Positions 1-64,000 of a stretch of DNA of 64,000 nucleotides are shown in pieces. A model generated the notes under the pieces. That model ran no database searches. It had not been told where the DNA came from and saw only the letters and a list, made by a program, of their open reading frames with translations. Made by a program: the position numbers and the translations under genes. Source of the stretch: Cyclobacterium xiamenense (GTDB lineage: Bacteria; Bacteroidota; Bacteroidia; Cytophagales; Cyclobacteriaceae); contig NZ_WIOK01000003.1 of assembly GCF_009467825.1 (NCBI RefSeq), positions 62,001 to 126,000 on the forward strand, in the 5' to 3' direction. How positions within the stretch are numbered: position 1 is the first letter of the stretch; each line of letters begins with the position of its first letter.

Positions 1-1271
1 AGGGATTCCACCAGGGCAAATGTGGGAGAAGCGATATTTGGATCATCGGAAAAAATAACGATTACGTCCACCGACGCCCCCTCTTCGTTTCCCAGGCCCA
101 GACTCTCAAAAAATTCCCGGGTTTCCCGGGTACTCAGCTTTTGGCTATTGACGATCTCCAGGCCACTTCTTCTGGCCATTTCCGTAAACATGCCGGCAAG
201 TTGCTCGTCCCTACTGGCACCCGAATACGCCAAAGCGACGCGGTTGCCTTCAAACCTGCGGCAATAATCGATTACCTTTTGGCTGAGTGCTTGCACGGAT
301 GGGCGAAACAGATAGGAATACCTGAAATCCCGGATATTATCGTCGATGTTTGACAAGGGATTGATTTGAGGAATCTCGTAGATTTGGGCAAACGCGGCAA
401 CTTCCGCGGTCTCTTCCGGATAAATGGGCCCTAGAATCACATCAGCTTTTCGTAAAAAAGGGTCCCTAAGAATCTGTGATACTTTTTCGGCGCTTCGTTC
501 GGTGTCAAAGGTCTGGAAATTTACAGCCACTCCCCTGGCCTTTGCCTCTTCGAAGGCCATCATAATCCCCTGATACAGTTGCAAGACAAAATTATTTTTC
601 TGGAGACTGTTCACCCCGGAGCCTCCGTCGTAATTAAACGGCAATACCACCGCCACATCCAACACTTCATCCGGAGCTATTTTGTCGCCATTCCCCATCT
701 GGGTATAGGCAGCGTTTCTGATTTCCTGATAAATCTCTTGCTCACTACTGGAGAGGGAACGTTGGGATTCCAACTTTTCCTTCAACGCCATGACCAGCCC
801 CAGGTTTTCTGGATAGGCGGCGTATTGCAAGCTGAGTAAACTGGAGGAGCTGATCTTCAGGAATTCATAACTTGCCTCATGGGCCTCCCTTTTTAGGGAT
901 TCGTCACGAATGGCATCGACCTGCCGCAAGGCTTCCGAAGGAGCCGATAGCTGAAAATGGGTCAGCGCCAGCAGGTACCGGGCCTCATCGGCTCGCTCCC
1001 ATGCGCTGCGCTCGAGCAATTCTGCCAGAACGTTTTTTGCCAATTCGTACTGCCGGTTTTCATAGGCCGCCCGGGCAAAATGGTACCGCGCATATCCGGA
1101 AAGATTGCCGTACCGCTCTTCGTCCAGATACGGGCGGAGGAGCTCCATGGCTTCGTCATGCGTCCCCTGGTCAATCAGGCGTATGGCCCGCTGGTAATTG
1201 GTGGTATCCTCCTGAGCAATCAGGCTAGCCAACGGAAATAGGAGACAGGCAACGAACAGGAATAATTTCAT
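1..1271 (-). CDS. TPR plus periplasmic-binding-fold protein, 3' part outside window
   Basis: Open from ATG at 1271 (MKLFLFVACLLFPLASLIAQ) to the left edge with no stop, so about 423 residues are visible. Residues 1-20 are a Sec signal peptide. Residues 25-190 are helical, TPR-like repeats. From about residue 205 (LDVAVVLPFNYD) the protein becomes a type I periplasmic-binding fold of the branched-chain amino-acid receptor/LpoA kind, with the typical VILGPIYPEE segment. The combination of TPR and ligand-binding fold resembles penicillin-binding-protein activators rather than a true ABC receptor, and no permease is nearby. It lies downstream of guaA but is separated from it by a terminator. Ligand and role are unknown. 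Confidence 0.8.
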   Translation of the reverse strand, partial: MKLFLFVACLLFPLASLIAQEDTTNYQRAIRLIDQGTHDEAMELLRPYLDEERYGNLSGYARYHFARAAYENRQYELAKNVLAELLERSAWERADEARYLLALTHFQLSAPSEALRQVDAIRDESLKREAHEASYEFLKISSSSLLSLQYAAYPENLGLVMALKEKLESQRSLSSSEQEIYQEIRNAAYTQMGNGDKIAPDEVLDVAVVLPFNYDGGSGVNSLQKNNFVLQLYQGIMMAFEEAKARGVAVNFQTFDTERSAEKVSQILRDPFLRKADVILGPIYPEETAEVAAFAQIYEIPQINPLSNIDDNIRDFRYSYLFRPSVQALSQKVIDYCRRFEGNRVALAYSGASRDEQLAGMFTEMARRSGLEIVNSQKLSTRETREFFESLGLGNEEGASVDVIVIFSDDPNIASPTFALVES

Positions 1272-1381
1272 AGATGGGAATCGTTTAGTTACAGGAGGGT
1301 CAAACTTCATACCTGATTTTGCAAAAAAACCACTTGAATCACACACGCACGAATTTAACGGTTTTTGAGGCAATTTTTCAT

Positions 1382-1409
1382 AAAAAAACCTGATATCTTC
1401 ATCAGGTTT
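1382..1409 (-). terminator. intrinsic terminator of guaA
   Basis: Stem AACCTGAT/ATCAGGTT with a 6-nt loop (1387-1408), followed on the minus strand by a run of U (1382-1388). It starts 14 nt after the guaA stop codon. Confidence 0.8.
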
Positions 1410-1422
1410 GCATTCGGGCAAC

Positions 1423-2952
1423 TTATTCCCATTCGATGGTCGCAGGTGGCTTGGAACTGATATCGTAGACCACCCGGTTGACGCCTTTGACTTTATTGAT
1501 GATGTCGTTGGAAACTTTGCCAAGAAAATCGTACGGGAGATGAATCCAGTCGGCAGTCATGCCGTCAATAGAAGATACAGCCCGAAGGGCGATGACGCGT
1601 TCGTAGGTACGTTCGTCACCCATCACACCCACCGACTGTATGGGCAGCAGGATTGCTCCAGCCTGCCAAACCTGGTCGTACAGACCGGCATCTTTCAGTC
1701 CCTGGATGAAAATATGGTCTACTTCCTGCAGCGTTTGTACCTTTTCCGGGGTGACGTCCCCCAGGATTCGTATCCCGAGACCCGGCCCGGGAAAGGGGTG
1801 CCGGCCAATAATCGTTTCGGGAATGTCCAGTGCCCTTCCTACTTCCCGAACACCGTCCTTAAATAGTGTTTTGAGGGGTTCTACCACTTTCAGTTTCATA
1901 AAATCGGGCAACCCTCCCACGTTGTGGTGGGATTTGATGGTAGCCGAGGGGCCATTTACGGACACCGACTCGATCACATCCGGGTAGATGGTGCCTTGTC
2001 CCAACCATTTCACTTCCTGGATTTTATGCGCTTCTTCATCAAAAATTTCGATAAACGTTCGGCCGATGGCCTTGCGCTTTCCTTCGGGATCGGAGATGCC
2101 CCGAAGTGCCTCGTAAAATTGCTTCCGGGCATTGACTCCAATGACGTTCAGTCCCATGTCCTTGTAGGAGTCCAACACTTCCTCAAATTCATTTTTTCGC
2201 AATAGGCCGTTATCCACAAACACACAGGTGAGTTGCTCACCAATGGCCCGGTGGATCAGGGTAGCGGCTACCGAGGAGTCCACACCTCCCGAAAGCCCCA
2301 TCACCACACGATCGGATCCGATGGTCTTTTTCAATTCCGCTACGGTGATGTCGATAAATACGTCTGACGTCCAATCCTGGGAGCAGCCGCATATCTGGAC
2401 CACAAAGTTTCTGAGTAGGTTTTTCCCTTCCGTGGAGTGCGTCACTTCCGGGTGAAATTGGATACCGTAGGTTTCTTCGCCCTGCACCTTGTACGCCGCA
2501 ATTCTCACCGAAGGCGTACTGGCTATGATATCAAAACCCTCCGGCAATTCTTTAATCGTGTCTCCGTGCGACATCCAAACCTGGGATCCGTGCGTCATTT
2601 CTTTAAAAAGTGCCGCATGGGTGTCCAGGTGGGAGAGGTTTGCCCGGCCATATTCGCGTATTTCGGAAGGCGTCACGTTTCCCCCGTATTTTTGAGCCAT
2701 TAGCTGTGCCCCGTAGCACACCCCTAAGACGGGAATTTTCCCCCTAAAAATACTCAAGTCCAGATCCGGAGAACCCTGATCGCGGACAGAACAAGGACTA
2801 CCGGACAGGATGACGCCTTTGATATCGGAACTTAGCGGAGGAACGTTGTTGAACGGGTGAATCTCGCAATACACGTCCAATTCCCTCACGCGCCTGGCGA
2901 TAAGCTGGGTGTACTGTGAACCAAAATCTAGAATTAAAATCTGTTCTGCCAT
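1423..2952 (-). CDS. guaA: GMP synthase (glutamine-hydrolysing)
   Basis: Converts XMP to GMP using ATP and glutamine, in the cytosol. The N-terminal class I amidotransferase domain has the nucleophile motif [10 protein letters not shown] and the HPEVTH triad segment. The ATP-pyrophosphatase P-loop follows ([12 protein letters not shown]), and then the dimerisation domain ending in KPPATIEWE. Length 509 residues is normal. I chose ATG 2952 ([16 protein letters not shown]), which matches the family start; an upstream in-frame TTG would add only two residues. A -7-like box ends 3 nt before this ATG, so the mRNA may be leaderless. Confidence 0.97.
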
Positions 2953-2955
2953 GCG

Positions 2956-2979
2956 CAAAGGTAATCAGCCCCTGCCAAA
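2956..2979 (-). promoter_or_regulatory. candidate guaA promoter
   Basis: The minus strand reads TACCTTTG (2963-2956), a full match to the Bacteroidota -7 consensus TAnnTTTG, with TTTG (2979-2976) 12 nt upstream. The usual TTTG spacing is nearer 19 nt, so only the -7 box is convincing. Confidence 0.45.
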
Positions 2980-3030
2980 TCCCGAAACAAAATACGGGAT
3001 TTTCACCAGTTACCGAGCCTAACCAAAAAC

Positions 3031-4029
3031 TCAGGTGTCTTCGGCATCCGGCGATTCTCCTGTAAACAGCGTTTGCAAGGCACTGGCATCCAATCCTTTT
3101 TCCTGCAGGTATCGCGCAAACACATCGTTAAACCCGTGGGTCATCAATACCCTTTCCGCGCCGGTTGCCTCGATGGCCTGATTCAATCCAGGCCAGTCGG
3201 CATGGTCGGAAAGCACAAAACCCGCATCCACCGCCCGGCGCCTACGCGCTCCGCGAATGTTCATCCAGCCCGAGCAAATGGCCGTACGATACGGAGTAAA
3301 CTGCTTCATCCAGGGACTACCCGCCGCAGATGGCGGGGCTAAAATCAAGGCCTGCGCACGGACTGTCTTGGGCACCTCCGCTGTGAATTTCTCCGCAGGT
3401 GGCAGGGCAATCCCATCTGCCGCTAGTGCCTGGTTGGTATTCCAGATGGCCCCGTGAACAAATACAGGACCCAAACTGGAGTCCAGATTCCGGAGTACCC
3501 GTTGGGCCTTTCCCAGCGAATAGGCAAAAACCACGGAACATCGGTTTTCCTTTCGGTTATTCGCCCACCACCGGTTTAGGTCCCGGAAAATCGTTTCCTG
3601 AGGTTCCCACCGGTATACCGGTAAGCCGAAAGTGCATTCTGAAACAAAGGTATGGCAGGCAACCGGCTCGAACGCCGTACTCAACCCGTCCGCCTCGGTT
3701 TTGTAATCGCCGCTGATGACGGTAACTTCTCCCCGGTACTCCAGCCGGACCTGGGCCGATCCGGGGATGTGGCCTGCCGGATGCAGGGAAAGTCGGACCC
3801 CGTTGATAGACACGGTTTTCCCATAAGGAAGGGTATCCAGTTCGATCTGGCTGCCCAGGCGGTGTTTGAGTACCTCCCGGGATTGGTCCTGCGCCAGGTA
3901 GCGGGCCATTCCCCAGCGGGCATGGTCCGCATGGGCATGGGTAATCACCGCATTTCTTACGGGTTTCCAGGGATCGATGTACAGGTCGGCCTGGGGGCAA
4001 TAAATACCCTTGTCGTCAAGCGTTATCAA
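3031..4029 (-). CDS. ligase-associated DNA exonuclease (metallo-beta-lactamase/beta-CASP)
   Basis: Metallo-beta-lactamase fold nuclease with the HxHxDH metal motif (THAHADHARWG), a second metal segment (HPAGHIPGSAQ), SGDYK, and a C-terminal TLFTGE. This pattern fits the putative exonuclease that in many bacteria sits beside an ATP-dependent DNA ligase and a large helicase. Neither partner is adjacent here. No ATG is available: I prefer TTG 4029 (MITLDDKGIYCPQ), which matches homolog starts, over TTG 4053. The start overlaps the end of the upstream HIT gene by 14 nt, so translation is probably coupled. DNA-repair role is inferred from the family. Confidence 0.85.
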   Translation of the reverse strand: MITLDDKGIYCPQADLYIDPWKPVRNAVITHAHADHARWGMARYLAQDQSREVLKHRLGSQIELDTLPYGKTVSINGVRLSLHPAGHIPGSAQVRLEYRGEVTVISGDYKTEADGLSTAFEPVACHTFVSECTFGLPVYRWEPQETIFRDLNRWWANNRKENRCSVVFAYSLGKAQRVLRNLDSSLGPVFVHGAIWNTNQALAADGIALPPAEKFTAEVPKTVRAQALILAPPSAAGSPWMKQFTPYRTAICSGWMNIRGARRRRAVDAGFVLSDHADWPGLNQAIEATGAERVLMTHGFNDVFARYLQEKGLDASALQTLFTGESPDAEDT

Positions 4030-4417
4030 CTGCTGATTTGATCTTTTTGGCAATTTCTGCCAATTCTTCCGTGGAAAGTTTCAGCTTTGGGCGGCTGAAG
4101 TTAATGTCGTCCATGGAATTTAATGGTACCAGGTGAATGTGCACATGGGGAACTTCCAGACCAATGACGGCGACACCGATACGGGTGCAGGAAATAACAC
4201 GTTCCTGGGCCTTGGCTACTTTTTTTGCAAAGAGGTGGAGACTGGTATACAAGGAATCGTCCAAATCGTAAATGTAATCCACTTCTTTTTTCGGAACGAC
4301 CAATACGTGGCCGGCTACCAATGGCATGATGTCCAGAAAGGCAATGTGCTGCTCGTCTTCGGCGACGATGTGTCCGGGGATTTCCCGGTTGATTATTTTC
4401 GAAAATACGGAAGGCAT
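4016..4417 (-). CDS. HIT family nucleotide hydrolase
   Basis: 133-residue histidine-triad protein with the HVHIHLVPL active-site motif near the C-terminus and the FLDIMPLVAGHVLVVPKKE segment typical of the Hint/HIT branch. It is expected to cleave nucleoside phosphoramidates or dinucleotides in the cytosol. The reading frame is open further upstream, but ATG 4417 (MPSVFSKIINREIPG) matches the family start, and the upstream extension would run through the greA terminator. It follows greA, a common gene order in Bacteroidota. Confidence 0.92.
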   Translation of the reverse strand: MPSVFSKIINREIPGHIVAEDEQHIAFLDIMPLVAGHVLVVPKKEVDYIYDLDDSLYTSLHLFAKKVAKAQERVISCTRIGVAVIGLEVPHVHIHLVPLNSMDDINFSRPKLKLSTEELAEIAKKIKSAVDNA

Positions 4418-4441
4418 ACTGCAGGCAATTAAATCGTTGAT

Positions 4442-4476
4442 AAAAACAAAAAATCCCGATGCTACGCAATCGGGAT
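4442..4476 (-). terminator. terminator between greA and the HIT gene
   Basis: Stem ATCCCGAT/ATCGGGAT (4453-4460 and 4469-4476) with an 8-nt loop, followed on the minus strand by a U-rich tract. It starts 6 nt after the greA stop, so the HIT gene is probably expressed by read-through or its own promoter. Confidence 0.75.
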
Positions 4477-4481
4477 GAAAG

Positions 4482-4955
4482 TTAATAACTGATGTCGAGA
4501 ATCTCAAATTCGAGCTTTCCTGCGGGGGCCTGTATCTCTGCGACTTCCCCCACCTTTTTGCCCATTAGGCCTTTTCCGAAAGGAGAGGCCAGTGAGATTT
4601 TATTGGCTTTCAGATCGGCTTCCTCTTCCGAAACCAACGTGTAGGTCACGGTCATGCCGTTTTTCACGTTTTTGATTTTGACGGTACACAGAATTCCTAC
4701 CTTGGAAGTATCCAATTTGGAATTGTCCAAAACCCGTGCATTGCCCAGCACATTCTCAAGCTTGGCAATTTTTAATTCCAAATGACCCTGGGCATCTTTG
4801 GCGGCATCGTATTCCGCATTCTCACTTAAGTCTCCCTTGTCTCTGGCCTCGGCAATCTGTCTGGCAATGTCCGATCTGCCTTTCGTCTTTAACTGATGAA
4901 GCTCGTCCTTGAGCTTCTTCAATCCTTCTTCCGTGTAATATTGTATGTTTCCCAT
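4482..4955 (-). CDS. greA: transcription elongation factor GreA
   Basis: 157 residues. An N-terminal antiparallel coiled coil (residues about 8-75, with the acidic tip DKGDLSENAEYDAA) enters the RNA polymerase secondary channel to trigger cleavage of backtracked RNA. The C-terminal FKBP-like domain carries SLASPFGKGLMGKKVGE. The start at MGNIQYYTEEGLKKL fits. It lies between two hairpins and looks like its own transcription unit. Confidence 0.96.
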   Translation of the reverse strand: MGNIQYYTEEGLKKLKDELHQLKTKGRSDIARQIAEARDKGDLSENAEYDAAKDAQGHLELKIAKLENVLGNARVLDNSKLDTSKVGILCTVKIKNVKNGMTVTYTLVSEEEADLKANKISLASPFGKGLMGKKVGEVAEIQAPAGKLEFEILDISY

Positions 4956-4981
4956 AACAACTAATTAATAGCCTGATAATA

Positions 4982-5013
4982 AATAAAATAACGGTCTCAA
5001 CATTGAGACCGTT
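4982..5013 (-). terminator. terminator after the 2-hydroxyacid dehydrogenase
   Basis: Perfect 11-bp stem AACGGTCTCAA/TTGAGACCGTT with a 2-nt apex (4990-5013). On the minus strand it is followed by an A/T-interrupted U tract. It separates the rsmA-mgtE-dehydrogenase operon from greA. Confidence 0.65.
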
Positions 5014-5096
5014 TCCATATGCTTCCTGTATTTCGTATTAACAAAGATAAAATAAGAATTCTTATTTTACAATTTAAGGGGCTAATTATTGGGTGC

Positions 5097-6029
5097 TCAG
5101 CCCTTCCATTTACCCGCGATCTTAGCCACCAAAACCTGATTGATTTTCCGGTAAGACTCCTGAGTCCAGCCCGCTACATGCGGTGAAAAAAGTACATTGG
5201 TTCGCTTCGTGAGGGCGTCAAACGAGAGACGTTCGGCCGCCGTCAACGCATGGAGCTTTTCCTTTTCCAAGACGTCTAGCACGGCTCCTTTTAACTGTCC
5301 GTTCTCCAAGGCCTCGTTCAGGGTATCGAGTCGGATTACCTCTCCCCGGGCCGTATTGATCAGGTAAAAGGGCTTTCGGAATCCCGCCACGACTTCCGGG
5401 CTAAAAAAATACCGGGTATCGGGCGTGAGTGGCACGTGGATACTTAGTACATCGGCCTTCTCCTGCAGGGTGTCAAAGCTGCATTCCGTAACCCACGGAT
5501 CACCAAAACCGGTCTTAAACTTATCATAGGCAAGTATTTCCACGTCAAAACCCCGAAGACGTTGGGCAAAAGCCGATCCCATATTGCCGTATCCAAAAAT
5601 GCCCACAGTCTTGCCGCACAATTCTTCCCCCCGATTGCCTTCCCGATCCCAAATGCCCCGTCGCACCTGCTGATCGGATTGCTGGTACTGATTAAACAAC
5701 GCCAGCAGCATCCCGAGGGCATGTTCGGCCACCGCATCCCGGTTGCCTTCTGCCGCATGATGCAGGGCGATACCATTTGCTTCCAGGTACGCCAGATCAA
5801 TGTTGTCCAGGCCGGCACCCGCCCTTGCCACAAATTGGAGCAAGGGCGCTGCGCGTAGCAACTCCTCGTCGATGGGGGTTTTGGACCGAATAACCAGACC
5901 TTCATACCCAGCTATAACGGCCAGGATTTCTTCCCGGTCTATCTCCGGCCGGTAGTCCACCCGATGCCCATTCTCCTCCAGCAAAGGCACGATACTCTCG
6001 TGCATTTGGTCGATGATAAGTATTCTCAT
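5097..6029 (-). CDS. D-2-hydroxyacid dehydrogenase (phosphoglycerate dehydrogenase-like)
   Basis: 310-residue NAD(P)-dependent dehydrogenase with the Rossmann motif GIFGYGNMGSAFAQR and the catalytic Arg, Glu and His in NTARGEVI, LDVLEKE and SPHVAGWT. It resembles the catalytic core of SerA but lacks the C-terminal ACT domain, so 3-phosphoglycerate oxidation (serine synthesis) is only one possibility. A hydroxypyruvate/glyoxylate reductase is another. It starts 7 nt after mgtE ends and is the last gene of the operon rsmA-mgtE-this gene. Confidence 0.88.
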   Translation of the reverse strand: MRILIIDQMHESIVPLLEENGHRVDYRPEIDREEILAVIAGYEGLVIRSKTPIDEELLRAAPLLQFVARAGAGLDNIDLAYLEANGIALHHAAEGNRDAVAEHALGMLLALFNQYQQSDQQVRRGIWDREGNRGEELCGKTVGIFGYGNMGSAFAQRLRGFDVEILAYDKFKTGFGDPWVTECSFDTLQEKADVLSIHVPLTPDTRYFFSPEVVAGFRKPFYLINTARGEVIRLDTLNEALENGQLKGAVLDVLEKEKLHALTAAERLSFDALTKRTNVLFSPHVAGWTQESYRKINQVLVAKIAGKWKG

Positions 6030-6036
6030 GCGTCAA

Positions 6037-7404
6037 TTATAGGTTCAAAAGTAAAGTGGCCACCGCAAAATATACGCCAAGGCCAAGCAGATCGTTGGCG
6101 GTGGTAATAAAGGGGCCCGACGCCATGGCCGGATTGATGCCCATCTTATCCAATACGATCGGGGTAAGCGTACCCATAAACGAAGCAAGCAGGACCACGC
6201 TGAATAGCGCAATGGCCACCACCAGACCAAATTTGGTTTCTTGACCGTATAGAAAAACTACCGTTAGCAAAACAAAACCTGCCAAAACCAAACCATTGAA
6301 CACCGCCACCAAAAGTACCTTGAAAAAACGTTTGGTTAGACTGTCCTCAAAAACAGACTTGTTTGCCAGGCTCTGCACCACCAGGGTAGACGACTGAATC
6401 CCCACGTTTCCCCCAGTGGCCGTGATCAGCGGAATAAAAAAGGCCAGTGCGGTAACTGCACTTAAGCCTTCTTCAAAAAAACCAATGAACCCAGCCCCAA
6501 TGAGCCCCCCCACCATGCCGATAAACAGCCAGGGGAGCCGGGCCCGGGATAGTCGGTAGACCGAGTCGGATTCTTCCACGTCGTCGGAAAAACCAGTCAT
6601 TGCCTGAATGTCTTCCTCGGCCTGCTCCCGGATCAAGTCCAGAATATCGTCGACCGTAATCCGCCCCACCAGCTTGTTTTTTACATTCACTACCGGTACG
6701 GCCTCCAGGTCGTATTTCCGCATGATCTCTGCCACCTCTTCCCCTTCCATGTAGGTAGGAACGGAGATGATGTTGTCTTCGTAAAGATCGGCTACTTTGG
6801 TATCGGATCCCGCCAAAATCAGCTTTTTTAAAGCCACTCTTCCCAACAGCTTTTCTTTATTATCAACAACATAAATCGAAAAAATCTTTTCCACATTCTC
6901 TGCCTGTCTGCGGATTTCTTCGATGGTCTGTACCACGGTCCAGTTGAGGTTGGCCTTGATGATTTCCTTGGCCATCAATCCACCGGCACTGTCCTCATCG
7001 TAGCGGAGAAGTTCGATGATATACAACGATTTTTCCTTTTGCTCCAGGTGGCTGATGACAGCCTCCCGGTCGTTTACCACCAATTGATTCAACACGTCCA
7101 CCGCATCGTCCGAGTCCATGTGATCAATCAGGGTGGCCAACTCCTCGGCCGGCATGGCGGTAATCACCTTGTACTGGGAATCTTCGTCCAGTTCGATCAG
7201 TATATCTGCCGAAAAATCCGGGTCCAATGCCCGTAGCACAAAGAGCGCCTCCTCCATGTCCAATTCGTCCAGCAGGGAGGCAATATCCGCCTTCTTGGCG
7301 TCCTGCATGGATTCCTGGATAAACGGAATATGCGCTTCTTCGATACTTTCCCGAAGCAGCTCCAAGTATTCCTTGGAGAGTTCAAATGACTTTATAGCTT
7401 CCAA
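6037..7404 (-). CDS. mgtE: magnesium transporter MgtE
   Basis: 455 residues with the full MgtE layout: an N-terminal superhelical acidic domain (about 5-130), paired CBS domains (about 135-255), then five hydrophobic segments from about residue 288, including the pore-signature region FIPLITATGGNVGIQSSTL. It is an inner-membrane Mg2+ channel gated by cytosolic Mg2+ bound to the N and CBS domains. The only suitable start is TTG 7404 (MEAIKSFELSKEYLE). It overlaps the 3' end of rsmA by 13 nt, which implies translational coupling. Confidence 0.95.
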   Translation of the reverse strand: MEAIKSFELSKEYLELLRESIEEAHIPFIQESMQDAKKADIASLLDELDMEEALFVLRALDPDFSADILIELDEDSQYKVITAMPAEELATLIDHMDSDDAVDVLNQLVVNDREAVISHLEQKEKSLYIIELLRYDEDSAGGLMAKEIIKANLNWTVVQTIEEIRRQAENVEKIFSIYVVDNKEKLLGRVALKKLILAGSDTKVADLYEDNIISVPTYMEGEEVAEIMRKYDLEAVPVVNVKNKLVGRITVDDILDLIREQAEEDIQAMTGFSDDVEESDSVYRLSRARLPWLFIGMVGGLIGAGFIGFFEEGLSAVTALAFFIPLITATGGNVGIQSSTLVVQSLANKSVFEDSLTKRFFKVLLVAVFNGLVLAGFVLLTVVFLYGQETKFGLVVAIALFSVVLLASFMGTLTPIVLDKMGINPAMASGPFITTANDLLGLGVYFAVATLLLNL

Positions 7405-8174
7405 GATGATTCCAGTTTTTGCGTTAAATAAACAAAATCGTCCACACCCAACTGTTCCGCCCGTAAATCCAATAGTTCCATGGATCTAAATTCCTCGGAG
7501 AGGCCCATGGGCTTCAAGGCATTGCGCAGGGTTTTTCTTCGGGTGTGAAATGCCTGTTTTACCAACCTGAAAAATAGCTTTTCGTTACAGGGAAGCTCCT
7601 GTACCGAATTCCGTTTCAGGCGGATGACAGCACTGGTTACTTTGGGCGGCGGATCAAAAACATCCGGAGGTACTGTAAACAAATACTCTGCCACATAAAA
7701 TGCCTGGAGCAAAACACTCAAAATACCATACGTCTTGCTGCCCTTTGGAGAAGTAATTCGTTCGGCTACCTCTTTTTGTAGCATCCCCACCACTTCCATT
7801 ACCTGATGTCGCTCTTCGAGCACCTTAAAGAATATCTGACTGGAAATATTGTAGGGAAAATTTCCAATGATGGCATAGGGCGCCTCGTACAAGCTCCGGT
7901 ATTGGCTGGCCAAAAAGTCCCCTTCCAAAATGGTAAGCGCCCGTCCCGCATATTTTTCCCGCAGGTAGCTGACGGATTCGGAGTCAATCTCGATTAAGGT
8001 CAATTCCCAGGGCTTTTCGAGCAAGTAATCGGTCAAAACGCCCATACCTGGACCGATTTCCAACAGCTTACGGGTATCCCCAAATCCGGTAAGCGAAGAC
8101 GCTATTCGCTCCGCCACCTGCAGATCGCAGAGGAAGTGTTGTCCCAGGTGCTTTTTGGCTCTTACTTTGCTCAT
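7392..8174 (-). CDS. rsmA: 16S rRNA dimethyladenosine transferase RsmA
   Basis: SAM-dependent enzyme that dimethylates two adjacent adenines near the 3' end of 16S rRNA during small-subunit assembly. Motifs seen: KKHLGQHFL at the N-terminus, the SAM site LLEIGPGMGVLTDYLL, and the catalytic loop GNFPYNISS (family N-L/F-PY). 260 residues from ATG 8174 (MSKVRAKKHLGQHF). The reading frame is open 22 codons further upstream, but that segment does not look like RsmA. First gene of the rsmA-mgtE-dehydrogenase operon. Confidence 0.95.
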   Translation of the reverse strand: MSKVRAKKHLGQHFLCDLQVAERIASSLTGFGDTRKLLEIGPGMGVLTDYLLEKPWELTLIEIDSESVSYLREKYAGRALTILEGDFLASQYRSLYEAPYAIIGNFPYNISSQIFFKVLEERHQVMEVVGMLQKEVAERITSPKGSKTYGILSVLLQAFYVAEYLFTVPPDVFDPPPKVTSAVIRLKRNSVQELPCNEKLFFRLVKQAFHTRRKTLRNALKPMGLSEEFRSMELLDLRAEQLGVDDFVYLTQKLESSWKL

Positions 8175-8319
8175 ATAGACGGTAGTTTGCAGGCATTGGC
8201 GTCCGCAAAAGTAAAACAATAATCTGTAACGACCATGCAACGGTCAAATCTGTGTGGATTGATCCAGGGTTGGTTAAAAAAAAGATTCAAGTCCGGAATT
8301 CGGCCGCATGCGGAACCTC

Positions 8320-8856
8320 TTAGGGAAATTGTCTGATTGGTTTTTTAACGGAATCCCAATCTTTCTTATAGGCAATATCGAAAAAATAGCTTCGCAACCG
8401 AATATCTTTTGGTAATTCCCGGTACTGCTGCCGCACCCAATCAATGGCATGATGACTGAGCAATTCCAGGCTCACAGGCACGATCCCGTCGTTTACCATG
8501 TCGAGATGCGTTGCCACACCCTTAGAAAGGTCAATGATGCGCGTAGAGGACTTGGGCAGCCGGTCGTTGATCCGAACGATGGCCTGGTAGCCGTTCTTTT
8601 TATTCGTCACTTTTACCAGGGTACCAAAGGGAAGGTGCTTGTGGGCGGCGGTAAACTGCCACATATCGTAGATCTCTCCGTTTGCCGTCATCCGGTTGTG
8701 AAACCTTTCGGCGTAGAAACTGGCAATCCCTTCCTGGATTACCAACAGGGAGTCAGGGGCAGTAAAAGGAGACTGAGCCCTGGACGCCACAGGCGGCCCA
8801 AAGGCAGCCAACAAGGCTGCCACCAACACTATTCTTACACCATCCATCACATTCAT
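8320..8856 (-). CDS. RlpA-like double-psi beta-barrel protein, exported
   Basis: 178 residues from ATG 8856. The signal peptide ends near ARAQ-like SRAQ (about residue 28). The core matches the RlpA/expansin-like domain: GIASFYAERFHNRMTANGE, LPFGTLVKVTN, RINDRLP, IIDLSKG. RlpA homologs cut denuded peptidoglycan strands or sit at the septum; there is no SPOR domain here, and the C-terminal tail (about 45 residues) is unassigned. GTG 8874 is an alternative start. Monocistronic, divergent from sbcD. Confidence 0.8.
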   Translation of the reverse strand: MNVMDGVRIVLVAALLAAFGPPVASRAQSPFTAPDSLLVIQEGIASFYAERFHNRMTANGEIYDMWQFTAAHKHLPFGTLVKVTNKKNGYQAIVRINDRLPKSSTRIIDLSKGVATHLDMVNDGIVPVSLELLSHHAIDWVRQQYRELPKDIRLRSYFFDIAYKKDWDSVKKPIRQFP

Positions 8857-8956
8857 TCCAGATAATACAAACACTACGCCATTCTATTTCCAACCAAATA
8901 AATGGATTTTTCCCAAATAAACCTGTTCCAACTGGGGTAAATTTTAACGAATAGCC

Positions 8957-8987
8957 TTTGCCCTGCTCGGAGTTTGAAGTAAATTTA
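8957..8987 (+). promoter_or_regulatory. candidate sbcDC promoter
   Basis: TTTG (8957-8960), a 19-nt spacer, then TAAATTTA (8980-8987), one mismatch from TAnnTTTG. The spacing is right for a Bacteroidota housekeeping promoter, and it gives a leader of about 30 nt before sbcD. Confidence 0.45.
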
Positions 8988-9024
8988 ACCGTAAATTAAA
9001 CTTTTAGCACTTGGTATTTCGCTC

Positions 9025-10251
9025 ATGAAACTATTACACACGGCAGATTGGCATTTGGGGAAAAGGCTGCAGGACGTATCGCGTCTGGAGGAGCAGAAAT
9101 TGGTCCTGGAAGAAATCATCGACCTGGCCGACCGGCACGAAGTAGACATGGTGCTGCTCGCAGGAGACGTCTTTGACACCTTTAACCCCAGTCACGAAGC
9201 CGTAGAATTGCTTTACAAAACACTTCGCAGGCTATCCAAAAACGGAGACCGTCCCATCGTCGTCATTTCCGGCAACCACGACAGCACGCAGTTTATCGAA
9301 GCCCCCGATCCGCTAGCCAGGGAACTGGGAATCTTCTTTTACAGCCGGTACGATACGGTGATTCCTACGGGAAAACTGGAAAACGGCTCGGAAGTCCTTT
9401 TTTCAGACACCGGCTTTGTTTCCCTCAAGCTGCCCCGCTTTGATTTTCCCGTCCGCATCATCCTGGCTCCCTACGCCAATGAATTGCTCCTCCGCACCTA
9501 CCTGGGCGAAGCCGACCGGGAAGCGGAACTGCGACAGGTGCTGGCAGACAGGTGGCAAGAAATCGCCGATCGGTATTGTGACGAGCAGGGCGTTAACCTT
9601 TTTCTAGGGCATTTCTTTTTCGTCAAAGAAGGCGAAAAACCCGAGCCGGAACCCGAGAGCGAACGTCCCATCCTTCATGTGGGCGGTGCGCAGGCGCTGT
9701 ATACCGCTCACATACCGGCCCAGATACAGTACGCGGCCCTGGGGCACCTGCACCGCTACCATGCCTGCAGCACCGCACCCGTACCAGCAGTCTACGCCAG
9801 TTCCCCACTGGCCTACTCCTTTAGCGAAGCGGGTCAGCAAAAACAGGTCGTCCTGATCGAAGCAGCACCCGGAAAACCCGTGCACTACGAACCTCTGCCC
9901 CTTTATCAGGGCCGGACGCTGGAAAGAAAAACCTTCGATAACCTAACCGCTGCACTGGAATGGCTGGAAACCCATCCGGATTGCTTCGTAGAGCTTACCT
10001 ACGAAACCAGCCACTCGATAGATGCGGCAACCCGGCGTAGCCTGATGAACGCCCACGACGGCATCATCAACCTCATCCCATTGATTCAATCCAGGGAACG
10101 CGCCGGCGAACAGCAACTGCAGGTGCAGGACTTGGAACGGGACATGTCCAGCCTTTTCCGGATGTATTACCAGAGCGAAAAAGGACAGCCGCCCAACCAG
10201 GAACTGCTGGGCATATTTAACGAAGTTATCTCCCAAGCCGACCCCTCATGA
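9025..10251 (+). CDS. sbcD: exonuclease SbcD, Mre11-type subunit
   Basis: 408-residue calcineurin-like metallophosphoesterase with the Mre11 motifs HTADWHLGKRL, LLAGDVFD, ISGNHDS and LGHLHRYH. It forms the nuclease half of the SbcCD complex, which cuts DNA hairpins and processes blocked double-strand ends. Its stop overlaps the sbcC start (ATGA at 10248-10251), so the two subunits are translationally coupled. Confidence 0.96.
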   Translation: MKLLHTADWHLGKRLQDVSRLEEQKLVLEEIIDLADRHEVDMVLLAGDVFDTFNPSHEAVELLYKTLRRLSKNGDRPIVVISGNHDSTQFIEAPDPLARELGIFFYSRYDTVIPTGKLENGSEVLFSDTGFVSLKLPRFDFPVRIILAPYANELLLRTYLGEADREAELRQVLADRWQEIADRYCDEQGVNLFLGHFFFVKEGEKPEPEPESERPILHVGGAQALYTAHIPAQIQYAALGHLHRYHACSTAPVPAVYASSPLAYSFSEAGQQKQVVLIEAAPGKPVHYEPLPLYQGRTLERKTFDNLTAALEWLETHPDCFVELTYETSHSIDAATRRSLMNAHDGIINLIPLIQSRERAGEQQLQVQDLERDMSSLFRMYYQSEKGQPPNQELLGIFNEVISQADPS

Positions 10252-13200
10252 TTCCCGAAAAACTCACCCTTCAAGGACTGTATTCCTACAAGGAACCCCA
10301 GACGATTGACTTCAGCTCGCTGACGGCAGCCGGTCTCTTTGGTATATTTGGTGCCGTGGGCAGTGGGAAGTCTTCCTTGTTGGAAGCCATCCTTCTGGCC
10401 TTGTATGGCAGCACGGAAAGGCTTTCCGATAGGGGTGAAAAAAACAGCATGGTCAACCTTCAGAGCGAGTCATTGCTGATCAGTTTTGAGTTTCGGGCGG
10501 GAAAAAACAACCAAAAACGGTTCCTCGCTCGGTACAGTGTCAAACGTAACCCCAAAAATTTTGACGAAATACGCACGCCAGAACACCACTTTTACCGCAA
10601 CGATCAGAACGAATGGATTCCCATTCCAGAAAAAGCTGAGGCTATCCTGGGGATGAAAATGGACCATTTCAAACAAACGGTGATCATTCCCCAGGGCAAG
10701 TTTCGGGAATTTATCGATCTGACCCCCGGACCCAGGGCCTCCATGATGAAGGAGCTGTTTGGACTGGAGCGATTTGATCTTTCCGGTAAGACGGGCATCC
10801 TGTTCAAAAAGGCCAAAGAGGAAATGATCAAACTCGAAACCCGTCTGGAAGCCCTGGAAGCGCTTTCACCAGAAAAGCTAGCGGAAGAACAAGCGGAAGC
10901 AGAAAAAATAGCGCACCTGGTCAACGAAAAAGAAAAAGCCTTCGAGAAATCTTCCCGAAGCCTGCAAGAAATGGAACGGTTTCGGGAAAAGCATCAAGAA
11001 CTTATCCAGTCCAAAAAAACCTGGGAGGTACTGCAACAACAACTTCCGGAAATTGAAAAAAAGAAAGAGGAACTCAAAAAATTCCTGCAGGCGAATACCT
11101 ACCTACGCCCGGTATGGGAAAAAATAACCGAAGAAGAACTTGCGCTGGAGGAGGCGACTGTCGGGACCATTAACTGCACCCGATTCAAAGAAACCTACAA
11201 AACAGAGATCGAAACACTGGAAAAACAGGAAGCCGAACTGAAACGAAAAGTAGACCAACGCCCACAGCGCGAGGCCAAAATACGGGATTTGCAGAAAGTA
11301 TTGGAAATTCAAGGCCTGAATCAACAGCTTCGTGCCCTCCAGGAAAACCTGGAATCCCTGAAACCACAGCTGGAAACCGCTCAGCAAAGCCTCCAATCCG
11401 GAGAAAAAGACCTGGAAAAACAGGAGCAGGAAGCCGAATCCGTCGAAACTGCCGATGGACATCTGGAGCTAGCCGAACTTCAGCAGGAGGGTAGGGAATG
11501 GAGAAAACTACTGACGCAAAAAAAATCCCTACAGGAGCAGCTAGAAAGGCTACAGGCAGAGGCAAGCGCGATTTCCAGCAAGATAGCCCAATCCCAGGCC
11601 CTACGGCCAGCCGCTTACACCGATATGGATGAGTGGATGGATGTCCAAAAAGAGTCAATCAAAGCCCTGGAGCTGAAAAAGGACGAATTGATAGCGAAAA
11701 AAGCCCTACAATCCCACGCCCATGCCTTGAAGGAAGGAGAGGCCTGCCCTTTGTGTGGATCACTGGAGCATCCCTTTCCACTTGCAGGCAACCCTGCGGG
11801 CAAAGATGCGCTAACCACGCTACAGAAATCGCTGCAGCACTCCCTGGAAGAACTGGAGCAAACACGGGTGTTGACGAGGGATCTCCTGCTCCTTCAAACC
11901 AAACAGGAACACCAGGCCGGACTGATACGACATGCAGAACAGGAACGGGAGCAGGTACAGCTACAACTCGATCAACTACTGCAAATCCTCGCCACCAAAG
12001 GGATCGAGGGACCCGAAGCCCTGGATGCCAAATGCGAGGAACTCGAACAACGGCTGCGACAGCAATCCGCCCGCCAGAAAACTATCCGGGAACTCCGAAA
12101 ACAATTGGATCAGCTCAGAAAAAAGATTCAACACGATCAGAACCGGTACCGGGAAGTGGAGCAGCAGTTGCTCGGCCTTCGCAGCACGGCAGCCGCAAAG
12201 GAAGAAGAAATTTCTGACAGGGAGTTTGGTCAAGCCTATCTGAATACCGCCTCCGGTACCATTCGGAAAACGATCGCAAAAGTACAGCAAGACATACGAG
12301 AGACCGCCCACCTGCTGGATGGGAAGCAAAAAGTACTAAAAGATACGCGCGATAAAGCTGCCACAAACCTGGCCAACCTCCAAAATTTTGCGCAAAAAAA
12401 AGAAACCTGCCAGCAAAAGCTGGAAAGCCTGAAAGCGGAGTATGCCAAACTATTGCTGGAATACGGGTTTTCGGACGATGCGGAATTAACTGAACTTTTT
12501 ACCAGTAAACTAGATGCTGAAAAAACCGATCGACTGATTCGGGAATACGAGCAAAACTGCTCAGTGGTCAACTCGCGAATTACTGAACTGGAGAAGTTAA
12601 AAGGAGTGGTGGACTTCCGGCAACAAGCCTACGATGCCCTTTCGGTAGCGCATGGAGAAGCGAAAGGCGAATTGGAGGATTTAAAAAACCAGCTGACACT
12701 GTTGTTGCGATCTCTGGCCGAAATTCGGGAAAAACTATCCCTCAAGTCCGAACTCAGCCAGGCCGCCAACAAACTGCAGACCCGCCTAAGCTACCTCAAA
12801 GAACTGGAGCAGCTGTTCAAGGGCTCCGGATTTGTCAAGTACCTGAGTCGCATCTACCTGCAAGAGCTTTGCAATACCGCCAACCTCCGTTTTTCCAAAC
12901 TGACCAAAAATAGCCTGAGTCTGGAAATTGACGATGCCAACACGTTTTGGGTGACCGACCACCTCAATGGAGGAAAGAAACGCTTGTTGAAAACCCTCTC
13001 TGGTGGGCAAACCTTTCAGGCCTCGCTCTGTCTGGCGCTGGCACTGGCTGAAAAAATCAAATCCCTCAACCAGGCCGACCAAAGCTTTTTCTTTCTGGAC
13101 GAGGGGTTTGGCGCCCTGGACCGGCAATCCCTGCGAGTGGTTTTTGAGACGCTAAAAGCATTGCGTCACGAAAACCGCATCGTCGGCATCATCAGCCACG

Positions 13201-13289
13201 TGGAGGAACTCCAACAAGAAATTGCGGTGTACGCCACCATTGAATTGGATCCGGAAAAAGGAAGTCAGGTACAGTATAGTTTTCGTTGA
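10248..13289 (+). CDS. sbcC: exonuclease SbcC, Rad50-type ATPase subunit
   Basis: 1013 residues. N-terminal Walker A (GAVGSGKSSLLEA), long coiled coils, a zinc-hook CPLCG near residue 500 for dimerisation, more coiled coil, then the ABC signature TLSGGQTFQASL, Walker B FFFLDEGFGALD and a C-terminal ISHVEEL. It uses ATP to open DNA ends for SbcD. Length is normal for the family. Confidence 0.96.
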   Translation: MIPEKLTLQGLYSYKEPQTIDFSSLTAAGLFGIFGAVGSGKSSLLEAILLALYGSTERLSDRGEKNSMVNLQSESLLISFEFRAGKNNQKRFLARYSVKRNPKNFDEIRTPEHHFYRNDQNEWIPIPEKAEAILGMKMDHFKQTVIIPQGKFREFIDLTPGPRASMMKELFGLERFDLSGKTGILFKKAKEEMIKLETRLEALEALSPEKLAEEQAEAEKIAHLVNEKEKAFEKSSRSLQEMERFREKHQELIQSKKTWEVLQQQLPEIEKKKEELKKFLQANTYLRPVWEKITEEELALEEATVGTINCTRFKETYKTEIETLEKQEAELKRKVDQRPQREAKIRDLQKVLEIQGLNQQLRALQENLESLKPQLETAQQSLQSGEKDLEKQEQEAESVETADGHLELAELQQEGREWRKLLTQKKSLQEQLERLQAEASAISSKIAQSQALRPAAYTDMDEWMDVQKESIKALELKKDELIAKKALQSHAHALKEGEACPLCGSLEHPFPLAGNPAGKDALTTLQKSLQHSLEELEQTRVLTRDLLLLQTKQEHQAGLIRHAEQEREQVQLQLDQLLQILATKGIEGPEALDAKCEELEQRLRQQSARQKTIRELRKQLDQLRKKIQHDQNRYREVEQQLLGLRSTAAAKEEEISDREFGQAYLNTASGTIRKTIAKVQQDIRETAHLLDGKQKVLKDTRDKAATNLANLQNFAQKKETCQQKLESLKAEYAKLLLEYGFSDDAELTELFTSKLDAEKTDRLIREYEQNCSVVNSRITELEKLKGVVDFRQQAYDALSVAHGEAKGELEDLKNQLTLLLRSLAEIREKLSLKSELSQAANKLQTRLSYLKELEQLFKGSGFVKYLSRIYLQELCNTANLRFSKLTKNSLSLEIDDANTFWVTDHLNGGKKRLLKTLSGGQTFQASLCLALALAEKIKSLNQADQSFFFLDEGFGALDRQSLRVVFETLKALRHENRIVGIISHVEELQQEIAVYATIELDPEKGSQVQYSFR

Positions 13290-13292
13290 TGT

Positions 13293-13360
13293 AAAAAAAC
13301 CGGCCATCCTCCTCATTGGTAGGTAATAGGAGTTCCTACCGCTGGCTGAGGGTGGCCGGT
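13293..13360 (-). terminator. branched terminator of the glucan operon
   Basis: On the minus strand an outer stem (ACCGGCCAC.../...GGATGGCCGGT) encloses an inner hairpin GGTAGG...CCTACC, followed by seven U residues. It ends the GH57 transcript and faces the sbcC 3' end. Confidence 0.7.
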
Positions 13361-13388
13361 CTGACGGGAACAAAAGTCCCGAAGATTT

Positions 13389-14597
13389 TTAGCCAGAGAC
13401 CGGGGCGCGTTCTCCTTGTTTGAGACGCAAAATAAAGTCGCTCAGCACATTCATATAATTGATAAAGGCTTCGTAAGGGCTTTCATAGGGGCTGAAATAA
13501 GCATGAATATCCCCATCCGAAAAAAACTTGGTACACATGTAGTAAAAATGATCGCTGGTCTGCAGGTAGCGCCAGTCCCGGTGGATTTCCGGGTCGTTGG
13601 AACTCTTTACCTTCGCTTCGAGTTCAAATAGCCTGTCAAAGGCTTCGTCCTGAAGGTCATTGCCCAGCCATGCGGTCAGGTCACGCTCTTCATCGGCCCA
13701 GGAAATGGGAATGGGTACGTGAATTTTCCCGACAGGGGAAGCGTTCGCAATGACCTCCGAGGGGGTGGAGAACGTGAAATTGGTTTGGTTAAAAACCGCA
13801 TCCGGCAGGTGACGCATGAACTCGAAAATCCCCGTTTCCTTCCACTGATGCTCCCCAAACGTTTCGTAATCCATGAACAAATTGATCACTTCGTCTTCGG
13901 CCGGTACCTGGTTGAGCCAACCCATGAATTTATCGGTTGTCAGCGGGTAGTCGGACCATTTTTTCTCGCCAAAGCGAAAGGCAATGTCATCGCTCAGCCG
14001 GAAGTTTTTTAGCAGAACCTTGAGTTTGGGCTCGTTGGCATTGACGTAGACAAAATTCGGGCTTTTCCAACCCAAGATATGTTTGGCTCCCTCTGAAAGA
14101 ATGCCATCGAAGCCCATTCCCGCGACCATTTCTCCGATGCTGTCGGAGTAAATGAGTTCGGTGTTCCGAAACACCCGGGGGGTATAGCCATTGAAATGCT
14201 GCTTTATTTTCTCCTGATGCAGCTGGACCATATCTTTGAATTCCGATTCACTTTTCAGGGCGCAGAGGGAGTGGGCGTACGTCTCGTTGAGCAGCTCTAC
14301 GTGACCGGTAGCGACCAACTCCTGAAAGCTGTGCAATACCTCCGGGGCATAGGCTTCCATCTGGTCGAGAATGGTTCCTGACAGGGAAAAACAAACCTTA
14401 AATTTCCCGTCAAACTTCCGAATGAGTTCGAGCAGCAGCTGGTTCATGGGCAGGTAACACTTTTTAGCCACCTTGTTCATGATGTTTCTATTGGCGTAAT
14501 CGTCCCAATAATCGTGATCGTCCCCAATTTCAAAAAATCGGTAGGGCTTTAATCGAAAAGGTTGGTGTACTTGAAAATAAAAACAAATGGTTCTCAT
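13389..14597 (-). CDS. glycoside hydrolase family 57 (alpha-amylase/glucanotransferase-like)
   Basis: 402 residues starting MRTICFYFQVHQPFR. GH57 conserved regions are visible: VHQPFR, the probable nucleophile Glu in RNTELIYSD, and the acid/base Asp in MDYETFGEH. GH57 enzymes act on alpha-1,4-glucans with retention; whether this one hydrolyses, transfers or branches cannot be told from sequence alone. No signal peptide, so cytosolic. It is the last gene of a tightly packed operon behind GT4 and the debranching enzyme, which fits glycogen turnover. Confidence 0.92.
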   Translation of the reverse strand: MRTICFYFQVHQPFRLKPYRFFEIGDDHDYWDDYANRNIMNKVAKKCYLPMNQLLLELIRKFDGKFKVCFSLSGTILDQMEAYAPEVLHSFQELVATGHVELLNETYAHSLCALKSESEFKDMVQLHQEKIKQHFNGYTPRVFRNTELIYSDSIGEMVAGMGFDGILSEGAKHILGWKSPNFVYVNANEPKLKVLLKNFRLSDDIAFRFGEKKWSDYPLTTDKFMGWLNQVPAEDEVINLFMDYETFGEHQWKETGIFEFMRHLPDAVFNQTNFTFSTPSEVIANASPVGKIHVPIPISWADEERDLTAWLGNDLQDEAFDRLFELEAKVKSSNDPEIHRDWRYLQTSDHFYYMCTKFFSDGDIHAYFSPYESPYEAFINYMNVLSDFILRLKQGERAPVSG

Positions 14598-14600
14598 ATC

Positions 14601-15881
14601 CTATTGATTTACGGTTTCCTTGTATATATCGATGACCTTTTTGGCCACATGTTCCCATTTGAGCCGCTTCAGTTCCTCTCTGCCTAGCTCCCGGAACATT
14701 TTTGAAATCCCATTGTAATGCAACAGCGCAAAGATGGCGTCTGCCATGGCATCGATGTCCCAAAAATCGACTTTAACGGCATTTTGGAGTACTTCTGCCA
14801 CGCCGGATTGTTTGGAAATGATCACCGGGGTATTGTGGCGGACGGCTTCCAATGGGGAAATACCAAATGGCTCGGATACCGAAGGCATGACGTACACATC
14901 GCTGATCGCAAACATTTTGTCCACATCGTCACCTTTGAGAAATCCGGTGAAATGAAACTTGGTTCCGATCCGCAACTCGGCCACCCGCTGAATCATGCGG
15001 TTGAGTAAGTCCCCTGAACCGGCCATGACAAAACGTACATTATCGTCCTTTCGAATGACTTTGTGTGCCGCTTCAACAAAATATTCAGGACCTTTTTGAA
15101 AGGTGATACGTCCGAGGAATGTGACTATTTTCTCGGGTACTTTCTTCTCCTCCTTGGATTTGATGATGCTGGTATCCAGGACGGCATTGTGCACCACCGT
15201 CACCTTTTCTTCGGGAATCCCGTATTTTGATACGATGGTGTTTTTGGTAAGTTGGCTGACGGCGATGATTTTATCTGCGGCTTCCATGCCGGCTTTTTCA
15301 ATATCGTACACGCGCTGATTCACCGTCTGACCGGATCGGTCAAATTCGGTGGCATGTACATGGGCGATTAGGGGCTTCCCGCTCATTTTTTTGGCGGCAA
15401 TTCCTGCAGGAAACGAAAGCCAGTCGTGGGCATGGATGAGGTCAAATTTTTTGTTTTTCGCAATTTGTGCGGCCACCAGCGCATAGCGGGATACCTCCAG
15501 GATCAGGTCTTTGCCGTATTTGCCGCTAAAGGAAAATTTATTGGAAAGCACGCTGGATTCCAGCTCGTCCTGGTCCTTCAGCAGGCGTTCGGTATGGTTG
15601 TGGTACTCTTCGGGACTCAGGTAAGGAATTAAAAAAGAACTGACTTCCAGGTAGGTAAGGTTTTTCCAGATATCCCTGAAACGTCGTTCCCGGTAATCGA
15701 TTTCCACATCGCTGGCGTTAACGAACTCCGCAAGCGGGTCCTCGTCTCCCCAAAGCTTCGGAACTACGAAAATCAGGTCTTGTTTGTGGTGGGCCATTCC
15801 CTTTACCAACCCATAGCAGGCAGTACCTAAACCTCCGGAAATATGGGGAGGAAATTCCCATCCAAACATTAAAACTTTCAT
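14601..15881 (-). CDS. GT4 glycosyltransferase, glycogen-synthase-like
   Basis: 426 residues with two Rossmann domains of the GT-B fold: the N-terminal LMFGWEFPPHISGGLG loop typical of starch/glycogen synthases, IHAHDWLSFPAG, and the C-terminal donor-site motif SEPFGISPLEAV. It probably extends alpha-1,4-glucan from a nucleotide sugar. It starts 12 nt after the debranching enzyme and ends 3 nt before GH57, so the three are co-transcribed. The donor (ADP- or UDP-glucose) is not decided by what I can see. Confidence 0.9.
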   Translation of the reverse strand: MKVLMFGWEFPPHISGGLGTACYGLVKGMAHHKQDLIFVVPKLWGDEDPLAEFVNASDVEIDYRERRFRDIWKNLTYLEVSSFLIPYLSPEEYHNHTERLLKDQDELESSVLSNKFSFSGKYGKDLILEVSRYALVAAQIAKNKKFDLIHAHDWLSFPAGIAAKKMSGKPLIAHVHATEFDRSGQTVNQRVYDIEKAGMEAADKIIAVSQLTKNTIVSKYGIPEEKVTVVHNAVLDTSIIKSKEEKKVPEKIVTFLGRITFQKGPEYFVEAAHKVIRKDDNVRFVMAGSGDLLNRMIQRVAELRIGTKFHFTGFLKGDDVDKMFAISDVYVMPSVSEPFGISPLEAVRHNTPVIISKQSGVAEVLQNAVKVDFWDIDAMADAIFALLHYNGISKMFRELGREELKRLKWEHVAKKVIDIYKETVNQ

Positions 15882-15893
15882 AAAAAAACCTTT

Positions 15894-17810
15894 TTAAAGA
15901 TTGTCGACTAAATATTTCATCCGCAGCAATTCCCCGACGCTCCATGCCTGAGAAATCGCCCCCTTCGGCCTGTGGGGAGGATCTCCATCGTAAATTTCGG
16001 CGATAGCTCCCACTCCGTACTGGGTCATCACCCCATCAAAGCTACTGATCATGTTCTCCACCAATTTTTTCCCTTGTTTCCCATGCAGCTTTAAGTATCC
16101 TTCGGCAAAATGGCCCAGCAACCAAGGCCAGGCAGTACCCTGGTGGTAGGCATTGTCTCGCTCGTACTGATCGCCCTGATAATACCCTTTGTAACGGGGA
16201 TCACTGGGGGCCAGTGTCCGGAGTCCCCGGTTGGTAAACAAGTTGTTTTTGACCACCTCCAGTACCTGGTCCTTCTGTTCGTTACTAAGCGGGCTGTAGG
16301 GAAGGGATGTGGCAAATACCATGTTTGGCCGGATGGACCAATCCTTTTTCTCTCCCTGCACCACGTCAGCCAGGTACCCTTTCTTCTCGTTCCAAAATTC
16401 GGTTACAAACGATTCTTCCAGTGTATCCGCCAGTGCTTTTGCTTCCTCATCTCCGCAGAGTTCGTGATAAAAACGCAAGGCATTGTACCACAGGGCGTTG
16501 ATTTCTACGGGGCAGCCCAGGCGCTGAGTGACTGGCCCGTCTTTGGTGACAGCGTCCATCCAGGTCAGCGCGATGCCCTCTTCCCCCCCACACAATAGGC
16601 CATTTTCCATCACATGGATGTTAAAAGCAGTTCCTCTCACAAAACCGTCGATGATTCCCTTGAGCTTTTCGAGGTAACGGTCACGGACCGTATCCGCATC
16701 GCCAGTAAAAATCACGTATTGCTGCAAAGCCCAGAAATACCAAAGAGGGGCATCAATGCTGTTCATGTTGGTCATCACCCCGCTACCGACGTTTGGAAAC
16801 AAGGCACCTTTCAAGTCCCGGGACATGGAGTCCATCACGTCCAAAAATGTCTGCTTATCCCCCATGGTCAGCGTCAGGCCCGGTAAGGCAATGAAGGTAT
16901 CCCTTCCCCACCAGCCAAACCAGGGATAGCCGGCAATGACCCGGGTCTCTCCATTCCGTCGGCTGATAAATTGCCCGGCCGAGTTTTTGAGGCAATTGAC
17001 AAAGTTATCCCGCGGAATGCGGCGGCTGATTTCCTCCTTGAAGGACTCCTGGAGCTTTTCCGGAACTGCTTCCTTCAGGCCGGCAGACAAGATCACTGAC
17101 TCTCCTTTTTCCATGCTAAATTCGAAATAGCCCGGTACGTACAGGTCCTCCTGGTAATCGTATCCCCGTTCAATCTCCCGGATATATTCGATGTTGTAAA
17201 ACCAATCGGGAACCGGCACAAAAACGTTATCCTTTGAGATTTGAAGGGAAAGAGGGTCGTAGGCCTCGTACAGGCGAAACTGTACGCCACTTTTTATTTT
17301 TTTAATCTTTTTATTGACATAGGTATTGGCCTTGGACAGGGAATGGTACCCCCGAAATGCCAGAAAGGGGCTTACCCGCAGTTTGGTGGGAATCAGCGCA
17401 TCCACCAGGGTGTATTTTACCATGACGCGGTCCGCCGTCGAATCCAGGATGATTTCTTTTTCCAGAACTACCCCCCCTACCCGGTATCGGAGTTTCGGTA
17501 TGGGCTCGGAGTCAAAATCCTCCAGGTATTTGTGTCCGCGAGGGTAATAGTTTCCCGGATACTTATTGATACCTAGATTAAACAAAGCATCCTTTTGTGC
17601 GATGGTTTCGTGCAGATTGGAAAGCAATACGTGTAGCTGTCCATCGATCTGCGGCTGGGGTGCCACCAAGAGCCCGTGGTATTTCCTTGTATTGCAGCCG
17701 ATAATCGTCGTACTCGTATAGCATCCGGATCGATTGGACCGGATGATTTCTTTTTCTAAAGAATAATTCAGGTTAATGAGTTGCGTCTTATCGAAATGTA
17801 TGTAGCTCAT
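15894..17810 (-). CDS. glycogen debranching enzyme (amylo-alpha-1,6-glucosidase, GH133-like)
   Basis: 638 residues. The N-terminal part (1-about 240) is a beta-sandwich with RSNRSGCYTSTTIIGCNTRK. The C-terminal (alpha/alpha)6 barrel carries RNGETRVIAGYPWFGWWGRD and later GLRTLAPSDPRYKGYY and QGTAWPWLLGHFAEGYL, which are characteristic of bacterial and archaeal debranching enzymes. It removes alpha-1,6 branches. It heads the three-gene alpha-glucan operon. ATG 17810 overlaps the stop of a hydrophobic open frame upstream, whose reality is doubtful. Confidence 0.93.
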   Translation of the reverse strand: MSYIHFDKTQLINLNYSLEKEIIRSNRSGCYTSTTIIGCNTRKYHGLLVAPQPQIDGQLHVLLSNLHETIAQKDALFNLGINKYPGNYYPRGHKYLEDFDSEPIPKLRYRVGGVVLEKEIILDSTADRVMVKYTLVDALIPTKLRVSPFLAFRGYHSLSKANTYVNKKIKKIKSGVQFRLYEAYDPLSLQISKDNVFVPVPDWFYNIEYIREIERGYDYQEDLYVPGYFEFSMEKGESVILSAGLKEAVPEKLQESFKEEISRRIPRDNFVNCLKNSAGQFISRRNGETRVIAGYPWFGWWGRDTFIALPGLTLTMGDKQTFLDVMDSMSRDLKGALFPNVGSGVMTNMNSIDAPLWYFWALQQYVIFTGDADTVRDRYLEKLKGIIDGFVRGTAFNIHVMENGLLCGGEEGIALTWMDAVTKDGPVTQRLGCPVEINALWYNALRFYHELCGDEEAKALADTLEESFVTEFWNEKKGYLADVVQGEKKDWSIRPNMVFATSLPYSPLSNEQKDQVLEVVKNNLFTNRGLRTLAPSDPRYKGYYQGDQYERDNAYHQGTAWPWLLGHFAEGYLKLHGKQGKKLVENMISSFDGVMTQYGVGAIAEIYDGDPPHRPKGAISQAWSVGELLRMKYLVDNL

Positions 17811-17936
17811 TTAAACAAAAGTTTGTGGTTTTTATAAAAATACTTGAATACTTCGTAAAGAAAAATTAATGGCGAAAAAACTACTCCAAATACCGTTATA
17901 AAAAGACCAACAATTTCCGACCACCAATTCAGCCAT

Positions 17937-17960
17937 AAAAAAAGGGGACATGATGTCCCC
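17937..17960 (-). terminator. terminator upstream of the glucan operon
   Basis: GGGGACAT-G-ATGTCCCC (17944-17960), followed on the minus strand by seven U. It lies 28 nt after a 44-codon open frame and about 127 nt before the debranching-enzyme start. It either ends a small transcript or acts as an attenuator. Confidence 0.65.
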
Positions 17961-17988
17961 CATTCTTTGTCGTATACTACCCTGTCGA

Positions 17989-18123
17989 TCAAGCACTTTC
18001 TTTCTGAATTTCTTCGAAATTCCTGATCGACTCTTCAAATTTAGCCATATACAAATGAACCTGGTTCAAATTGATATACCTGATTTGAGGAAATTTTTTA
18101 GAAGGTTGAAATAATTTAAACAT
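17989..18123 (-). CDS. small protein of 44 residues, unknown
   Basis: ATG 18123 to TGA 17989 encodes MFKLFQPSKKFPQIRYINLN followed by a more acidic, amphipathic second half ending in EIQKESA. There is no signal peptide or membrane segment. A good intrinsic terminator follows directly, which suggests a real short transcription unit or a leader peptide of the glucan operon. No homology recognised. Confidence 0.4.
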   Translation of the reverse strand: MFKLFQPSKKFPQIRYINLNQVHLYMAKFEESIRNFEEIQKESA

Positions 18124-18322
18124 GACTTCTGGAAATTAATTAAATCCTGCGATACCTGATACTCAAATTACATGCCACACACTACCAACCCAATCCGAAT
18201 AAAACCAGGCCCTGGTTAGGACCGGAAACCCGTTCACTAACCCCCCAACATTTCCGTACACCCTAGGTTTACGCGGCTACAAAAGCAACAAACGAACACT
18301 CGCCGTAAAAAGTTGCCTTCCC

Positions 18323-18354
18323 AAAAAAAACAACCCTCCCGGTATCTGGGAGGG
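18323..18354 (-). terminator. terminator of the tRNA-His gene
   Basis: Stem CCCTCCC/GGGAGGG (18334-18340, 18348-18354) with a 7-nt loop, then UUG and eight U on the minus strand. Confidence 0.8.
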
Positions 18355-18361
18355 TCTAGGG

Positions 18362-18436
18362 GGTGAAAGACCGGGTTCGAACCGGCGACCTCTGGTGCCA
18401 CAAACCAGCGCTCTAACCAGCTGAGCTACAATCACC
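18362..18436 (-). tRNA. tRNA-His (GTG)
   Basis: Minus-strand cloverleaf with the extra 5' G (G-1) opposite C73 that marks tRNA-His. The D arm is GCTC...GAGC, and the anticodon arm CTGGT-TTGTGGC-ACCAG has anticodon GTG. The T arm is GCCGG-TTCGAAC-CCGGT. CCA is not encoded. The acceptor stem has two consecutive T:T oppositions (18430/18368 and 18431/18367), which is unusual. Confidence 0.88.
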
Positions 18437-18513
18437 ATTTTTCACTTTTCCAATGCGTTTATCGGATGGGAATGCAAAGGTAATATGCTTTTTTTAGTCA
18501 AACAATACATTTG

Positions 18514-19857
18514 CTATACATTTCTGGAAAATTTAAGTCGTTGGCCTTGTCGCTCTTCGTGGAAGGTTCCGTTAGCGTACGCAAGGTGTCCGGAAACGAT
18601 CGTATGGGTGATTTTGGAGCGAAACGTTTGCCCCTCAAACGGAGACCATCCGCACTTGGATAGTACATTGTCCCGGCTGACTTCCCAGGGATCATCCAGG
18701 TCCACCAACACCATATCGGCGTGGTAGCCCGGACGCAGGTAGCCGCGCTTTTCGATTTCAAACAAGATCGCCACGTTGTGACTGCTTTTTTGGACGATTT
18801 GTTCCAGACTGATCAGGCCTTTGTGGTACATTTCCAGAAGAGCCGGCAGGCAATGCTGCACCAAGGGTCCACCCGAAGGAGCCGATTGGTAGCGCTTCGC
18901 CTTTTCCTCCAGCGTATGGGGAGCGTGATCGGTCGCCAATACGTCGATATGCCCGTCGAGCAGGCCCTTCAAAATCGCTTCCCGGTCTTTTGCCGTTTTA
19001 ATGGCCGGATTCCACTTGATTAGATTCCCTTTGCGTTCGTAATCCTCTTCTGAAAACCACAAGTGATGCACACAGGCTTCGGCAGTAATCCGCTTCTCCG
19101 CCAATGGCAGGTCCTTATCAAATAGCTTGACCTCCTCTCCTGTACTGATATGCAACACGTGCAGCTTGCTGCCGTACATACGGGCCATATCGACCACGGT
19201 TTTCGACGCATCGTAGCAGGCCTGCCAGGATCGGATTTTTGGATGGAAACGGACCGGAATATCCTCTCCGTATTCTTTTTTGTATTTTTCCAGATTTTCT
19301 TTGATGATGTGATCGTTTTCGCTGTGGGTGGCGATGATGGTGGGGCTGTGCTTGAAAATCTGCTCCAAACTATCCGGATTGTCCACCAGCATGTTGCCCG
19401 TAGAAGAACCCTGAAAAACCTTCACCCCGCATACCGTCTGCGGGTCTACTTTTTTGATGGTCTCGATGTTATCGTTGGTAGCCCCCAGATAAAAGGAGTA
19501 ATTGGCAAGGGATTTTTTGGCAGCCAGCTCGTATTTGTCTTCAAGCAACTCCAAGGTAGTCGCCTGCGGCACGGTGTTGGGCATTTCCATATAGCTGGTA
19601 ATTCCTCCAGCTACGGCTGCCTTACTTTCGGTATAGATTTCTGCCTTGTGAGTCAAACCGGGCTCACGGAAGTGAACCTGATCGTCGATAAGACCTGGCA
19701 GCAGGTACTTTCCGCTGCCATCGATCTCCGTATCTGCCTCGTATCCCGAGAGGTCGCCCCCCACCGCAAAGATCAACCCCTCTTTAATATAGAGGTCGCC
19801 CTGCATAATCTTACCTTCATTCACTATATTTGCATTCCGGATTAAAATTCTTTTCAT
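18514..19857 (-). CDS. pyrC: dihydroorotase
   Basis: 447-residue amidohydrolase of pyrimidine synthesis that interconverts carbamoyl-aspartate and dihydroorotate. Signatures: the metal-site region DDQVHFREPGLTHK, MEMPNTVPQ, GVKVFQGSSTGN, the His in LHVLHIST, and the Asp in DVLATDHAPHT. The first His of the usual HxH pair is Gln60, as I recall for Bacteroidota homologs, so metal ligation may differ from the textbook enzyme. Monocistronic, divergent from the DEAD-box gene. Confidence 0.93.
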   Translation of the reverse strand: MKRILIRNANIVNEGKIMQGDLYIKEGLIFAVGGDLSGYEADTEIDGSGKYLLPGLIDDQVHFREPGLTHKAEIYTESKAAVAGGITSYMEMPNTVPQATTLELLEDKYELAAKKSLANYSFYLGATNDNIETIKKVDPQTVCGVKVFQGSSTGNMLVDNPDSLEQIFKHSPTIIATHSENDHIIKENLEKYKKEYGEDIPVRFHPKIRSWQACYDASKTVVDMARMYGSKLHVLHISTGEEVKLFDKDLPLAEKRITAEACVHHLWFSEEDYERKGNLIKWNPAIKTAKDREAILKGLLDGHIDVLATDHAPHTLEEKAKRYQSAPSGGPLVQHCLPALLEMYHKGLISLEQIVQKSSHNVAILFEIEKRGYLRPGYHADMVLVDLDDPWEVSRDNVLSKCGWSPFEGQTFRSKITHTIVSGHLAYANGTFHEERQGQRLKFSRNV

Positions 19858-19926
19858 ACCATCGTTCTTTGAGGGAAAGGGTACATCGAAATACCCCCTT
19901 GAATCGTTTCATAAAAATATAAAATC

Positions 19927-21279
19927 ATGGTCGATCAACTGCAATCTTTTGAAAATTTTAATCTAAACAAGCAACTTTTACGTGCAGTGCAGGAAATTGG
20001 CTACGAAAAACCCACCCCCATACAGGAAAAAGCCATTCCCCTGGCGCTGTCCGGACACGACATCCTGGGCATTGCTCAAACCGGCACCGGGAAAACCGCG
20101 GCTTTTGTACTTCCGCTCCTGTTTAAAGTAAAATACGCCCAGGGGCAGCATCCCCGTGCCCTGATCCTGGCCCCCACCCGGGAACTTGTCATGCAAATCG
20201 AAGAGGCAGTCAGGGGTTTTGGCAAATACACCGACCTGCGCTACGTCTGCCTGTACGGCGGACTGGGACCCAAACCGCAGATCGAAAAAGTACAGCAGGG
20301 AGTAGACATCCTCATTGCCACCCCGGGGCGCTTTCTCGATCTGTATAAAAAGGGTGTGGTCTACACTCGGGATATCAAAACCATGATACTGGACGAGGCA
20401 GACAAAATGCTCGACATGGGCTTTCTGCCCCAAATCCGTGCCATCCTGGAAATCATACCGGTAAAACGCCAAAACATGCTTTTTTCCGCTACCTTCAGCG
20501 ACAAAATAGAAAACCTATCCCACGAATTTCTGGAATTTCCAGAACGCGTGGAAGTGGCCCCGCAGGCCAGTACGGCGGGCACCATCGATCAATACAAGTA
20601 TTACGTGCCCAACGTCCGAACCAAACTGGACCTGCTGGAAAAAGTAGTGAGCGGGCCTGGCTTTGACCGGGGCATCGTCTTTACCAAGTCCAGAAAGAAT
20701 GCCGAGGAAGTATTTCGCTACCTGCAACACCGACAGTCAGGAAGCATTCGGGTCATCCATGCCAACAAAGGCCAAAACACCCGGATCAACAGCATGGACG
20801 AATTTAAAAAAGGTCAGGTAAAGATCTTGGTGGCAACCGATGTGGCGGCACGCGGACTGGACATCAGCATGGTCAGCCATGTGGTGAATTTCGACGTGCC
20901 CCTTATCTACGAGGATTACGTGCACCGAATCGGCCGCACGGGCAGGGCAGAAAACGAGGGCACCGCCGTCACCTTTATCAACCCGGCCGAAAGCTATCAC
21001 TTCGAAAAAATTGAAGCCATTATCCGCAAGGAAGTGCAAGAACGACGCATCCCTAAAGATATTCCTGCACACGAAACCCCCTTTGACGAGCAGCAAGGCT
21101 ACGAACGTGAAATCGACAAACAGAAAAAAGGGGAGGATCCGGAATTCAAAGGGGCCTTTCACGAGAAAAAATCCTACCAGCCAGCCCGTATTGAAAAACC
21201 AAAAAAACGTGGCAACAAAAACAGCAAGGCGAAGCGAAACAGAAATCAGATGAAAACCAAGGGTAAGTGGAAAAAATAA
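19927..21279 (+). CDS. DEAD-box ATP-dependent RNA helicase
   Basis: 450 residues with the Q motif (PTPIQEKAIPLAL), motif I AQTGTGKTAAF, motif II LDEADKMLDMGF, motif III LFSATFS, and motif VI HRIGRTGRAE. A Lys/Arg-rich tail (about residues 395-450) ends KTKGKWKK and likely binds RNA. This is the RhlE/CshA-like type that unwinds structured RNA in ribosome assembly or decay; which subfamily is not certain. Confidence 0.94.
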   Translation: MVDQLQSFENFNLNKQLLRAVQEIGYEKPTPIQEKAIPLALSGHDILGIAQTGTGKTAAFVLPLLFKVKYAQGQHPRALILAPTRELVMQIEEAVRGFGKYTDLRYVCLYGGLGPKPQIEKVQQGVDILIATPGRFLDLYKKGVVYTRDIKTMILDEADKMLDMGFLPQIRAILEIIPVKRQNMLFSATFSDKIENLSHEFLEFPERVEVAPQASTAGTIDQYKYYVPNVRTKLDLLEKVVSGPGFDRGIVFTKSRKNAEEVFRYLQHRQSGSIRVIHANKGQNTRINSMDEFKKGQVKILVATDVAARGLDISMVSHVVNFDVPLIYEDYVHRIGRTGRAENEGTAVTFINPAESYHFEKIEAIIRKEVQERRIPKDIPAHETPFDEQQGYEREIDKQKKGEDPEFKGAFHEKKSYQPARIEKPKKRGNKNSKAKRNRNQMKTKGKWKK

Positions 21280-21584
21280 GCCTTGCTCCGAGTCGCACTG
21301 TTTGGCAAACAAATCCGATGGAATTTTCCGAAAAAAACTCTGCCCGCTGGTACACAAGAAAATGCGTTTTACGAATTTAAAATTGCAAAATAAATATTTT
21401 TTAGATTTTTTTACTGATTTATCTGAAATAAACCGTTATTATTTGGATTTTGTCTGCGATATTTGCAGAAGGTAACCTGCATGATTTTTTGTAGGAGCAG
21501 CTAGCAGCGGACGATCCCAGGACACTTTTCGAAGATCCGGGAGTGAAACAGGCCCCTGAAATTCGTTACTTATTGACTGAAACC
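21280..21584 (+). other. intergenic region, no gene
   Basis: AT-rich in its first half. GATATTTG at 21458-21465 resembles a -7 box (one mismatch from TAnnTTTG) for the downstream secreted protein. Nothing else recognised. Confidence 0.4.
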
Positions 21585-22223
21585 ATGAAAAACGTAGTTG
21601 GAATCTTTTTTTGGTGCGGTATGGTCGCTTTTGAGGCTGGCGCACAAAGTCATTTTTTCAAAAATGCAGATGTTGAAACCATCGTAGAAAATCACGAAAC
21701 CATTGCTACCCTGCCGTTTCAGGCCCGGGTGACCTTGCGGCCGGATCAAATGGAGTCGCTATCGGCCGATGAACTTGCTTCGCTGGAACGATTGGAGGGA
21801 CAAAGCATTCAACAGGCGCTTTTTACCTGGTTTCAAAACCACAAAGAAACGGGCAAACTTGCTGTAAACGTGCAGGATCCTGCGGTTACCAATAGTAAAT
21901 TGACCGCTGCGGGAATAAGCCTGGAAAATTACCAGGACATAGCTCCATCTCAACTGGCAGCCATACTTGGGGTAGATGCCATCGTCACCGGCAGTTACGA
22001 AACCAACCAACCCCTTGGGGCGAATGGAGAAGAAAATGAAGGAATTCTCGCACCCGAAGCCAATCTGGCCGTTATCAATTTGTTTATCTACAATGCAGCA
22101 GACGGGGAATTGCTGCTTCAATTCCACAACGGGATCTATGGGTCGAAGGAGAGCTTGAACAACGGGCTGGTCGAAGCACTCTTGAAGAAAGTATCCCGCA
22201 AAATGGTCTATGCCAAAACCTAG
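21585..22223 (+). CDS. exported protein of unknown function, LpoB/FlgO/CsgG-like core possible
   Basis: 212 residues from ATG 21585. The signal peptide ends near FEAGAQ (about residue 21). The middle has QDIAPSQLAAILGVDAIVTG followed by a short strand-rich part ending in a basic KKVSRKMVYAKT. The phrase LGVDAIVTGSYE is reminiscent of CsgG/FlgO/LpoB-type periplasmic domains, but I cannot confirm the family. It sits 66 nt before the cytosine deaminase in the same direction. Confidence 0.75.
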   Translation: MKNVVGIFFWCGMVAFEAGAQSHFFKNADVETIVENHETIATLPFQARVTLRPDQMESLSADELASLERLEGQSIQQALFTWFQNHKETGKLAVNVQDPAVTNSKLTAAGISLENYQDIAPSQLAAILGVDAIVTGSYETNQPLGANGEENEGILAPEANLAVINLFIYNAADGELLLQFHNGIYGSKESLNNGLVEALLKKVSRKMVYAKT

Positions 22224-22289
22224 CGACCCGAAGTGGGTATTTCTACCGGAATTTTTCGTAAGTTGAGAGGTAAACCAACGGAAGTAGGA

Positions 22290-22727
22290 ATGGATTCATG
22301 GATGGAGGCAGCGATCGTCGAAGCGAAAAAAAGCCTGGACCAGGGCGGAATCCCGATCGGGTCGGTACTGGTGTACCGGAACAGGATTATCGGCCGGGGC
22401 CATAACCAACGCGTCCAAAAAGGAAGTAGCATCCTGCATGGAGAAATGGATGCCCTGGAAAATGCTGGAAGGCAACCGGCTGCGGTGTATCGAGAGTGCA
22501 CCTTGTATACCACGCTTTCCCCATGTCCAATGTGCTCGGGTGCGATTTTACTCTACGGTATTCCCCGCGTAGTCATCGGCGAGAACGATACCTTCCGGGG
22601 TTCCGAAGAACTACTCAAACAGTACAACGTAAGCCTAACCGTGTTACAAGACCCCGTATGTCAGGCGCTTATGCATCGCTTTATACAGAGAAATCCCGGT
22701 ATCTGGCAAGAGGATATTGGCGTCTGA
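22290..22727 (+). CDS. cytosine deaminase, yeast Fcy1-like
   Basis: 145-residue zinc deaminase (CDA fold). The Zn site and proton donor are H50-x-E52 (ILHGEMDALENAGR) and C79/C82 (TTLSPCPMCSGAILLYGIPR). Segments GIPIGSVLV, IGRGHNQRVQKGS, YGIPRVVIGEN and the C-terminal WQEDIG closely follow fungal cytosine deaminase rather than TadA, which is expected to convert cytosine to uracil. ATG 22290 (MDSWMEAAI) is chosen over the open extension from 22233. Its stop lies 2 nt from the convergent esterase stop. Confidence 0.88.
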   Translation: MDSWMEAAIVEAKKSLDQGGIPIGSVLVYRNRIIGRGHNQRVQKGSSILHGEMDALENAGRQPAAVYRECTLYTTLSPCPMCSGAILLYGIPRVVIGENDTFRGSEELLKQYNVSLTVLQDPVCQALMHRFIQRNPGIWQEDIGV

Positions 22728-22729
22728 TG

Positions 22730-23596
22730 TTACTTCTGACGAAAAGTATCCGAAACAAACCGCAGTACTTCCGGAAGTGATTCCCGCCAATACGTCCAGT
22801 TGTGGGCCCCGTCCCGAATCCTGAACTCATGGGGTATTTCCTTTTTCTTCAGCGCAATATGCACGAGGCTATTGCCCTCGTAAAGAAAATCGTCGTCTCC
22901 GCAATCGAAATACCATTTTACCGATTTCATCGCTTCGGGAGCGTTTAACTCGATCTGCCGAAGCGCCTGATGCCGGTCATAATATGCCTCCAACACGGCG
23001 GAGTCCTTTACCACCGTTCCGCTATTTTCCAAACCCTTTTTAAACTCCTCGAGGCTGGCACTTCGCAAGGCTGCACTCAGGGGACAAGCCGAAGAAAATA
23101 GGTCCGGCCGATGCATGGCATAGAAAAAGGTGCCCCCTCCGCCCATGGACAAACCGGCAATGGCCCGGTACCGTTTTTCTTTCTTGATTCGGTACTGCGA
23201 TTCCACGTAGGGCATCAATTCCTCAAAAAAGAAGTCTTCGTACCGCCATTCTCCGTTCACATCGTTGAAATAGCCCCTCCTTCCGGTATTGGCATCTGGC
23301 ATGACCACAATCATCTGCGTGGCGATGCCTTCGGCAAATGCCTGATCGGCAATGTGCTGCACCTCACCGAATTGTACCCATCCGGTTTGGTCATCGCCTG
23401 CTCCGTGGAGCAAATACAGTACCGGGTACGAACGCTGGGAATGATCATAACCGGGAGGGAGGTATACGGCAAACTTCCGTTCCATATTCAGGATTTTGCT
23501 GTCCATCGTTAGGGCATCAAAGACCCGGCTTTCCTGAGCCCGAACAATGGAAAAAGACACAAAAAAAAGCAAGGTAAACGCCTGTAACAGTCGCAT
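22730..23596 (-). CDS. exported esterase, CE1/feruloyl-esterase-like
   Basis: 288 residues with a signal peptide (1-20, FSIVRAQ). Alpha/beta-hydrolase core: YPVLYLLHGAGDD (oxyanion region), the nucleophile Ser150 in GLSMGGGG, DCGDDDFLYEG for the acid and DGAHNWTYW for the His. Probably removes feruloyl, acetyl or similar ester groups from polysaccharides in the periplasm or outside the cell. The substrate is inferred only from family and from neighbouring exported hydrolases. Confidence 0.88.
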   Translation of the reverse strand: MRLLQAFTLLFFVSFSIVRAQESRVFDALTMDSKILNMERKFAVYLPPGYDHSQRSYPVLYLLHGAGDDQTGWVQFGEVQHIADQAFAEGIATQMIVVMPDANTGRRGYFNDVNGEWRYEDFFFEELMPYVESQYRIKKEKRYRAIAGLSMGGGGTFFYAMHRPDLFSSACPLSAALRSASLEEFKKGLENSGTVVKDSAVLEAYYDRHQALRQIELNAPEAMKSVKWYFDCGDDDFLYEGNSLVHIALKKKEIPHEFRIRDGAHNWTYWRESLPEVLRFVSDTFRQK

Positions 23597-23884
23597 GGCA
23601 AAACTTGGTTTATTTTAGGTTAGTACTGGTTTTGGACAATTCCGAATACAAGCTACTAAATTCGTCGCTAAAGCGATGAAAAAAATCGATTTTTGCCGAA
23701 AAAAAGCGCAAAAATTGGAGTAACTCGTTCCGACGCAGGCCTGCCCGCGGACGCATCCCGCAATAAGTTAGGAGTTGCTACCTCGATTCGTGCAGCGAAT
23801 TGGCCGTTTAATGCCGCCTTGGTTGCCCAACCAATCCCCACCAAATTCGTATAAAGCCGTGTGCGTGCCTTAACCCCCACTCTC

Positions 23885-24379
23885 ATGAAAACCAGTATTA
23901 CCGGATTTTTTTTCGTCTTGCTTCTCGTGCTTTTGCCGGGATTTTCGAACAAAGACCTACCGAAATCAGCGTTTAAAGTTATTTCCTTCCAAGAATTTGA
24001 GCAGCTGGCGGCCGAGGAGTCGGAAAAGTTGCGTGTTTTCAATTTTTGGGCAACCTGGTGCGCCCCCTGCATCAAGGAAATGCCCTATTTCGAAAAAGCC
24101 AATCAGTCAGACAAGGAGCTGGAGCTCTACTTTATCTCCATAGACGATGCCCGACGACCCGAACGGGTAACGGCATTTATCGAACGAAAAGCCATCGAAT
24201 CCCCCGTCTACCTGTTAAATGACGTGGATTTCAATTCCTGGATCGACAAAGTCAGCCCCGACTGGACCGGAGCCATTCCGGCCACGCTTTTTATCCAGGC
24301 AGACGGTAGCAGACACTTTCACGAGGGGGCGATGGAAGAAACCGAATTGCTTCAGCGTATTGACCAACTCAAACAATAA
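23885..24379 (+). CDS. exported thioredoxin-fold protein (TlpA/ResA-like)
   Basis: 164 residues from ATG 23885. A hydrophobic N-terminal signal or anchor segment (about 1-22) is followed by a thioredoxin domain with NFWATWCAPCIKEMP, so the redox pair is WCAPC, and the cis-Pro segment IPATLF. Likely a periplasmic disulfide reductase. It is 5 nt upstream of a second redoxin gene, so the two are co-transcribed. Confidence 0.87.
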   Translation: MKTSITGFFFVLLLVLLPGFSNKDLPKSAFKVISFQEFEQLAAEESEKLRVFNFWATWCAPCIKEMPYFEKANQSDKELELYFISIDDARRPERVTAFIERKAIESPVYLLNDVDFNSWIDKVSPDWTGAIPATLFIQADGSRHFHEGAMEETELLQRIDQLKQ

Positions 24380-24384
24380 GCACC

Positions 24385-25011
24385 ATGAAAAACACCAAAA
24401 AATTTATCGGTATACTCCAGGCATTGTTGCTGCTGGCGACCGTTTCCCTGGCCCAAAATAATGGATACGAGGTAGGCGATGAAGCGATGGATTTTCACCT
24501 GCAAACCGTCAGCGGTTCGCAGGTATCGCTTGAAGGATTGGAAGGAAACCAGGGGGCTATTGTTATCTTCTCCTGCAATACCTGCCCCTATGTACAGGCC
24601 TACGAGGACCGCATGATCGAGTTGCATCAGACCTATGCCTCCAAAGGGTACCCCCTGATCGCAATCAATTCGAACGACGAGAAGATCAGTCCGGGGGATA
24701 GTTTTGAGGCCATGAAAACAAGGGCTGCAGAAAAGAAATTTCCCTTTGCTTACGCCTACGACAAGAGCCAGGAGGTAATCCGGGCCTACGGCGCTACCCG
24801 AACTCCCCAGGTATACCTGTTGGAAAAAGAATCCGATCGGTACATCGTGCGGTATATCGGCGCCATTGATAACAACTACCAGGATGCCACTTCCGTCAGC
24901 GAATTTTACCTCGCGGATGCCCTGGATGCCTTGCTAAGCGGAGCGAAGGTACCACGGGAAACGACCAAAGCGATCGGCTGTAGCATCAAGTGGAGCCGGA
25001 ATTCCCAGTAA
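24385..25011 (+). CDS. exported redoxin (AhpC/TSA-like thioredoxin family)
   Basis: 208 residues with a signal peptide (LATVSLAQ). The redoxin core is seen in VGDEAMDFHLQTVSG and IVIFSCNTCPYVQAYEDRM, with a CNTCPY active site, then TRTPQVYLLE. This CxxC pattern is common in Bacteroidota redoxins of unknown partner. It forms a pair with the preceding TlpA-like gene and is convergent with the 512-residue propeller protein. Confidence 0.85.
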   Translation: MKNTKKFIGILQALLLLATVSLAQNNGYEVGDEAMDFHLQTVSGSQVSLEGLEGNQGAIVIFSCNTCPYVQAYEDRMIELHQTYASKGYPLIAINSNDEKISPGDSFEAMKTRAAEKKFPFAYAYDKSQEVIRAYGATRTPQVYLLEKESDRYIVRYIGAIDNNYQDATSVSEFYLADALDALLSGAKVPRETTKAIGCSIKWSRNSQ

Positions 25012-25051
25012 TTGGCAACCCTCCCATTTCGGTACATTGCCCGCTTTAGCA

Positions 25052-26590
25052 TCAGTCAAACCCATGGTACAGGTAAATGGCCCCATAGGTCCATTGCGGG
25101 CCCTGAATGCCCGGATAATTGTACCGATCCATCATCAAAGCGAGGTACCGAAAGGGATACCCCTCGGGTAATTCGACCACATTGGGCCATACCCGGGTAC
25201 CCGATTCCGCATCCCAGGGAGGGAGGTCCATTTGCAAGTTTCCCCGTTCCCGAAGGTCCGGGTAGCTGTAAATGAAAATTTTTCGTTCGCTGCTCCCGAA
25301 GAAGGCGTAGCGGTGATCCCCAATTTTTTGAAGCGAGGTACCCGTGGAGTTTACCGATACCGGACCGGCAAGGGGAACAAATCCCCGATTCCACTCCTCC
25401 GACTCCAACAGGATGGCCTTGTATCCGTTTTGATTGATGCAGGTCAGCATGCGCCATTTGTTCGCCGCTGCATCAAAAATCAGGTGCGGATCTTCGATAT
25501 CTCCCACCATACCGAAAGGCCTTGCCTTCATGACCGAAAAGCCAAACCGGGGATCCTTTTTGCTGGATATGGTAAGCAGTTGCTTCGCTTCGTCCTCGTC
25601 GGCATAAGCACTAAACCCCGTGGTAAGGCCTTTCCAGATTTCCTCCCTTCGGTCGTAAAACAAATGGGAGGCTACCTCGTTTCGCAGCAGGCCATCGTTG
25701 CGGTCAAAAACGATCACTCCCTCCAATCGGATATCGAAAACCGTGGGGTCCAGGCTAAATACTCCCTGGAGGGGATGGGGCAATCCCCGTCCACGGATGG
25801 TGAGGGTGTACCACAACCTTCCCCGATCCAGCAAGGGGCTTCCATCTTCGTAGGTAATGGCCCGAATATCCGCCAGACCCATGCCGGCTCCAAGGTAGGC
25901 ATCGACCCGATCGATGTGCACGGCACCCTGCGAAATCTCCAGGAACACCTGCGATTGAAAACGATTGATTCTATCTCGCTGCCGTAAATCCAGGTACTGG
26001 CTGAATTCTCCCTGCCCAATAGCCAAAGGCAAGCCCACATCCTGAAGGTACACCGTCAATCCGCTGCCCAAAAGTTGTAAGATCAGTCGTTTCCCTGCCA
26101 GGGAGTCTATGGAAGCAGTTTGAATGGACGCAGATAGTACCCGTACAGAATCTTGGTATACCTCCATCCGTAAATCCTGGAACAGGCCTTCGCTGTATTC
26201 CAGCCCCACACGCATGCCATCTGATCCCGCACCAAACGTAAATCCCAGCGCGCCACTCCCCCTGAGGTCTCCCAGGTCCAGGGAATAGGTGGCAAACGGG
26301 TTGAATCCGCCAAACCAGACTTCGGTGTGGGAAGCACCTTCGGAACGGACAATCAGCTGTTCATTTTCGACGAGCAAAGCAGCTTTTTCGTCCCGGTGGT
26401 GCCTAACCGGATGCATGGCGGGCAATCCAATGATGGATTGGGGGTCCAGGGAGGCCAAAGGAATGCGCTGCTCCGGATCGAAAACAAACCGCTTCACGCC
26501 TTGTCTTACAAACTGGATGGCATCCGGTGAGGGCTGCGCCTGAATGGAGGTAATGACGAAAATCAATGCCGGAAAAAAACAGTACTTCAT
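25052..26590 (-). CDS. exported beta-propeller protein, possible glycoside hydrolase (GH43/GH32-like)
   Basis: 512 residues from ATG 26590 (MKYCFFPALIF..., signal peptide to about residue 18, SIQAQ). The N-terminal half looks like a concanavalin-like beta-sandwich (LRGSGALGFTFGAGSDGMRV). The C-terminal half has short repeated strands such as IEDPHLIFDAAANKWRM, TGTSLQKIGDHRYAFFG and a C-terminal YGAIYLYHG. This pattern is typical of five-bladed propeller glycosidases and phosphorylases. I cannot name the family or catalytic acids. The alternative start at 26632 is GTG and lacks the signal. Confidence 0.7.
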   Translation of the reverse strand: MKYCFFPALIFVITSIQAQPSPDAIQFVRQGVKRFVFDPEQRIPLASLDPQSIIGLPAMHPVRHHRDEKAALLVENEQLIVRSEGASHTEVWFGGFNPFATYSLDLGDLRGSGALGFTFGAGSDGMRVGLEYSEGLFQDLRMEVYQDSVRVLSASIQTASIDSLAGKRLILQLLGSGLTVYLQDVGLPLAIGQGEFSQYLDLRQRDRINRFQSQVFLEISQGAVHIDRVDAYLGAGMGLADIRAITYEDGSPLLDRGRLWYTLTIRGRGLPHPLQGVFSLDPTVFDIRLEGVIVFDRNDGLLRNEVASHLFYDRREEIWKGLTTGFSAYADEDEAKQLLTISSKKDPRFGFSVMKARPFGMVGDIEDPHLIFDAAANKWRMLTCINQNGYKAILLESEEWNRGFVPLAGPVSVNSTGTSLQKIGDHRYAFFGSSERKIFIYSYPDLRERGNLQMDLPPWDAESGTRVWPNVVELPEGYPFRYLALMMDRYNYPGIQGPQWTYGAIYLYHGFD

Positions 26591-26941
26591 GGGTCTATCG
26601 TTTGTCTTCAAAGGTCGCCGCCTAGCTGACACCGATCGTCATCCCAGACTGGGAAGCGCTCCTTGGACCAGTCTGACTCAGGCCGCCTGGTTTGCAACCC
26701 GGTCAGCTAAGGCTCCCGAATATACGGATACTTCCGGTTCGCTTGCTAGTGAAAAAACCTCTTTTTTACCGTTCACAATTCGATTCGCAAACGAAACTCC
26801 TTCGGAGAGAAGTCGTTTTCATCCCAAGGCAGGTCAGAAGTAGCCTATCCCTTATCCAATCCAGTATATTCTATATTTCCATGTTAAAAAAATCCCTGGA
26901 GGCGAATTGGCCACCTGTCTTTATACCACTGAAAAACACCC
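26591..26941. other. divergent intergenic region with a three-stem inverted-repeat structure
   Basis: Between two divergent exported-protein genes. An outer stem TAGCTGAC/GTCAGCTA (26623-26630, 26702-26709) encloses a 7-bp stem AGACTGG/CCAGTCT (26646-26652, 26668-26674) and a small CAGG/CCTG hairpin (26679-26689). TATATTTC near 26870 could be a -7 box for the rightward gene. No coding sequence recognised. Confidence 0.45.
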
Positions 26942-29086
26942 ATGAAAGCACGCACCACGAGTTGGATCATTGCCCTGTTTTGCCTGGCGTTATCGTTCCC
27001 ATCTGCAGGTCAGGTAATGTCATCCATTTCGCAACAGATTCGAAAAACGATCGCCTTGCCTCCAAACGCAGGAATGGAGGTACTCCGGCTTTTTGCAAAA
27101 GGAGATTCCATTCGGGTCGTTACCTCCCACGGCCTGTTTACATATTATCAGGACAGCTGGTCGGGAGCGCCTTTTATTACCGGGCTACAAGTTGCAACCA
27201 TGGACGCCTCCCGACAAATCTGGCTCTCCAATGGTCGCTCCCTATGGGCAGAAGATGGAAAACGCATCCCCAATCCAGCCTTGCTGCCGGGTGAGTCGAT
27301 CCGCAGCCTTGCCTGGGCGACATCCCAAACACTCCTTGTAGGCACCAACCGGGGCCTGCACATTTGGCAGGATGCCTGGACCCGGGTCCCGTTTCCAGAG
27401 GAAATGGCCGTAAATTCCCTGGCCGTGGACGCAGAGGGAAATTGGTGGCTGGCTGCAGACCGGGGTCTTTGGCGGCGGCAGAAGGGTCGCTGGACAAACT
27501 TTGACCAAGACGTAATGGCTCCAGGCCACGAGAGCAATTACCTGACACTGGAACCCGCGGACGAGGGAAAAACCCTCTATTTTAGTTCCGCAAATGCCAT
27601 AGGCGCCCTGGCTGCGGAGGGAAATCATTGGATGGCACGGGGATCGGACGGTTTGCCCTACGGGCCGGTTACGCGCATGGCTATCAAAGATGGAACGATC
27701 TGGATGGCCACGGAAAAAGGACTGATCAAAAAAGACAGCAGCTGGCACTACTACGCCGGCAAGCGCTGGCTTCCGGACGACCGGGTACTCGACCTGTTGC
27801 CCCTGGGGAACGATAGGGTTTGGGTGGCCACATCCGAAGGAATCGTGGAATTGGCCAGTATCCCCATGTCTATGGAGGAGAAAGCCGACTCGCTGGAGCG
27901 GGTGGCAGAAGCACGGCACAACCGGCTGGGACTCATCAACCGCTCCAAACTCGCACTACCCGGCGAGCTGGGCAGTAGTTTTTTAGAAAACCAGGACAAC
28001 GACGGGCTTTGGACCTCCTGCTACCTGATCGCGCAATGCTACCGGTACGCCGTCACCCGGGACGAAACTGCCCGGGTGCGCGCGGTACGCACATTTGAAG
28101 CATTGGAACGGCTGGAAACCGTTACTGGTATCTCCGGTTATCCCGCACGGTCGTACGCCAGAGCAACGGACATGGTCGCTCCCTCCCGCTCTCCCCATCC
28201 CAAAAATTGGCACGATTCGGCCGATGGGGTATGGCAATGGCTGGACGATACCAGCTCAGACGAAATCGTCGGGCACCTCTTTTCCCTAAGCCTCTTTCAC
28301 GAATACCTGGCCGACGCCTCGCAGCAAAAACGGATTGTGGATCTAATCGATCGAATCGTCAGCCACATTTTGGACAACGAGTTTCAACTTATCGATGCTG
28401 ACGGACTACCTACCCGCTGGGGAATCTGGAACCCCGACTCACTCAATCGCTCCACTAACTGGATGTACGAACGTGGCCTGAATTCTTTGCAGATCCTTTC
28501 GCATTTGAAAACGGCCTACCATTTTACGGGCAAGGAAAAATTCGAGAAAGCCTACCGATACCTGGTAGAAGAAGAGGGATATGCCAAAAATGCGGTGAAG
28601 GCAAAAATGACTGACCCCTTTGAAATCAGCCATTCGGACGATATCCTGAATTTTTTCCCCTATTACAACCTGCTTCGGTACACCGGGGAAGATGATCCGT
28701 CCCGGAAGCTGTACGTGAAAAGTCTGCGGCGTTCCTGGGAGGCGGTACGCAACGACCGCATGCCGGTGTGGAACCTCCTGGCAAGCAGCCTGCTGGGGGA
28801 GGAACTGGATTTGGATTTGGCGCAGGCGGCATTGGAAGAATTCCCCCTCGACCAGATCAATTGGTCCTTTACCAATAGCCACCGTTGGGATTTAAAAAGG
28901 GATGAATTTCCGGGTCGTGGTAGGGCCGAACAAGCGTTGGTAGCGCTTCCTGCCGGGGAGAGTAATGTTTTCCGTTGGAATACCAATCCCAAGCAACTGG
29001 ATGGCGGTGGGGCCGGATTGAGCGAAGAAAATGGCAGCTACTACCTGGTGGCCTATTGGATGGGTCGGTTTCACGGGTACTGGTAA
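26942..29086 (+). CDS. exported propeller plus (alpha/alpha)-barrel protein
   Basis: 714 residues with a signal peptide (LSFPSAGQ, about 23). Residues about 40-310 carry repeats of the two-component-regulator propeller type: LLVGTNRGLHIW, WWLAADRGLWRR, IWMATEKGLIKK and VWVATSEGIVEL. From about residue 340 the protein is helical, with GDGLWTSCYLIAQCYRYA-like hairpins and ADGLPTRWGIWNPDS, resembling six-hairpin glycosidase/lyase barrels. There is no transmembrane or kinase part. The architecture suggests a surface or periplasmic enzyme acting on a sugar polymer, but the function is unknown. Confidence 0.75.
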   Translation: MKARTTSWIIALFCLALSFPSAGQVMSSISQQIRKTIALPPNAGMEVLRLFAKGDSIRVVTSHGLFTYYQDSWSGAPFITGLQVATMDASRQIWLSNGRSLWAEDGKRIPNPALLPGESIRSLAWATSQTLLVGTNRGLHIWQDAWTRVPFPEEMAVNSLAVDAEGNWWLAADRGLWRRQKGRWTNFDQDVMAPGHESNYLTLEPADEGKTLYFSSANAIGALAAEGNHWMARGSDGLPYGPVTRMAIKDGTIWMATEKGLIKKDSSWHYYAGKRWLPDDRVLDLLPLGNDRVWVATSEGIVELASIPMSMEEKADSLERVAEARHNRLGLINRSKLALPGELGSSFLENQDNDGLWTSCYLIAQCYRYAVTRDETARVRAVRTFEALERLETVTGISGYPARSYARATDMVAPSRSPHPKNWHDSADGVWQWLDDTSSDEIVGHLFSLSLFHEYLADASQQKRIVDLIDRIVSHILDNEFQLIDADGLPTRWGIWNPDSLNRSTNWMYERGLNSLQILSHLKTAYHFTGKEKFEKAYRYLVEEEGYAKNAVKAKMTDPFEISHSDDILNFFPYYNLLRYTGEDDPSRKLYVKSLRRSWEAVRNDRMPVWNLLASSLLGEELDLDLAQAALEEFPLDQINWSFTNSHRWDLKRDEFPGRGRAEQALVALPAGESNVFRWNTNPKQLDGGGAGLSEENGSYYLVAYWMGRFHGYW

Positions 29087-29183
29087 GACCCGAGCCTATG
29101 CGGTACTGCTATCCGCAAAAAAAAGCAACCGATAGCCTGAGCTCCAGCCCGTTTCTGGAAAGCGCCGGTGCGGCAATGCGCAG

Positions 29184-29423
29184 TTAATCGCGATTTTTGT
29201 GCTGCTTTTTGGAGCGTTCATTAGTCGCGCGTCTGTAGTCCTCGTCGATGTGATACCGTTCCTTCGCGCGCTGCAAGGTCTTGGCCCGGTAGTCGGGATC
29301 GTTTTGGTAGCGCTCCCGGTAAGTAGCTCGCGCCTTTTCCCGAAATTCAAGGTCTTTCAGGTACCGCTCCCTTCGCTGCTTTAATACCTTTTCTTTGTTT
29401 CGTTCGTACCAACTCTTTTCCAA
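29184..29423 (-). CDS. small highly charged repeat protein, unknown
   Basis: 79 residues, very rich in Arg, Lys, Glu and Tyr, with three imperfect repeats of about 20 residues built on RERY-x-x-D-x-x-(F/Y)-R (for example YRERYQNDPDYRAKTLQRA). It likely forms continuous helix. No ATG exists; TTG 29423 is the best start, which lowers confidence. It lies between two secreted-hydrolase genes and is convergent with the left one. Confidence 0.5.
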   Translation of the reverse strand: MEKSWYERNKEKVLKQRRERYLKDLEFREKARATYRERYQNDPDYRAKTLQRAKERYHIDEDYRRATNERSKKQHKNRD

Positions 29424-29629
29424 AGTTTTTGTGTTAAGAGGTTGAAACCAGTCGTCAAATTAACATTCCATTCGTTTATAATTTAATTTCTGAAAAATTA
29501 CCTAAAATGTCAATTTTTCGAGGGAGGTTTTCAAGGAAAAAGGCTCGCTTTCAGGCAGTACGGGATTTTTTCCGCATTTCCTCCATAGAAAAAGCCAACG
29601 CCTTCTGTGAAAAACACCGTCCCCTGGTT

Positions 29630-32098
29630 TCACCGGTTTTCTTTCCAGACAAAATCTCCGGTTTCCACCCCCCAGTCGTTTCCAAAATACCCGGTTCCTA
29701 CCACAGCCCCGTATCCGGTTTCAAACACATCCGCGCCCACGATGGTCAGGTCCGGAAAAGCGGTTCCTGCCAAAAAATAGTGGTTGGCGTGCACGGCGGC
29801 AAAGCCCGCCGGACCGGTTCCGGCAACCACCCCCACCGAGGCAATGTCACTATCCGGACGGGGTTGAATAAAATAACAACCCCAACCCTCGCCGGTCCAT
29901 ACCCGTTCGCCCAATTTCATTTCTCCCCGCCTTACCTGTACCGGGCTTTCGGCCAATAACTGCTTCCAGGCGTTATTGGTATCCGCGTTGCCGTACAAGA
30001 TCACTCCCCTATCCGGGTACGCTTCGGGGGAGAATTGCCTGTCCGGCAGCAGTTCAATGGCTCCGTTTCCACGATAGCCAAAGGTTTCGGCATCAAAGCG
30101 CGCTTTGTAAAAATTCCAGGCGTTTTCTTCCGGGCTACCCTGGGTACCGTAGACAAAGATCATCCGGTGACGAAAAGCATCTTTAAAACCGCCATATCGG
30201 TGGGGGCCTTTTTCATCCCGGCCTGGCAGCGTGCCCACCTCCCATTCCCCTGTATCGGTACGAACCAAGGTAATTTCCTTCACTGCCCTTTCCAACCTCA
30301 GCTGGCTTTCGTCCAAGGCAATCAACAGGGGAAACAATACCGCGGCCTTGCTCAGATCCAATTGCAACACGGTTACATTCTGGGTTGTACCCTGAAGCGA
30401 CAAGGAATCCGCGCCCAGCGCCAAATCCACTTCGCTGATTTGGTAAGGATGGGTTTGTTGATAAAGGGTTACCCAATGAGAACGGGAGGAAATTCCCGGA
30501 CTGGCTGTTTGGAATTGCAACTTGCGCACCTGGGCCGGCAGGGGTAGTTGGTGACTTTTGAAAAAATCAAACATGGGGGGCCAATCGGCTGAGTGATTCC
30601 CGTACCAATGCCCGCCACCCGGGTATTCGTAATAGGAAAAGTCGGGGTGAAAACCCGCCAATAGCTGCCTCATCTCCCGGGCATGCCGCACGGGCACCAC
30701 CGCATCGGCATCTCCGTGATTGATATACACTCCAAAATGCAGGTAATTCCGATGCAATAGCCGGGTACGCTGGGCGTTTCCGGCCCGTGCAAACATGCGC
30801 TGAATGGGCGTCTCCACCTTCCGAACATGCTCGATCCAATCGTGCAGCTCGGCGTAGCCGGCAGCGGGCCCGATAGCGGCCCAATAGTCCGGATAACTGG
30901 CCCCCAGGTACCAGCTGGCATGCCCCCCCATGGAATGGCCGGTCAGGTAGATTTTCTGTGGATCCGGCTGAAAGCGCTTCTTGCCGATTTCCAGCACCTC
31001 GAGGGCATCCAGACGCCCCCAGTCTTCCCAGGCAAAGCCAAACGGCCCCCGGTTTGTCGGCGCGATCAGGTGACCCCAATCCTTGGAAGTATAAACCGCA
31101 GCCTGCCCACTGGCCTCCACCCCGGCACCATGCGTGGAAAAGAACAAGGCCGGCGCCTGCCCTTCCGGAACCTGCCCGGGCTGTACTGCGTAATACTGTA
31201 CACTGCCGTCAATGGAGCTAATAAACGTCCGGTTGTGCAGGCCGCCGGCGGAGCGATTCTTCAACGGCAGGGTCAGCGAACCCAACTCCTGCCCGGATGC
31301 GGAAAGCAGGCGCAGCTGAACGACTGCCTCGCTGCGAAGTACACCCTCCAATTCCGGAATCCGAAAGGGGACGATCCGCGAGGTTAGCTTTTCGATGACC
31401 GGAAGCGCAGTGCTCATTTCCTCCCCGCCTTCCACCCGGGCCAGGATCCGGTAGTCGGTCGCCGCGGTTTCAGCGGCATTGATCACCTTGATACCTGCCC
31501 ATTTGAACCCAGTCTCCTCCTGTATCAGGTCAGGCAAAGTCAACTGATCGTCGCTTAGCTGTACCGGCGACTCCACCGCACGCAGCGCTGCTCGTATTTC
31601 CGGATTTCTGCCCGAGGTCAAATAAAACGTGTTCCGCCCTTTCGTAAGTTGTACCGGAACCTTGGTGATGCCAAAGCCAAAATGGTCCCCCTCCCGGGGA
31701 ACGCCATTCACATAGGCTTTTCCGTGACCCGATGCATCCAGGATGACTACCCGGTCGGAAGGACTCTCGTATTCCAGGTACAAGCCTCCGGAAGCCAGGT
31801 ACTTGTGCTTGAAATAGCCTTCCGCGTCTGCTTCGATCGGCTCCCAATCAAGCGAAGGGGAATCCTGGCTGCCCTCCGGCCGAATCAACTTAACGGACAG
31901 GAGGCGGGAAATGACCGGGTCCACGGGGAATTCGGTTCGGGCATAGCGGGGGTATTTTTCCGGCGTCCCAAAGCCCGTAACCCATCCTTCGGTAAATACA
32001 ATTGGCTGTGTAATGGTTTGTCCCTGGCTGATGGACAGTAGTCCGGATAACAGGAACAAAAGCAGCAGGAAGCCGCGCAATCGGTTGTGCATGTACAT
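29630..32098 (-). CDS. exported alpha/beta-hydrolase (esterase or peptidase), 822 residues
   Basis: The signal peptide (to about residue 26, SISQGQ) is followed by a beta-rich N-terminal region (30-290). The hydrolase core (about 300-520) has the nucleophile Ser389 in LTGHSMGGHASW, INHGDADAVVP for the acid, and YPGGGHWYGNH for the His. A C-terminal strand-rich domain (about 530-822) ends GDFVWKENR. The core resembles prolyl-oligopeptidase/PHB-depolymerase-like esterases. A second ATG at 32092 is equally possible. The substrate is unknown. Confidence 0.8.
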   Translation of the reverse strand: MYMHNRLRGFLLLLFLLSGLLSISQGQTITQPIVFTEGWVTGFGTPEKYPRYARTEFPVDPVISRLLSVKLIRPEGSQDSPSLDWEPIEADAEGYFKHKYLASGGLYLEYESPSDRVVILDASGHGKAYVNGVPREGDHFGFGITKVPVQLTKGRNTFYLTSGRNPEIRAALRAVESPVQLSDDQLTLPDLIQEETGFKWAGIKVINAAETAATDYRILARVEGGEEMSTALPVIEKLTSRIVPFRIPELEGVLRSEAVVQLRLLSASGQELGSLTLPLKNRSAGGLHNRTFISSIDGSVQYYAVQPGQVPEGQAPALFFSTHGAGVEASGQAAVYTSKDWGHLIAPTNRGPFGFAWEDWGRLDALEVLEIGKKRFQPDPQKIYLTGHSMGGHASWYLGASYPDYWAAIGPAAGYAELHDWIEHVRKVETPIQRMFARAGNAQRTRLLHRNYLHFGVYINHGDADAVVPVRHAREMRQLLAGFHPDFSYYEYPGGGHWYGNHSADWPPMFDFFKSHQLPLPAQVRKLQFQTASPGISSRSHWVTLYQQTHPYQISEVDLALGADSLSLQGTTQNVTVLQLDLSKAAVLFPLLIALDESQLRLERAVKEITLVRTDTGEWEVGTLPGRDEKGPHRYGGFKDAFRHRMIFVYGTQGSPEENAWNFYKARFDAETFGYRGNGAIELLPDRQFSPEAYPDRGVILYGNADTNNAWKQLLAESPVQVRRGEMKLGERVWTGEGWGCYFIQPRPDSDIASVGVVAGTGPAGFAAVHANHYFLAGTAFPDLTIVGADVFETGYGAVVGTGYFGNDWGVETGDFVWKENR

Positions 32099-32394
32099 GG
32101 TGGTTGACGTGGAAAAAGCGTCGGCAGCGGAATCCCCTGGCTGCTCATTGATTTACCGGTCAAAGAAAAGAATTTTTGGTTGAAAAAGGGATCCATTTTT
32201 TAACAAATTCAGTATAAATACCAAATTACTGTTCCTATTTACCTCAACCTTCCCCAAAACCACCCCTGATAGGTGAGTTGGCTATTTTTTTTTGGACTAC
32301 CACCGTCCGCATCCCCGGGACGTCACCTCGCCAGGCCGGCAAATCCGTGGTAAAAAATCCGGGTATTCGCCTGCCGGTGCAATGCTGAAAGCAA

Positions 32395-33675
32395 TCATCT
32401 GCCAGCGATGGTTTCGACGATCAGCTCCTTGCGATCGAATAGTCCCGGATTAAACTGGAGTCCAAGACCGGGCAGGTCCGGAGGGTGTACGCAACCATTT
32501 TCTACCTGCGGAGTGTTGGCAAAGAAAAAAGGATCCCGTTCTTTCCAATAGGGGTACACGCTTTCCACAAAGTGTAAATTGGTAACCGCGGCAGCCAGAT
32601 GTACCGACGCATACCAAAGTATGGGTCCCCCGGCCGTGTGCATCATGGTGGGGATGTAATAGGTGTTGGCCAGGTCCGAAATTTTCTTGCCTTCGGATAT
32701 CCCGCCACACCAGGTGAGATCGTACATGGCTATTTCGGCGGCTTTTGCCTCGAACATTTCCCGAAAACCAAAGCGGGTGGCCAGGCGCTCACTGACCACC
32801 AGGGGGATGCTGGTCTCCTGATTTAGCGATACGTACGCCTGCATGTTGTCTTGCAGGAGCATGTCTTCGAGAAACAGGACATTGAAGGGCTCCAGTGCTT
32901 TGGCGATCCGGATCGCGCTGGGTAGGTTCCAAATGCTGTGAAATTCGCAGCCGATATCCAGATCGGCCCCAACCGCATCCTGTACGCGTTTGATCCAGGT
33001 CAATGATTGCTCGATGTCTTTCTGCGAAATGTATTCGCCTTTATTCTTGTTTCCTACCCTGTCAAACGGGCAATACTTAATGGCCGGGATGCCCTGATCC
33101 ACCAGAAATCGGGCAATCTTTTCCATATCGTCTTCCAACTTCCAGCCGTTGATGTTTCTCGAGTCCGTATAGGTATTGTACACGCGGATGTTTTTGTTTT
33201 TAGATCCTCCGAGCAACTGGTACAAGGGCAGCTTACTCACCTGGCCCAGGATATCCCACTGGGCGATATTGATGGCCGACAGGGCACGCATTTCGGCACC
33301 GCCGTTGACATGGTAGGCATTCTGCCGGAATATCCGTTCCCAGGTTTGTTCGATTTCCAGTGGATTGGTACCGATCAGTTTTCCCGCCCAACTATGCCAT
33401 TCGAGGTCTTTGATTGCTGCGGCACTCGCCTCGTTGAACGGGTAGGTTTCCCCCGTCCCGATGATTCCGGCATCGGTATGCAGGCGCAGCCACATCCATT
33501 GCACACCGGCACCGGCGATTTTCAGATCTTTGCTAAAACGCACGGTTTCGATTTTGGTGATGGTTAGCTCCGGCGCATGCGCCAATGCCTGCATTCCTAC
33601 TGAAGACAATGCATGCGTCCCCATGAGCCCAAGCGCTCCCGCGGCCGTTTTTTTGATAAATTTTCGTCTGTTCAT
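32395..33675 (-). CDS. Tat-exported enolase-superfamily (mandelate racemase/muconate lactonising-like) enzyme
   Basis: 426 residues from ATG 33675. It begins with a twin-arginine signal (MNRRKFIKKTAAGALGLMG). The enolase-superfamily barrel follows: IPAIKYCPF (catalytic Lys region), metal-site segments DIGCEFHSIW, LFLEDML and VSERLATRFG, and the His segment MMHTAGGP. Family members dehydrate sugar acids or racemise hydroxyacids using Mg2+. The Tat signal implies that it folds with its metal before export. Upstream in-frame codons (to 33792) do not look native. Confidence 0.87.
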   Translation of the reverse strand: MNRRKFIKKTAAGALGLMGTHALSSVGMQALAHAPELTITKIETVRFSKDLKIAGAGVQWMWLRLHTDAGIIGTGETYPFNEASAAAIKDLEWHSWAGKLIGTNPLEIEQTWERIFRQNAYHVNGGAEMRALSAINIAQWDILGQVSKLPLYQLLGGSKNKNIRVYNTYTDSRNINGWKLEDDMEKIARFLVDQGIPAIKYCPFDRVGNKNKGEYISQKDIEQSLTWIKRVQDAVGADLDIGCEFHSIWNLPSAIRIAKALEPFNVLFLEDMLLQDNMQAYVSLNQETSIPLVVSERLATRFGFREMFEAKAAEIAMYDLTWCGGISEGKKISDLANTYYIPTMMHTAGGPILWYASVHLAAAVTNLHFVESVYPYWKERDPFFFANTPQVENGCVHPPDLPGLGLQFNPGLFDRKELIVETIAGR

Positions 33676-34098
33676 GGTCCCTACGGTTACAATTCGGGTA
33701 CTTGCCACTTTTTCAATAGCGGATGTTTTGATCAGTGCGTTCGAGCGCCTTCCATTTATTTCCAGCCCCTTCGGAAGCCCCATCGATGCCAACTGCTATC
33801 CGAGATTGGTCTTCGATTTTCTGTTCGGGGGGTCAACTATTTTAATAACAAATTTCCATTTTTCAACTTTAAGCAGCATGGGTAATTTGCCTTTTTTATG
33901 CGGCATTCACCGCGCACGACTTCGGCACTCTTTTTAAACCTCGCCAATTTTGAAAAAAATCCAACAAAAAAGAAGGACTCTCCGTCGATAAGATTGCCCC
34001 GCACCACTCCTTTTTTGGTATCATGGCTCCGGTTCTCGTCATTATACGATTGGGATAATCAGTTTTTAAGTTGGCTGTATGAGCAATATTTGTTCGCA
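33676..34098. other. intergenic region, no gene seen
   Basis: 423 nt between two minus-strand genes. No family-like protein in any frame and no terminator-grade hairpin. It should hold the promoter of the enolase-superfamily gene, but no full TAnnTTTG box was found. Confidence 0.4.
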
Positions 34099-35061
34099 TT
34101 AATTCCTAAAGATAAATTTCTTGTGCCATTCTAAATTCTCGATAGCAGGCCAATGTTTCATCTTGGAAGGGAGTTCAATTCTTTTGCCGTCAAATCTTCT
34201 AACTGAATAAGATCCTTCCTCAATAAAATTGCCAGAAACACGAACAACAAAGTCCTGATTTATAGATATCAATCCGCGGTCAAACGCACGGTGTAAATTC
34301 GGACAAAGAGCAATGCCATTAGAAACAGTATCGTCATAGCTTTCGCTGAAAGGCACTATGTGGCACGCATCTATCATCGAAATAGTATAGGTGGTGTCGA
34401 TCTTCAATCCTGAAATGCAACATCGGTTGGCATAAATTCTAGGAATTTCCCGCTTAAATAAACTACCTCGTAAAAATATTTCTTCGTCTTCTTTCTTGTC
34501 AATTAACTGTTTTATCGACCTTCTATATGCAATCGGAGGCTCATTGACGATCATATTTATTGCGTCTACAAGGATTTGATTTGCATGGGTGGCTCCTTTC
34601 GAAAACTCCACCCTCGAACCAGGAAAATACTCTTCTAACAAAAAGTGTAGGAGAATGTGACTTGACTCGTGGTCGGTAAAAAGATCATAAAGTTCTCGTT
34701 TAATCTCAGCATAAGCTACGGCTGCGTTGAGATTGGAAAAGCTTTTTACCAAAGAGCCCATTTTATTCAGATCACTAAATCCTGACCTTGGTACGAGTTT
34801 CCAAAACCCTTCGCTTTTCATGTAGAAAAACGGATAGGAAATTCGGCAATCGTGGTTGCTGGTAACAAGCGCATTCCAATTAGATTTGAAAAGAGCAACA
34901 AGTTCAGGGGTGATATAAACTCGATTATCCGTGATTTGTCCTGTTTGATAGGACTGAATGATAGTAATGAGTAGAATGGGTTTGTGTGGAGCGATTCCAT
35001 GTGAGCGGTCTACTCTCAGTTTTTTAAATTTATTAATGTATGTAAGGACAACCTCATCCAT
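34099..35061 (-). CDS. HNH endonuclease, probable modification-dependent restriction enzyme
   Basis: 320 residues. The C-terminal HNH domain has DACHIVPFSES (231-241), SNGIALCPNLHRAFDRGLIS (247-266) and a CC pair at 214-215. The N-terminal domain carries APHKPILLITII and the signature RISYPFFYMKSEGFWKL, which resembles the DNA-sulfur-binding domain of ScoMcrA-like type IV enzymes (YPFW...DGLW). It is likely to cut foreign DNA bearing phosphorothioate or another modification. It is AT-richer than its neighbours and stands alone, consistent with transfer. Confidence 0.82.
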   Translation of the reverse strand: MDEVVLTYINKFKKLRVDRSHGIAPHKPILLITIIQSYQTGQITDNRVYITPELVALFKSNWNALVTSNHDCRISYPFFYMKSEGFWKLVPRSGFSDLNKMGSLVKSFSNLNAAVAYAEIKRELYDLFTDHESSHILLHFLLEEYFPGSRVEFSKGATHANQILVDAINMIVNEPPIAYRRSIKQLIDKKEDEEIFLRGSLFKREIPRIYANRCCISGLKIDTTYTISMIDACHIVPFSESYDDTVSNGIALCPNLHRAFDRGLISINQDFVVRVSGNFIEEGSYSVRRFDGKRIELPSKMKHWPAIENLEWHKKFIFRN

Positions 35062-35498
35062 AGGATCAAATGAATCTTGTACTAAGATTTTCGACGTATT
35101 CCCGGAACCCCTACCCCCTTTTAATCAACATTTTCGATTTCTGAAATTCAAAGTAGGGCTAGCTCCCCATCGAGGTGACATTTGCACCTCCTATTGCCAA
35201 AGCTCATTTGCCGTACTGGCGTTAATCGGTGCGTATATAAATGCATTCGGCAACACATACTTTCGCGTAGTACATGACCCTACCCTGTCACGACGTTTCT
35301 TTAACCAAGATTTTAGACTGAACACCAAGCAACATTAGCCAATGATCCATCTTCTAAAATCAAAATAACATTTTATAATTCTCAGTATTTAAATATAATT
35401 TAGAACTAAAATTGATCGACGCCACGTAATACGTTCGACAGATAGAAATGAAAACTACCCTACCATTCAAAATGAAATGTCACTAAATTTTTGAAAGA
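35062..35498. other. AT-rich intergenic region, no gene seen
   Basis: 437 nt upstream of the HNH gene and downstream of an exported protein gene. The half nearest 35498 is strongly AT-rich. The minus strand has TTCATTTG just upstream of the HNH start, one mismatch from a -7 box. No coding sequence recognised. Confidence 0.4.
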
Positions 35499-36086
35499 CT
35501 ACTCCTTCGGTGGGTTGATCATGATATGGGCGCGGTGGGTACCGGGATCCATGATCCAGGGCATGCCGGGCGCTTCGGGCTTCAATGCCAGTCCGGTGCT
35601 TTCTTGCGTCGCCCAGGGAATGTAGACCACGTAGCGCAGGTAGGTATTTTTCACTTCGCCATTCATGCCGTCGTAATCCTCGGCAGCCGCTGAAAGGGAA
35701 TACAGCGTGGCCCCATCTTTGGGCATCTGTAGGGTGCCGGCTTTGGCTTCCGCCTCCCGGGTGTCAAAAATTTCCTTAAAATTTTTGCCCTCTTTCTTCA
35801 ATTCCCTGCCGCGCTCCATAAAGGGTTCCAGCTGCTTGTGGTAGCAGGCCACACTAAATCCCTCGGCGTTGGGATCGTCGGCGATGCAAACCATGTCGTT
35901 GCTACCTTCCCGCAAGACGGTCCAATTGCCCCGGGTATCGTAGCCATAGACCAAGGCCCCGTCACGCAGGTCCTCGGGGGCAGCCATCACGGCAGTTTTT
36001 ATTTGCATGGCTTTGGAGGGCAATTGTTGGGCCTCGGCCTGGAGAAACAGCATTAGGGCGAAAAAACTCAAGCAAAAAGGATTCAT
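35499..36086 (-). CDS. exported protein of unknown function
   Basis: 195 residues from ATG 36086 (MNPFCLSFFALMLFLQAEAQ, signal peptide). ATG 36104 would add six residues. The mature part has YGYDTRGNWTVLREGSNDMV, a single CIADDPNAEGFSVACYHK segment with two Cys, and a C-terminal PGTHRAHIMINPP. I do not recognise the family. It is probably soluble and periplasmic. Confidence 0.72.
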   Translation of the reverse strand: MNPFCLSFFALMLFLQAEAQQLPSKAMQIKTAVMAAPEDLRDGALVYGYDTRGNWTVLREGSNDMVCIADDPNAEGFSVACYHKQLEPFMERGRELKKEGKNFKEIFDTREAEAKAGTLQMPKDGATLYSLSAAAEDYDGMNGEVKNTYLRYVVYIPWATQESTGLALKPEAPGMPWIMDPGTHRAHIMINPPKE

Positions 36087-36201
36087 GATTGTGGATAGGT
36101 TCATTTTTTGGTTGTTTATAGGTCTATTAATATACGGGCTATTTTTAGAAAAGTAAAGAAAAAGTCAAAAAGACCCAACAGGAACAGGGCCGGGTTGAAG
36201 C

Positions 36202-36237
36202 AAAAAAAACCGCCGAATCGGATCCGGCGGTTTTTTT
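36202..36237. terminator. bidirectional intrinsic terminator
   Basis: AACCGCC/GGCGGTT stem flanked by runs of A and of T on both sides, so it can stop transcription from either strand. It lies 24 nt beyond the stop of the M28 peptidase gene. Confidence 0.8.
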
Positions 36238-36260
36238 ATAAAATTCCCTATTGCCAATGA

Positions 36261-37760
36261 CTACCTGTCCAGCCGGGTATTCGTCCCGTCCACAGGGGTA
36301 CGGTGTTCCCGGTTGGAGAGGTCCCACGCCGTGTGAAAAATCAGCCGGGCGCGTTTTTCCATCAGGTCAAACTCAATTTTATCCACCGTATCGCTGGGCT
36401 GATGGTAATCGTCGTGAACACCGTTGAAAAAGAAGATCACGGGAATGTTGTGCTTGGCGAAATTGTAATGATCGGAGCGGTAATAAAACCGGTTGGGATC
36501 GTCCTCGGCATCGTAGCGGTAATCCAGGATGAGGTTGGTATAGGTGATGTTGTTGTACTCATTGATGATCTTGAGTTGGGAGGACAGCATTTCGGAACCG
36601 ATCACGTAGACGTAATCCTGGTTTTCGGCATCCTGGTACTCGTAATCGATCCGACCCACCATGTCGATGTTCAGGTTGTTTACCGTATTTTCCAAGGGAA
36701 ATAGGGGGTTTTCGGCGTAGTATTCCGAGCCCAACAGGCCTTTTTCCTCGCCAGTAACGTTAAGAAACAGAATGCTTCTACGAGGGCGGTACCCATCTTT
36801 TGCGGCCGTTGCAAAGGCTTCGGCGATTTCCATCACAGATACGGTACCCGAGCCGTCGTCATCCGCCCCATTGTTGATTTCCCCCTGGCTGTTGACACCC
36901 ACATGGTCGTAGTGGGAAGAAATGACCAGCACTTCCTCTTTTTTATCGGTTCCCTCCAGGTAGGCCAATACGTTTTCGGTATCTACCATCATCTTATCCT
37001 TGCGTACGCGGTAGCGTGCTTTTTGGGAAGGGATGGATTCCGGATTGTTTTTTGCGGCTTCCTTGAGCTCCTCCACAGGGGTTTCAAACAACTTTCCCAT
37101 CGTCTCCGAACTAACCATAAACACGGGTTTGTGTTCGGTAGGCCGATCAAAACCCAGCCTACCCCTTCCGGAAAGGCTTTTGTACCGATTGGCTACCCGG
37201 TCGAAATTGGCCTGTCCCTCCATGGTTACCAGAATCACCCCTTCGGCTCCGGCCTCCATGACCTTGCCGACGACATCTGCCGAACGTGCACCGATGGCCC
37301 ACATGCCCACCAACTTGCCTTCCACATCCACTTTCGCCAGGTTTTCGTCCGAAGACAAGCCCAGAAAGACCAAGTCGGTACGAATGCGCTTTTTGGTATC
37401 TGCATCCCCAATAAAGACAAAATCCTCATTCAGCACCAGATCGTTTTTGCCCACCTGTAATTCCAAGTCCTCCCAGCGGACGCTGGAAAGCTCAAATGCC
37501 TGCAGGTAATTGCCGGACACCGGTCCTGCCAATCCTTGCTTCTGATAAAAATCAACCAGATAGGCTGCAGCCAGCTTTTGCCCCTTTTCTCCGGTATCCC
37601 TGCCTTCCAACTCGTCGGAGGCCAGGTAGGTCAAGTGTTTTTCCAAATCCCCGGCTTGAATGGTGGCGGCATACCGTAAAGACAGGTCTTCTTGACCCAC
37701 TGCAGGAAAGGAAAAAACTGCCAACAACAATGCTGCGGCAATCAGCGGTAACTTTTTCAT
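36261..37760 (-). CDS. exported M28 family zinc aminopeptidase
   Basis: 499 residues with a signal peptide (SFPAVGQ). A PA (protease-associated) domain lies at about 120-225. The M28 catalytic domain contains ISSHYDHVGV, NNGADDDGSG (bridging Asp), NVTGEEKGLLGSEYY (catalytic Glu pair), NLNIDMVGR, and a late His in DYHQPSDTVDKI. It should release amino acids from peptides in the periplasm or outside. Monocistronic with its own terminator, divergent from gcvP. Confidence 0.93.
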   Translation of the reverse strand: MKKLPLIAAALLLAVFSFPAVGQEDLSLRYAATIQAGDLEKHLTYLASDELEGRDTGEKGQKLAAAYLVDFYQKQGLAGPVSGNYLQAFELSSVRWEDLELQVGKNDLVLNEDFVFIGDADTKKRIRTDLVFLGLSSDENLAKVDVEGKLVGMWAIGARSADVVGKVMEAGAEGVILVTMEGQANFDRVANRYKSLSGRGRLGFDRPTEHKPVFMVSSETMGKLFETPVEELKEAAKNNPESIPSQKARYRVRKDKMMVDTENVLAYLEGTDKKEEVLVISSHYDHVGVNSQGEINNGADDDGSGTVSVMEIAEAFATAAKDGYRPRRSILFLNVTGEEKGLLGSEYYAENPLFPLENTVNNLNIDMVGRIDYEYQDAENQDYVYVIGSEMLSSQLKIINEYNNITYTNLILDYRYDAEDDPNRFYYRSDHYNFAKHNIPVIFFFNGVHDDYHQPSDTVDKIEFDLMEKRARLIFHTAWDLSNREHRTPVDGTNTRLDR

Positions 37761-37873
37761 GATAACGGATTAATGATTTGAAACGATGGTATTTTGTAAA
37801 CCTAATTCAGTCTCAACTGGTTAGTAAGAAGATAATTAAGGGTAAAATCAATACCTAAATCGGCTAATATTTC

Positions 37874-37881
37874 TACCTTTG
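37874..37881 (+). promoter_or_regulatory. candidate gcvP -7 box
   Basis: TACCTTTG, a full TAnnTTTG match, 56 nt before the gcvP ATG. No good TTTG at the expected spacing. Confidence 0.4.
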
Positions 37882-37937
37882 CGGTTCGATTCAGGAAAAA
37901 TTGATTCGGCCAAAAATAATGATATTTTATTGGATAT

Positions 37938-40835
37938 ATGAAAATCAACCTTGCTTCTTCGGAAAAATTTAAAAACAGGCACATTGCTCCTTCGGAAAAC
38001 GACATCCAATCCATGTTGGATGCCATCGGGGTCTCCTCTCTGGATACCTTGATTGATGAAACGATTCCCCAGAGTATTCGCCTCAAAAAACCACTACAAC
38101 TTCCCAAAGCGCTATCGGAAACGGCATTTCTAAAAAGTTTCAAAAAGACAGCTGGCAAAAATCAATTGTATAAATCGTATATAGGCCTGGGTTATTACGA
38201 TACCCTGGTACCGGGGGTGATTCAGCGAAACATCCTGGAAAATCCGGGATGGTACACCGCGTACACGCCCTATCAGGCCGAAATTGCCCAGGGCCGATTG
38301 GAGGCGCTGATCAACTTTCAAACCATGGTAGCCGAACTCACCGGCATGGAATTGGCCAATGCCTCCCTGCTGGACGAAGGTACCGCCGCCGGGGAAGCCA
38401 TGACCATGCTGCATGCCAGCAGACCCCGGGCCAAGAAGCAGGCGAATCGGTTTTTTGTAGACGAAAACGTATTCGAACAAACGAAAGAAATCCTTAAAAC
38501 CCGTGCCCTTCCAGTGGGCATCGATCTGTTTTTTGGGTCCCTTCAGGAACTGGACCTGACGGATCCCGACCTATTTGGGTTGTTGCTCCAATATCCCAAT
38601 GCAGACGGCGAAGTCATCGATTACAGCCGTCTCGTAGAAGCTGCTCGGGAAAACAGCGTCTTTACGGCCTTCAGCACCGATCTGCTAAGCCTTACCTTGC
38701 TAAAGCCTCCCGGAGAGATGGGGGCAGATGTAGTGATCGGTAGTAGCCAGCGATTTGGAGTACCCATGGGTTTTGGCGGGCCGCATGCGGCCTTTTTTGC
38801 CACCAAAGAAGCATTCAAACGGCAAATTCCCGGACGAATCATCGGCGTCTCGGTGGACAAATCGGGGAAGAACGCCTACCGCATGGCGCTTCAAACCCGG
38901 GAGCAACACATCAAGCGGGAGAAAGCTACTTCCAATATTTGCACGGCGCAGGTACTGCTGGCAGTCATGGCCGGCATGTATGCGGTGTACCACGGACCCA
39001 AGGGGCTGAAGGCCATTGCCTCCCGCACGCATGGACTCGCCGTAATGACCGCGGATTGGCTGTCCCAATTGGGTTACGAACAGGTGAATAAGGTCTTTTT
39101 TGATACCATCCGAATCCGCGTGGACGAGGTGCAGAAGGAAAAGATCAGGGCCTTTGCCCTGTCGAAACGGTTGAATTTCCGCTACGAAAAAGAGTACATC
39201 CTGCTGAGTTTTGACCAGGTGAAAAACCGGGCAGATGTGGTGGAGCTCTACGAAGTGTTTGCCAAATCGACTAACCTGCTGCAGGTAGCAACACCTGCGG
39301 TGCCGGATCAGGTAGAAGGAATCATTCCGGCTGGATTGGAGCGAACCAGTTCCTACCTGGATCACGAAGTGTTTCACCGGTACCACTCCGAACACGAGAT
39401 GCTGCGGTACATGAAGCGCCTGGAAAACAAAGACCTTTCCCTGGTGCATTCCATGATTTCCCTGGGCTCTTGCACGATGAAGCTCAACGCCACCGCAGAG
39501 ATGATTCCGGTGACCTGGCCGGAAATCGGTCAGTTGCATCCCTTTGTCCCGCAGGATCAGGCGGCAGGCTATTACGAAATGTTTCAGGAGTTGAGAAACT
39601 GGCTGAGCGAAATCACTGGATTTGCAGACACCAGTTTGCAACCAAATTCGGGTGCGCAGGGAGAATACGCAGGTTTGATGGTCATCCGGGCCTACCACAT
39701 GAGCCGCGGGGAGGAATTCCGAAATATCGTGCTTATTCCCACCTCTGCGCACGGAACCAACCCCGCATCGGCGGTGATGGCGGGCATGCAAGTGGTGTTG
39801 GTGCCCTGCGACGAACGGGGCAATATCGATGTGGAAGCCTTTCGGGAGTTGGCCACCAAGTACAAAGACCGGTTGGCGGCATTGATGGTCACCTACCCCT
39901 CCACCCACGGCGTATTCGAGGAAGCCATTCAGGAAATATGTGCCCTGGTGCACGAGTACGGAGGGCAAGTCTATATGGACGGAGCCAACATGAACGCCCA
40001 GGTGGGGCTGACCAGTCCGGGAATGATCGGCGCCGATGTTTGCCACCTGAACCTTCACAAGACCTTCTGTATTCCTCATGGCGGTGGGGGACCGGGTATG
40101 GGGCCCATTTGTGTGGCCAAGCACCTGGCCCCTTTTCTGCCGGGCAATCCCTTTGTCCGGACCGGGGGAACGGCTGCCATCAGCCCCATCTCTGCGGCAC
40201 CCTATGGCAGCGCCAGCATTTTGCCCATTTCCTATGCCTACATTGCGATGATGGGAGAAAAAGGGCTGGCCCATGCTACCAAAATGGCCATACTAAACAC
40301 CAATTACATCAAAAAGCGGCTGGAAGCCGATTATCCCATTCTCTATACCGGGAGTAAGGGCCGTGCGGCCCACGAGATGATCCTGGATTGCCGGAATTTC
40401 AAGGAATGTGGGGTGGAAGTAGAAGACATCGCCAAACGCCTGATGGATTACGGATTTCACGCACCGACCGTCTCGTTTCCCGTAGCCGGTACACTGATGG
40501 TGGAACCCACCGAATCGGAGTCCAAAGCGGAATTGGACCGCTTCTGCGATGCGATGATCGCCATCCGACAGGAAATTCGGGAAATCGAGGAAGGAAAGGT
40601 AGACCGGGTGTCGAACTTGCTGAAAAACGCCCCGCATACGGCTGAGATACTGCTCGGTGATACCTGGGAATTTGCCTATTCCCGCGAACGGGCAGCCTAC
40701 CCCCTGCCCTTTGTCAAGGAGAATAAATTTTGGCCTACCGTGGGTCGAATCGATGCTGCCTACGGAGACCGGAACCTAATGTGCAGCTGCATTCCCACCG
40801 CCGCCTACGAAGAGGAAAAAGAAGCGGTGGAATAA
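37938..40835 (+). CDS. gcvP: glycine dehydrogenase (decarboxylating), P-protein
   Basis: 965 residues, the single-chain form. It decarboxylates glycine with PLP and passes the aminomethyl group to the lipoyl arm of GcvH. The C-terminal half has the PLP-lysine segment [19 protein letters not shown]; the N-terminal half is the non-catalytic homologous copy ([18 protein letters not shown]). GcvT and GcvH are not in this window, so the cleavage complex is encoded at scattered loci. Confidence 0.97.
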
Positions 40836-40876
40836 AAAAAAGCCCCTTTGGCCATGATACCGAAGGGGCTTTTTTT
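40834..40876. terminator. bidirectional terminator between gcvP and fumC
   Basis: AAGCCCCTTTGG/CCGAAGGGGCTT stem with A and T runs on the two sides. It serves two convergent genes. Confidence 0.85.
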
Positions 40877-40890
40877 ATCGGGTACAGCCT

Positions 40891-42291
40891 TTACTTGAGG
40901 CTCCCGGTCATGTCTTCCGGTTTGACCCATTCGTCGAATTGCTCGCTGCTCAGCAGCTCCAGCGAAATAGCGGCTTCGCGGAGGCTGGTGCCCTCCTTGT
41001 GTGCCTTTTTGGCAATTTTTGCTGCATTTTCATAGCCAATATGGGTGTTTAGCGCCGTCACCAACATCAGGCTATTCTCCAGGTGACGCTGGATAAAGGG
41101 CTTGTTGGGCTCGATCCCGATGGCACAGTTATCGTTGAAAGATACGCAAGCATCTCCCAACAGGCGCGCGGATATCAGCAGGTTGTTTACCATCATGGGT
41201 TTGAATACGTTCAGTTCAAAATGACCGTTGGCACCGCCTACAGACACGGCCGTATCGTTTCCGATGACCTGCGCACAAACCATGGTTAGGGCTTCCGCCT
41301 GGGTAGGATTGACCTTTCCAGGCATGATGGAGGATCCGGGTTCGTTTTCGGGGATCAATAATTCGCCAATGCCCGATCGGGGTCCGGATGACAGCATGCG
41401 AATGTCGTTCGCAATTTTCATCAGGCTCACGGCCAGTTGCTTTAAGGCCCCGTGGGTTTCCACGATGGCGTCATGCGCCGCCAGCGACTCAAATTTGTTG
41501 GGAGCGGTGACAAACGGATTGCCGGAAAAGTGGGCGATTTTTGCCGCCACCAGCTCCGCATAACCTTTAGGGGTGTTGAGGCCGGTTCCTACGGCCGTGC
41601 CTCCCAGTGCCAATTCAGACAGGTGGGGAAGGGTGTTTTTTATCGCCCGCATGGCGTGGTCCAGTTGCGCCACGTAGCCGGAAAACTCCTGCCCCAGGGT
41701 CAGCGGGGTGGCGTCCATGAAATGGGTACGGCCGATTTTCACCACATCCATAAAGGCCTCTGATTTGGCTTTCAGTGTATCCCGTAGCTTTTGTACGCCC
41801 GGAAGGGTCGTTTCCGCCACCATCTTATAGGCAGCAATGTGCATGGCAGTGGGAAAGGTATCGTTGGAAGACTGGGACTTGTTTACGTCATCGTTGGGAT
41901 GAATCTTCTTCGTTTCGTCCTGTAGGCTTCCTCCGGAAAGGACGTGTGCCCGGTAGGCAACCACCTCGTTTACGTTCATGTTGGATTGGGTTCCCGAGCC
42001 AGTCTGCCAGACCACCAGAGGAAACTGGTCGTCCAGTTTGCCCTCCAGGATTTCGTCGCAGACGGTGGCGATGATGTCCGCTTTTTCCTGATCCATCACG
42101 CCCAACTCGGCATTCGTAAGTGCGGCAGATTTTTTTAGGATAGCGAATGCATGCACGATTTCCAAGGGCATCTGCTGCCGGGATCCGCCAATCTTAAAAT
42201 TATTCACCGAGCGCTGGGTTTGGGCGCCCCAGTACTTGTCGGCGGGAACCTCCACGGGTCCCATGGTATCCTTTTCTATTCTGTATTCCAT
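40891..42291 (-). CDS. fumC: fumarate hydratase, class II
   Basis: 466 residues. It hydrates fumarate to malate in the TCA cycle, without iron. Signatures: [31 protein letters not shown], and the fumarase/aspartase loop [16 protein letters not shown]. Monocistronic, ending at a shared terminator with gcvP. Confidence 0.97.
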
Positions 42292-42399
42292 TGAATGGCT
42301 TGGTTTACGTTAAAAACAATTCAGCTGCTAAATTACAACAGGCAGGGCATAATCCATAGGTCCCGGGTGCTTAGTTCCTGCAATTTCCTGCGAAAGGAA

Positions 42400-42903
42400 T
42401 CACCGGGAGGCATTCTTGCCGGTATTCAGTCCCATGGCCTCGTGAAAAAGTGCCTGGCTTTCGCGGACCTTTCGCCGAAAATGCCAGAAAGCAAAACCGT
42501 AGTTGGCCAATCCAGCCAAAACGCTGAGCAGGGCCATCTTCCAGTCCTGAAAAACCGACAAAAAAACCACCGTCAACCCAAAGCTGATCACGCCCCAAAA
42601 ACCCAGAAAGAAGGCCGTACTGGGGAAAAACGAATATTCCAGCGAGATCAGGCAGCCTTTGGACAGGGGGTAAACCTCCCCTTTGATCAAGGGGAGAAAA
42701 CTATCCGCTTTGTTGATTTTTTTTGAGATTCGAAAACAAGTTTTTTCCAGGGTGCCGTTAAATACTACCTCTTCCTCCGACAGGGGCAGGGGCCGGTCCA
42801 GGTAATTCACTTTTCGCGTGATGCGGTCGAGTTTTTTCACGACCTGCCGGCTGTCCAGGGTAGACACAAATGTTTCGCTGTATGTGGGCACCAATCTCAC
42901 CAT
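42400..42903 (-). CDS. membrane protein of unknown function
   Basis: 167 residues. A soluble N-terminal half rich in charged residues is followed by two hydrophobic segments (about 98-116 and 122-140) and a basic C-terminal tail with WHFRRKVRESQALF. It starts 28 nt after the RidA gene stop, so it may share the transcript. No family recognised. Confidence 0.65.
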   Translation of the reverse strand: MVRLVPTYSETFVSTLDSRQVVKKLDRITRKVNYLDRPLPLSEEEVVFNGTLEKTCFRISKKINKADSFLPLIKGEVYPLSKGCLISLEYSFFPSTAFFLGFWGVISFGLTVVFLSVFQDWKMALLSVLAGLANYGFAFWHFRRKVRESQALFHEAMGLNTGKNASR

Positions 42904-42930
42904 GAACTAACAAGCAATTCGGGATAAAGT

Positions 42931-43311
42931 TTACACCTCAGCAATGCAGGATATTTCCACCTGCACGTTTTTTGGAAGCCTGCTTACTTCCACGGTTTCA
43001 CGGGCCGGAGGGGAGCTTTTGAAGTATTGTCCGTACGCTTCGTTGATGGTGGCAAAATCATCCATGTTTTTTACAAAGATACTGCATTTGACCACCCGGT
43101 CAAAGGAAGAGCCCGCCGCGCGCAAGATGGCCTCCAGGTTTCTCATGACCGCGTGTGTTTCCTCGGTAATGTTTTCGTTGAGGAGTTCTCCGGTTTCAGC
43201 GTCCAGGGCAATCTGCCCGGAGACAAAGAGCAAGCCGTTACTTTTAACTGCCTGGCTGTAGGGACCGATGGGGGCGGGTGCTTCCGCGGATTGGATGATT
43301 TCTTTGGGCAT
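42931..43311 (-). CDS. ridA: RidA family enamine/imine deaminase
   Basis: 126 residues from ATG 43311 (MPKEIIQSAEAPAPIGPYSQ). Typical features are GPYSQAVKSNGLLFVSGQI, the substrate Arg in SSPPARETVEVSRLPK, and the C-terminal VEISCIAEV. It clears reactive 2-aminoacrylate-type enamines made by PLP enzymes. An upstream eight-codon extension is possible but not family-like. Confidence 0.94.
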   Translation of the reverse strand: MPKEIIQSAEAPAPIGPYSQAVKSNGLLFVSGQIALDAETGELLNENITEETHAVMRNLEAILRAAGSSFDRVVKCSIFVKNMDDFATINEAYGQYFKSSPPARETVEVSRLPKNVQVEISCIAEV

Positions 43312-43382
43312 GGGAAACGGGATTAAATGAAGCACAAATTAAACCCTATTCAAAGAATTAATCAAAGGAAGGACAAAAGATC

Positions 43383-44072
43383 TCAGTTGGCCACCAATTT
43401 GAAGCCCTCTCCGTGGAGGGTAACGATTTGAACACCGTTGTCGCCTTTTAGCAGTTTACGAATTTTGCTAAGGTATACATCCATGCTTCGGGCGTTGAAA
43501 TAGCTATCGTCTCCCCAGATTTGTTTGAGTGCAAAGGAGCGACTCACCGTTTCGTTCATCGATGCCGCCAATAGGCGAAGAAGCTCGTTTTCTTTGGAGG
43601 TCAATTTGTGCATCCCATCCGGACCTTCCAATTGTTGCGTGTCGTAATGCAGCACAAAGCTGCCGAAGGAATAGGTCTTCAATGCGGTTCGTTCTCCCCT
43701 GGCCTTGGTCCTTCGCAGGATGGCGCCAATTCGCAATAGCAATTCCTCCATGCTGAATGGCTTGGTAATGTAATCGTCCGCCCCTATCCGAAATCCCTGA
43801 ATGACATCTTCTTTGAGATTTTTTGCCGTGAGGTAAATGATGGGAATGTTTTCTTCCACCTTCCGGATTTCCTTTCCCAGGGTAAAACCATCCTTTTTCG
43901 GCATCATTACGTCGAGGATGCACAGTTGGAAATACTCCTTCTTATAGCTGGCCCAGCCTTCTTCGCCGTCCCGGCACAAGGTAACCTCGTATCCTTTTAC
44001 CCCCAGGTATTCCTTTAGAATGTCGCCCAGGTTGGGATCATCTTCTACCAATAATATTCGTTCGTTGCTCAT
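43383..44072 (-). CDS. response regulator, OmpR/PhoB type
   Basis: 229 residues. The receiver domain has acidic pocket VEDD, the phosphoacceptor Asp54 in LCILDVMMPKKDGF and the TKPF Lys. A C-terminal winged helix begins near residue 130 with LTSKENELLRLL and ends IVTLHGEGFKLVAN. It overlaps the kinase gene by 4 nt (ATGA), so the pair is co-translated. Target genes unknown. Confidence 0.95.
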   Translation of the reverse strand: MSNERILLVEDDPNLGDILKEYLGVKGYEVTLCRDGEEGWASYKKEYFQLCILDVMMPKKDGFTLGKEIRKVEENIPIIYLTAKNLKEDVIQGFRIGADDYITKPFSMEELLLRIGAILRRTKARGERTALKTYSFGSFVLHYDTQQLEGPDGMHKLTSKENELLRLLAASMNETVSRSFALKQIWGDDSYFNARSMDVYLSKIRKLLKGDNGVQIVTLHGEGFKLVAN

Positions 44073-45784
44073 TGCCTTTTTGGTAAATTAATGGTGAAAA
44101 TACTTCCCTGACCCGGCTCACTTTCCACCTGTATGCTTCCTTTATGTGCCTCTACCATCGTTTTTACGTAGGAGAGGCCCAGTCCAAACCCTTTCACGTC
44201 GTGAATATTGCCCGTAGGTACCCGGTAGAATTTGTCAAATATTCGTTTTTGGGCCTCCTTGCTCATGCCAATGCCGGCATCCTGAATGGCCAGCGTATAC
44301 CGATCGTTCCTCTCCCGGACAGAAACCCGAATGGAAGGGGAATCGCCAGAATATTTATTGGCATTGTCTAATAAGTTATTTAGGATGTTGTTTAGATGAA
44401 AGGGATCGGCCTCCAGGATGCCTGTCTGCACCTGGTAGTCCGTTTCGATGGCCCCACCCCGTTTCTCAACCAGCAGTTCAAAATGCTTTTTGGCTTCTTC
44501 CACCGCATCCACCAGGTTGATGGGTTCTACCTCCAGCTTGAAGTCTTTTTTATCCAGGGCAGCGGCCTGCAAGACCTGCTCGACCTGCTGTCCCAGCCGG
44601 GCGTTTTCATCTTTGATGATCCCCAGGTAGCGGGTACGTAGTGATTTTTGGCCCAGCAAATCCGGATCCTGGAGGGCCTCGATGGCCAGGCTTACGGTAG
44701 AAATGGGCGTTTTGAACTCGTGGGTCATGTTGTTGATGAAATCATTTTTGACCTCGGAAATTTTCTTTTGCCGGATAATTACCTTGATGGCATACACGAA
44801 ACAGACGATGATAATCGCCATAAACAGCAAAGAACTGGATAAGGGTAAAAAGACCTGCTGCATGAGGTAGTTTTCCTTCGTTGGAAAATGGATAACCAGG
44901 AAGTTTTCCAGGCCCAACAAGTCGCTGGGGAAGAGTTCTGCCCTGATGCCCTTCGCTTTTAAAAACTCCAGGTTAGAAACGGACCCGACGCCGACGATGC
45001 GGTCGTTTCCATCGATGATCCCCAGCTCAAAGGGCTGGTTGATGTTTCGGTTGACCAACTGATCCCGCACCTCCCTGCGCACCTGGGCCGTATCGACCCG
45101 GTTTAGGATATTCTGATTGCCCTGGGACAACAATTGGTGGATGACCACCTCCACCAATTCAATTTTCATGTTTGCCTGCACGATGGACTCTGCCACGTTT
45201 CGGGAAACATTGAATTCCTCGATGATAAAGTCCTGCCGGTTGCTGGCGTATTGGCGTCTACTAATGTAATTGTCTTTCTGGCTCAAAAACTCCAGGTACC
45301 GTTCCTTTTCCTGCAATAGAATGGCCAGTTCGTCCGGTGTAAAGAGCGTAGATGCCACCGACGGGGACATGTAAAAGTACTTTTCGATTTGGCTAAAACT
45401 CTTTGGTTCCCCTTCTTTGGAAGCGATCAATTTGCGGAAGGTCGAGGATATCTGGGGAATTTTTTGGTCAAACAGGGAATCCACCATGGATGGCCGGTTG
45501 ATCGCCACCTGCCGGTGCCTAACCTGCACCTGAATGGGCTCTATAGGCTCCAGAAGGGCTTTTTGAAACAAGGTGTCCCGAGCCAGGGAACTCAGCAAGA
45601 TATCACTGGCCTCTCCCTTCTCCAGCCGCTCGGAAGTGGATGCCAGTGCCTGAAACACGTTTTGCTCGAATCGCTCTTCGTTGATCTTTAGTACGTTTCC
45701 CACCCAGTAAAACTGAAAACCAATCAACCCCAGACTGGCAAGCGTCATCAAAAAGATAATGATTTTAATGCTGGTCTTTGACAT
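44069..45784 (-). CDS. membrane sensor histidine kinase
   Basis: 571 residues. TM1 at about 8-29, a long periplasmic sensor part (30-310), and TM2 at about 312-334. Then come the dimerisation/phosphoacceptor box with His355 (NMTHEFKTPIST) and the HATPase domain with N-box NNLLDNANKYSG, G1 DAGIGM and G2 GFGLGLSYV. The layout resembles Bacteroidota RprX-like kinases. A -7 box TAAATTTG lies 4 nt before the ATG, so the transcript may be leaderless. The signal sensed is unknown. Confidence 0.93.
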   Translation of the reverse strand: MSKTSIKIIIFLMTLASLGLIGFQFYWVGNVLKINEERFEQNVFQALASTSERLEKGEASDILLSSLARDTLFQKALLEPIEPIQVQVRHRQVAINRPSMVDSLFDQKIPQISSTFRKLIASKEGEPKSFSQIEKYFYMSPSVASTLFTPDELAILLQEKERYLEFLSQKDNYISRRQYASNRQDFIIEEFNVSRNVAESIVQANMKIELVEVVIHQLLSQGNQNILNRVDTAQVRREVRDQLVNRNINQPFELGIIDGNDRIVGVGSVSNLEFLKAKGIRAELFPSDLLGLENFLVIHFPTKENYLMQQVFLPLSSSLLFMAIIIVCFVYAIKVIIRQKKISEVKNDFINNMTHEFKTPISTVSLAIEALQDPDLLGQKSLRTRYLGIIKDENARLGQQVEQVLQAAALDKKDFKLEVEPINLVDAVEEAKKHFELLVEKRGGAIETDYQVQTGILEADPFHLNNILNNLLDNANKYSGDSPSIRVSVRERNDRYTLAIQDAGIGMSKEAQKRIFDKFYRVPTGNIHDVKGFGLGLSYVKTMVEAHKGSIQVESEPGQGSIFTINLPKRQ

Positions 45785-45788
45785 GATA

Positions 45789-45796
45789 CAAATTTA
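45789..45796 (-). promoter_or_regulatory. candidate -7 box of the kinase-regulator operon
   Basis: The minus strand reads TAAATTTG, a full TAnnTTTG match, with only 4 nt before the kinase ATG. No good upstream element is visible. Confidence 0.35.
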
Positions 45797-45928
45797 AACG
45801 ATATCCATCAGGAAATCATTTCCTTAACTTTTTTTAACAGGGTTCGCAAAGGCAACCTATCTAAGATACCAACAAGGTTTTTCAAAACAGAATTCCCTTT
45901 GGGTTACGGTGGTGAAATTCGTTTTAAG

Positions 45929-45952
45929 TTTGGCTTGCTTTAGCTATCTTTG
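45929..45952 (+). promoter_or_regulatory. candidate lysA promoter
   Basis: TATCTTTG (45945-45952), a full -7 match, with TTTG (45929-45932) 12 nt upstream. The start codon is 18 nt downstream, so the leader would be about 12 nt. Confidence 0.45.
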
Positions 45953-45970
45953 CCAGCTAAATCAACACCT

Positions 45971-47203
45971 ATGGAAATTAGCAACCAACGTTACTGCATC
46001 CAGGAAATCCCCCTATTGGATGTGGCAAAAAAATACGGAACGCCGGTTTATGTCTATGATGGAGAAAAAATCCTTGCGCAGGTAGAAGCCCTCAAGCAGG
46101 CCTTTTCAGGGGTAACGATGAAAATTAAGTATGCAACCAAGGCCTTATCCAACCTCACCATCCTAAAGCTGATGCGTCAGGCTGGCACCGGGGTAGACGC
46201 CGTTTCCATAGAAGAAGTACAGCTATGCATGCATGCCGGCTTTGCGGCAGCGGAAATCATGTATACCCCAAACTGCGTGGACTTTGAGGAAATCAAGCAA
46301 GCAGTCGAGCTAGGGGTGACAATCAACATCGACAATATCCCCATGTTGGAACATTTTGGAACCGAGTACGGGCCATCCGTGCCCCTGTGTATCCGACTGA
46401 ATCCCCACATCCTGGCCGGGGGAAATGCAAAAATATCCGTAGGCCATATCGACAGCAAATTTGGTATCTCCATCCTTCAGCTCAAACATGTCCTGAAAAT
46501 TGTACAGGCCTACGACTTGCGGGTGGTAGGGCTTCACGTGCATACCGGCTCGGATATTTTGGACGCCGAAGTGTTTTTAAAAGGAGCAGAAATACTCTTT
46601 GATGCTGCCCGGGAATTTGGGCAGTTGGAGTTTCTGGATTTTGGTGGCGGATTCAAGGTAGCCTACAAAGACGGAGACATCACCACCGATATTCAGGACG
46701 TGGGAAAAAAAGTATCGGCTGCTTTTCAACAATTTTGCAAGGAATACGGTAAGGAACTGGAAATTTGGTTTGAACCCGGTAAGTTTTTGGTAAGCGAATG
46801 TGGCTACCTGCTGGTAAAAGCCAACGTGGTCAAGCCCACTCCTGCCACTACCTTTGTGGGGGTAGACTCCGGGCTCAACCACCTGCTGCGCCCCATGATG
46901 TACGATGCCTATCACGGCGTGGTCAACATCAGCAAGCTGGATGGGCCGGAGCGGGTGTATACGATCGTGGGCTATATATGCGAAACCGACACCATCGCTG
47001 CCGATCGCAAGCTTCGGGAAGTAAAAGAAGGCGATGTACTGGCCATCAAAAACGCCGGTGCCTATGGCTACAGCATGGCTTCCAACTACAATTCCCGATT
47101 CCGCCCGGCAGAGGTATTGCTCCTGCACGGCAGAGATCACCTGATTCGGAAGCGGGAAACCTTTGAGGACTTACTAAAAAATCAACCGACCGTTGATATA
47201 TAA
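45971..47203 (+). CDS. lysA: diaminopimelate decarboxylase
   Basis: 410 residues from ATG 45971. A PLP-dependent alanine-racemase-fold enzyme that makes lysine from meso-diaminopimelate. Seen: the PLP Lys57 in KYATKALSN, HVHTGSDIL, LDFGGGFKV (phosphate-binding Gly run), EPGKFLVSECG, and the dimer-site Cys in GYICETDTIA. An upstream TTG (45950) overlaps the -7 box and is unlikely to be the start. Confidence 0.96.
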   Translation: MEISNQRYCIQEIPLLDVAKKYGTPVYVYDGEKILAQVEALKQAFSGVTMKIKYATKALSNLTILKLMRQAGTGVDAVSIEEVQLCMHAGFAAAEIMYTPNCVDFEEIKQAVELGVTINIDNIPMLEHFGTEYGPSVPLCIRLNPHILAGGNAKISVGHIDSKFGISILQLKHVLKIVQAYDLRVVGLHVHTGSDILDAEVFLKGAEILFDAAREFGQLEFLDFGGGFKVAYKDGDITTDIQDVGKKVSAAFQQFCKEYGKELEIWFEPGKFLVSECGYLLVKANVVKPTPATTFVGVDSGLNHLLRPMMYDAYHGVVNISKLDGPERVYTIVGYICETDTIAADRKLREVKEGDVLAIKNAGAYGYSMASNYNSRFRPAEVLLLHGRDHLIRKRETFEDLLKNQPTVDI

Positions 47204-47211
47204 ATCAAATA

Positions 47212-47243
47212 GGGGGCAAATTTTTTTGCCCCCTTCTTTTTTT
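47212..47243 (+). terminator. intrinsic terminator of lysA
   Basis: GGGGGCAA/TTGCCCCC stem (47212-47233) followed by a T-rich run, 9 nt after the lysA stop. Confidence 0.85.
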
Positions 47244-47605
47244 CGATTCCCGGCACCTGTTCCAAAATCCCGGGGAGTAACTTCGTTTTTGCATCTACCA
47301 AATAAAGCATGGTTTTTTACCATTAATCCCGCCAAAAATTATTTTTTACGTTAATTTGGGAATTCTAATTTTATTCTATTATTTATAGGAATAGAACATA
47401 TTTTGAGTATTTCATTTAACTGTGTTCTAGTTGCATAAAATAATATTTCAAAAAACAAAAGGCAAAAAAGAATTTGTATAAAACAAAATTTATCGTTCAA
47501 AAACACTGAATCGGGGCCAGTGTCTACGAAAAAGGCATGCAAACCCGGACTTTCCGGAAAATAACAAAACCGAAAACTTAATTAACTTTTAACACATTAC
47601 AAAAA
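47244..47605. other. AT-rich intergenic region, no gene seen
   Basis: 362 nt, markedly AT-rich in the middle. It probably holds the promoter of the following 79-residue gene; TAACTTTT near 47583 is a weak -7 candidate. No coding sequence recognised. Confidence 0.4.
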
Positions 47606-47845
47606 ATGATGGCGTCCAAAACAAAAGCGATTATGCAGATCCACCTGGACCAGAAAGATGCTCGCATCATCGGTCAGGACCTGCTGGAATACGCCGAGAC
47701 TTTAAGCGAAGCGTTGGGCATGGATACGTTTCGTATCCAGGAGGAGATGCAATCCGGGGATCTGAACCATTTGATCATCACGTTCAATTACTATTTTGGG
47801 GAATACATTGAGCTGTTGGATTCCGACCACCGCATCAGCTCCTGA
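47606..47845 (+). CDS. small acidic protein, unknown
   Basis: 79 residues starting MMASKTKAIMQIHLDQKDAR. Acidic and mostly helical, with FRIQEEMQSGDLNHLIITFN and a C-terminal YIELLDSDHRISS. No signal peptide or membrane segment. It has normal-looking codon use and a clear ATG (47606 or 47609). It stands 92 nt before the photolyase in the same direction and may share its transcript. Function unknown. Confidence 0.6.
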   Translation: MMASKTKAIMQIHLDQKDARIIGQDLLEYAETLSEALGMDTFRIQEEMQSGDLNHLIITFNYYFGEYIELLDSDHRISS

Positions 47846-47937
47846 AACCCTTGGGGGAGCGACAATTTTTCAATCAATCAATCCGAAAACAAAGAAGGGA
47901 AAAAGCTGCTTTATTGTAGGGAACCAAACAAGCAGCG

Positions 47938-49467
47938 ATGAAAAAAATAGTACGACTCATTCTGGGGGATCAATTAAACCCACACCATTCCTGGTTTACC
48001 GAAACGAGGGAGGAAGTGGTCTACCTAATGCTGGAAATGCGGCAGGAAACGGATTACGTCCGGCATCATGTACAAAAGGTGCTGGTGTTTTTTCAATCCA
48101 TGCGAAATTTTGCGGAGGAGTTGACAGAGAAAGGACATCGGGTACGCTACCTGCGTATCGATGACCCGGAAAACAGGCAGTGCCTGGAAAAAAACATTGG
48201 CAATTTGATTGACCGGGAGCAATTTGACCGATTTGAGTACCTACTTCCGGACGAGTACAGACTCGACCAACAGCTTCAGCGGATCTGTGAACAGCTACCC
48301 ATCAAAACGGCATGTTTTGATACCGAACATTTTTTGACTGACCGAATGGCCGTAAAAAGATTCTTTTCCGGTAAGAAAACCTACCTGATGGAATCCTTTT
48401 ACCGGTCCATGCGGCAGGAGTTCAGCGTATTGATGCAGGGAAAAAAGCCGCAGGGAGGAGAATGGAATTTCGATAAGGAAAACCGAAACGCATTCCGGGA
48501 AGAAGTATCGGTCCCTGATTTTCCGTCGTTTGATCGCGACATGGGATCGCTGTTGCAATCCATCCACAACGCTGGAGTACAGACACTAGGCGAGGTGGAC
48601 CCCAGCCGTTTTCCCTGGCCCTGCTCGCGGCAGGAATCACTAACCTTGCTAGACCATTTTCTCACACATCTGCTTCCTCATTTTGGCAGGTACCAGGATG
48701 CCATGCATACCGCCGAACCCTTTCTGTTTCACAGCCGGCTCAGCTTTGCACTGAATAGCAAGATGCTCCATCCATTGGAAGTGATCCGCGCGGCACAAGA
48801 TTGCCTGGAAAAGGATCCCGAAACCTACGGGTTGCCTCAGGTGGAGGGCTTTATCCGGCAAATTCTGGGATGGCGGGAATTTATGCGGGGAATCTATTGG
48901 GCGAAGATGCCGGACTATGCCCAGATGAACTTCTTTGGCCACAAACGAGCCCTACCCTCCTTTTTCTGGGATGGAAACACGAAAATGAATTGCCTGAAAC
49001 ATGCCATCGGCCAATCCCTGGAGCATGCCTACGCCCACCATATTCAGCGGCTGATGGTTACCGGAAATTTTGCCCTGATGGCCGGAATTGATCCGGACGA
49101 GGTGGATCGGTGGTACCTGGGTATTTATATTGATGCCATCGAATGGGTGGAAATCACCAATACAAGGGGCATGAGTCAGTTTGCCGATGGCGGTATCGTG
49201 GGTACCAAGCCCTATGTCTCCTCTGCCAATTATATTGATAAAATGAGCAACTATTGCGGTTCCTGCCATTATTCAAAAACCAAAAAAACGGGAGATAAAG
49301 CATGCCCTTTCAACAGTTTGTATTGGGCCTTTTACGAGCGAAACCGGGAAAAATTGGAAAATAATCCCCGCATCGGCTTCGTGTACAACACCCTCTCGAA
49401 AATGAAGCAAAAAGATGAAATACTAAAGCAGGCGGAAAGGTATTTGGAGAACCTGGAGGAGTTGTAA
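47938..49467 (+). CDS. FeS-containing (6-4) photolyase/cryptochrome (PhrB-like)
   Basis: 509 residues of the deoxyribodipyrimidine-photolyase-related family. The N-terminal antenna domain starts VRLILGDQLNPHHSW; the C-terminal FAD domain has GWREFMRGIYW and MVTGNFALMAGIDP. Four cysteines at 352, 440, 443 and 456 have the same spacing as the four [4Fe-4S] ligands of Agrobacterium PhrB. It is expected to repair (6-4) photoproducts with light, using FAD and probably a lumazine-type antenna. Monocistronic or paired with the small gene upstream. Confidence 0.92.
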   Translation: MKKIVRLILGDQLNPHHSWFTETREEVVYLMLEMRQETDYVRHHVQKVLVFFQSMRNFAEELTEKGHRVRYLRIDDPENRQCLEKNIGNLIDREQFDRFEYLLPDEYRLDQQLQRICEQLPIKTACFDTEHFLTDRMAVKRFFSGKKTYLMESFYRSMRQEFSVLMQGKKPQGGEWNFDKENRNAFREEVSVPDFPSFDRDMGSLLQSIHNAGVQTLGEVDPSRFPWPCSRQESLTLLDHFLTHLLPHFGRYQDAMHTAEPFLFHSRLSFALNSKMLHPLEVIRAAQDCLEKDPETYGLPQVEGFIRQILGWREFMRGIYWAKMPDYAQMNFFGHKRALPSFFWDGNTKMNCLKHAIGQSLEHAYAHHIQRLMVTGNFALMAGIDPDEVDRWYLGIYIDAIEWVEITNTRGMSQFADGGIVGTKPYVSSANYIDKMSNYCGSCHYSKTKKTGDKACPFNSLYWAFYERNREKLENNPRIGFVYNTLSKMKQKDEILKQAERYLENLEEL

Positions 49468-49989
49468 AAACCAGAACTGGTGTTGGGACTGGGTATACCC
49501 GAGCTGATCTGGGCAAGTGAGGTGCTTTTTTTTCACCACCGTTTGGTGCCGATTTTAACAGATTTTAGCTACGCCGGCAAGCTACGCTATCTGATAAATT
49601 CGATAGTTATTCGACCAATTTTTCTATGGGGTATTCGGGGTGATTCCCTAAAGACTGATTGTAAATTGTATCTACACCTTTTTATCCGAGGATGTACGAA
49701 TCCTGAAGCAGTAGCAATGCCGGGTTCCAGGGAAATGCGAACGGTGTATGCGTTCTCAAAAACGCATTCGACTAGCCATTGCAAATGGTTTTTGGGCGGT
49801 TACTATCTGTTGGCAGCTCAATGATAAGAGGGTGATGCTTCAAACTTCACCCAATGGTGGCCGGGTATAGCCAGTATCTCCCTCGCTGATAAATTTAATT
49901 AATGCAATGAATGATAAAGATTTATGGGTTAGGCAAACAAATAATCAGGGAAAAACGTTATATTTAATGTCATACTAACAATTAAAAAA
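49468..49989. other. intergenic region, no gene seen
   Basis: 522 nt. One frame (49480-49824) stays open but its translation has no family features and mixed composition. TATATTTA near 49961 could be a -7 box for the small open frame at 49990. Confidence 0.4.
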
Positions 49990-50109
49990 ATGTACTGGAG
50001 TCTCGACACGTTTTTTCAGCATAACCTACGGCTGAATGAAAACGAAAAATTAAAATTGATAAAAACCTATATTAAGAACCTAAAAAATGAAAAGAAAAAG
50101 AGGGGCTAA
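49990..50109 (+). CDS. possible 39-residue basic protein
   Basis: ATG 49990 to TAA 50107-50109 encodes MYWSLDTFFQHNLRLNENEK followed by a Lys-rich tail ending KNEKKKRG. A -7-like box TATATTTA lies about 22 nt upstream, and a strong hairpin-plus-T-run begins inside the last codons. The transcript could equally be a small RNA. No homology recognised. Confidence 0.35.
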   Translation: MYWSLDTFFQHNLRLNENEKLKLIKTYIKNLKNEKKKRG

Positions 50110-50127
50110 CCGCCCCTTTCTTTTTTT
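50089..50127. terminator. bidirectional terminator after the siroheme gene
   Basis: AGGGGC-TAACC-GCCCCT (50101-50117) with A-rich left and T-rich right flanks. It can end the sulfate-assimilation operon on the minus strand and the small unit on the plus strand. Confidence 0.8.
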
Positions 50128-50136
50128 GGTCTTTTT

Positions 50137-50712
50137 TCAATCCTTTTTTATTAGTCCTTCCGTCAACTTATTTAGTGCCTCTACCTTGTACTCAAAATCC
50201 CCCTTCAGGGTATCTCGGTATTTGTTGATGTTTTCCACCATTTCATTGATGTCTTCCGGAATGGTTTCTTCCAGCAATTGCCGCAATCGTTTGGCCGTTG
50301 TTGGGCTCTTGCCATTGGTACTAATAGCAATTTTCACGTTTCCCTTCGTGACGATTCCTCCCAGATAAAAGTCGCAAAACTCCGGCGTATCCGCCACATT
50401 GACCAGCAAATACCTTTCTTTGGCATCCCGGTAAACGGTTTTATTGACCTCCGGAAAGTTGGTTGCAGCGATCACCAAGTGCTTTTGATCCAAATAGCGC
50501 GAATGGTAGGCATCCTGTATCAAGCGAATCCGGGGATTATTGCGGGCGATTTCTCGGATTTCGTCAGAAATCTCCACGGATACGACCGTGACAGTGGCAT
50601 GCGGACTGGACTTAAGTAAAAAGGTGAGCTTTTCCAGCCCTACAAATCCCGCGCCTACCAGCAAGGTTTCGAGTTGATGGACTTTCAAAAAGATGGGATA
50701 CAATTCATTCAT
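50137..50712 (-). CDS. precorrin-2 dehydrogenase / sirohydrochlorin ferrochelatase (Met8/CysG-N-like)
   Basis: 191 residues. An N-terminal Rossmann domain has LLVGAGFVGLEKLTFLL, followed by VNVADTPEFCDFYLGGIV and ISTNGKSPTTAKRLRQLLEE, as in Met8p and the N-half of CysG. It oxidises precorrin-2 and probably inserts Fe2+ to give siroheme. It overlaps cobA by 8 nt and is the last gene of the operon whose sulfite reductase needs siroheme. Confidence 0.92.
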   Translation of the reverse strand: MNELYPIFLKVHQLETLLVGAGFVGLEKLTFLLKSSPHATVTVVSVEISDEIREIARNNPRIRLIQDAYHSRYLDQKHLVIAATNFPEVNKTVYRDAKERYLLVNVADTPEFCDFYLGGIVTKGNVKIAISTNGKSPTTAKRLRQLLEETIPEDINEMVENINKYRDTLKGDFEYKVEALNKLTEGLIKKD

Positions 50713-51496
50713 TGGACCAGGAAATCAATTGGTGTTCGCAAAGAACTTCTTCGTATACTTCTCGCAACCGAGGACTCTCCCGTACCACTTCGCCGATGAC
50801 AATGATCGCAGGAGCCCCAATCTGCTGCTCCGTCGCTTTCGCTACAATATCTTCCATGGTGCCCGCCACCACTTTTTCCTCCCGGGTGGTGCCCCGCTCG
50901 ACGATGGCGATGGGTTTGTCCGTGAGGCCCTGTGCTTCGTAGGTATGCACGATTTCCTTTAGCTTTTTGGTACCCATTAAGAGCACCACGGTGGCTTTGG
51001 AGCGGCAGGCCAGCTTGAGGTCGTCGGAAAGGGCGCCACTGGAGGTCGTGCCTGTAATTACCCAATAGCTCTCGGAAATGCCTCGCTTGGTCACAGGTAT
51101 GCCTACCGAAGCCGGAACGGCCACTGTGGACGAAATACCGGGAACCACCGCTGTATCTATTCCAAACTGCTGGATGTAATCCAATTCCTCCGCTCCTCTG
51201 CCAAATACAAAGGGATCTCCGCCTTTCAGGCGCACCACATGCCCGTATTTTTGGGCGTAGACCACACAAAGGCGATTGGTTTCATCCTGTGGGTTTTGGT
51301 GACTTCCATGGCGTTTGCCTACAAATATTTTCAGTGCCTTGTCTGGCGCATGGTGCAGCAGCGCCCGATCGATCAGGGCATCGTACAAGACCACATCGGC
51401 CTTGTTTAGTGCCAACACTCCTTTTAGGGTGATCAACTCCGGATCGCCCGGTCCTGCTCCCACCAGGGTTACGCGTGGTCTGACCTCATTCCTCAT
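50705..51496 (-). CDS. cobA: uroporphyrinogen-III C-methyltransferase
   Basis: 263-residue SAM-dependent enzyme that makes precorrin-2. Signatures: VGAGPGDPELITLKG at the N-terminus, VLYDALID, VRLKGGDPFVFGRGAEE, and VVPGISS. It overlaps the sulfite reductase stop by 4 nt and the Met8-like start by 8 nt, so the three are tightly coupled. Confidence 0.96.
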   Translation of the reverse strand: MRNEVRPRVTLVGAGPGDPELITLKGVLALNKADVVLYDALIDRALLHHAPDKALKIFVGKRHGSHQNPQDETNRLCVVYAQKYGHVVRLKGGDPFVFGRGAEELDYIQQFGIDTAVVPGISSTVAVPASVGIPVTKRGISESYWVITGTTSSGALSDDLKLACRSKATVVLLMGTKKLKEIVHTYEAQGLTDKPIAIVERGTTREEKVVAGTMEDIVAKATEQQIGAPAIIVIGEVVRESPRLREVYEEVLCEHQLISWSNE

Positions 51497-53598
51497 GCAT
51501 GTACTTCTTTAGACCTAAATTCACTGATCGCTTCGTAGACCTTCTCTGCCGTCTGGTAATACTCCCGGGCAAAATCTGCGGTAGGCGAATGCTGTTTGAT
51601 TTCGTAGACCAAATCGGAAAAAGAACCACCCAGGTCAATCTTGCCGGAATCGATGAAGTGCGCTTCAAATTCGGAAACAATGCTGGCGTAGCTATTAGTA
51701 TTTACTCCCTCGGCGGTCAAAATCGCCTTTGCGGCATTCACCATGCACGTGTATGCTTGATAGATCCCATCGGCCCATTTTTCGGCTTTCAAACTATCCT
51801 CCGCATCGGCCAGCTTCTCCCGGGCTTCCAGCAGCAGGGTAGACACCAGATCGATGACCACCCCGGCACATTCTCCTACTCCGATGGCTTTTACGTAAGG
51901 CTCCTCGTTGCCCCAATCGATGAAATCCGATTCCGTGATGGTATCCGTTCCCGCCAGGGGCTTGAGTAGTTCATAAAAATACATCTGTCCCTGACGCTCG
52001 TAGTACCGCGCATAGTTCTCCCCTTTTTCGGCTTGGGCCTTGTAATCGTCCAATAAAACGCGCAAGGCTTGCGGTCCGCGCTTACTCGGGATTTTAATGA
52101 CTTTGTCGGAAAAACGGCCTTTGCCGTCTCCAAACGTAGCTCCGCCCAACAGCACCTGCAAAGCCGGCAACACCGACTTACCTACCTTCATGGACATGCC
52201 TTGAAAACCGATGGAGGCCATGTTGTGCTGCCCGCAGGCATTCATGCAGCCGGATATCTTGATGGTGAGGTGTTTGTCCAGCAAAAACTCGGGGTATTCG
52301 TCCAAAATTACCTTTCCCATCACATCGGCAGCACCCGTACTGCTGGCAATTCCCAGGTTACAGGTATCGGTACCGGGGCAAGCCGTGATGTCTCCGATGG
52401 TATTGTAGCCATAGTCCGCCAAACCCAATTTTTTAAGCTCCTGGTAAAAAAACGGTACCAATTCTTCTTTCACGTCACGAATCAGAAAGTTCTGCCGCAG
52501 GGTAAACCGCAATTCATCGTTTGCATATTCCCTGATCAGCTTTGCCAGCTGCCGGGCCTCTTTGGTGTAGAAATCACCCAAACGCACTTTCACTCCCACA
52601 GCCACGTATCCGGGTTGTTTTTGAGGAAGGACGTTTGTCACTTTCCATCGCCTGTAATTTTCGTCGGTAGGAACGGTGAACGCCGGTATAACCGGGTTGG
52701 GTAAGGATTTGGAAGCCTCGTAGTCACTCACGTCGATCGGAAAGGATTGGTGCTGCAGGGCCATTTGCTCTTCGGCTACCAACCGTAAAAACTCCTCCAA
52801 ACCCAGGCCGTTGATGAGAAACTTCATGCGTGCTTTCATGCGCTTGGCTCGTTCCCCATGGCGGTCAAAGACACGTATCACCCCCTCTACAAACGGGATC
52901 AACTGATCCGTGGGTAAAAACTCGTGTACCACGTCTCCGTGCCGGGGTTGAGATCCCAATCCTCCACCCAAAAGCACCTTAAATCCGCGTTCTTCCGTAC
53001 CGTCTCCATGCGTCCTCAGTTTGGCAATAAATCCCAGGTCATGCAGGTAGGAAAGCGCCGTATCTTCTTCACTGGCGGAAAAGCTGATTTTGAATTTTCT
53101 GCCCATCTCCTGAGAAATGGGGTTGCGCAGCATGTACCGAAAGGTGGCATCCGCATAGGGTGTCACGTCGAAGGGTTCCCTGGGATCAATTCCCGCCGTT
53201 TCGGAAGCCGTGACGTTCCGGACGGTATTGCCGCATGCCTCCCGAAGGGTGACATCGTCTTTTTCCAGTTCGGCCCAAAGTTCCGGTGTTCGGTCCAGGC
53301 TCACGTAATGGATTTGGATGTCCTGCCGGGTGGTAATGTGCAGCCTTCCAGTGGAATATTTTTCGGAAACATCGCAGATACGGGTAAGCTGGGAAGATCG
53401 CACCCTTCCGTAGGGAAGTTTGATGCGGATCATCTGCACCCCCTCCTGTCGCTGTCCGTAGACGCCCCGAGCCAACCGGAGACTTCTGAATTTTTCCTCG
53501 TCTATTTTTCCATTTCGAAAAAGCTCGATTTTATTGGCCAATTCGACGATATCTTTTTCCACCAGGGGATTTTCGATTTCTGTTCTGAAACTTTGCAT
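51493..53598 (-). CDS. sulfite (nitrite) reductase hemoprotein with C-terminal HEPN-like helical domain
   Basis: 701 residues. Two ferredoxin-like/siroheme repeats; the siroheme-[4Fe-4S] ligands are C407/C413 (TACPGTDTCNLG) and C451/C455 (SGCMNACGQHN). The six-electron reduction of sulfite to sulfide fits its place between APS reductase and siroheme genes. Residues about 565-701 are an extra helical region (LEAREKLADAEDSLKAEKW..., YQAYTCMVNAAKAIL) that resembles a HEPN domain and is absent from classical CysI. No flavoprotein CysJ is adjacent, so the electron donor may be ferredoxin. Confidence 0.93.
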   Translation of the reverse strand: MQSFRTEIENPLVEKDIVELANKIELFRNGKIDEEKFRSLRLARGVYGQRQEGVQMIRIKLPYGRVRSSQLTRICDVSEKYSTGRLHITTRQDIQIHYVSLDRTPELWAELEKDDVTLREACGNTVRNVTASETAGIDPREPFDVTPYADATFRYMLRNPISQEMGRKFKISFSASEEDTALSYLHDLGFIAKLRTHGDGTEERGFKVLLGGGLGSQPRHGDVVHEFLPTDQLIPFVEGVIRVFDRHGERAKRMKARMKFLINGLGLEEFLRLVAEEQMALQHQSFPIDVSDYEASKSLPNPVIPAFTVPTDENYRRWKVTNVLPQKQPGYVAVGVKVRLGDFYTKEARQLAKLIREYANDELRFTLRQNFLIRDVKEELVPFFYQELKKLGLADYGYNTIGDITACPGTDTCNLGIASSTGAADVMGKVILDEYPEFLLDKHLTIKISGCMNACGQHNMASIGFQGMSMKVGKSVLPALQVLLGGATFGDGKGRFSDKVIKIPSKRGPQALRVLLDDYKAQAEKGENYARYYERQGQMYFYELLKPLAGTDTITESDFIDWGNEEPYVKAIGVGECAGVVIDLVSTLLLEAREKLADAEDSLKAEKWADGIYQAYTCMVNAAKAILTAEGVNTNSYASIVSEFEAHFIDSGKIDLGGSFSDLVYEIKQHSPTADFAREYYQTAEKVYEAISEFRSKEVHA

Positions 53599-53638
53599 GG
53601 TACTACTTTTTCAGTTTTTTAATTTGCAGTTGTGTCGA

Positions 53639-54364
53639 TCAGGCATTTTTTGTGAGTTGCCCGGGCTCGTGAAGGCCGCACTCCTTGTGGGAAGCTTCCC
53701 ACCACCAGCGGCCTGCCCGTGGATCCTCGCCGGGTACTATGGCCCGGGTACAGGGGGCACAGCCAATGCTAACGAATCCTTTGTCGTGCAGGGAGTTATA
53801 GGGAATTTTATGCTCCTTGATATAATCCAGCATCTGGTCCATTGACCAACGCAATAAGGGATTGTATTTGAGGATTTGGTTTCCTTCGTCCCATTCAAGC
53901 AGGGGCATCCGTTGTCGGTTTGAACTCTGCCCTGCGCGTAGACCGGTAACCCAAACACGGTTTCCCTTCAATGCCCGCCTGAGAGGCTCGACTTTCCGCA
54001 CAAAACAGCAAGCCTTACGCTTTTCTACGGACTGGTAAAAGCCGTTGATGCCATTTTCCTGCACCAGGTTCTGTACCGCGTCCGTTTCCGGATAGTAAGG
54101 CTGAATGGTCAGCCCGTACTTTCCTACCGTTTTTTCGAGGAGATCGTAGGTTTCATAAAACAACCTGCCTGTATCCAAGGTAAAGATTTTAACCGGAAGC
54201 TTGTGTTTGGCTATGATTTCGGTGATCACCTGATCCTCCTGCCCCAGCGAGGTGGAAAATACCACTTCCCCGGGAAAAAGATCGGTCAATAGCGCCAGGC
54301 CATCCCCGGGAGATAGCTTCTCTATCCGCCGGCTCAGTTCTTCTATTTCGGTTGCGTCAATCAT
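53639..54364 (-). CDS. cysH: adenylyl-sulfate (APS) reductase, thioredoxin-dependent
   Basis: 241 residues from ATG 54364 (MIDATEIEELSRR). PAPS-reductase fold with STSLGQEDQ and the C-terminal catalytic Cys229 in KECGLHEPG. The CC (119-120) and CxxC (202-205) pairs ligate a [4Fe-4S] cluster, which marks the APS-using type rather than PAPS, so no APS kinase is needed. It reduces APS to sulfite, feeding the next gene. An upstream in-frame extension runs into the promoter region and is rejected. Confidence 0.93.
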   Translation of the reverse strand: MIDATEIEELSRRIEKLSPGDGLALLTDLFPGEVVFSTSLGQEDQVITEIIAKHKLPVKIFTLDTGRLFYETYDLLEKTVGKYGLTIQPYYPETDAVQNLVQENGINGFYQSVEKRKACCFVRKVEPLRRALKGNRVWVTGLRAGQSSNRQRMPLLEWDEGNQILKYNPLLRWSMDQMLDYIKEHKIPYNSLHDKGFVSIGCAPCTRAIVPGEDPRAGRWWWEASHKECGLHEPGQLTKNA

Positions 54365-54434
54365 GGTGTTTCGGTTTTTCGTGAGGGGCTCCTTCCCTTT
54401 TGCGCTTCTATCTGCTTCTTGCCCAACGGCACAA

Positions 54435-54446
54435 GTACAAAAGTAC
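54435..54446 (-). promoter_or_regulatory. candidate cysH promoter with overlapping operator
   Basis: The minus strand carries TACTTTTG (54445-54438), a full -7 match. It lies inside the inverted repeat GTAC-AAAA-GTAC (54435-54446), with a direct repeat AAGTACA on the plus strand. A repressor such as the adjacent Rrf2 protein could bind here; this is inference. Confidence 0.35.
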
Positions 54447-54485
54447 ATAAAACCTACAAATTATATAGAGTAAATGGAAAAAAAA

Positions 54486-54902
54486 TTATTCGTTGGATAA
54501 AATATCCTGTAGGGTCTTCATTTCCAGGATTTTGAGGGTTTCATCCCGCACTTCTGCCATCACTTTGTTGAGCCCGCACTTCTCCTGGCTTTCGCACTCC
54601 TCGCAGGGTTCGTAGTAGTTGAGGCTCACGCATGGCAGCAAGGCAATGGGGCCATCCAACAGCCGGATAATGCGGGAAAGGGGGATTTGGTCCGGTTCCT
54701 TGATCAGGTAATAACCACCTCCTTTGCCCTTTTTGCTCCCCAAAAAGCCAGCTTTCTTCAATTCGAGGAGGATATTTTCCAAAAACTTGTGGGAGATCCC
54801 GTGTTTTTCCGAAATCTCCTGAATCAATATGGCTCCCTGATCTTTGTTTTTTCCCAGATAAGTCAGGGCATGAAACGCATATTTGGTTTTTTTTGAAAGC
54901 AT
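54486..54902 (-). CDS. Rrf2 family transcriptional regulator (CymR/IscR-like)
   Basis: 138 residues from ATG 54902 (MLSKKTKYAFHALTYLGKN). The N-terminal winged helix has IQEISEKHGISHKFLENIL and GSKKGKGGGYYL. Cys91, 100, 103 and 109 lie where IscR-type members bind an Fe-S cluster. It heads the cysH-sir-cobA-met8 cluster, so control of sulfur assimilation, by cluster status or by a cysteine-related signal, is likely but unproven. Confidence 0.9.
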   Translation of the reverse strand: MLSKKTKYAFHALTYLGKNKDQGAILIQEISEKHGISHKFLENILLELKKAGFLGSKKGKGGGYYLIKEPDQIPLSRIIRLLDGPIALLPCVSLNYYEPCEECESQEKCGLNKVMAEVRDETLKILEMKTLQDILSNE

Positions 54903-55143
54903 GGAGTGGACAGAAGGATTGAGAGGTCTAAAACGCTTGAATCGATTAAAGATAATCACTTTCGGCAAAAATGAACACGTTCTTTCCGAATTTATGATAA
55001 ATGGCAAGGAATGGACCCAATCCACCAAGCAATTTAGTTTGGGAAGTGTTGGAGCATTTACGGGATCGCCGCCGTCTAAATGGCGGCGTCGGTTCCCGAA
55101 GCCAGCGGGACAAATCGGAAGTAAGTGTCAGGTGATCAGAGAC

Positions 55144-56148
55144 CTACCGACCAAAAGACAGTCGGTAGTCGGAGATCTCAGCGGTTGCCAGGGTACCGGC
55201 AAATCCTTTTGGCATGCCCAGGGTGTAGGGGGAGGGCGACATCCATTGGCTGCGCACGCCCTCTACCTGCAAGATTCCCTTCGGATCCAAGGTTGCAAAC
55301 GCGTACAAGGGCGCCTCGTACGCGGCAATGTTGGGCAGGGAGGGATACTGTTCGTAATCGGCTTTGGGAAAACGATCCCGGCTTTGGTAGGCAGCCGCCG
55401 TCCAATGATAGGACATGCTGTTGATCTCCAGGTAGTCGATTCCATTTTGGTGGTGGTGGTAATCGATGTGGTCGTGCCCGTTGAAGCAGCAAATGACCTT
55501 TTCCTTGTGGCTTTCCATAATTTTTTGAATCTCCAAGCGGTTCTTTATTCCCCAGGTATAGTTCCACAAGCTTTGGTGCGAAAAGACAAGGGTAGGTAGC
55601 CGGGTTTCCGCCAAATCCGCTTTAAACCAGTCGATCTGTTCGGGGTGGACAAAGGTACGGGCGCTGTCCGGAATGTAAAAATTTGCCCGTTCGTAATCGA
55701 TATACTTCCCGTCCTGGAAAATGAAATTTGCATCCAGTACGATAAAATGATAGCCCCCAAAATCGTAAGAATAGTAGGTCTGGGGCATGCCCCAAAAATC
55801 CAGCATTTCCTTTTTGGAGTTCTTATCCATGTCGTGGTTGCCCAACACGTGGTATTTCGGTCCCCGAAAAGATTCCCAAATCCCCATAAACGCTCTATTG
55901 CTGCGCTCCCCCATGCAGAAATCCCCCAACTGAATGATGAAGTTGGCCTTTCGTTCCTCAGCCTCTTGAATGAACTGTTCGAGCCGATGGCTTGCATCTG
56001 GCATCAAGTCTTTGTGCACGTCTGCGACGATTCCAAATGTTAGTTTTTGACGGGGTACCGCCGAAGGCGCATAGCTAAGGCAGGTCCCCGTCGCTCCCGC
56101 CATCAAGGCAGCCATCCCTGTTTGGTGTAAAAATTTCCGTCGGTTCAT
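55144..56148 (-). CDS. Tat-exported calcineurin-like metallophosphoesterase
   Basis: 334 residues with a twin-arginine signal (MNRRKFLHQTGMAALMAG). Metal motifs: FGIVADVHKD, IIQLGDFC, VLGNHDMD, VFSHQSLW and FNGHDHIDYH. It hydrolyses an unknown phosphoester outside the cytoplasm. It starts 30 nt after the EEP-family gene stop, so the two may form an operon. A stem-loop without a U run lies at 55067-55088. Confidence 0.88.
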   Translation of the reverse strand: MNRRKFLHQTGMAALMAGATGTCLSYAPSAVPRQKLTFGIVADVHKDLMPDASHRLEQFIQEAEERKANFIIQLGDFCMGERSNRAFMGIWESFRGPKYHVLGNHDMDKNSKKEMLDFWGMPQTYYSYDFGGYHFIVLDANFIFQDGKYIDYERANFYIPDSARTFVHPEQIDWFKADLAETRLPTLVFSHQSLWNYTWGIKNRLEIQKIMESHKEKVICCFNGHDHIDYHHHQNGIDYLEINSMSYHWTAAAYQSRDRFPKADYEQYPSLPNIAAYEAPLYAFATLDPKGILQVEGVRSQWMSPSPYTLGMPKGFAGTLATAEISDYRLSFGR

Positions 56149-56178
56149 GGTTTGTGTATCTGCTTACTCCATCGATCT

Positions 56179-57114
56179 TTAGTGAGGCAATGATTCCAAC
56201 GCAAAGGTAGTAACGACGAACCCATGATCCGAAGGATACGGAATTTCCTTGCCGTTTACCCGCAGGTTTTCGCCGAAATAGGCCATATGGGCGGTAGAAG
56301 TCAACGGTTTTAAATTTCCTTTGTAAAATATATAATCGATGCGATGAGAATCCTCCTTTTCCTTTACATCCCAGGTAATGCCGGGATACCAGTTTGGGTT
56401 GGGATGCACGTCCCGAAAGGAATCCTTGAGGCCCATATCGGCCAATACCTTTGTCGCATACCAGGGTACCACCAGGCCATTATGACGTGCCTTGGTTTCC
56501 TCATTCCAGTCGAGATGGGAAGGGGAATTCATGTCACCGCCCAAAATCATGGGAATCGAATCAGTGGCACCTGCATATTTTTCAAGGTAAGGCAATACGT
56601 TTTGAATCATTTCGGTACGTTTGCCTGCGGCTTCCCAGGCCAGCAGTTCTTCGACTGATTTCCCCATCTGCTCCGGTGAATCCTCCCAGGGCAAATAGTA
56701 AAACCAATTCGAAAAAACGTTTATTTTCCGCCCATCGACCAGTACCTCCCGTCCACCCAGGTAAAACGGATACCCGGTATCGATTCGCTCCCCAAAGGGA
56801 TGTTTGGAATAGATGGAAAGGTTGATGCTTTCGTCGTCCGGATCGGTGGCTTCAGGTGCGATCAGATGAAAATGATACCCTAAGGTCTCCGCTATATGCG
56901 GTCCGGAACCGTAGGTTTCCACCATCAAAATCACATCCGGGTCAATTTCCCGAATGATATCTATTACCCGGTCGGGTCCATTGGGAATATCGTTACCGCC
57001 GTGCAAAATGTTCCAGGCCATCACCTTCAGCGTCATTGTATCGGATTGCGCACAGGCATCGGTTTCCATGAATAAAAAAGCAGCGAAGCAGGCAAACAGT
57101 ACGATTCGTTTCAT
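56179..57114 (-). CDS. exported endonuclease/exonuclease/phosphatase family hydrolase
   Basis: 311 residues with a signal peptide (METDACAQ). EEP-fold motifs: MAWNILHGGND, DVILMVETYG, ILGGDMNSPSHLDW, RIDYIFYKG and SDHGFVVTTF. Members act on phosphodiesters such as DNA, lipids or inositol phosphates; which one is not evident. Upstream of and probably co-transcribed with the Tat metallophosphoesterase, suggesting joint phosphate scavenging. Confidence 0.88.
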   Translation of the reverse strand: MKRIVLFACFAAFLFMETDACAQSDTMTLKVMAWNILHGGNDIPNGPDRVIDIIREIDPDVILMVETYGSGPHIAETLGYHFHLIAPEATDPDDESINLSIYSKHPFGERIDTGYPFYLGGREVLVDGRKINVFSNWFYYLPWEDSPEQMGKSVEELLAWEAAGKRTEMIQNVLPYLEKYAGATDSIPMILGGDMNSPSHLDWNEETKARHNGLVVPWYATKVLADMGLKDSFRDVHPNPNWYPGITWDVKEKEDSHRIDYIFYKGNLKPLTSTAHMAYFGENLRVNGKEIPYPSDHGFVVTTFALESLPH

Positions 57115-57404
57115 CGGTTAGGTTCAGAAATGGTGGATGCAATGGGCCGCTCGTTTTGATGAAAAGCGGCCGCAGGTAAATATACACAGGTTATCCGTTC
57201 CGGCCAATCGGTGTTTTAACTAGTTCACTGGGGTGGAAAGGGGATTGGGTGACGTTCCGATTTCCAGGCACTATGGTTACCCCTGGCTAATCCTAAATTC
57301 CTGAAACAAATCGCATTGGTATAAACGAACCTAAATGCCCAACTTGAACTAATTCCCTCCGCCGCGGCGTAGGGATTCGGATTGGTAGGGATTGCAGGTC
57401 AACT

Positions 57405-57472
57405 ATTGCCTGCGAGTTGCCTCAGCCCGTCTCAAGGCCACCAATTCAGCTTTAATATGGCATTTCAGCAAA
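57405..57472. repeat. intergenic repeat copy A
   Basis: Diverged copy of the block at 57646-57711 (shared AGCCCGT, CCACCAATTC-like and TTCAGCAA segments, roughly three quarters identical by eye). Both lie in the gene-free stretch 57115-57799. Confidence 0.55.
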
Positions 57473-57505
57473 TCCCCCTTTTAAGGGGGCGAGGGGGATT
57501 TTTTC
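57471..57505. repeat. C/G-run palindrome 1
   Basis: AATCCCCC...GGGGGATT with an inner AAGGGGG. It abuts repeat copy A. A similar palindrome is found at 57591-57618. Confidence 0.55.
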
Positions 57506-57590
57506 GAGAATGTAAATTTGTGGTAGGACTAACAATGAATAAAATTTAAACCTGTAAACTTTTTTCAGGACGAGTCAGAACATTGGTAAT

Positions 57591-57618
57591 AAATCCCCCC
57601 TGCCCCCTTGGGGGATTT
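57591..57618. repeat. C/G-run palindrome 2
   Basis: AAATCCCCC...GGGGGATTT, the second copy of the palindrome at 57471-57505. Such elements are scattered in Bacteroidota intergenic DNA; origin unknown. Confidence 0.55.
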
Positions 57619-57645
57619 GGGTACGTACGGATTTTCGGTTAGGAT

Positions 57646-57711
57646 ATTACCGTGAGACTTTCTAAGCCCGTTGAAATGGCACCAATTCCGCTTTATGCTG
57701 CCATTCAGCAA
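57646..57711. repeat. intergenic repeat copy B
   Basis: Same orientation as copy A at 57405-57472. The rest of 57115-57799 (upstream of the EEP gene, downstream of htpG) shows no coding sequence. Confidence 0.55.
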
Positions 57712-57799
57712 CTCCAATCTTTCTACGATCGACGTGTAAACAAAAAAGGGAAAGCAAGGCACTGTCCCCGCTTTCCCTTTCTACGAATACATTTTACGC

Positions 57800-59683
57800 T
57801 CAGATCAATTCCACACTTCGTTTCACAAAGGCTGTAAGCTCCTTGCCTGTCAGCAGCCCCTGTGAAAGCAGGGCCAGATCAAATGCCTGCTTGGCCAACC
57901 TTTCCTGCTCCGCAGCATCCTCCGATTTGAGGATTTTGTCGACCACCGGATGATTGCCATTGACCCCTACCTTGTAATTATCGGGGAAGGAACCGTAAAG
58001 GCCCATGCCTCCACCGTTTTTCGCCATGTCCTTCATCCTACGCATGAACTCGTCCATGGTCACGGTAACGGGCAACTCCTCCGGACTGGAACCTTGCACC
58101 TCCACGGAATAGGTCTTGTTATTGATGGCCTTTTCAAAGATCTCTTTCACCTTATTGGATTGCTCTTCGGTCAACAGGTTTTCGTATCCGCCTTCTTTAT
58201 CAATCAACTTGTCCACCACATCGGCATCCACGCGCTTCAGGCTGGCCTTTTCCAACTTTCCCTCCAGGTGCTGGATAAAGTGGCTGTCAATCGGTGAATC
58301 CATTAACAGCACGTCGTAATCCTTTTTATTGGCGGACTGGATAAAGGTATCCTGCTTATCGGCATCGGTGGCATACAAGTATACCAACGTTTCGTCTTTG
58401 CCGGTTTGATAGGGCTTGACCTTTTCCCGGTATTCGTCCAGCGTAAAATGCTCCCCGTTTGTATTGGTAAGCAGGGCAAAGTCCTTGCCTTTTTCGTAAA
58501 ACTTGTCCTCCGATATCATCCCGTACTTCACAAAAAGGCCGATGTCCTTCCACTTTTCTTCGTACACCTTCCGGTCTTTTTTGAACAATTCGCCCAGCTT
58601 GTCCGCGACTTTTTTGGTGATGTAATTGTTGATTTTCTTGACGTTGCTGTCTGCCTGCAGAAAGCTTCGGGAAACGTTCAGCGGAATGTCCGGAGAATCG
58701 ATCACCCCGTGCAATAGCATCAAAAATTCCGGCACGATATCTTTTACCTCATCGGTAATAAAGACCTGCCGACTAAACAGTTTAATTTTGTTGCGCTGCA
58801 AGTCAAAGTCGTTCTTGACCTTGGGGAAATAGAGAACGCCGGTCAGGTTAAACGGATAGTCCACATTCAAGTGGATCCAAAAAAGCGGATCCTCGCTCAT
58901 GGGGTACAATTCCTTGTAGAATTTCAGGTAATCCTCGTCCGTCAACTCGCTTGGCGCCTGCGTCCAGATTGGGTTTGTGGTATTGATGATATTGTCTACC
59001 TCTACCGATTTCCACTTCTTCTCGCCCTTGTCGTCCACGCCGTCTTCTACGCTTTCGGATTTTGTTCCAAACCGGATCGGTACGGGTAGGAATTTGGCGT
59101 ATTTGTCCAGAATTTCCTGCAGTTTCCACTTGTCCAGAAACTCCTCGGACTCGCTGTTGATGTGCAGGATCACATCCGTTCCCCGTTCGGTTTTGTCGCT
59201 GGGGCTGATTTCAAATTCCGTACTGCCATCACAGACCCATTTGGCCGGCTCCGCGCCTTCCTCCCGGGAGAGGGAATGGATTTCTACGGTATCGGCCACC
59301 ATAAAGGCCGAATAAAACCCAAGACCAAATTTACCAATGATCTCATTGGCATCCTTGGCATCTTTGAACTTCTCCACGAATTCGGAGGCTCCGGAGAAGG
59401 CAATCTGGTTGATGTATTTTTTGATTTCTTCGGCAGTCATGCCGATACCCTTATCTGAGACAGTAATGGTCTTTTTGTCTTTGTCAAAACTGACATCAAT
59501 GGTCAGGTCACCCAGTTCTCCTTTGTACTCACCCAACGCGGCCAATCGTTTGATTTTCTGGCTGGCATCCACCGCATTGGAGACCAGTTCCCTTAGAAAA
59601 ATTTCATTATCCGAATAGAGAAACTTCTTGATAATGGGGAAAATATTTTCGGTATGGATCGAAATGGTACCTTTTTCCTGCAT
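57800..59683 (-). CDS. htpG: molecular chaperone HtpG (Hsp90)
   Basis: 627 residues. N-terminal GHKL ATPase with FLRELVSNAVDASQK, SDKGIGMTAEEI and GKFGLGFYSAFMV. The middle domain has GVLYFPKV and DSPDIPLNVSRSFLQ, followed by a C-terminal dimerisation domain. A cytosolic ATP-dependent chaperone. The start MQEKGTISIHTEN fits the family. No CIRCE-type repeat was seen upstream. Confidence 0.97.
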   Translation of the reverse strand: MQEKGTISIHTENIFPIIKKFLYSDNEIFLRELVSNAVDASQKIKRLAALGEYKGELGDLTIDVSFDKDKKTITVSDKGIGMTAEEIKKYINQIAFSGASEFVEKFKDAKDANEIIGKFGLGFYSAFMVADTVEIHSLSREEGAEPAKWVCDGSTEFEISPSDKTERGTDVILHINSESEEFLDKWKLQEILDKYAKFLPVPIRFGTKSESVEDGVDDKGEKKWKSVEVDNIINTTNPIWTQAPSELTDEDYLKFYKELYPMSEDPLFWIHLNVDYPFNLTGVLYFPKVKNDFDLQRNKIKLFSRQVFITDEVKDIVPEFLMLLHGVIDSPDIPLNVSRSFLQADSNVKKINNYITKKVADKLGELFKKDRKVYEEKWKDIGLFVKYGMISEDKFYEKGKDFALLTNTNGEHFTLDEYREKVKPYQTGKDETLVYLYATDADKQDTFIQSANKKDYDVLLMDSPIDSHFIQHLEGKLEKASLKRVDADVVDKLIDKEGGYENLLTEEQSNKVKEIFEKAINNKTYSVEVQGSSPEELPVTVTMDEFMRRMKDMAKNGGGMGLYGSFPDNYKVGVNGNHPVVDKILKSEDAAEQERLAKQAFDLALLSQGLLTGKELTAFVKRSVELI

Positions 59684-59886
59684 GGTATTTTTTATTTTTA
59701 TGTAAACAACGTCCTTATTGTATTCTTGCCTTGTTCAAGTCTTGTTCCAAATTCATTTTCGTGTCAAATTGTCAGTACCTGATCCGGTTTGATAAATCCC
59801 CTGCCGATTGCAGGAAAACTTAACGGATTTTCTTAAAGTATTCATCCTATTTTGGTAGTATGCGACATCATCAACACCAACCCAAC

Positions 59887-62295
59887 ATGCGACAGCTTCT
59901 TCTGCTGCTATTCATCAGCCTCACTCCCTTTGCCAGTACCTGCCAAATTGCAGGTAATTTAGTAGATGCCTCCCCCAGGATGGAACTTTGGTACACTTCT
60001 CCTGCCGAAGACTGGCTGGAAGCCCTTCCCATTGGCAATGGGAGATTGGGTGCCATGGTATATGGAGGGCTGCAGGAGGAGCGTGTTCAGCTCAATGAAG
60101 AAAGCCTTTGGGCCGGTATGCCGGAAGACCCGTACCCCGAAAACGTGCGCCAGCATTATGCTGAATTTCAGCGGTTGAATCTGGATGGAAACTACCAGGA
60201 GGCCCTGGACTACGCCATGGAATACCTGGCCGTCTCCCCTACCTCCATACGTTCCTATGAGCCTTTAGGTGAATTGCATATTTCTTTTGACCATCAACGT
60301 TCCCCGGAGAATTACCGCCGATCACTGAATATGGAAACGGGCCTGGTCACGGCTACTTATTCCATAGCAGGGAAAAGGTACCGCCGAGAGGCTTTTTCCT
60401 CCAACAAATACAATGTCATTTTTTACCGCTTTGAGAGCCTGGATGGACCGCCGGTAAGCAGCACGATTCGTTTTGAACGAGAGAAAGACATCGTCCAACG
60501 CGTGGGAGACGAAGAGATTCTATTCGTGGACGGACAGGTATTTGATGATCCCGATGGGTACGATGACAATGTGGGCGGTTCCGGAAAACCGGGGCATCAC
60601 ATGAAGTTTTCTTCCCAAATCACAGCCGTTTTGGATAATGGAACGATACGCGGAAATGAAAAATCCCTTAGCATCGAAAACAGCACCGGCTTTACCCTGA
60701 TCCTAAGTGCAGCGACGGATTACAATGTAGCCAAGCTGAATTTTGACAGAAACATAAACGCCAAAGCGACTGCGTTACAACTACTGGAGGAAGCAAAAGC
60801 AACCCGTTACGAGACAGCCCGGGAAAAGCATGTTTCTGAGCACCGTGACCTATTTAATCGGGTTTCGCTTTCCTTAGGCAGCCCGCATCGGGACAGCCTT
60901 CCGACCGACAAGCGGCTGGAGCAGGTGCGGGAAGGTACGAATGACAACCACCTTACGGAATTGTTTTTTCAATACGGAAGGTACCTCCTGATGGGTAGCT
61001 CGGTCAACAGGGCCGTTCTTCCTGCAAACCTTCAGGGCATCTGGAACAAGGAAATGTGGGCTCCCTGGGAATCGGATTTTCACCTGAACATTAATTTACA
61101 GATGAATTACTGGCCTGCCGACCTGACCAATTTATCCGAGGCTTTTGTTCCCCTGTCCCATTTTATGGTAAAATTGGCGGAAAAAGGAAGCACTACCGCA
61201 AAAAACTTTATTGGCTCTTCCGGCTGGATGGCCCATCACGTAAGCAATCCGTTTGGAAGGACTACGCCATCGGGCTCGACCAAGGAATCTCAGGTCACCA
61301 ACGGTTATTCCAACCCCCTGGCAGGTGCCTGGATGTCCCTTTCCTTATGGAGGCATTATGAATTTACCCAGGATCAAGACTATTTAAAAGAAACGGCCTA
61401 CCCGGTCCTAGCAGGAGCAGCACAATTTATTTTGGACTTTCTGAAGGAAAATGATAAAGGCGAATTGGTCACGTCTCCCTCCTACTCACCGGAGAACGCC
61501 TATATAGATCCAACTACCGGTAAACCCACGAGAAACACCACGGCTGCCAGCATGGACATCCAAATAATAAATGACATCTTTAGGGCCTGCCTGGAAGCAG
61601 AGGAAATCCTGGGAGTGCAAGAATTGACAGCGGAAATAGAAAAAGCTACCGCTAAATTACCCCCAATAAAAATTGGCAAAGACGGCACCCTTCAGGAATG
61701 GTACGAGGACTATGAAGAGGCGGAACCGGGCCACCGGCACATGTCTCACTTGTATGCCTTGTACCCCTCCAATCAAATCACTGCAGCAACACCCGAATTG
61801 TTCCAGGCTGCAGAAAAAACCATCGAAAGGCGACTGGCCTTCGGTGGTGGCGGGCAAACTGGCTGGAGCAGGGCCTGGATTATCAATTTTTATGCGCGTT
61901 TACAGCAGGGGGACGAAGCCCTGGATCACATCCACCAAATGATGGCCACCCAACTGGCTCCCAATATGTTTGATTTGCTCGGAAAGATTTTCCAGATTGA
62001 GGGCAACTTTGGGGCCACAGCAGGCATTGCCGAAATGCTCCTGCAGTCGCATGAGGAAGGGATCATCCGCTTACTACCGGCACTGCCCGAGGCATGGGAC
62101 AGGGGCCAGGTAACCGGCCTGAAAGCACGAGGGAATTTTGAGGTAGGTATGGAATGGGAAGCTGGAAAACTGAAAAAAGCGACTATTCTGGCGCTGCGCG
62201 GGGGCAAAACCAAGGTACTTTATAAAGGTAAAGAATGGGTTATAGACCTAAAAAAAGGGGAGTCGGAGTCGCTCTTTCCGGGATCTGAGGACTAG
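59887..62295 (+). CDS. exported GH95 family glycoside hydrolase (alpha-L-fucosidase/galactosidase-like)
   Basis: 802 residues from ATG 59887 (MRQLLLLLFISLTPFASTCQ, signal peptide, with a Cys that could be a lipobox). The N-terminal beta domain has WLEALPIGNGRLGAMVYGG. The (alpha/alpha)6 barrel has NLQGIWNKEMWAPWESDFH and NINLQMNYWPAD (catalytic Asn pair region), and a later GHRHMSHLYALYPSN. GH95 enzymes remove alpha-1,2-L-fucose or L-galactose by inversion. ATG 59860 is also open, but a -7-like TATTTTGG just upstream favours the later start. No other glycan-utilisation genes adjoin it. Confidence 0.92.
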   Translation: MRQLLLLLFISLTPFASTCQIAGNLVDASPRMELWYTSPAEDWLEALPIGNGRLGAMVYGGLQEERVQLNEESLWAGMPEDPYPENVRQHYAEFQRLNLDGNYQEALDYAMEYLAVSPTSIRSYEPLGELHISFDHQRSPENYRRSLNMETGLVTATYSIAGKRYRREAFSSNKYNVIFYRFESLDGPPVSSTIRFEREKDIVQRVGDEEILFVDGQVFDDPDGYDDNVGGSGKPGHHMKFSSQITAVLDNGTIRGNEKSLSIENSTGFTLILSAATDYNVAKLNFDRNINAKATALQLLEEAKATRYETAREKHVSEHRDLFNRVSLSLGSPHRDSLPTDKRLEQVREGTNDNHLTELFFQYGRYLLMGSSVNRAVLPANLQGIWNKEMWAPWESDFHLNINLQMNYWPADLTNLSEAFVPLSHFMVKLAEKGSTTAKNFIGSSGWMAHHVSNPFGRTTPSGSTKESQVTNGYSNPLAGAWMSLSLWRHYEFTQDQDYLKETAYPVLAGAAQFILDFLKENDKGELVTSPSYSPENAYIDPTTGKPTRNTTAASMDIQIINDIFRACLEAEEILGVQELTAEIEKATAKLPPIKIGKDGTLQEWYEDYEEAEPGHRHMSHLYALYPSNQITAATPELFQAAEKTIERRLAFGGGGQTGWSRAWIINFYARLQQGDEALDHIHQMMATQLAPNMFDLLGKIFQIEGNFGATAGIAEMLLQSHEEGIIRLLPALPEAWDRGQVTGLKARGNFEVGMEWEAGKLKKATILALRGGKTKVLYKGKEWVIDLKKGESESLFPGSED

Positions 62296-62303
62296 GTAAG
62301 GCG

Positions 62304-62440
62304 CTATTCCTTTTCCATTTTTAAGAAAGTTAATCCAGGCTTCTTATTTAGCCCCAGTTCAAAAATTCGTATCAAAGTCGATAGTTGTATATTAGCTCTT
62401 CCATTTTCAAGTTTAGAAATATAGCTTTTTCCCAAACCGT
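62304..62440 (-). pseudogene. C-terminal remnant of an XRE-type regulator
   Basis: Minus strand encodes GLGKSYISKLENGRANIQ and about 26 further residues to a stop at 62304. This is the second half of a lambda-repressor-like helix-turn-helix. The first helices and a start codon are missing; upstream sequence runs into REP-like repeats and the transposase. It may be the relic of an antitoxin-like gene. Confidence 0.6.
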
Positions 62441-62469
62441 TGTAGATCGTAATTAGTATCACGAACCAT

Positions 62470-62489
62470 AGGGGCGTAGCCCTGAAATC
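62470..62489 (+). repeat. REP-like palindrome, left outer
   Basis: AGGGGCGTAGCCCTGAAATC. Its reverse complement differs from the copy at 63215-63235 by a single inserted base. Confidence 0.65.
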
Positions 62490-62571
62490 TTTTAGCCGTG
62501 GAAATGTAAAACAAGTGGCAAAAGCTTTGGTACTTAATCTTTGTAGAACTAGATTAGTTTTAGGGACCCAA

Positions 62572-62587
62572 AGGGGCTCAGCCCTGA
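62572..62587 (+). repeat. REP-like palindrome, left inner
   Basis: AGGGGCTCAGCCCTGA, same orientation as the copy at 62470, ending 9 nt before the transposase ATG-like start at 62597. Confidence 0.6.
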
Positions 62588-62591
62588 CATC

Positions 62592-63026
62592 GTGCCATGG
62601 CAAATACATAATACACAACTATACGTCCAATTCGTTTTCTCTGTCGAGGGCAGGGGAAACTTTATCAGGGAGTCTTATCGTGACGAATTGGAAAAGGTGA
62701 TGTGTGGCATCGTTTCCAACCATAAATGTAAAACGTATGCTATCTATTGTAATCCGGATCATACACATCTTTTTGCGAGCATACACCCTACTATTTCCCC
62801 TTCCAAACTAATGGAACAGGTCAAATCAGGTTCAACGACATGGCTGAACCAAAAAAAGCTTGTTCCTGGTAAATTTGCATGGCAGCACGGATTTGGGGCG
62901 TTCACCTATTCCAGGTCCCACATTGACAGGGTCGTAAAATATGTCTTGAACCAACCCGAACACCATAAGAAGCAATCGTTTAGGGATGAGTATTTGATGT
63001 TGCTTGACAAATTCAGTGTTGAATAG
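62592..63026 (+). CDS. IS200/REP-associated tyrosine transposase, probable 5' frameshift
   Basis: Y1-transposase fold: metal motif HTHLF in CNPDHTHLFASIHP and the catalytic Tyr probably in FGAFTYSRSHIDRVV. The only in-frame start is GTG 62592, giving 144 residues that begin MPWQIHNTQLYVQF. Reading instead from ATG 62597 gives MANT then a stop. Removing one A at 62610-62611 would yield MANTYTQLYVQFVF, the usual start of this family. It therefore looks like a recently damaged gene, or one rescued by the GTG. Confidence 0.8.
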   Translation: MPWQIHNTQLYVQFVFSVEGRGNFIRESYRDELEKVMCGIVSNHKCKTYAIYCNPDHTHLFASIHPTISPSKLMEQVKSGSTTWLNQKKLVPGKFAWQHGFGAFTYSRSHIDRVVKYVLNQPEHHKKQSFRDEYLMLLDKFSVE

Positions 63027-63214
63027 GATCCCAAATATCTTTTTGAATGGTACGACTGACTGAGATGTCAGGGATACGTGCCTGGATTTCGAGTGGATAT
63101 AGATTCATTCCAACCAGAAAATGACAACCGTTCTAAGATAAAGGTGTGTTGCGGCCTGAACAATTCTGTGAGGGCTTTGACTCCAAATTGTTGTCTTGAA
63201 GGAAGGACGGAATA

Positions 63215-63235
63215 GATTTCAGGGCTAACGCCCCT
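63215..63235 (-). repeat. REP-like palindrome, right inner
   Basis: Plus strand GATTTCAGGGCTAACGCCCC then T; inverted relative to the left copies. Confidence 0.65.
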
Positions 63236-63266
63236 CATTTTCGTCGACGCAGGTTTCTTCTACTAC

Positions 63267-63287
63267 GATTACAGGGCTACGCCCCTG
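63267..63287 (-). repeat. REP-like palindrome, right outer
   Basis: Plus strand GATTACAGGGCTACGCCCCT then G; inverted relative to the left copies. Confidence 0.65.
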
Positions 63288-63645
63288 GGTTTAGTCACAA
63301 AATTTATTGGTGGGACTTTTTACTCAAGTTCCTTAAAACTTGCTCTATTGAGCAGATAGGGCCATTGTAGTTGCTACTAAAACAGTTTTTCACCCCATTT
63401 TATTTAAAGTGAGGTGAAAAATTAACATGGATTGCCCGTTCACAGTCCAATAAAGCCCGATTCATAGCAACTACATTGCTGTTTTGAGGAAAATGAGTTA
63501 TCTACGAATTGGACCCGTATAGGTATAATTCAAAAGAAGGATTGGGTATTGGTTTTAGTCCCTGAATTGTACGTCGGAATAGATCAAAACCGGATTGTCC
63601 TGATTTTCAGTATTTTTTGAAGCTGATGTCACAACCTGATTTCCG

Positions 63646-64000
63646 TCAAAAAATGCCGTATTCCGAATCAGATTTAGGCATGGGCTGAAATACTCCTATC
63701 TGTCTGGCTTTTTTATCAATCATTACTTGATAGGCTTCCTTCATTCCATCCGGAAGAAAGCTTTTTTCCACAAACCCATGCCATTTAGGTATCGTCTTTT
63801 TGAAACGCTCGAAGATATTATCGAATGCTTTCTGATCGATTTCAAACCTCCCCATTGCTGCTTCAAAATCCCTGCGTGTTAGTTTCCTTTTTTTTCCGTT
63901 AAGGGTGAGTGCCAATTCTTCGTTATCTCCTTCAACCACCAATTGGGCAGCTACCATGTCATAAGCGGGACTCAGGTTGTATCCCCTTTTCGGATCTTTA
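63646..64000 (-). CDS. HipA-family kinase toxin, C-terminal part
   Basis: Open to the right edge; 117 C-terminal residues are visible. The frame reads KDPKRGYNLSPAYDMVAAQL, then ELALTLNGKKRKLTRRDFE and the final helices ending KSDSEYGIF. LSPAYD and LALTLNGKKRKL are hallmarks of the HipA C-terminal kinase domain, which phosphorylates a translation-related target and is held in check by a HipB-type HTH protein. Any antitoxin gene upstream would lie outside the window. An XRE remnant sits 1.2 kb downstream. Confidence 0.87.
   Translation of the reverse strand, partial: KDPKRGYNLSPAYDMVAAQLVVEGDNEELALTLNGKKRKLTRRDFEAAMGRFEIDQKAFDNIFERFKKTIPKWHGFVEKSFLPDGMKEAYQVMIDKKARQIGVFQPMPKSDSEYGIF

Follow-up and report, generated by a model that had tools for sequence, protein, structure and literature searches.

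Predicted fusion of a sensor-type propeller to an (alpha/alpha) barrel in a widespread, apparently unnamed protein family of Bacteroidota and Bacillota

Beta-propellers of the Reg_prop type are best known from sugar sensors, although PorZ of the type IX secretion system is a kinase-less protein that carries propellers of this type. Among enzymes built on an (alpha/alpha) barrel, GH127 has an active site of zinc-bound cysteines, while the AGE enzymes (N-acylglucosamine and cellobiose 2-epimerases) employ two catalytic histidines. Within the window, by which we mean the whole 64,000-nucleotide stretch of DNA analysed here, an open reading frame at 26942..29086 (+ strand, as for all features of this gene below) encodes a 714-residue protein in which a sensor-type propeller is followed by a predicted (alpha/alpha) barrel, and which belongs to subfamily I of the propeller-barrel family described here. 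An earlier note on this DNA had described a signal-peptide protein that joins a regulator-type propeller, of the kind normally found as a hybrid two-component sensor, to a helical six-hairpin-like domain with no kinase, and had suggested that the barrel might be an uncharacterised enzyme for which the propeller binds carbohydrate or presents substrate.

The reading frame is real rather than a product of chance, because full-length orthologues with 73-74% identity occur in two congeners and relatives with 53-56% identity over the best segment occur in seven other Bacteroidota records (Larkinella, Persicitalea, Terrimonas, two Chitinophagaceae MAGs, a Haliscomenobacteraceae MAG and a Sphingobacteriales MAG). 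A promoter and terminator scan returned nothing informative. Residues 1-24 (26942..27013) form a hydrophobic segment that is a probable Sec signal peptide with a cleavage site placed by eye; residues 2-17 are a helix in an AF2 model of the whole protein (12 sequences; mean pLDDT 73.2, pTM 0.68), and a hydropathy scan found a 12-residue stretch with mean hydropathy of at least 1.8 within the first 45 residues of 14 of the 15 subfamily I proteins. In the same scan, no 19-residue stretch past the N-terminus of these proteins had a mean hydropathy above 1.53. The signal-peptide-like start noticed earlier thus holds up, and the protein is probably secreted.

The propeller occupies residues 29-309 (27026..27868). 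Reg_prop (PF07494) is the sole Pfam match of the protein (E 1.6e-9, 37.2 bits against a gathering cut-off of 20.4); at a threshold of E<=1 it also matches 25 out of 36 members of the family. The strands of the AF2 model can be counted as seven blades, with strand 29-37 closing the last one, and comparison of the whole model by VIA gave the BT4673 sensor at Z 26.2 (268 residues, 3.3 A) and virginiamycin B lyase at Z 25.1. A fold search with the whole model likewise returned essentially propellers only, including Bacteroides hybrid two-component sensors and virginiamycin B lyase, and a PDB sequence search gave strong E-values for propeller proteins only, rows that touch the barrel having E >=0.1. 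Two NCBIfam models match the protein, both far under cut-off and both within the propeller; 'F510_1955 family glycosylhydrolase' (E 1.1e-4, 21.6 bits against 175) covers residues 197-263 and was rejected as evidence on the barrel. No histidine kinase or response-regulator domain was matched by Pfam or NCBIfam after the propeller, and the C-terminal half is barrel. The propeller and the missing kinase of the earlier note are therefore both borne out, and its comparison with hybrid sensors is right as to propeller type; the implied oddity of a kinase-less example is weaker, since such proteins, PorZ among them, were already known.

From residue 311 on, the AF2 model is helical. Because the whole-model search had returned essentially propellers only, the barrel (residues 311-714, 27872..29083) was folded alone, which gave a model of mediocre quality (pLDDT 63.6, pTM 0.74). 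Two chains matched it in Foldseek at E<=0.001, both of them sugar 2-epimerases (7d5g, E 5e-4; 3vw5, E 8.3e-4), and structures of the GH88/GH105 type and of PL2 (1vd5, 4q88, 6ojk) also appear in the list. In VIA the top match was YPO2471 (Z 17.8, 287 residues, 3.7 A), followed by GH76 at 16.9, a sugar epimerase at 16.6 and the exo-glucosidase/glucosaminidase VC0615 at 16.4, and the 50 rows, mostly (alpha/alpha) barrels, span Z 14.6-17.8. We assign the fold class only and no family, because mostly helical models with no clear match typically reach a best Z of 14 in VIA by helix arrangement alone and terpene cyclases score 14.8 among these very rows. Read in this way, the model supports the six-hairpin-like (alpha/alpha) fold class proposed before and singles out no one family within it.

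Profile comparison with a 68-row barrel alignment as the query points in the same direction. The barrel profile matched GH127 with Prob 87.5, AGE with 66.1, GH9 with 19.7, GH88 with 2.7, GH8 with 1.6 and GH76 with 0.25, the GH76 profile having been made from four sequences only, whereas six unrelated families gave Prob 0.09-0.27. Known (alpha/alpha) families compared among themselves by the same method ranged from Prob 0.3 to 94.6, so that the similarity of the barrel to the six-hairpin/(alpha/alpha) barrel superfamily reaches the level of known members. These sequence profiles support a placement near the six-hairpin glycosidases and epimerases. Searches of the own genome at E<=1 with the GH127 model (PF07944) and the AGE model (PF07221) found six and four places, respectively, and the window gene is among neither set. 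The barrel has no name in Pfam, NCBIfam or the PDB sequences, the one exception among 36 family members being a weak match to the GH127 Pfam model (E 0.0033). Judged by titles and the opening parts of abstracts, no paper found in a literature search that covered few subscription journals describes the propeller-barrel fusion or the subfamily II operon discussed below; CAZy may hold the family.

The same fusion, for which the earlier note had suggested looking elsewhere, recurs in dozens of proteins. The fetched loci contain 67 reading frames with the barrel, many of them from one genus, and 62 cover both domains; of the other five, three are Clostridia proteins, one is cut by a contig end and one is broken. 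Among 59 kin genomes, own included, 38 match at E<=0.001, many through sensor propellers alone, and the match extends into the barrel in 20 when counted by aligned range. A screen of 296 genomes of the phylum found 11 with a match at E<=1e-20, six of which (own included) reach the barrel, a count that may be too low because scoring was limited to three candidates in each genome. The class to which one of the Clostridia genomes belongs was represented by 196 genomes, and 3 of them match at E<=1e-10. The three Clostridia genomes also carry a second copy, of full length, which by eye starts like a cytoplasmic protein. Pattern searches of viral contigs gave 60 matches and no relative. The window protein thus belongs to a widespread propeller-barrel family of two phyla, Bacteroidota and Bacillota, rather than being a singular fusion.

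A tree of 68 barrels, built by a quick method and with long branches flagged by the program, divides the Bacteroidota proteins into four subfamilies: I (the window protein and 15 rows, support 99), II (32 rows, support 100), III (10 rows, support 100) and IV (6 rows, support 98). The barrels of G235 and the Clostridia fall outside these four. The own genome holds one copy per subfamily, four in all (window, L031, L032 and L033), and the highest number of barrel-bearing copies in any genome is six (G029). The orthologue in one congener (L040:9690-11844, G007:C57) is broken, its barrel being open and its propeller interrupted by stops; other congeners have intact copies. A Bacillota homologue (L215:553-2796, G405) has large insertions within the barrel and matches the profile only from position 247.

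The earlier note had also proposed a search for conserved acidic pairs in the barrel, and five aspartates, D352, D354, D440, D566 and D650, proved invariant in all 66 rows counted, which exclude the broken L040 copy, the cut L026 copy and the later-found second Bacillota copies. Equally invariant (66/66) are W254, G260, T297, K314, R328, R403, S438, W493, W496, Y547, R648, Y705 and W706, while E441 is present in 64/66 and E673 in 63/66; the commonest histidine columns, H326 (63/66) and H445 (59/66), fall short of invariance. Along the barrel, these residues lie in the motifs DNDG (residues 352-355, 27995..28006; D352 and D354), TSSDE (437-441, 28250..28264; S438, D440 and the nearly invariant E441), DADGLPTRWGIW (485-496, 28394..28429; W493 and W496), HSDD (564-567, 28631..28642; D566) and SHRWDL (646-651, 28877..28894; R648 and D650), and in YWMGR of the closing helix (705-709, 29054..29068; Y705 and W706). 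By eye, the second Bacillota copies retain the aspartate motifs, and W496 is lost in the distant Bacillota copy of G405 (L215). Conserved loops 333-353, 497-510, 558-567 and 640-697 have pLDDT below 50 in the whole AF2 model; among the invariant aspartates, D352, D566 and D650 sit in such loops. An identification of DNDG with the GH9 base motif was considered and dropped, the GH9 profile match being weak (Prob 19.7).

Conservation does not stop at the domain border. W254, G260 and T297 fall within propeller repeats 6-7 (residues 237-310, 27650..27871), whose conservation resembles that of the barrel and which are retained where blades 1-5 are absent. Across the 15 rows of subfamily I, blades 1-5 have a mean identity of 41%, repeats 6-7 one of 56% and the barrel one of 68%; between subfamilies, in five of six pairs, the corresponding ranges are 11-16%, 25-36% and 32-37%. 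The three Clostridia proteins of about 600 residues align to the profile only from position 230 and have no blades 1-5, and the G235 protein is likewise shorter ahead of its barrel. Because of this identity pattern and of the short Clostridia and G235 proteins, we read repeats 6-7 plus the barrel as the likely conserved unit and the remaining blades as its changeable part, whose divergence fits what might be expected of a specificity module. Conservation of repeats 6-7 could have another cause, such as closure of the propeller ring.

The subfamilies differ in their gene setting, with subfamily II in amino-sugar operons and the window's subfamily I outside such a setting. In the genus, where 12 genomes contribute one subfamily II locus each, genes for a ROK protein, YdjC, BNR_2 and MurQ are each present in 12/12, an MFS gene and a second BNR_2 gene in 11 each and a phosphatase gene in 9, with gene order kept; most markers for this count were supplied by L031, and the genus loci share ancestry and so amount to few independent events. 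In the own genome, L031:233-11732 (G000:C8) reads MFS, ROK kinase, alkaline phosphatase, BNR_2, YdjC, BNR_2, the propeller-barrel paralogue and MurQ, which is possibly an amino-sugar or MurNAc catabolic unit. Its MurQ clears the cut-off of one N-acetylmuramic acid 6-phosphate etherase subfamily model (326.6 bits, cut-off 168) and stays under that of the equivalog model (272.4 bits, cut-off 302). Other subfamily II loci contain GH20, SusC/SusD, an HGSNAT/NagX-like protein or a polysaccharide deacetylase, the last two being matched below the cut-offs of their NCBIfam models.

Outside the genus, at least one marker is present at 9/13 subfamily II loci and at 1/13 control loci, and SusC or SusD at 6/13 and 4/13, respectively; the markers were taken from loci under comparison (L031, L041, L042 and others), a choice that biases the count towards those loci, and the controls (L077-L089) were hand-picked at round positions in the same genomes and are not random. 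With the donor loci L041 and L042 removed, BNR_2 or YdjC occurs at 6/11 loci against 0/13 controls (Fisher p 0.003) and against 0/16 loci of subfamily I (p 0.0016), while two or more marker kinds occur at 4/11 against 1/13 controls, a difference that is not significant (p 0.11). Some of the compared loci are shorter than 20 kb, owing to contig ends or to a smaller stretch having been taken, the L026 subfamily II copy is uncounted, and L075 and the Clostridia loci belong to no context group. The most that subfamily I loci offer is an HGSNAT/NagX-like gene in 2/16 and a sulfatase in 3/16, the latter not above the 1/13 of the controls (p 0.38).

Ten neighbours of the window gene were scanned and include an esterase, a thioredoxin-like protein, a putative prolyl-oligopeptidase-type hydrolase and an enolase-superfamily (MR/MLE) enzyme; no clear catabolic locus emerged among the ten. 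The genes upstream are partly shared, with the two congeners only. Divergent from the propeller-barrel gene lies a gene for a 526-residue protein (window 25052-26632, - strand) that has no Pfam or PDB sequence match, and in its place directly upstream of the congener orthologues stands a gene for a 736-residue protein (L034:11493-13703 and L035:12030-14240, both - strand), the L034 copy of which has no Pfam match. Bacillota copies are near alpha-amylase, glycosyltransferase and GFO/IDH/MocA oxidoreductase genes, as well as a glycogen phosphorylase read from sequence. At all three Clostridia loci, a one-base overlap links the stop of the short barrel gene to a gene for a 280-residue protein (L028:5208-6050, L029:7605-8447 and L030:9659-10501); neither Pfam nor NCBIfam matches the L030 copy of this protein.

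Taking these observations together, we favour, with moderate confidence, an enzyme that is secreted to the periplasm and active on carbohydrates, most likely as a glycoside hydrolase of the inverting type that would use its propeller as a selector. The enzyme reading proposed in the earlier note draws its support, indirectly, from the invariant acidic residues and from the catabolic neighbours of the sister subfamily II. In such an enzyme, substrate would enter the funnel of the (alpha/alpha) barrel, where two acids among D352, D354, D440, E441, D566 and D650 would act as general base and general acid and W493, W496, R403 and R648 would hold the sugar. Propeller repeats 6-7 may pack on the barrel as part of the catalytic module, leaving blades 1-5 as a fast-evolving face that could select or position the glycan. 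Against this reading count the window gene's lack of a clear catabolic locus, the non-significant excess of two or more marker kinds outside the genus, the mediocre barrel model with D352, D566 and D650 in low-confidence loops, and the absence of W496 from the G405 copy. A shared fold leaves the reaction itself unfixed, given that epimerases and lyases have the same one. A sugar epimerase or isomerase akin to the N-acylglucosamine 2-epimerases, with free sugars or oligosaccharides as its substrates, would account for the two top Foldseek matches, for VIA scores of Z 16-17 and the profile Prob of 66, and would suit the amino-sugar setting of subfamily II. We nevertheless consider it unlikely: the AGE Pfam model misses the window gene in its own genome, neither H326 nor H445, common as both are, forms an invariant column to set beside the two catalytic histidines of AGE, and GH76 and GH9 structures score equally, within 1 Z unit.

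It is a little less probable again that the barrel is a polysaccharide lyase or an unsaturated-uronyl hydrolase of uronic-acid-containing glycans. The GH88/GH105-type and PL2 structures among the Foldseek matches would suit this, as would the sulfatases at 3/16 subfamily I loci and the enolase-superfamily gene near the window gene, a superfamily that includes sugar-acid dehydratases; yet the profile match to GH88 (PF07470 members) reaches a Prob of only 2.7, the sulfatases are no commoner than in the controls, and the Pfam-scanned neighbours include no GH88, GH105 or polysaccharide-lyase family. Improbable, too, and to our mind the most so, is a non-catalytic protein that binds or senses carbohydrate and retains an enzyme fold. 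A propeller of the hybrid-sensor type, and a window gene with no recognisable catabolic operon around it, are what such a protein would lead one to expect, but five aspartates and several aromatic and basic residues of the barrel are invariant, the aspartate motifs by eye also in the second Bacillota copies, and within subfamily I the barrel is better conserved than blades 1-5 (68% against 41%).

A more specific and distinctly speculative picture can be drawn, which we think has a low but appreciable chance of being correct. The family would be an undescribed glycosidase family with two propeller repeats integral to its catalytic module; subfamily II would join two sialidase-like BNR_2 proteins, YdjC, a ROK kinase and MurQ in an unrecognised Bacteroidota route that dismantles N-acetylmuramic-acid-containing glycans (peptidoglycan) or similar amino-sugar glycans, and the window protein, as a sister enzyme, would act on another glycan, possibly a sulfated one. 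As a testable guess at the substrate, the subfamily II operon suggests amino sugars that carry a lactyl ether; the conserved repeats 6-7 pose the structural question, likewise testable, of whether an enzyme can incorporate part of a propeller. The apparently nameless but widespread family is visible in Pfam and NCBIfam only through its propeller, under the label 'two component regulator propeller', so that its members are easily mis-annotated as sensors; should its members be enzymes, a two-phylum family with up to six barrel copies per genome has gone unnamed in both databases.

Set beside described (alpha/alpha) barrel enzymes, the family lies closest in profile to the GH127/GH146 beta-L-arabinofuranosidases, which share the barrel and whose 'shElY..GH' segment aligns with the TSSDE...GH segment, whereas the zinc-binding cysteines of GH127 have no counterpart in a family in which no cysteine column exceeds 14/66. 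The AGE enzymes give the best Foldseek matches, but no histidine is invariant across the propeller-barrel family, though several are common, and PF07221 is silent on the window gene at E<=1; GH76 (BT2949) and GH9 (VC0615) reach Z 16-17 against the barrel but much lower Prob values in profile comparison (0.25, from four GH76 sequences only, and 19.7). On the propeller side, the PorZ NCBIfam model matches weakly (E 0.075, 11.4 bits against 260) and at residues 143-262 only, outside the barrel. Like the Bacteroides hybrid two-component sensors BT4673, BT4663 and BT3049, the window protein has Reg_prop repeats and a seven-bladed fold; where it departs from them is in consisting of one predicted seven-bladed propeller that leads, with no kinase found, directly into a barrel.
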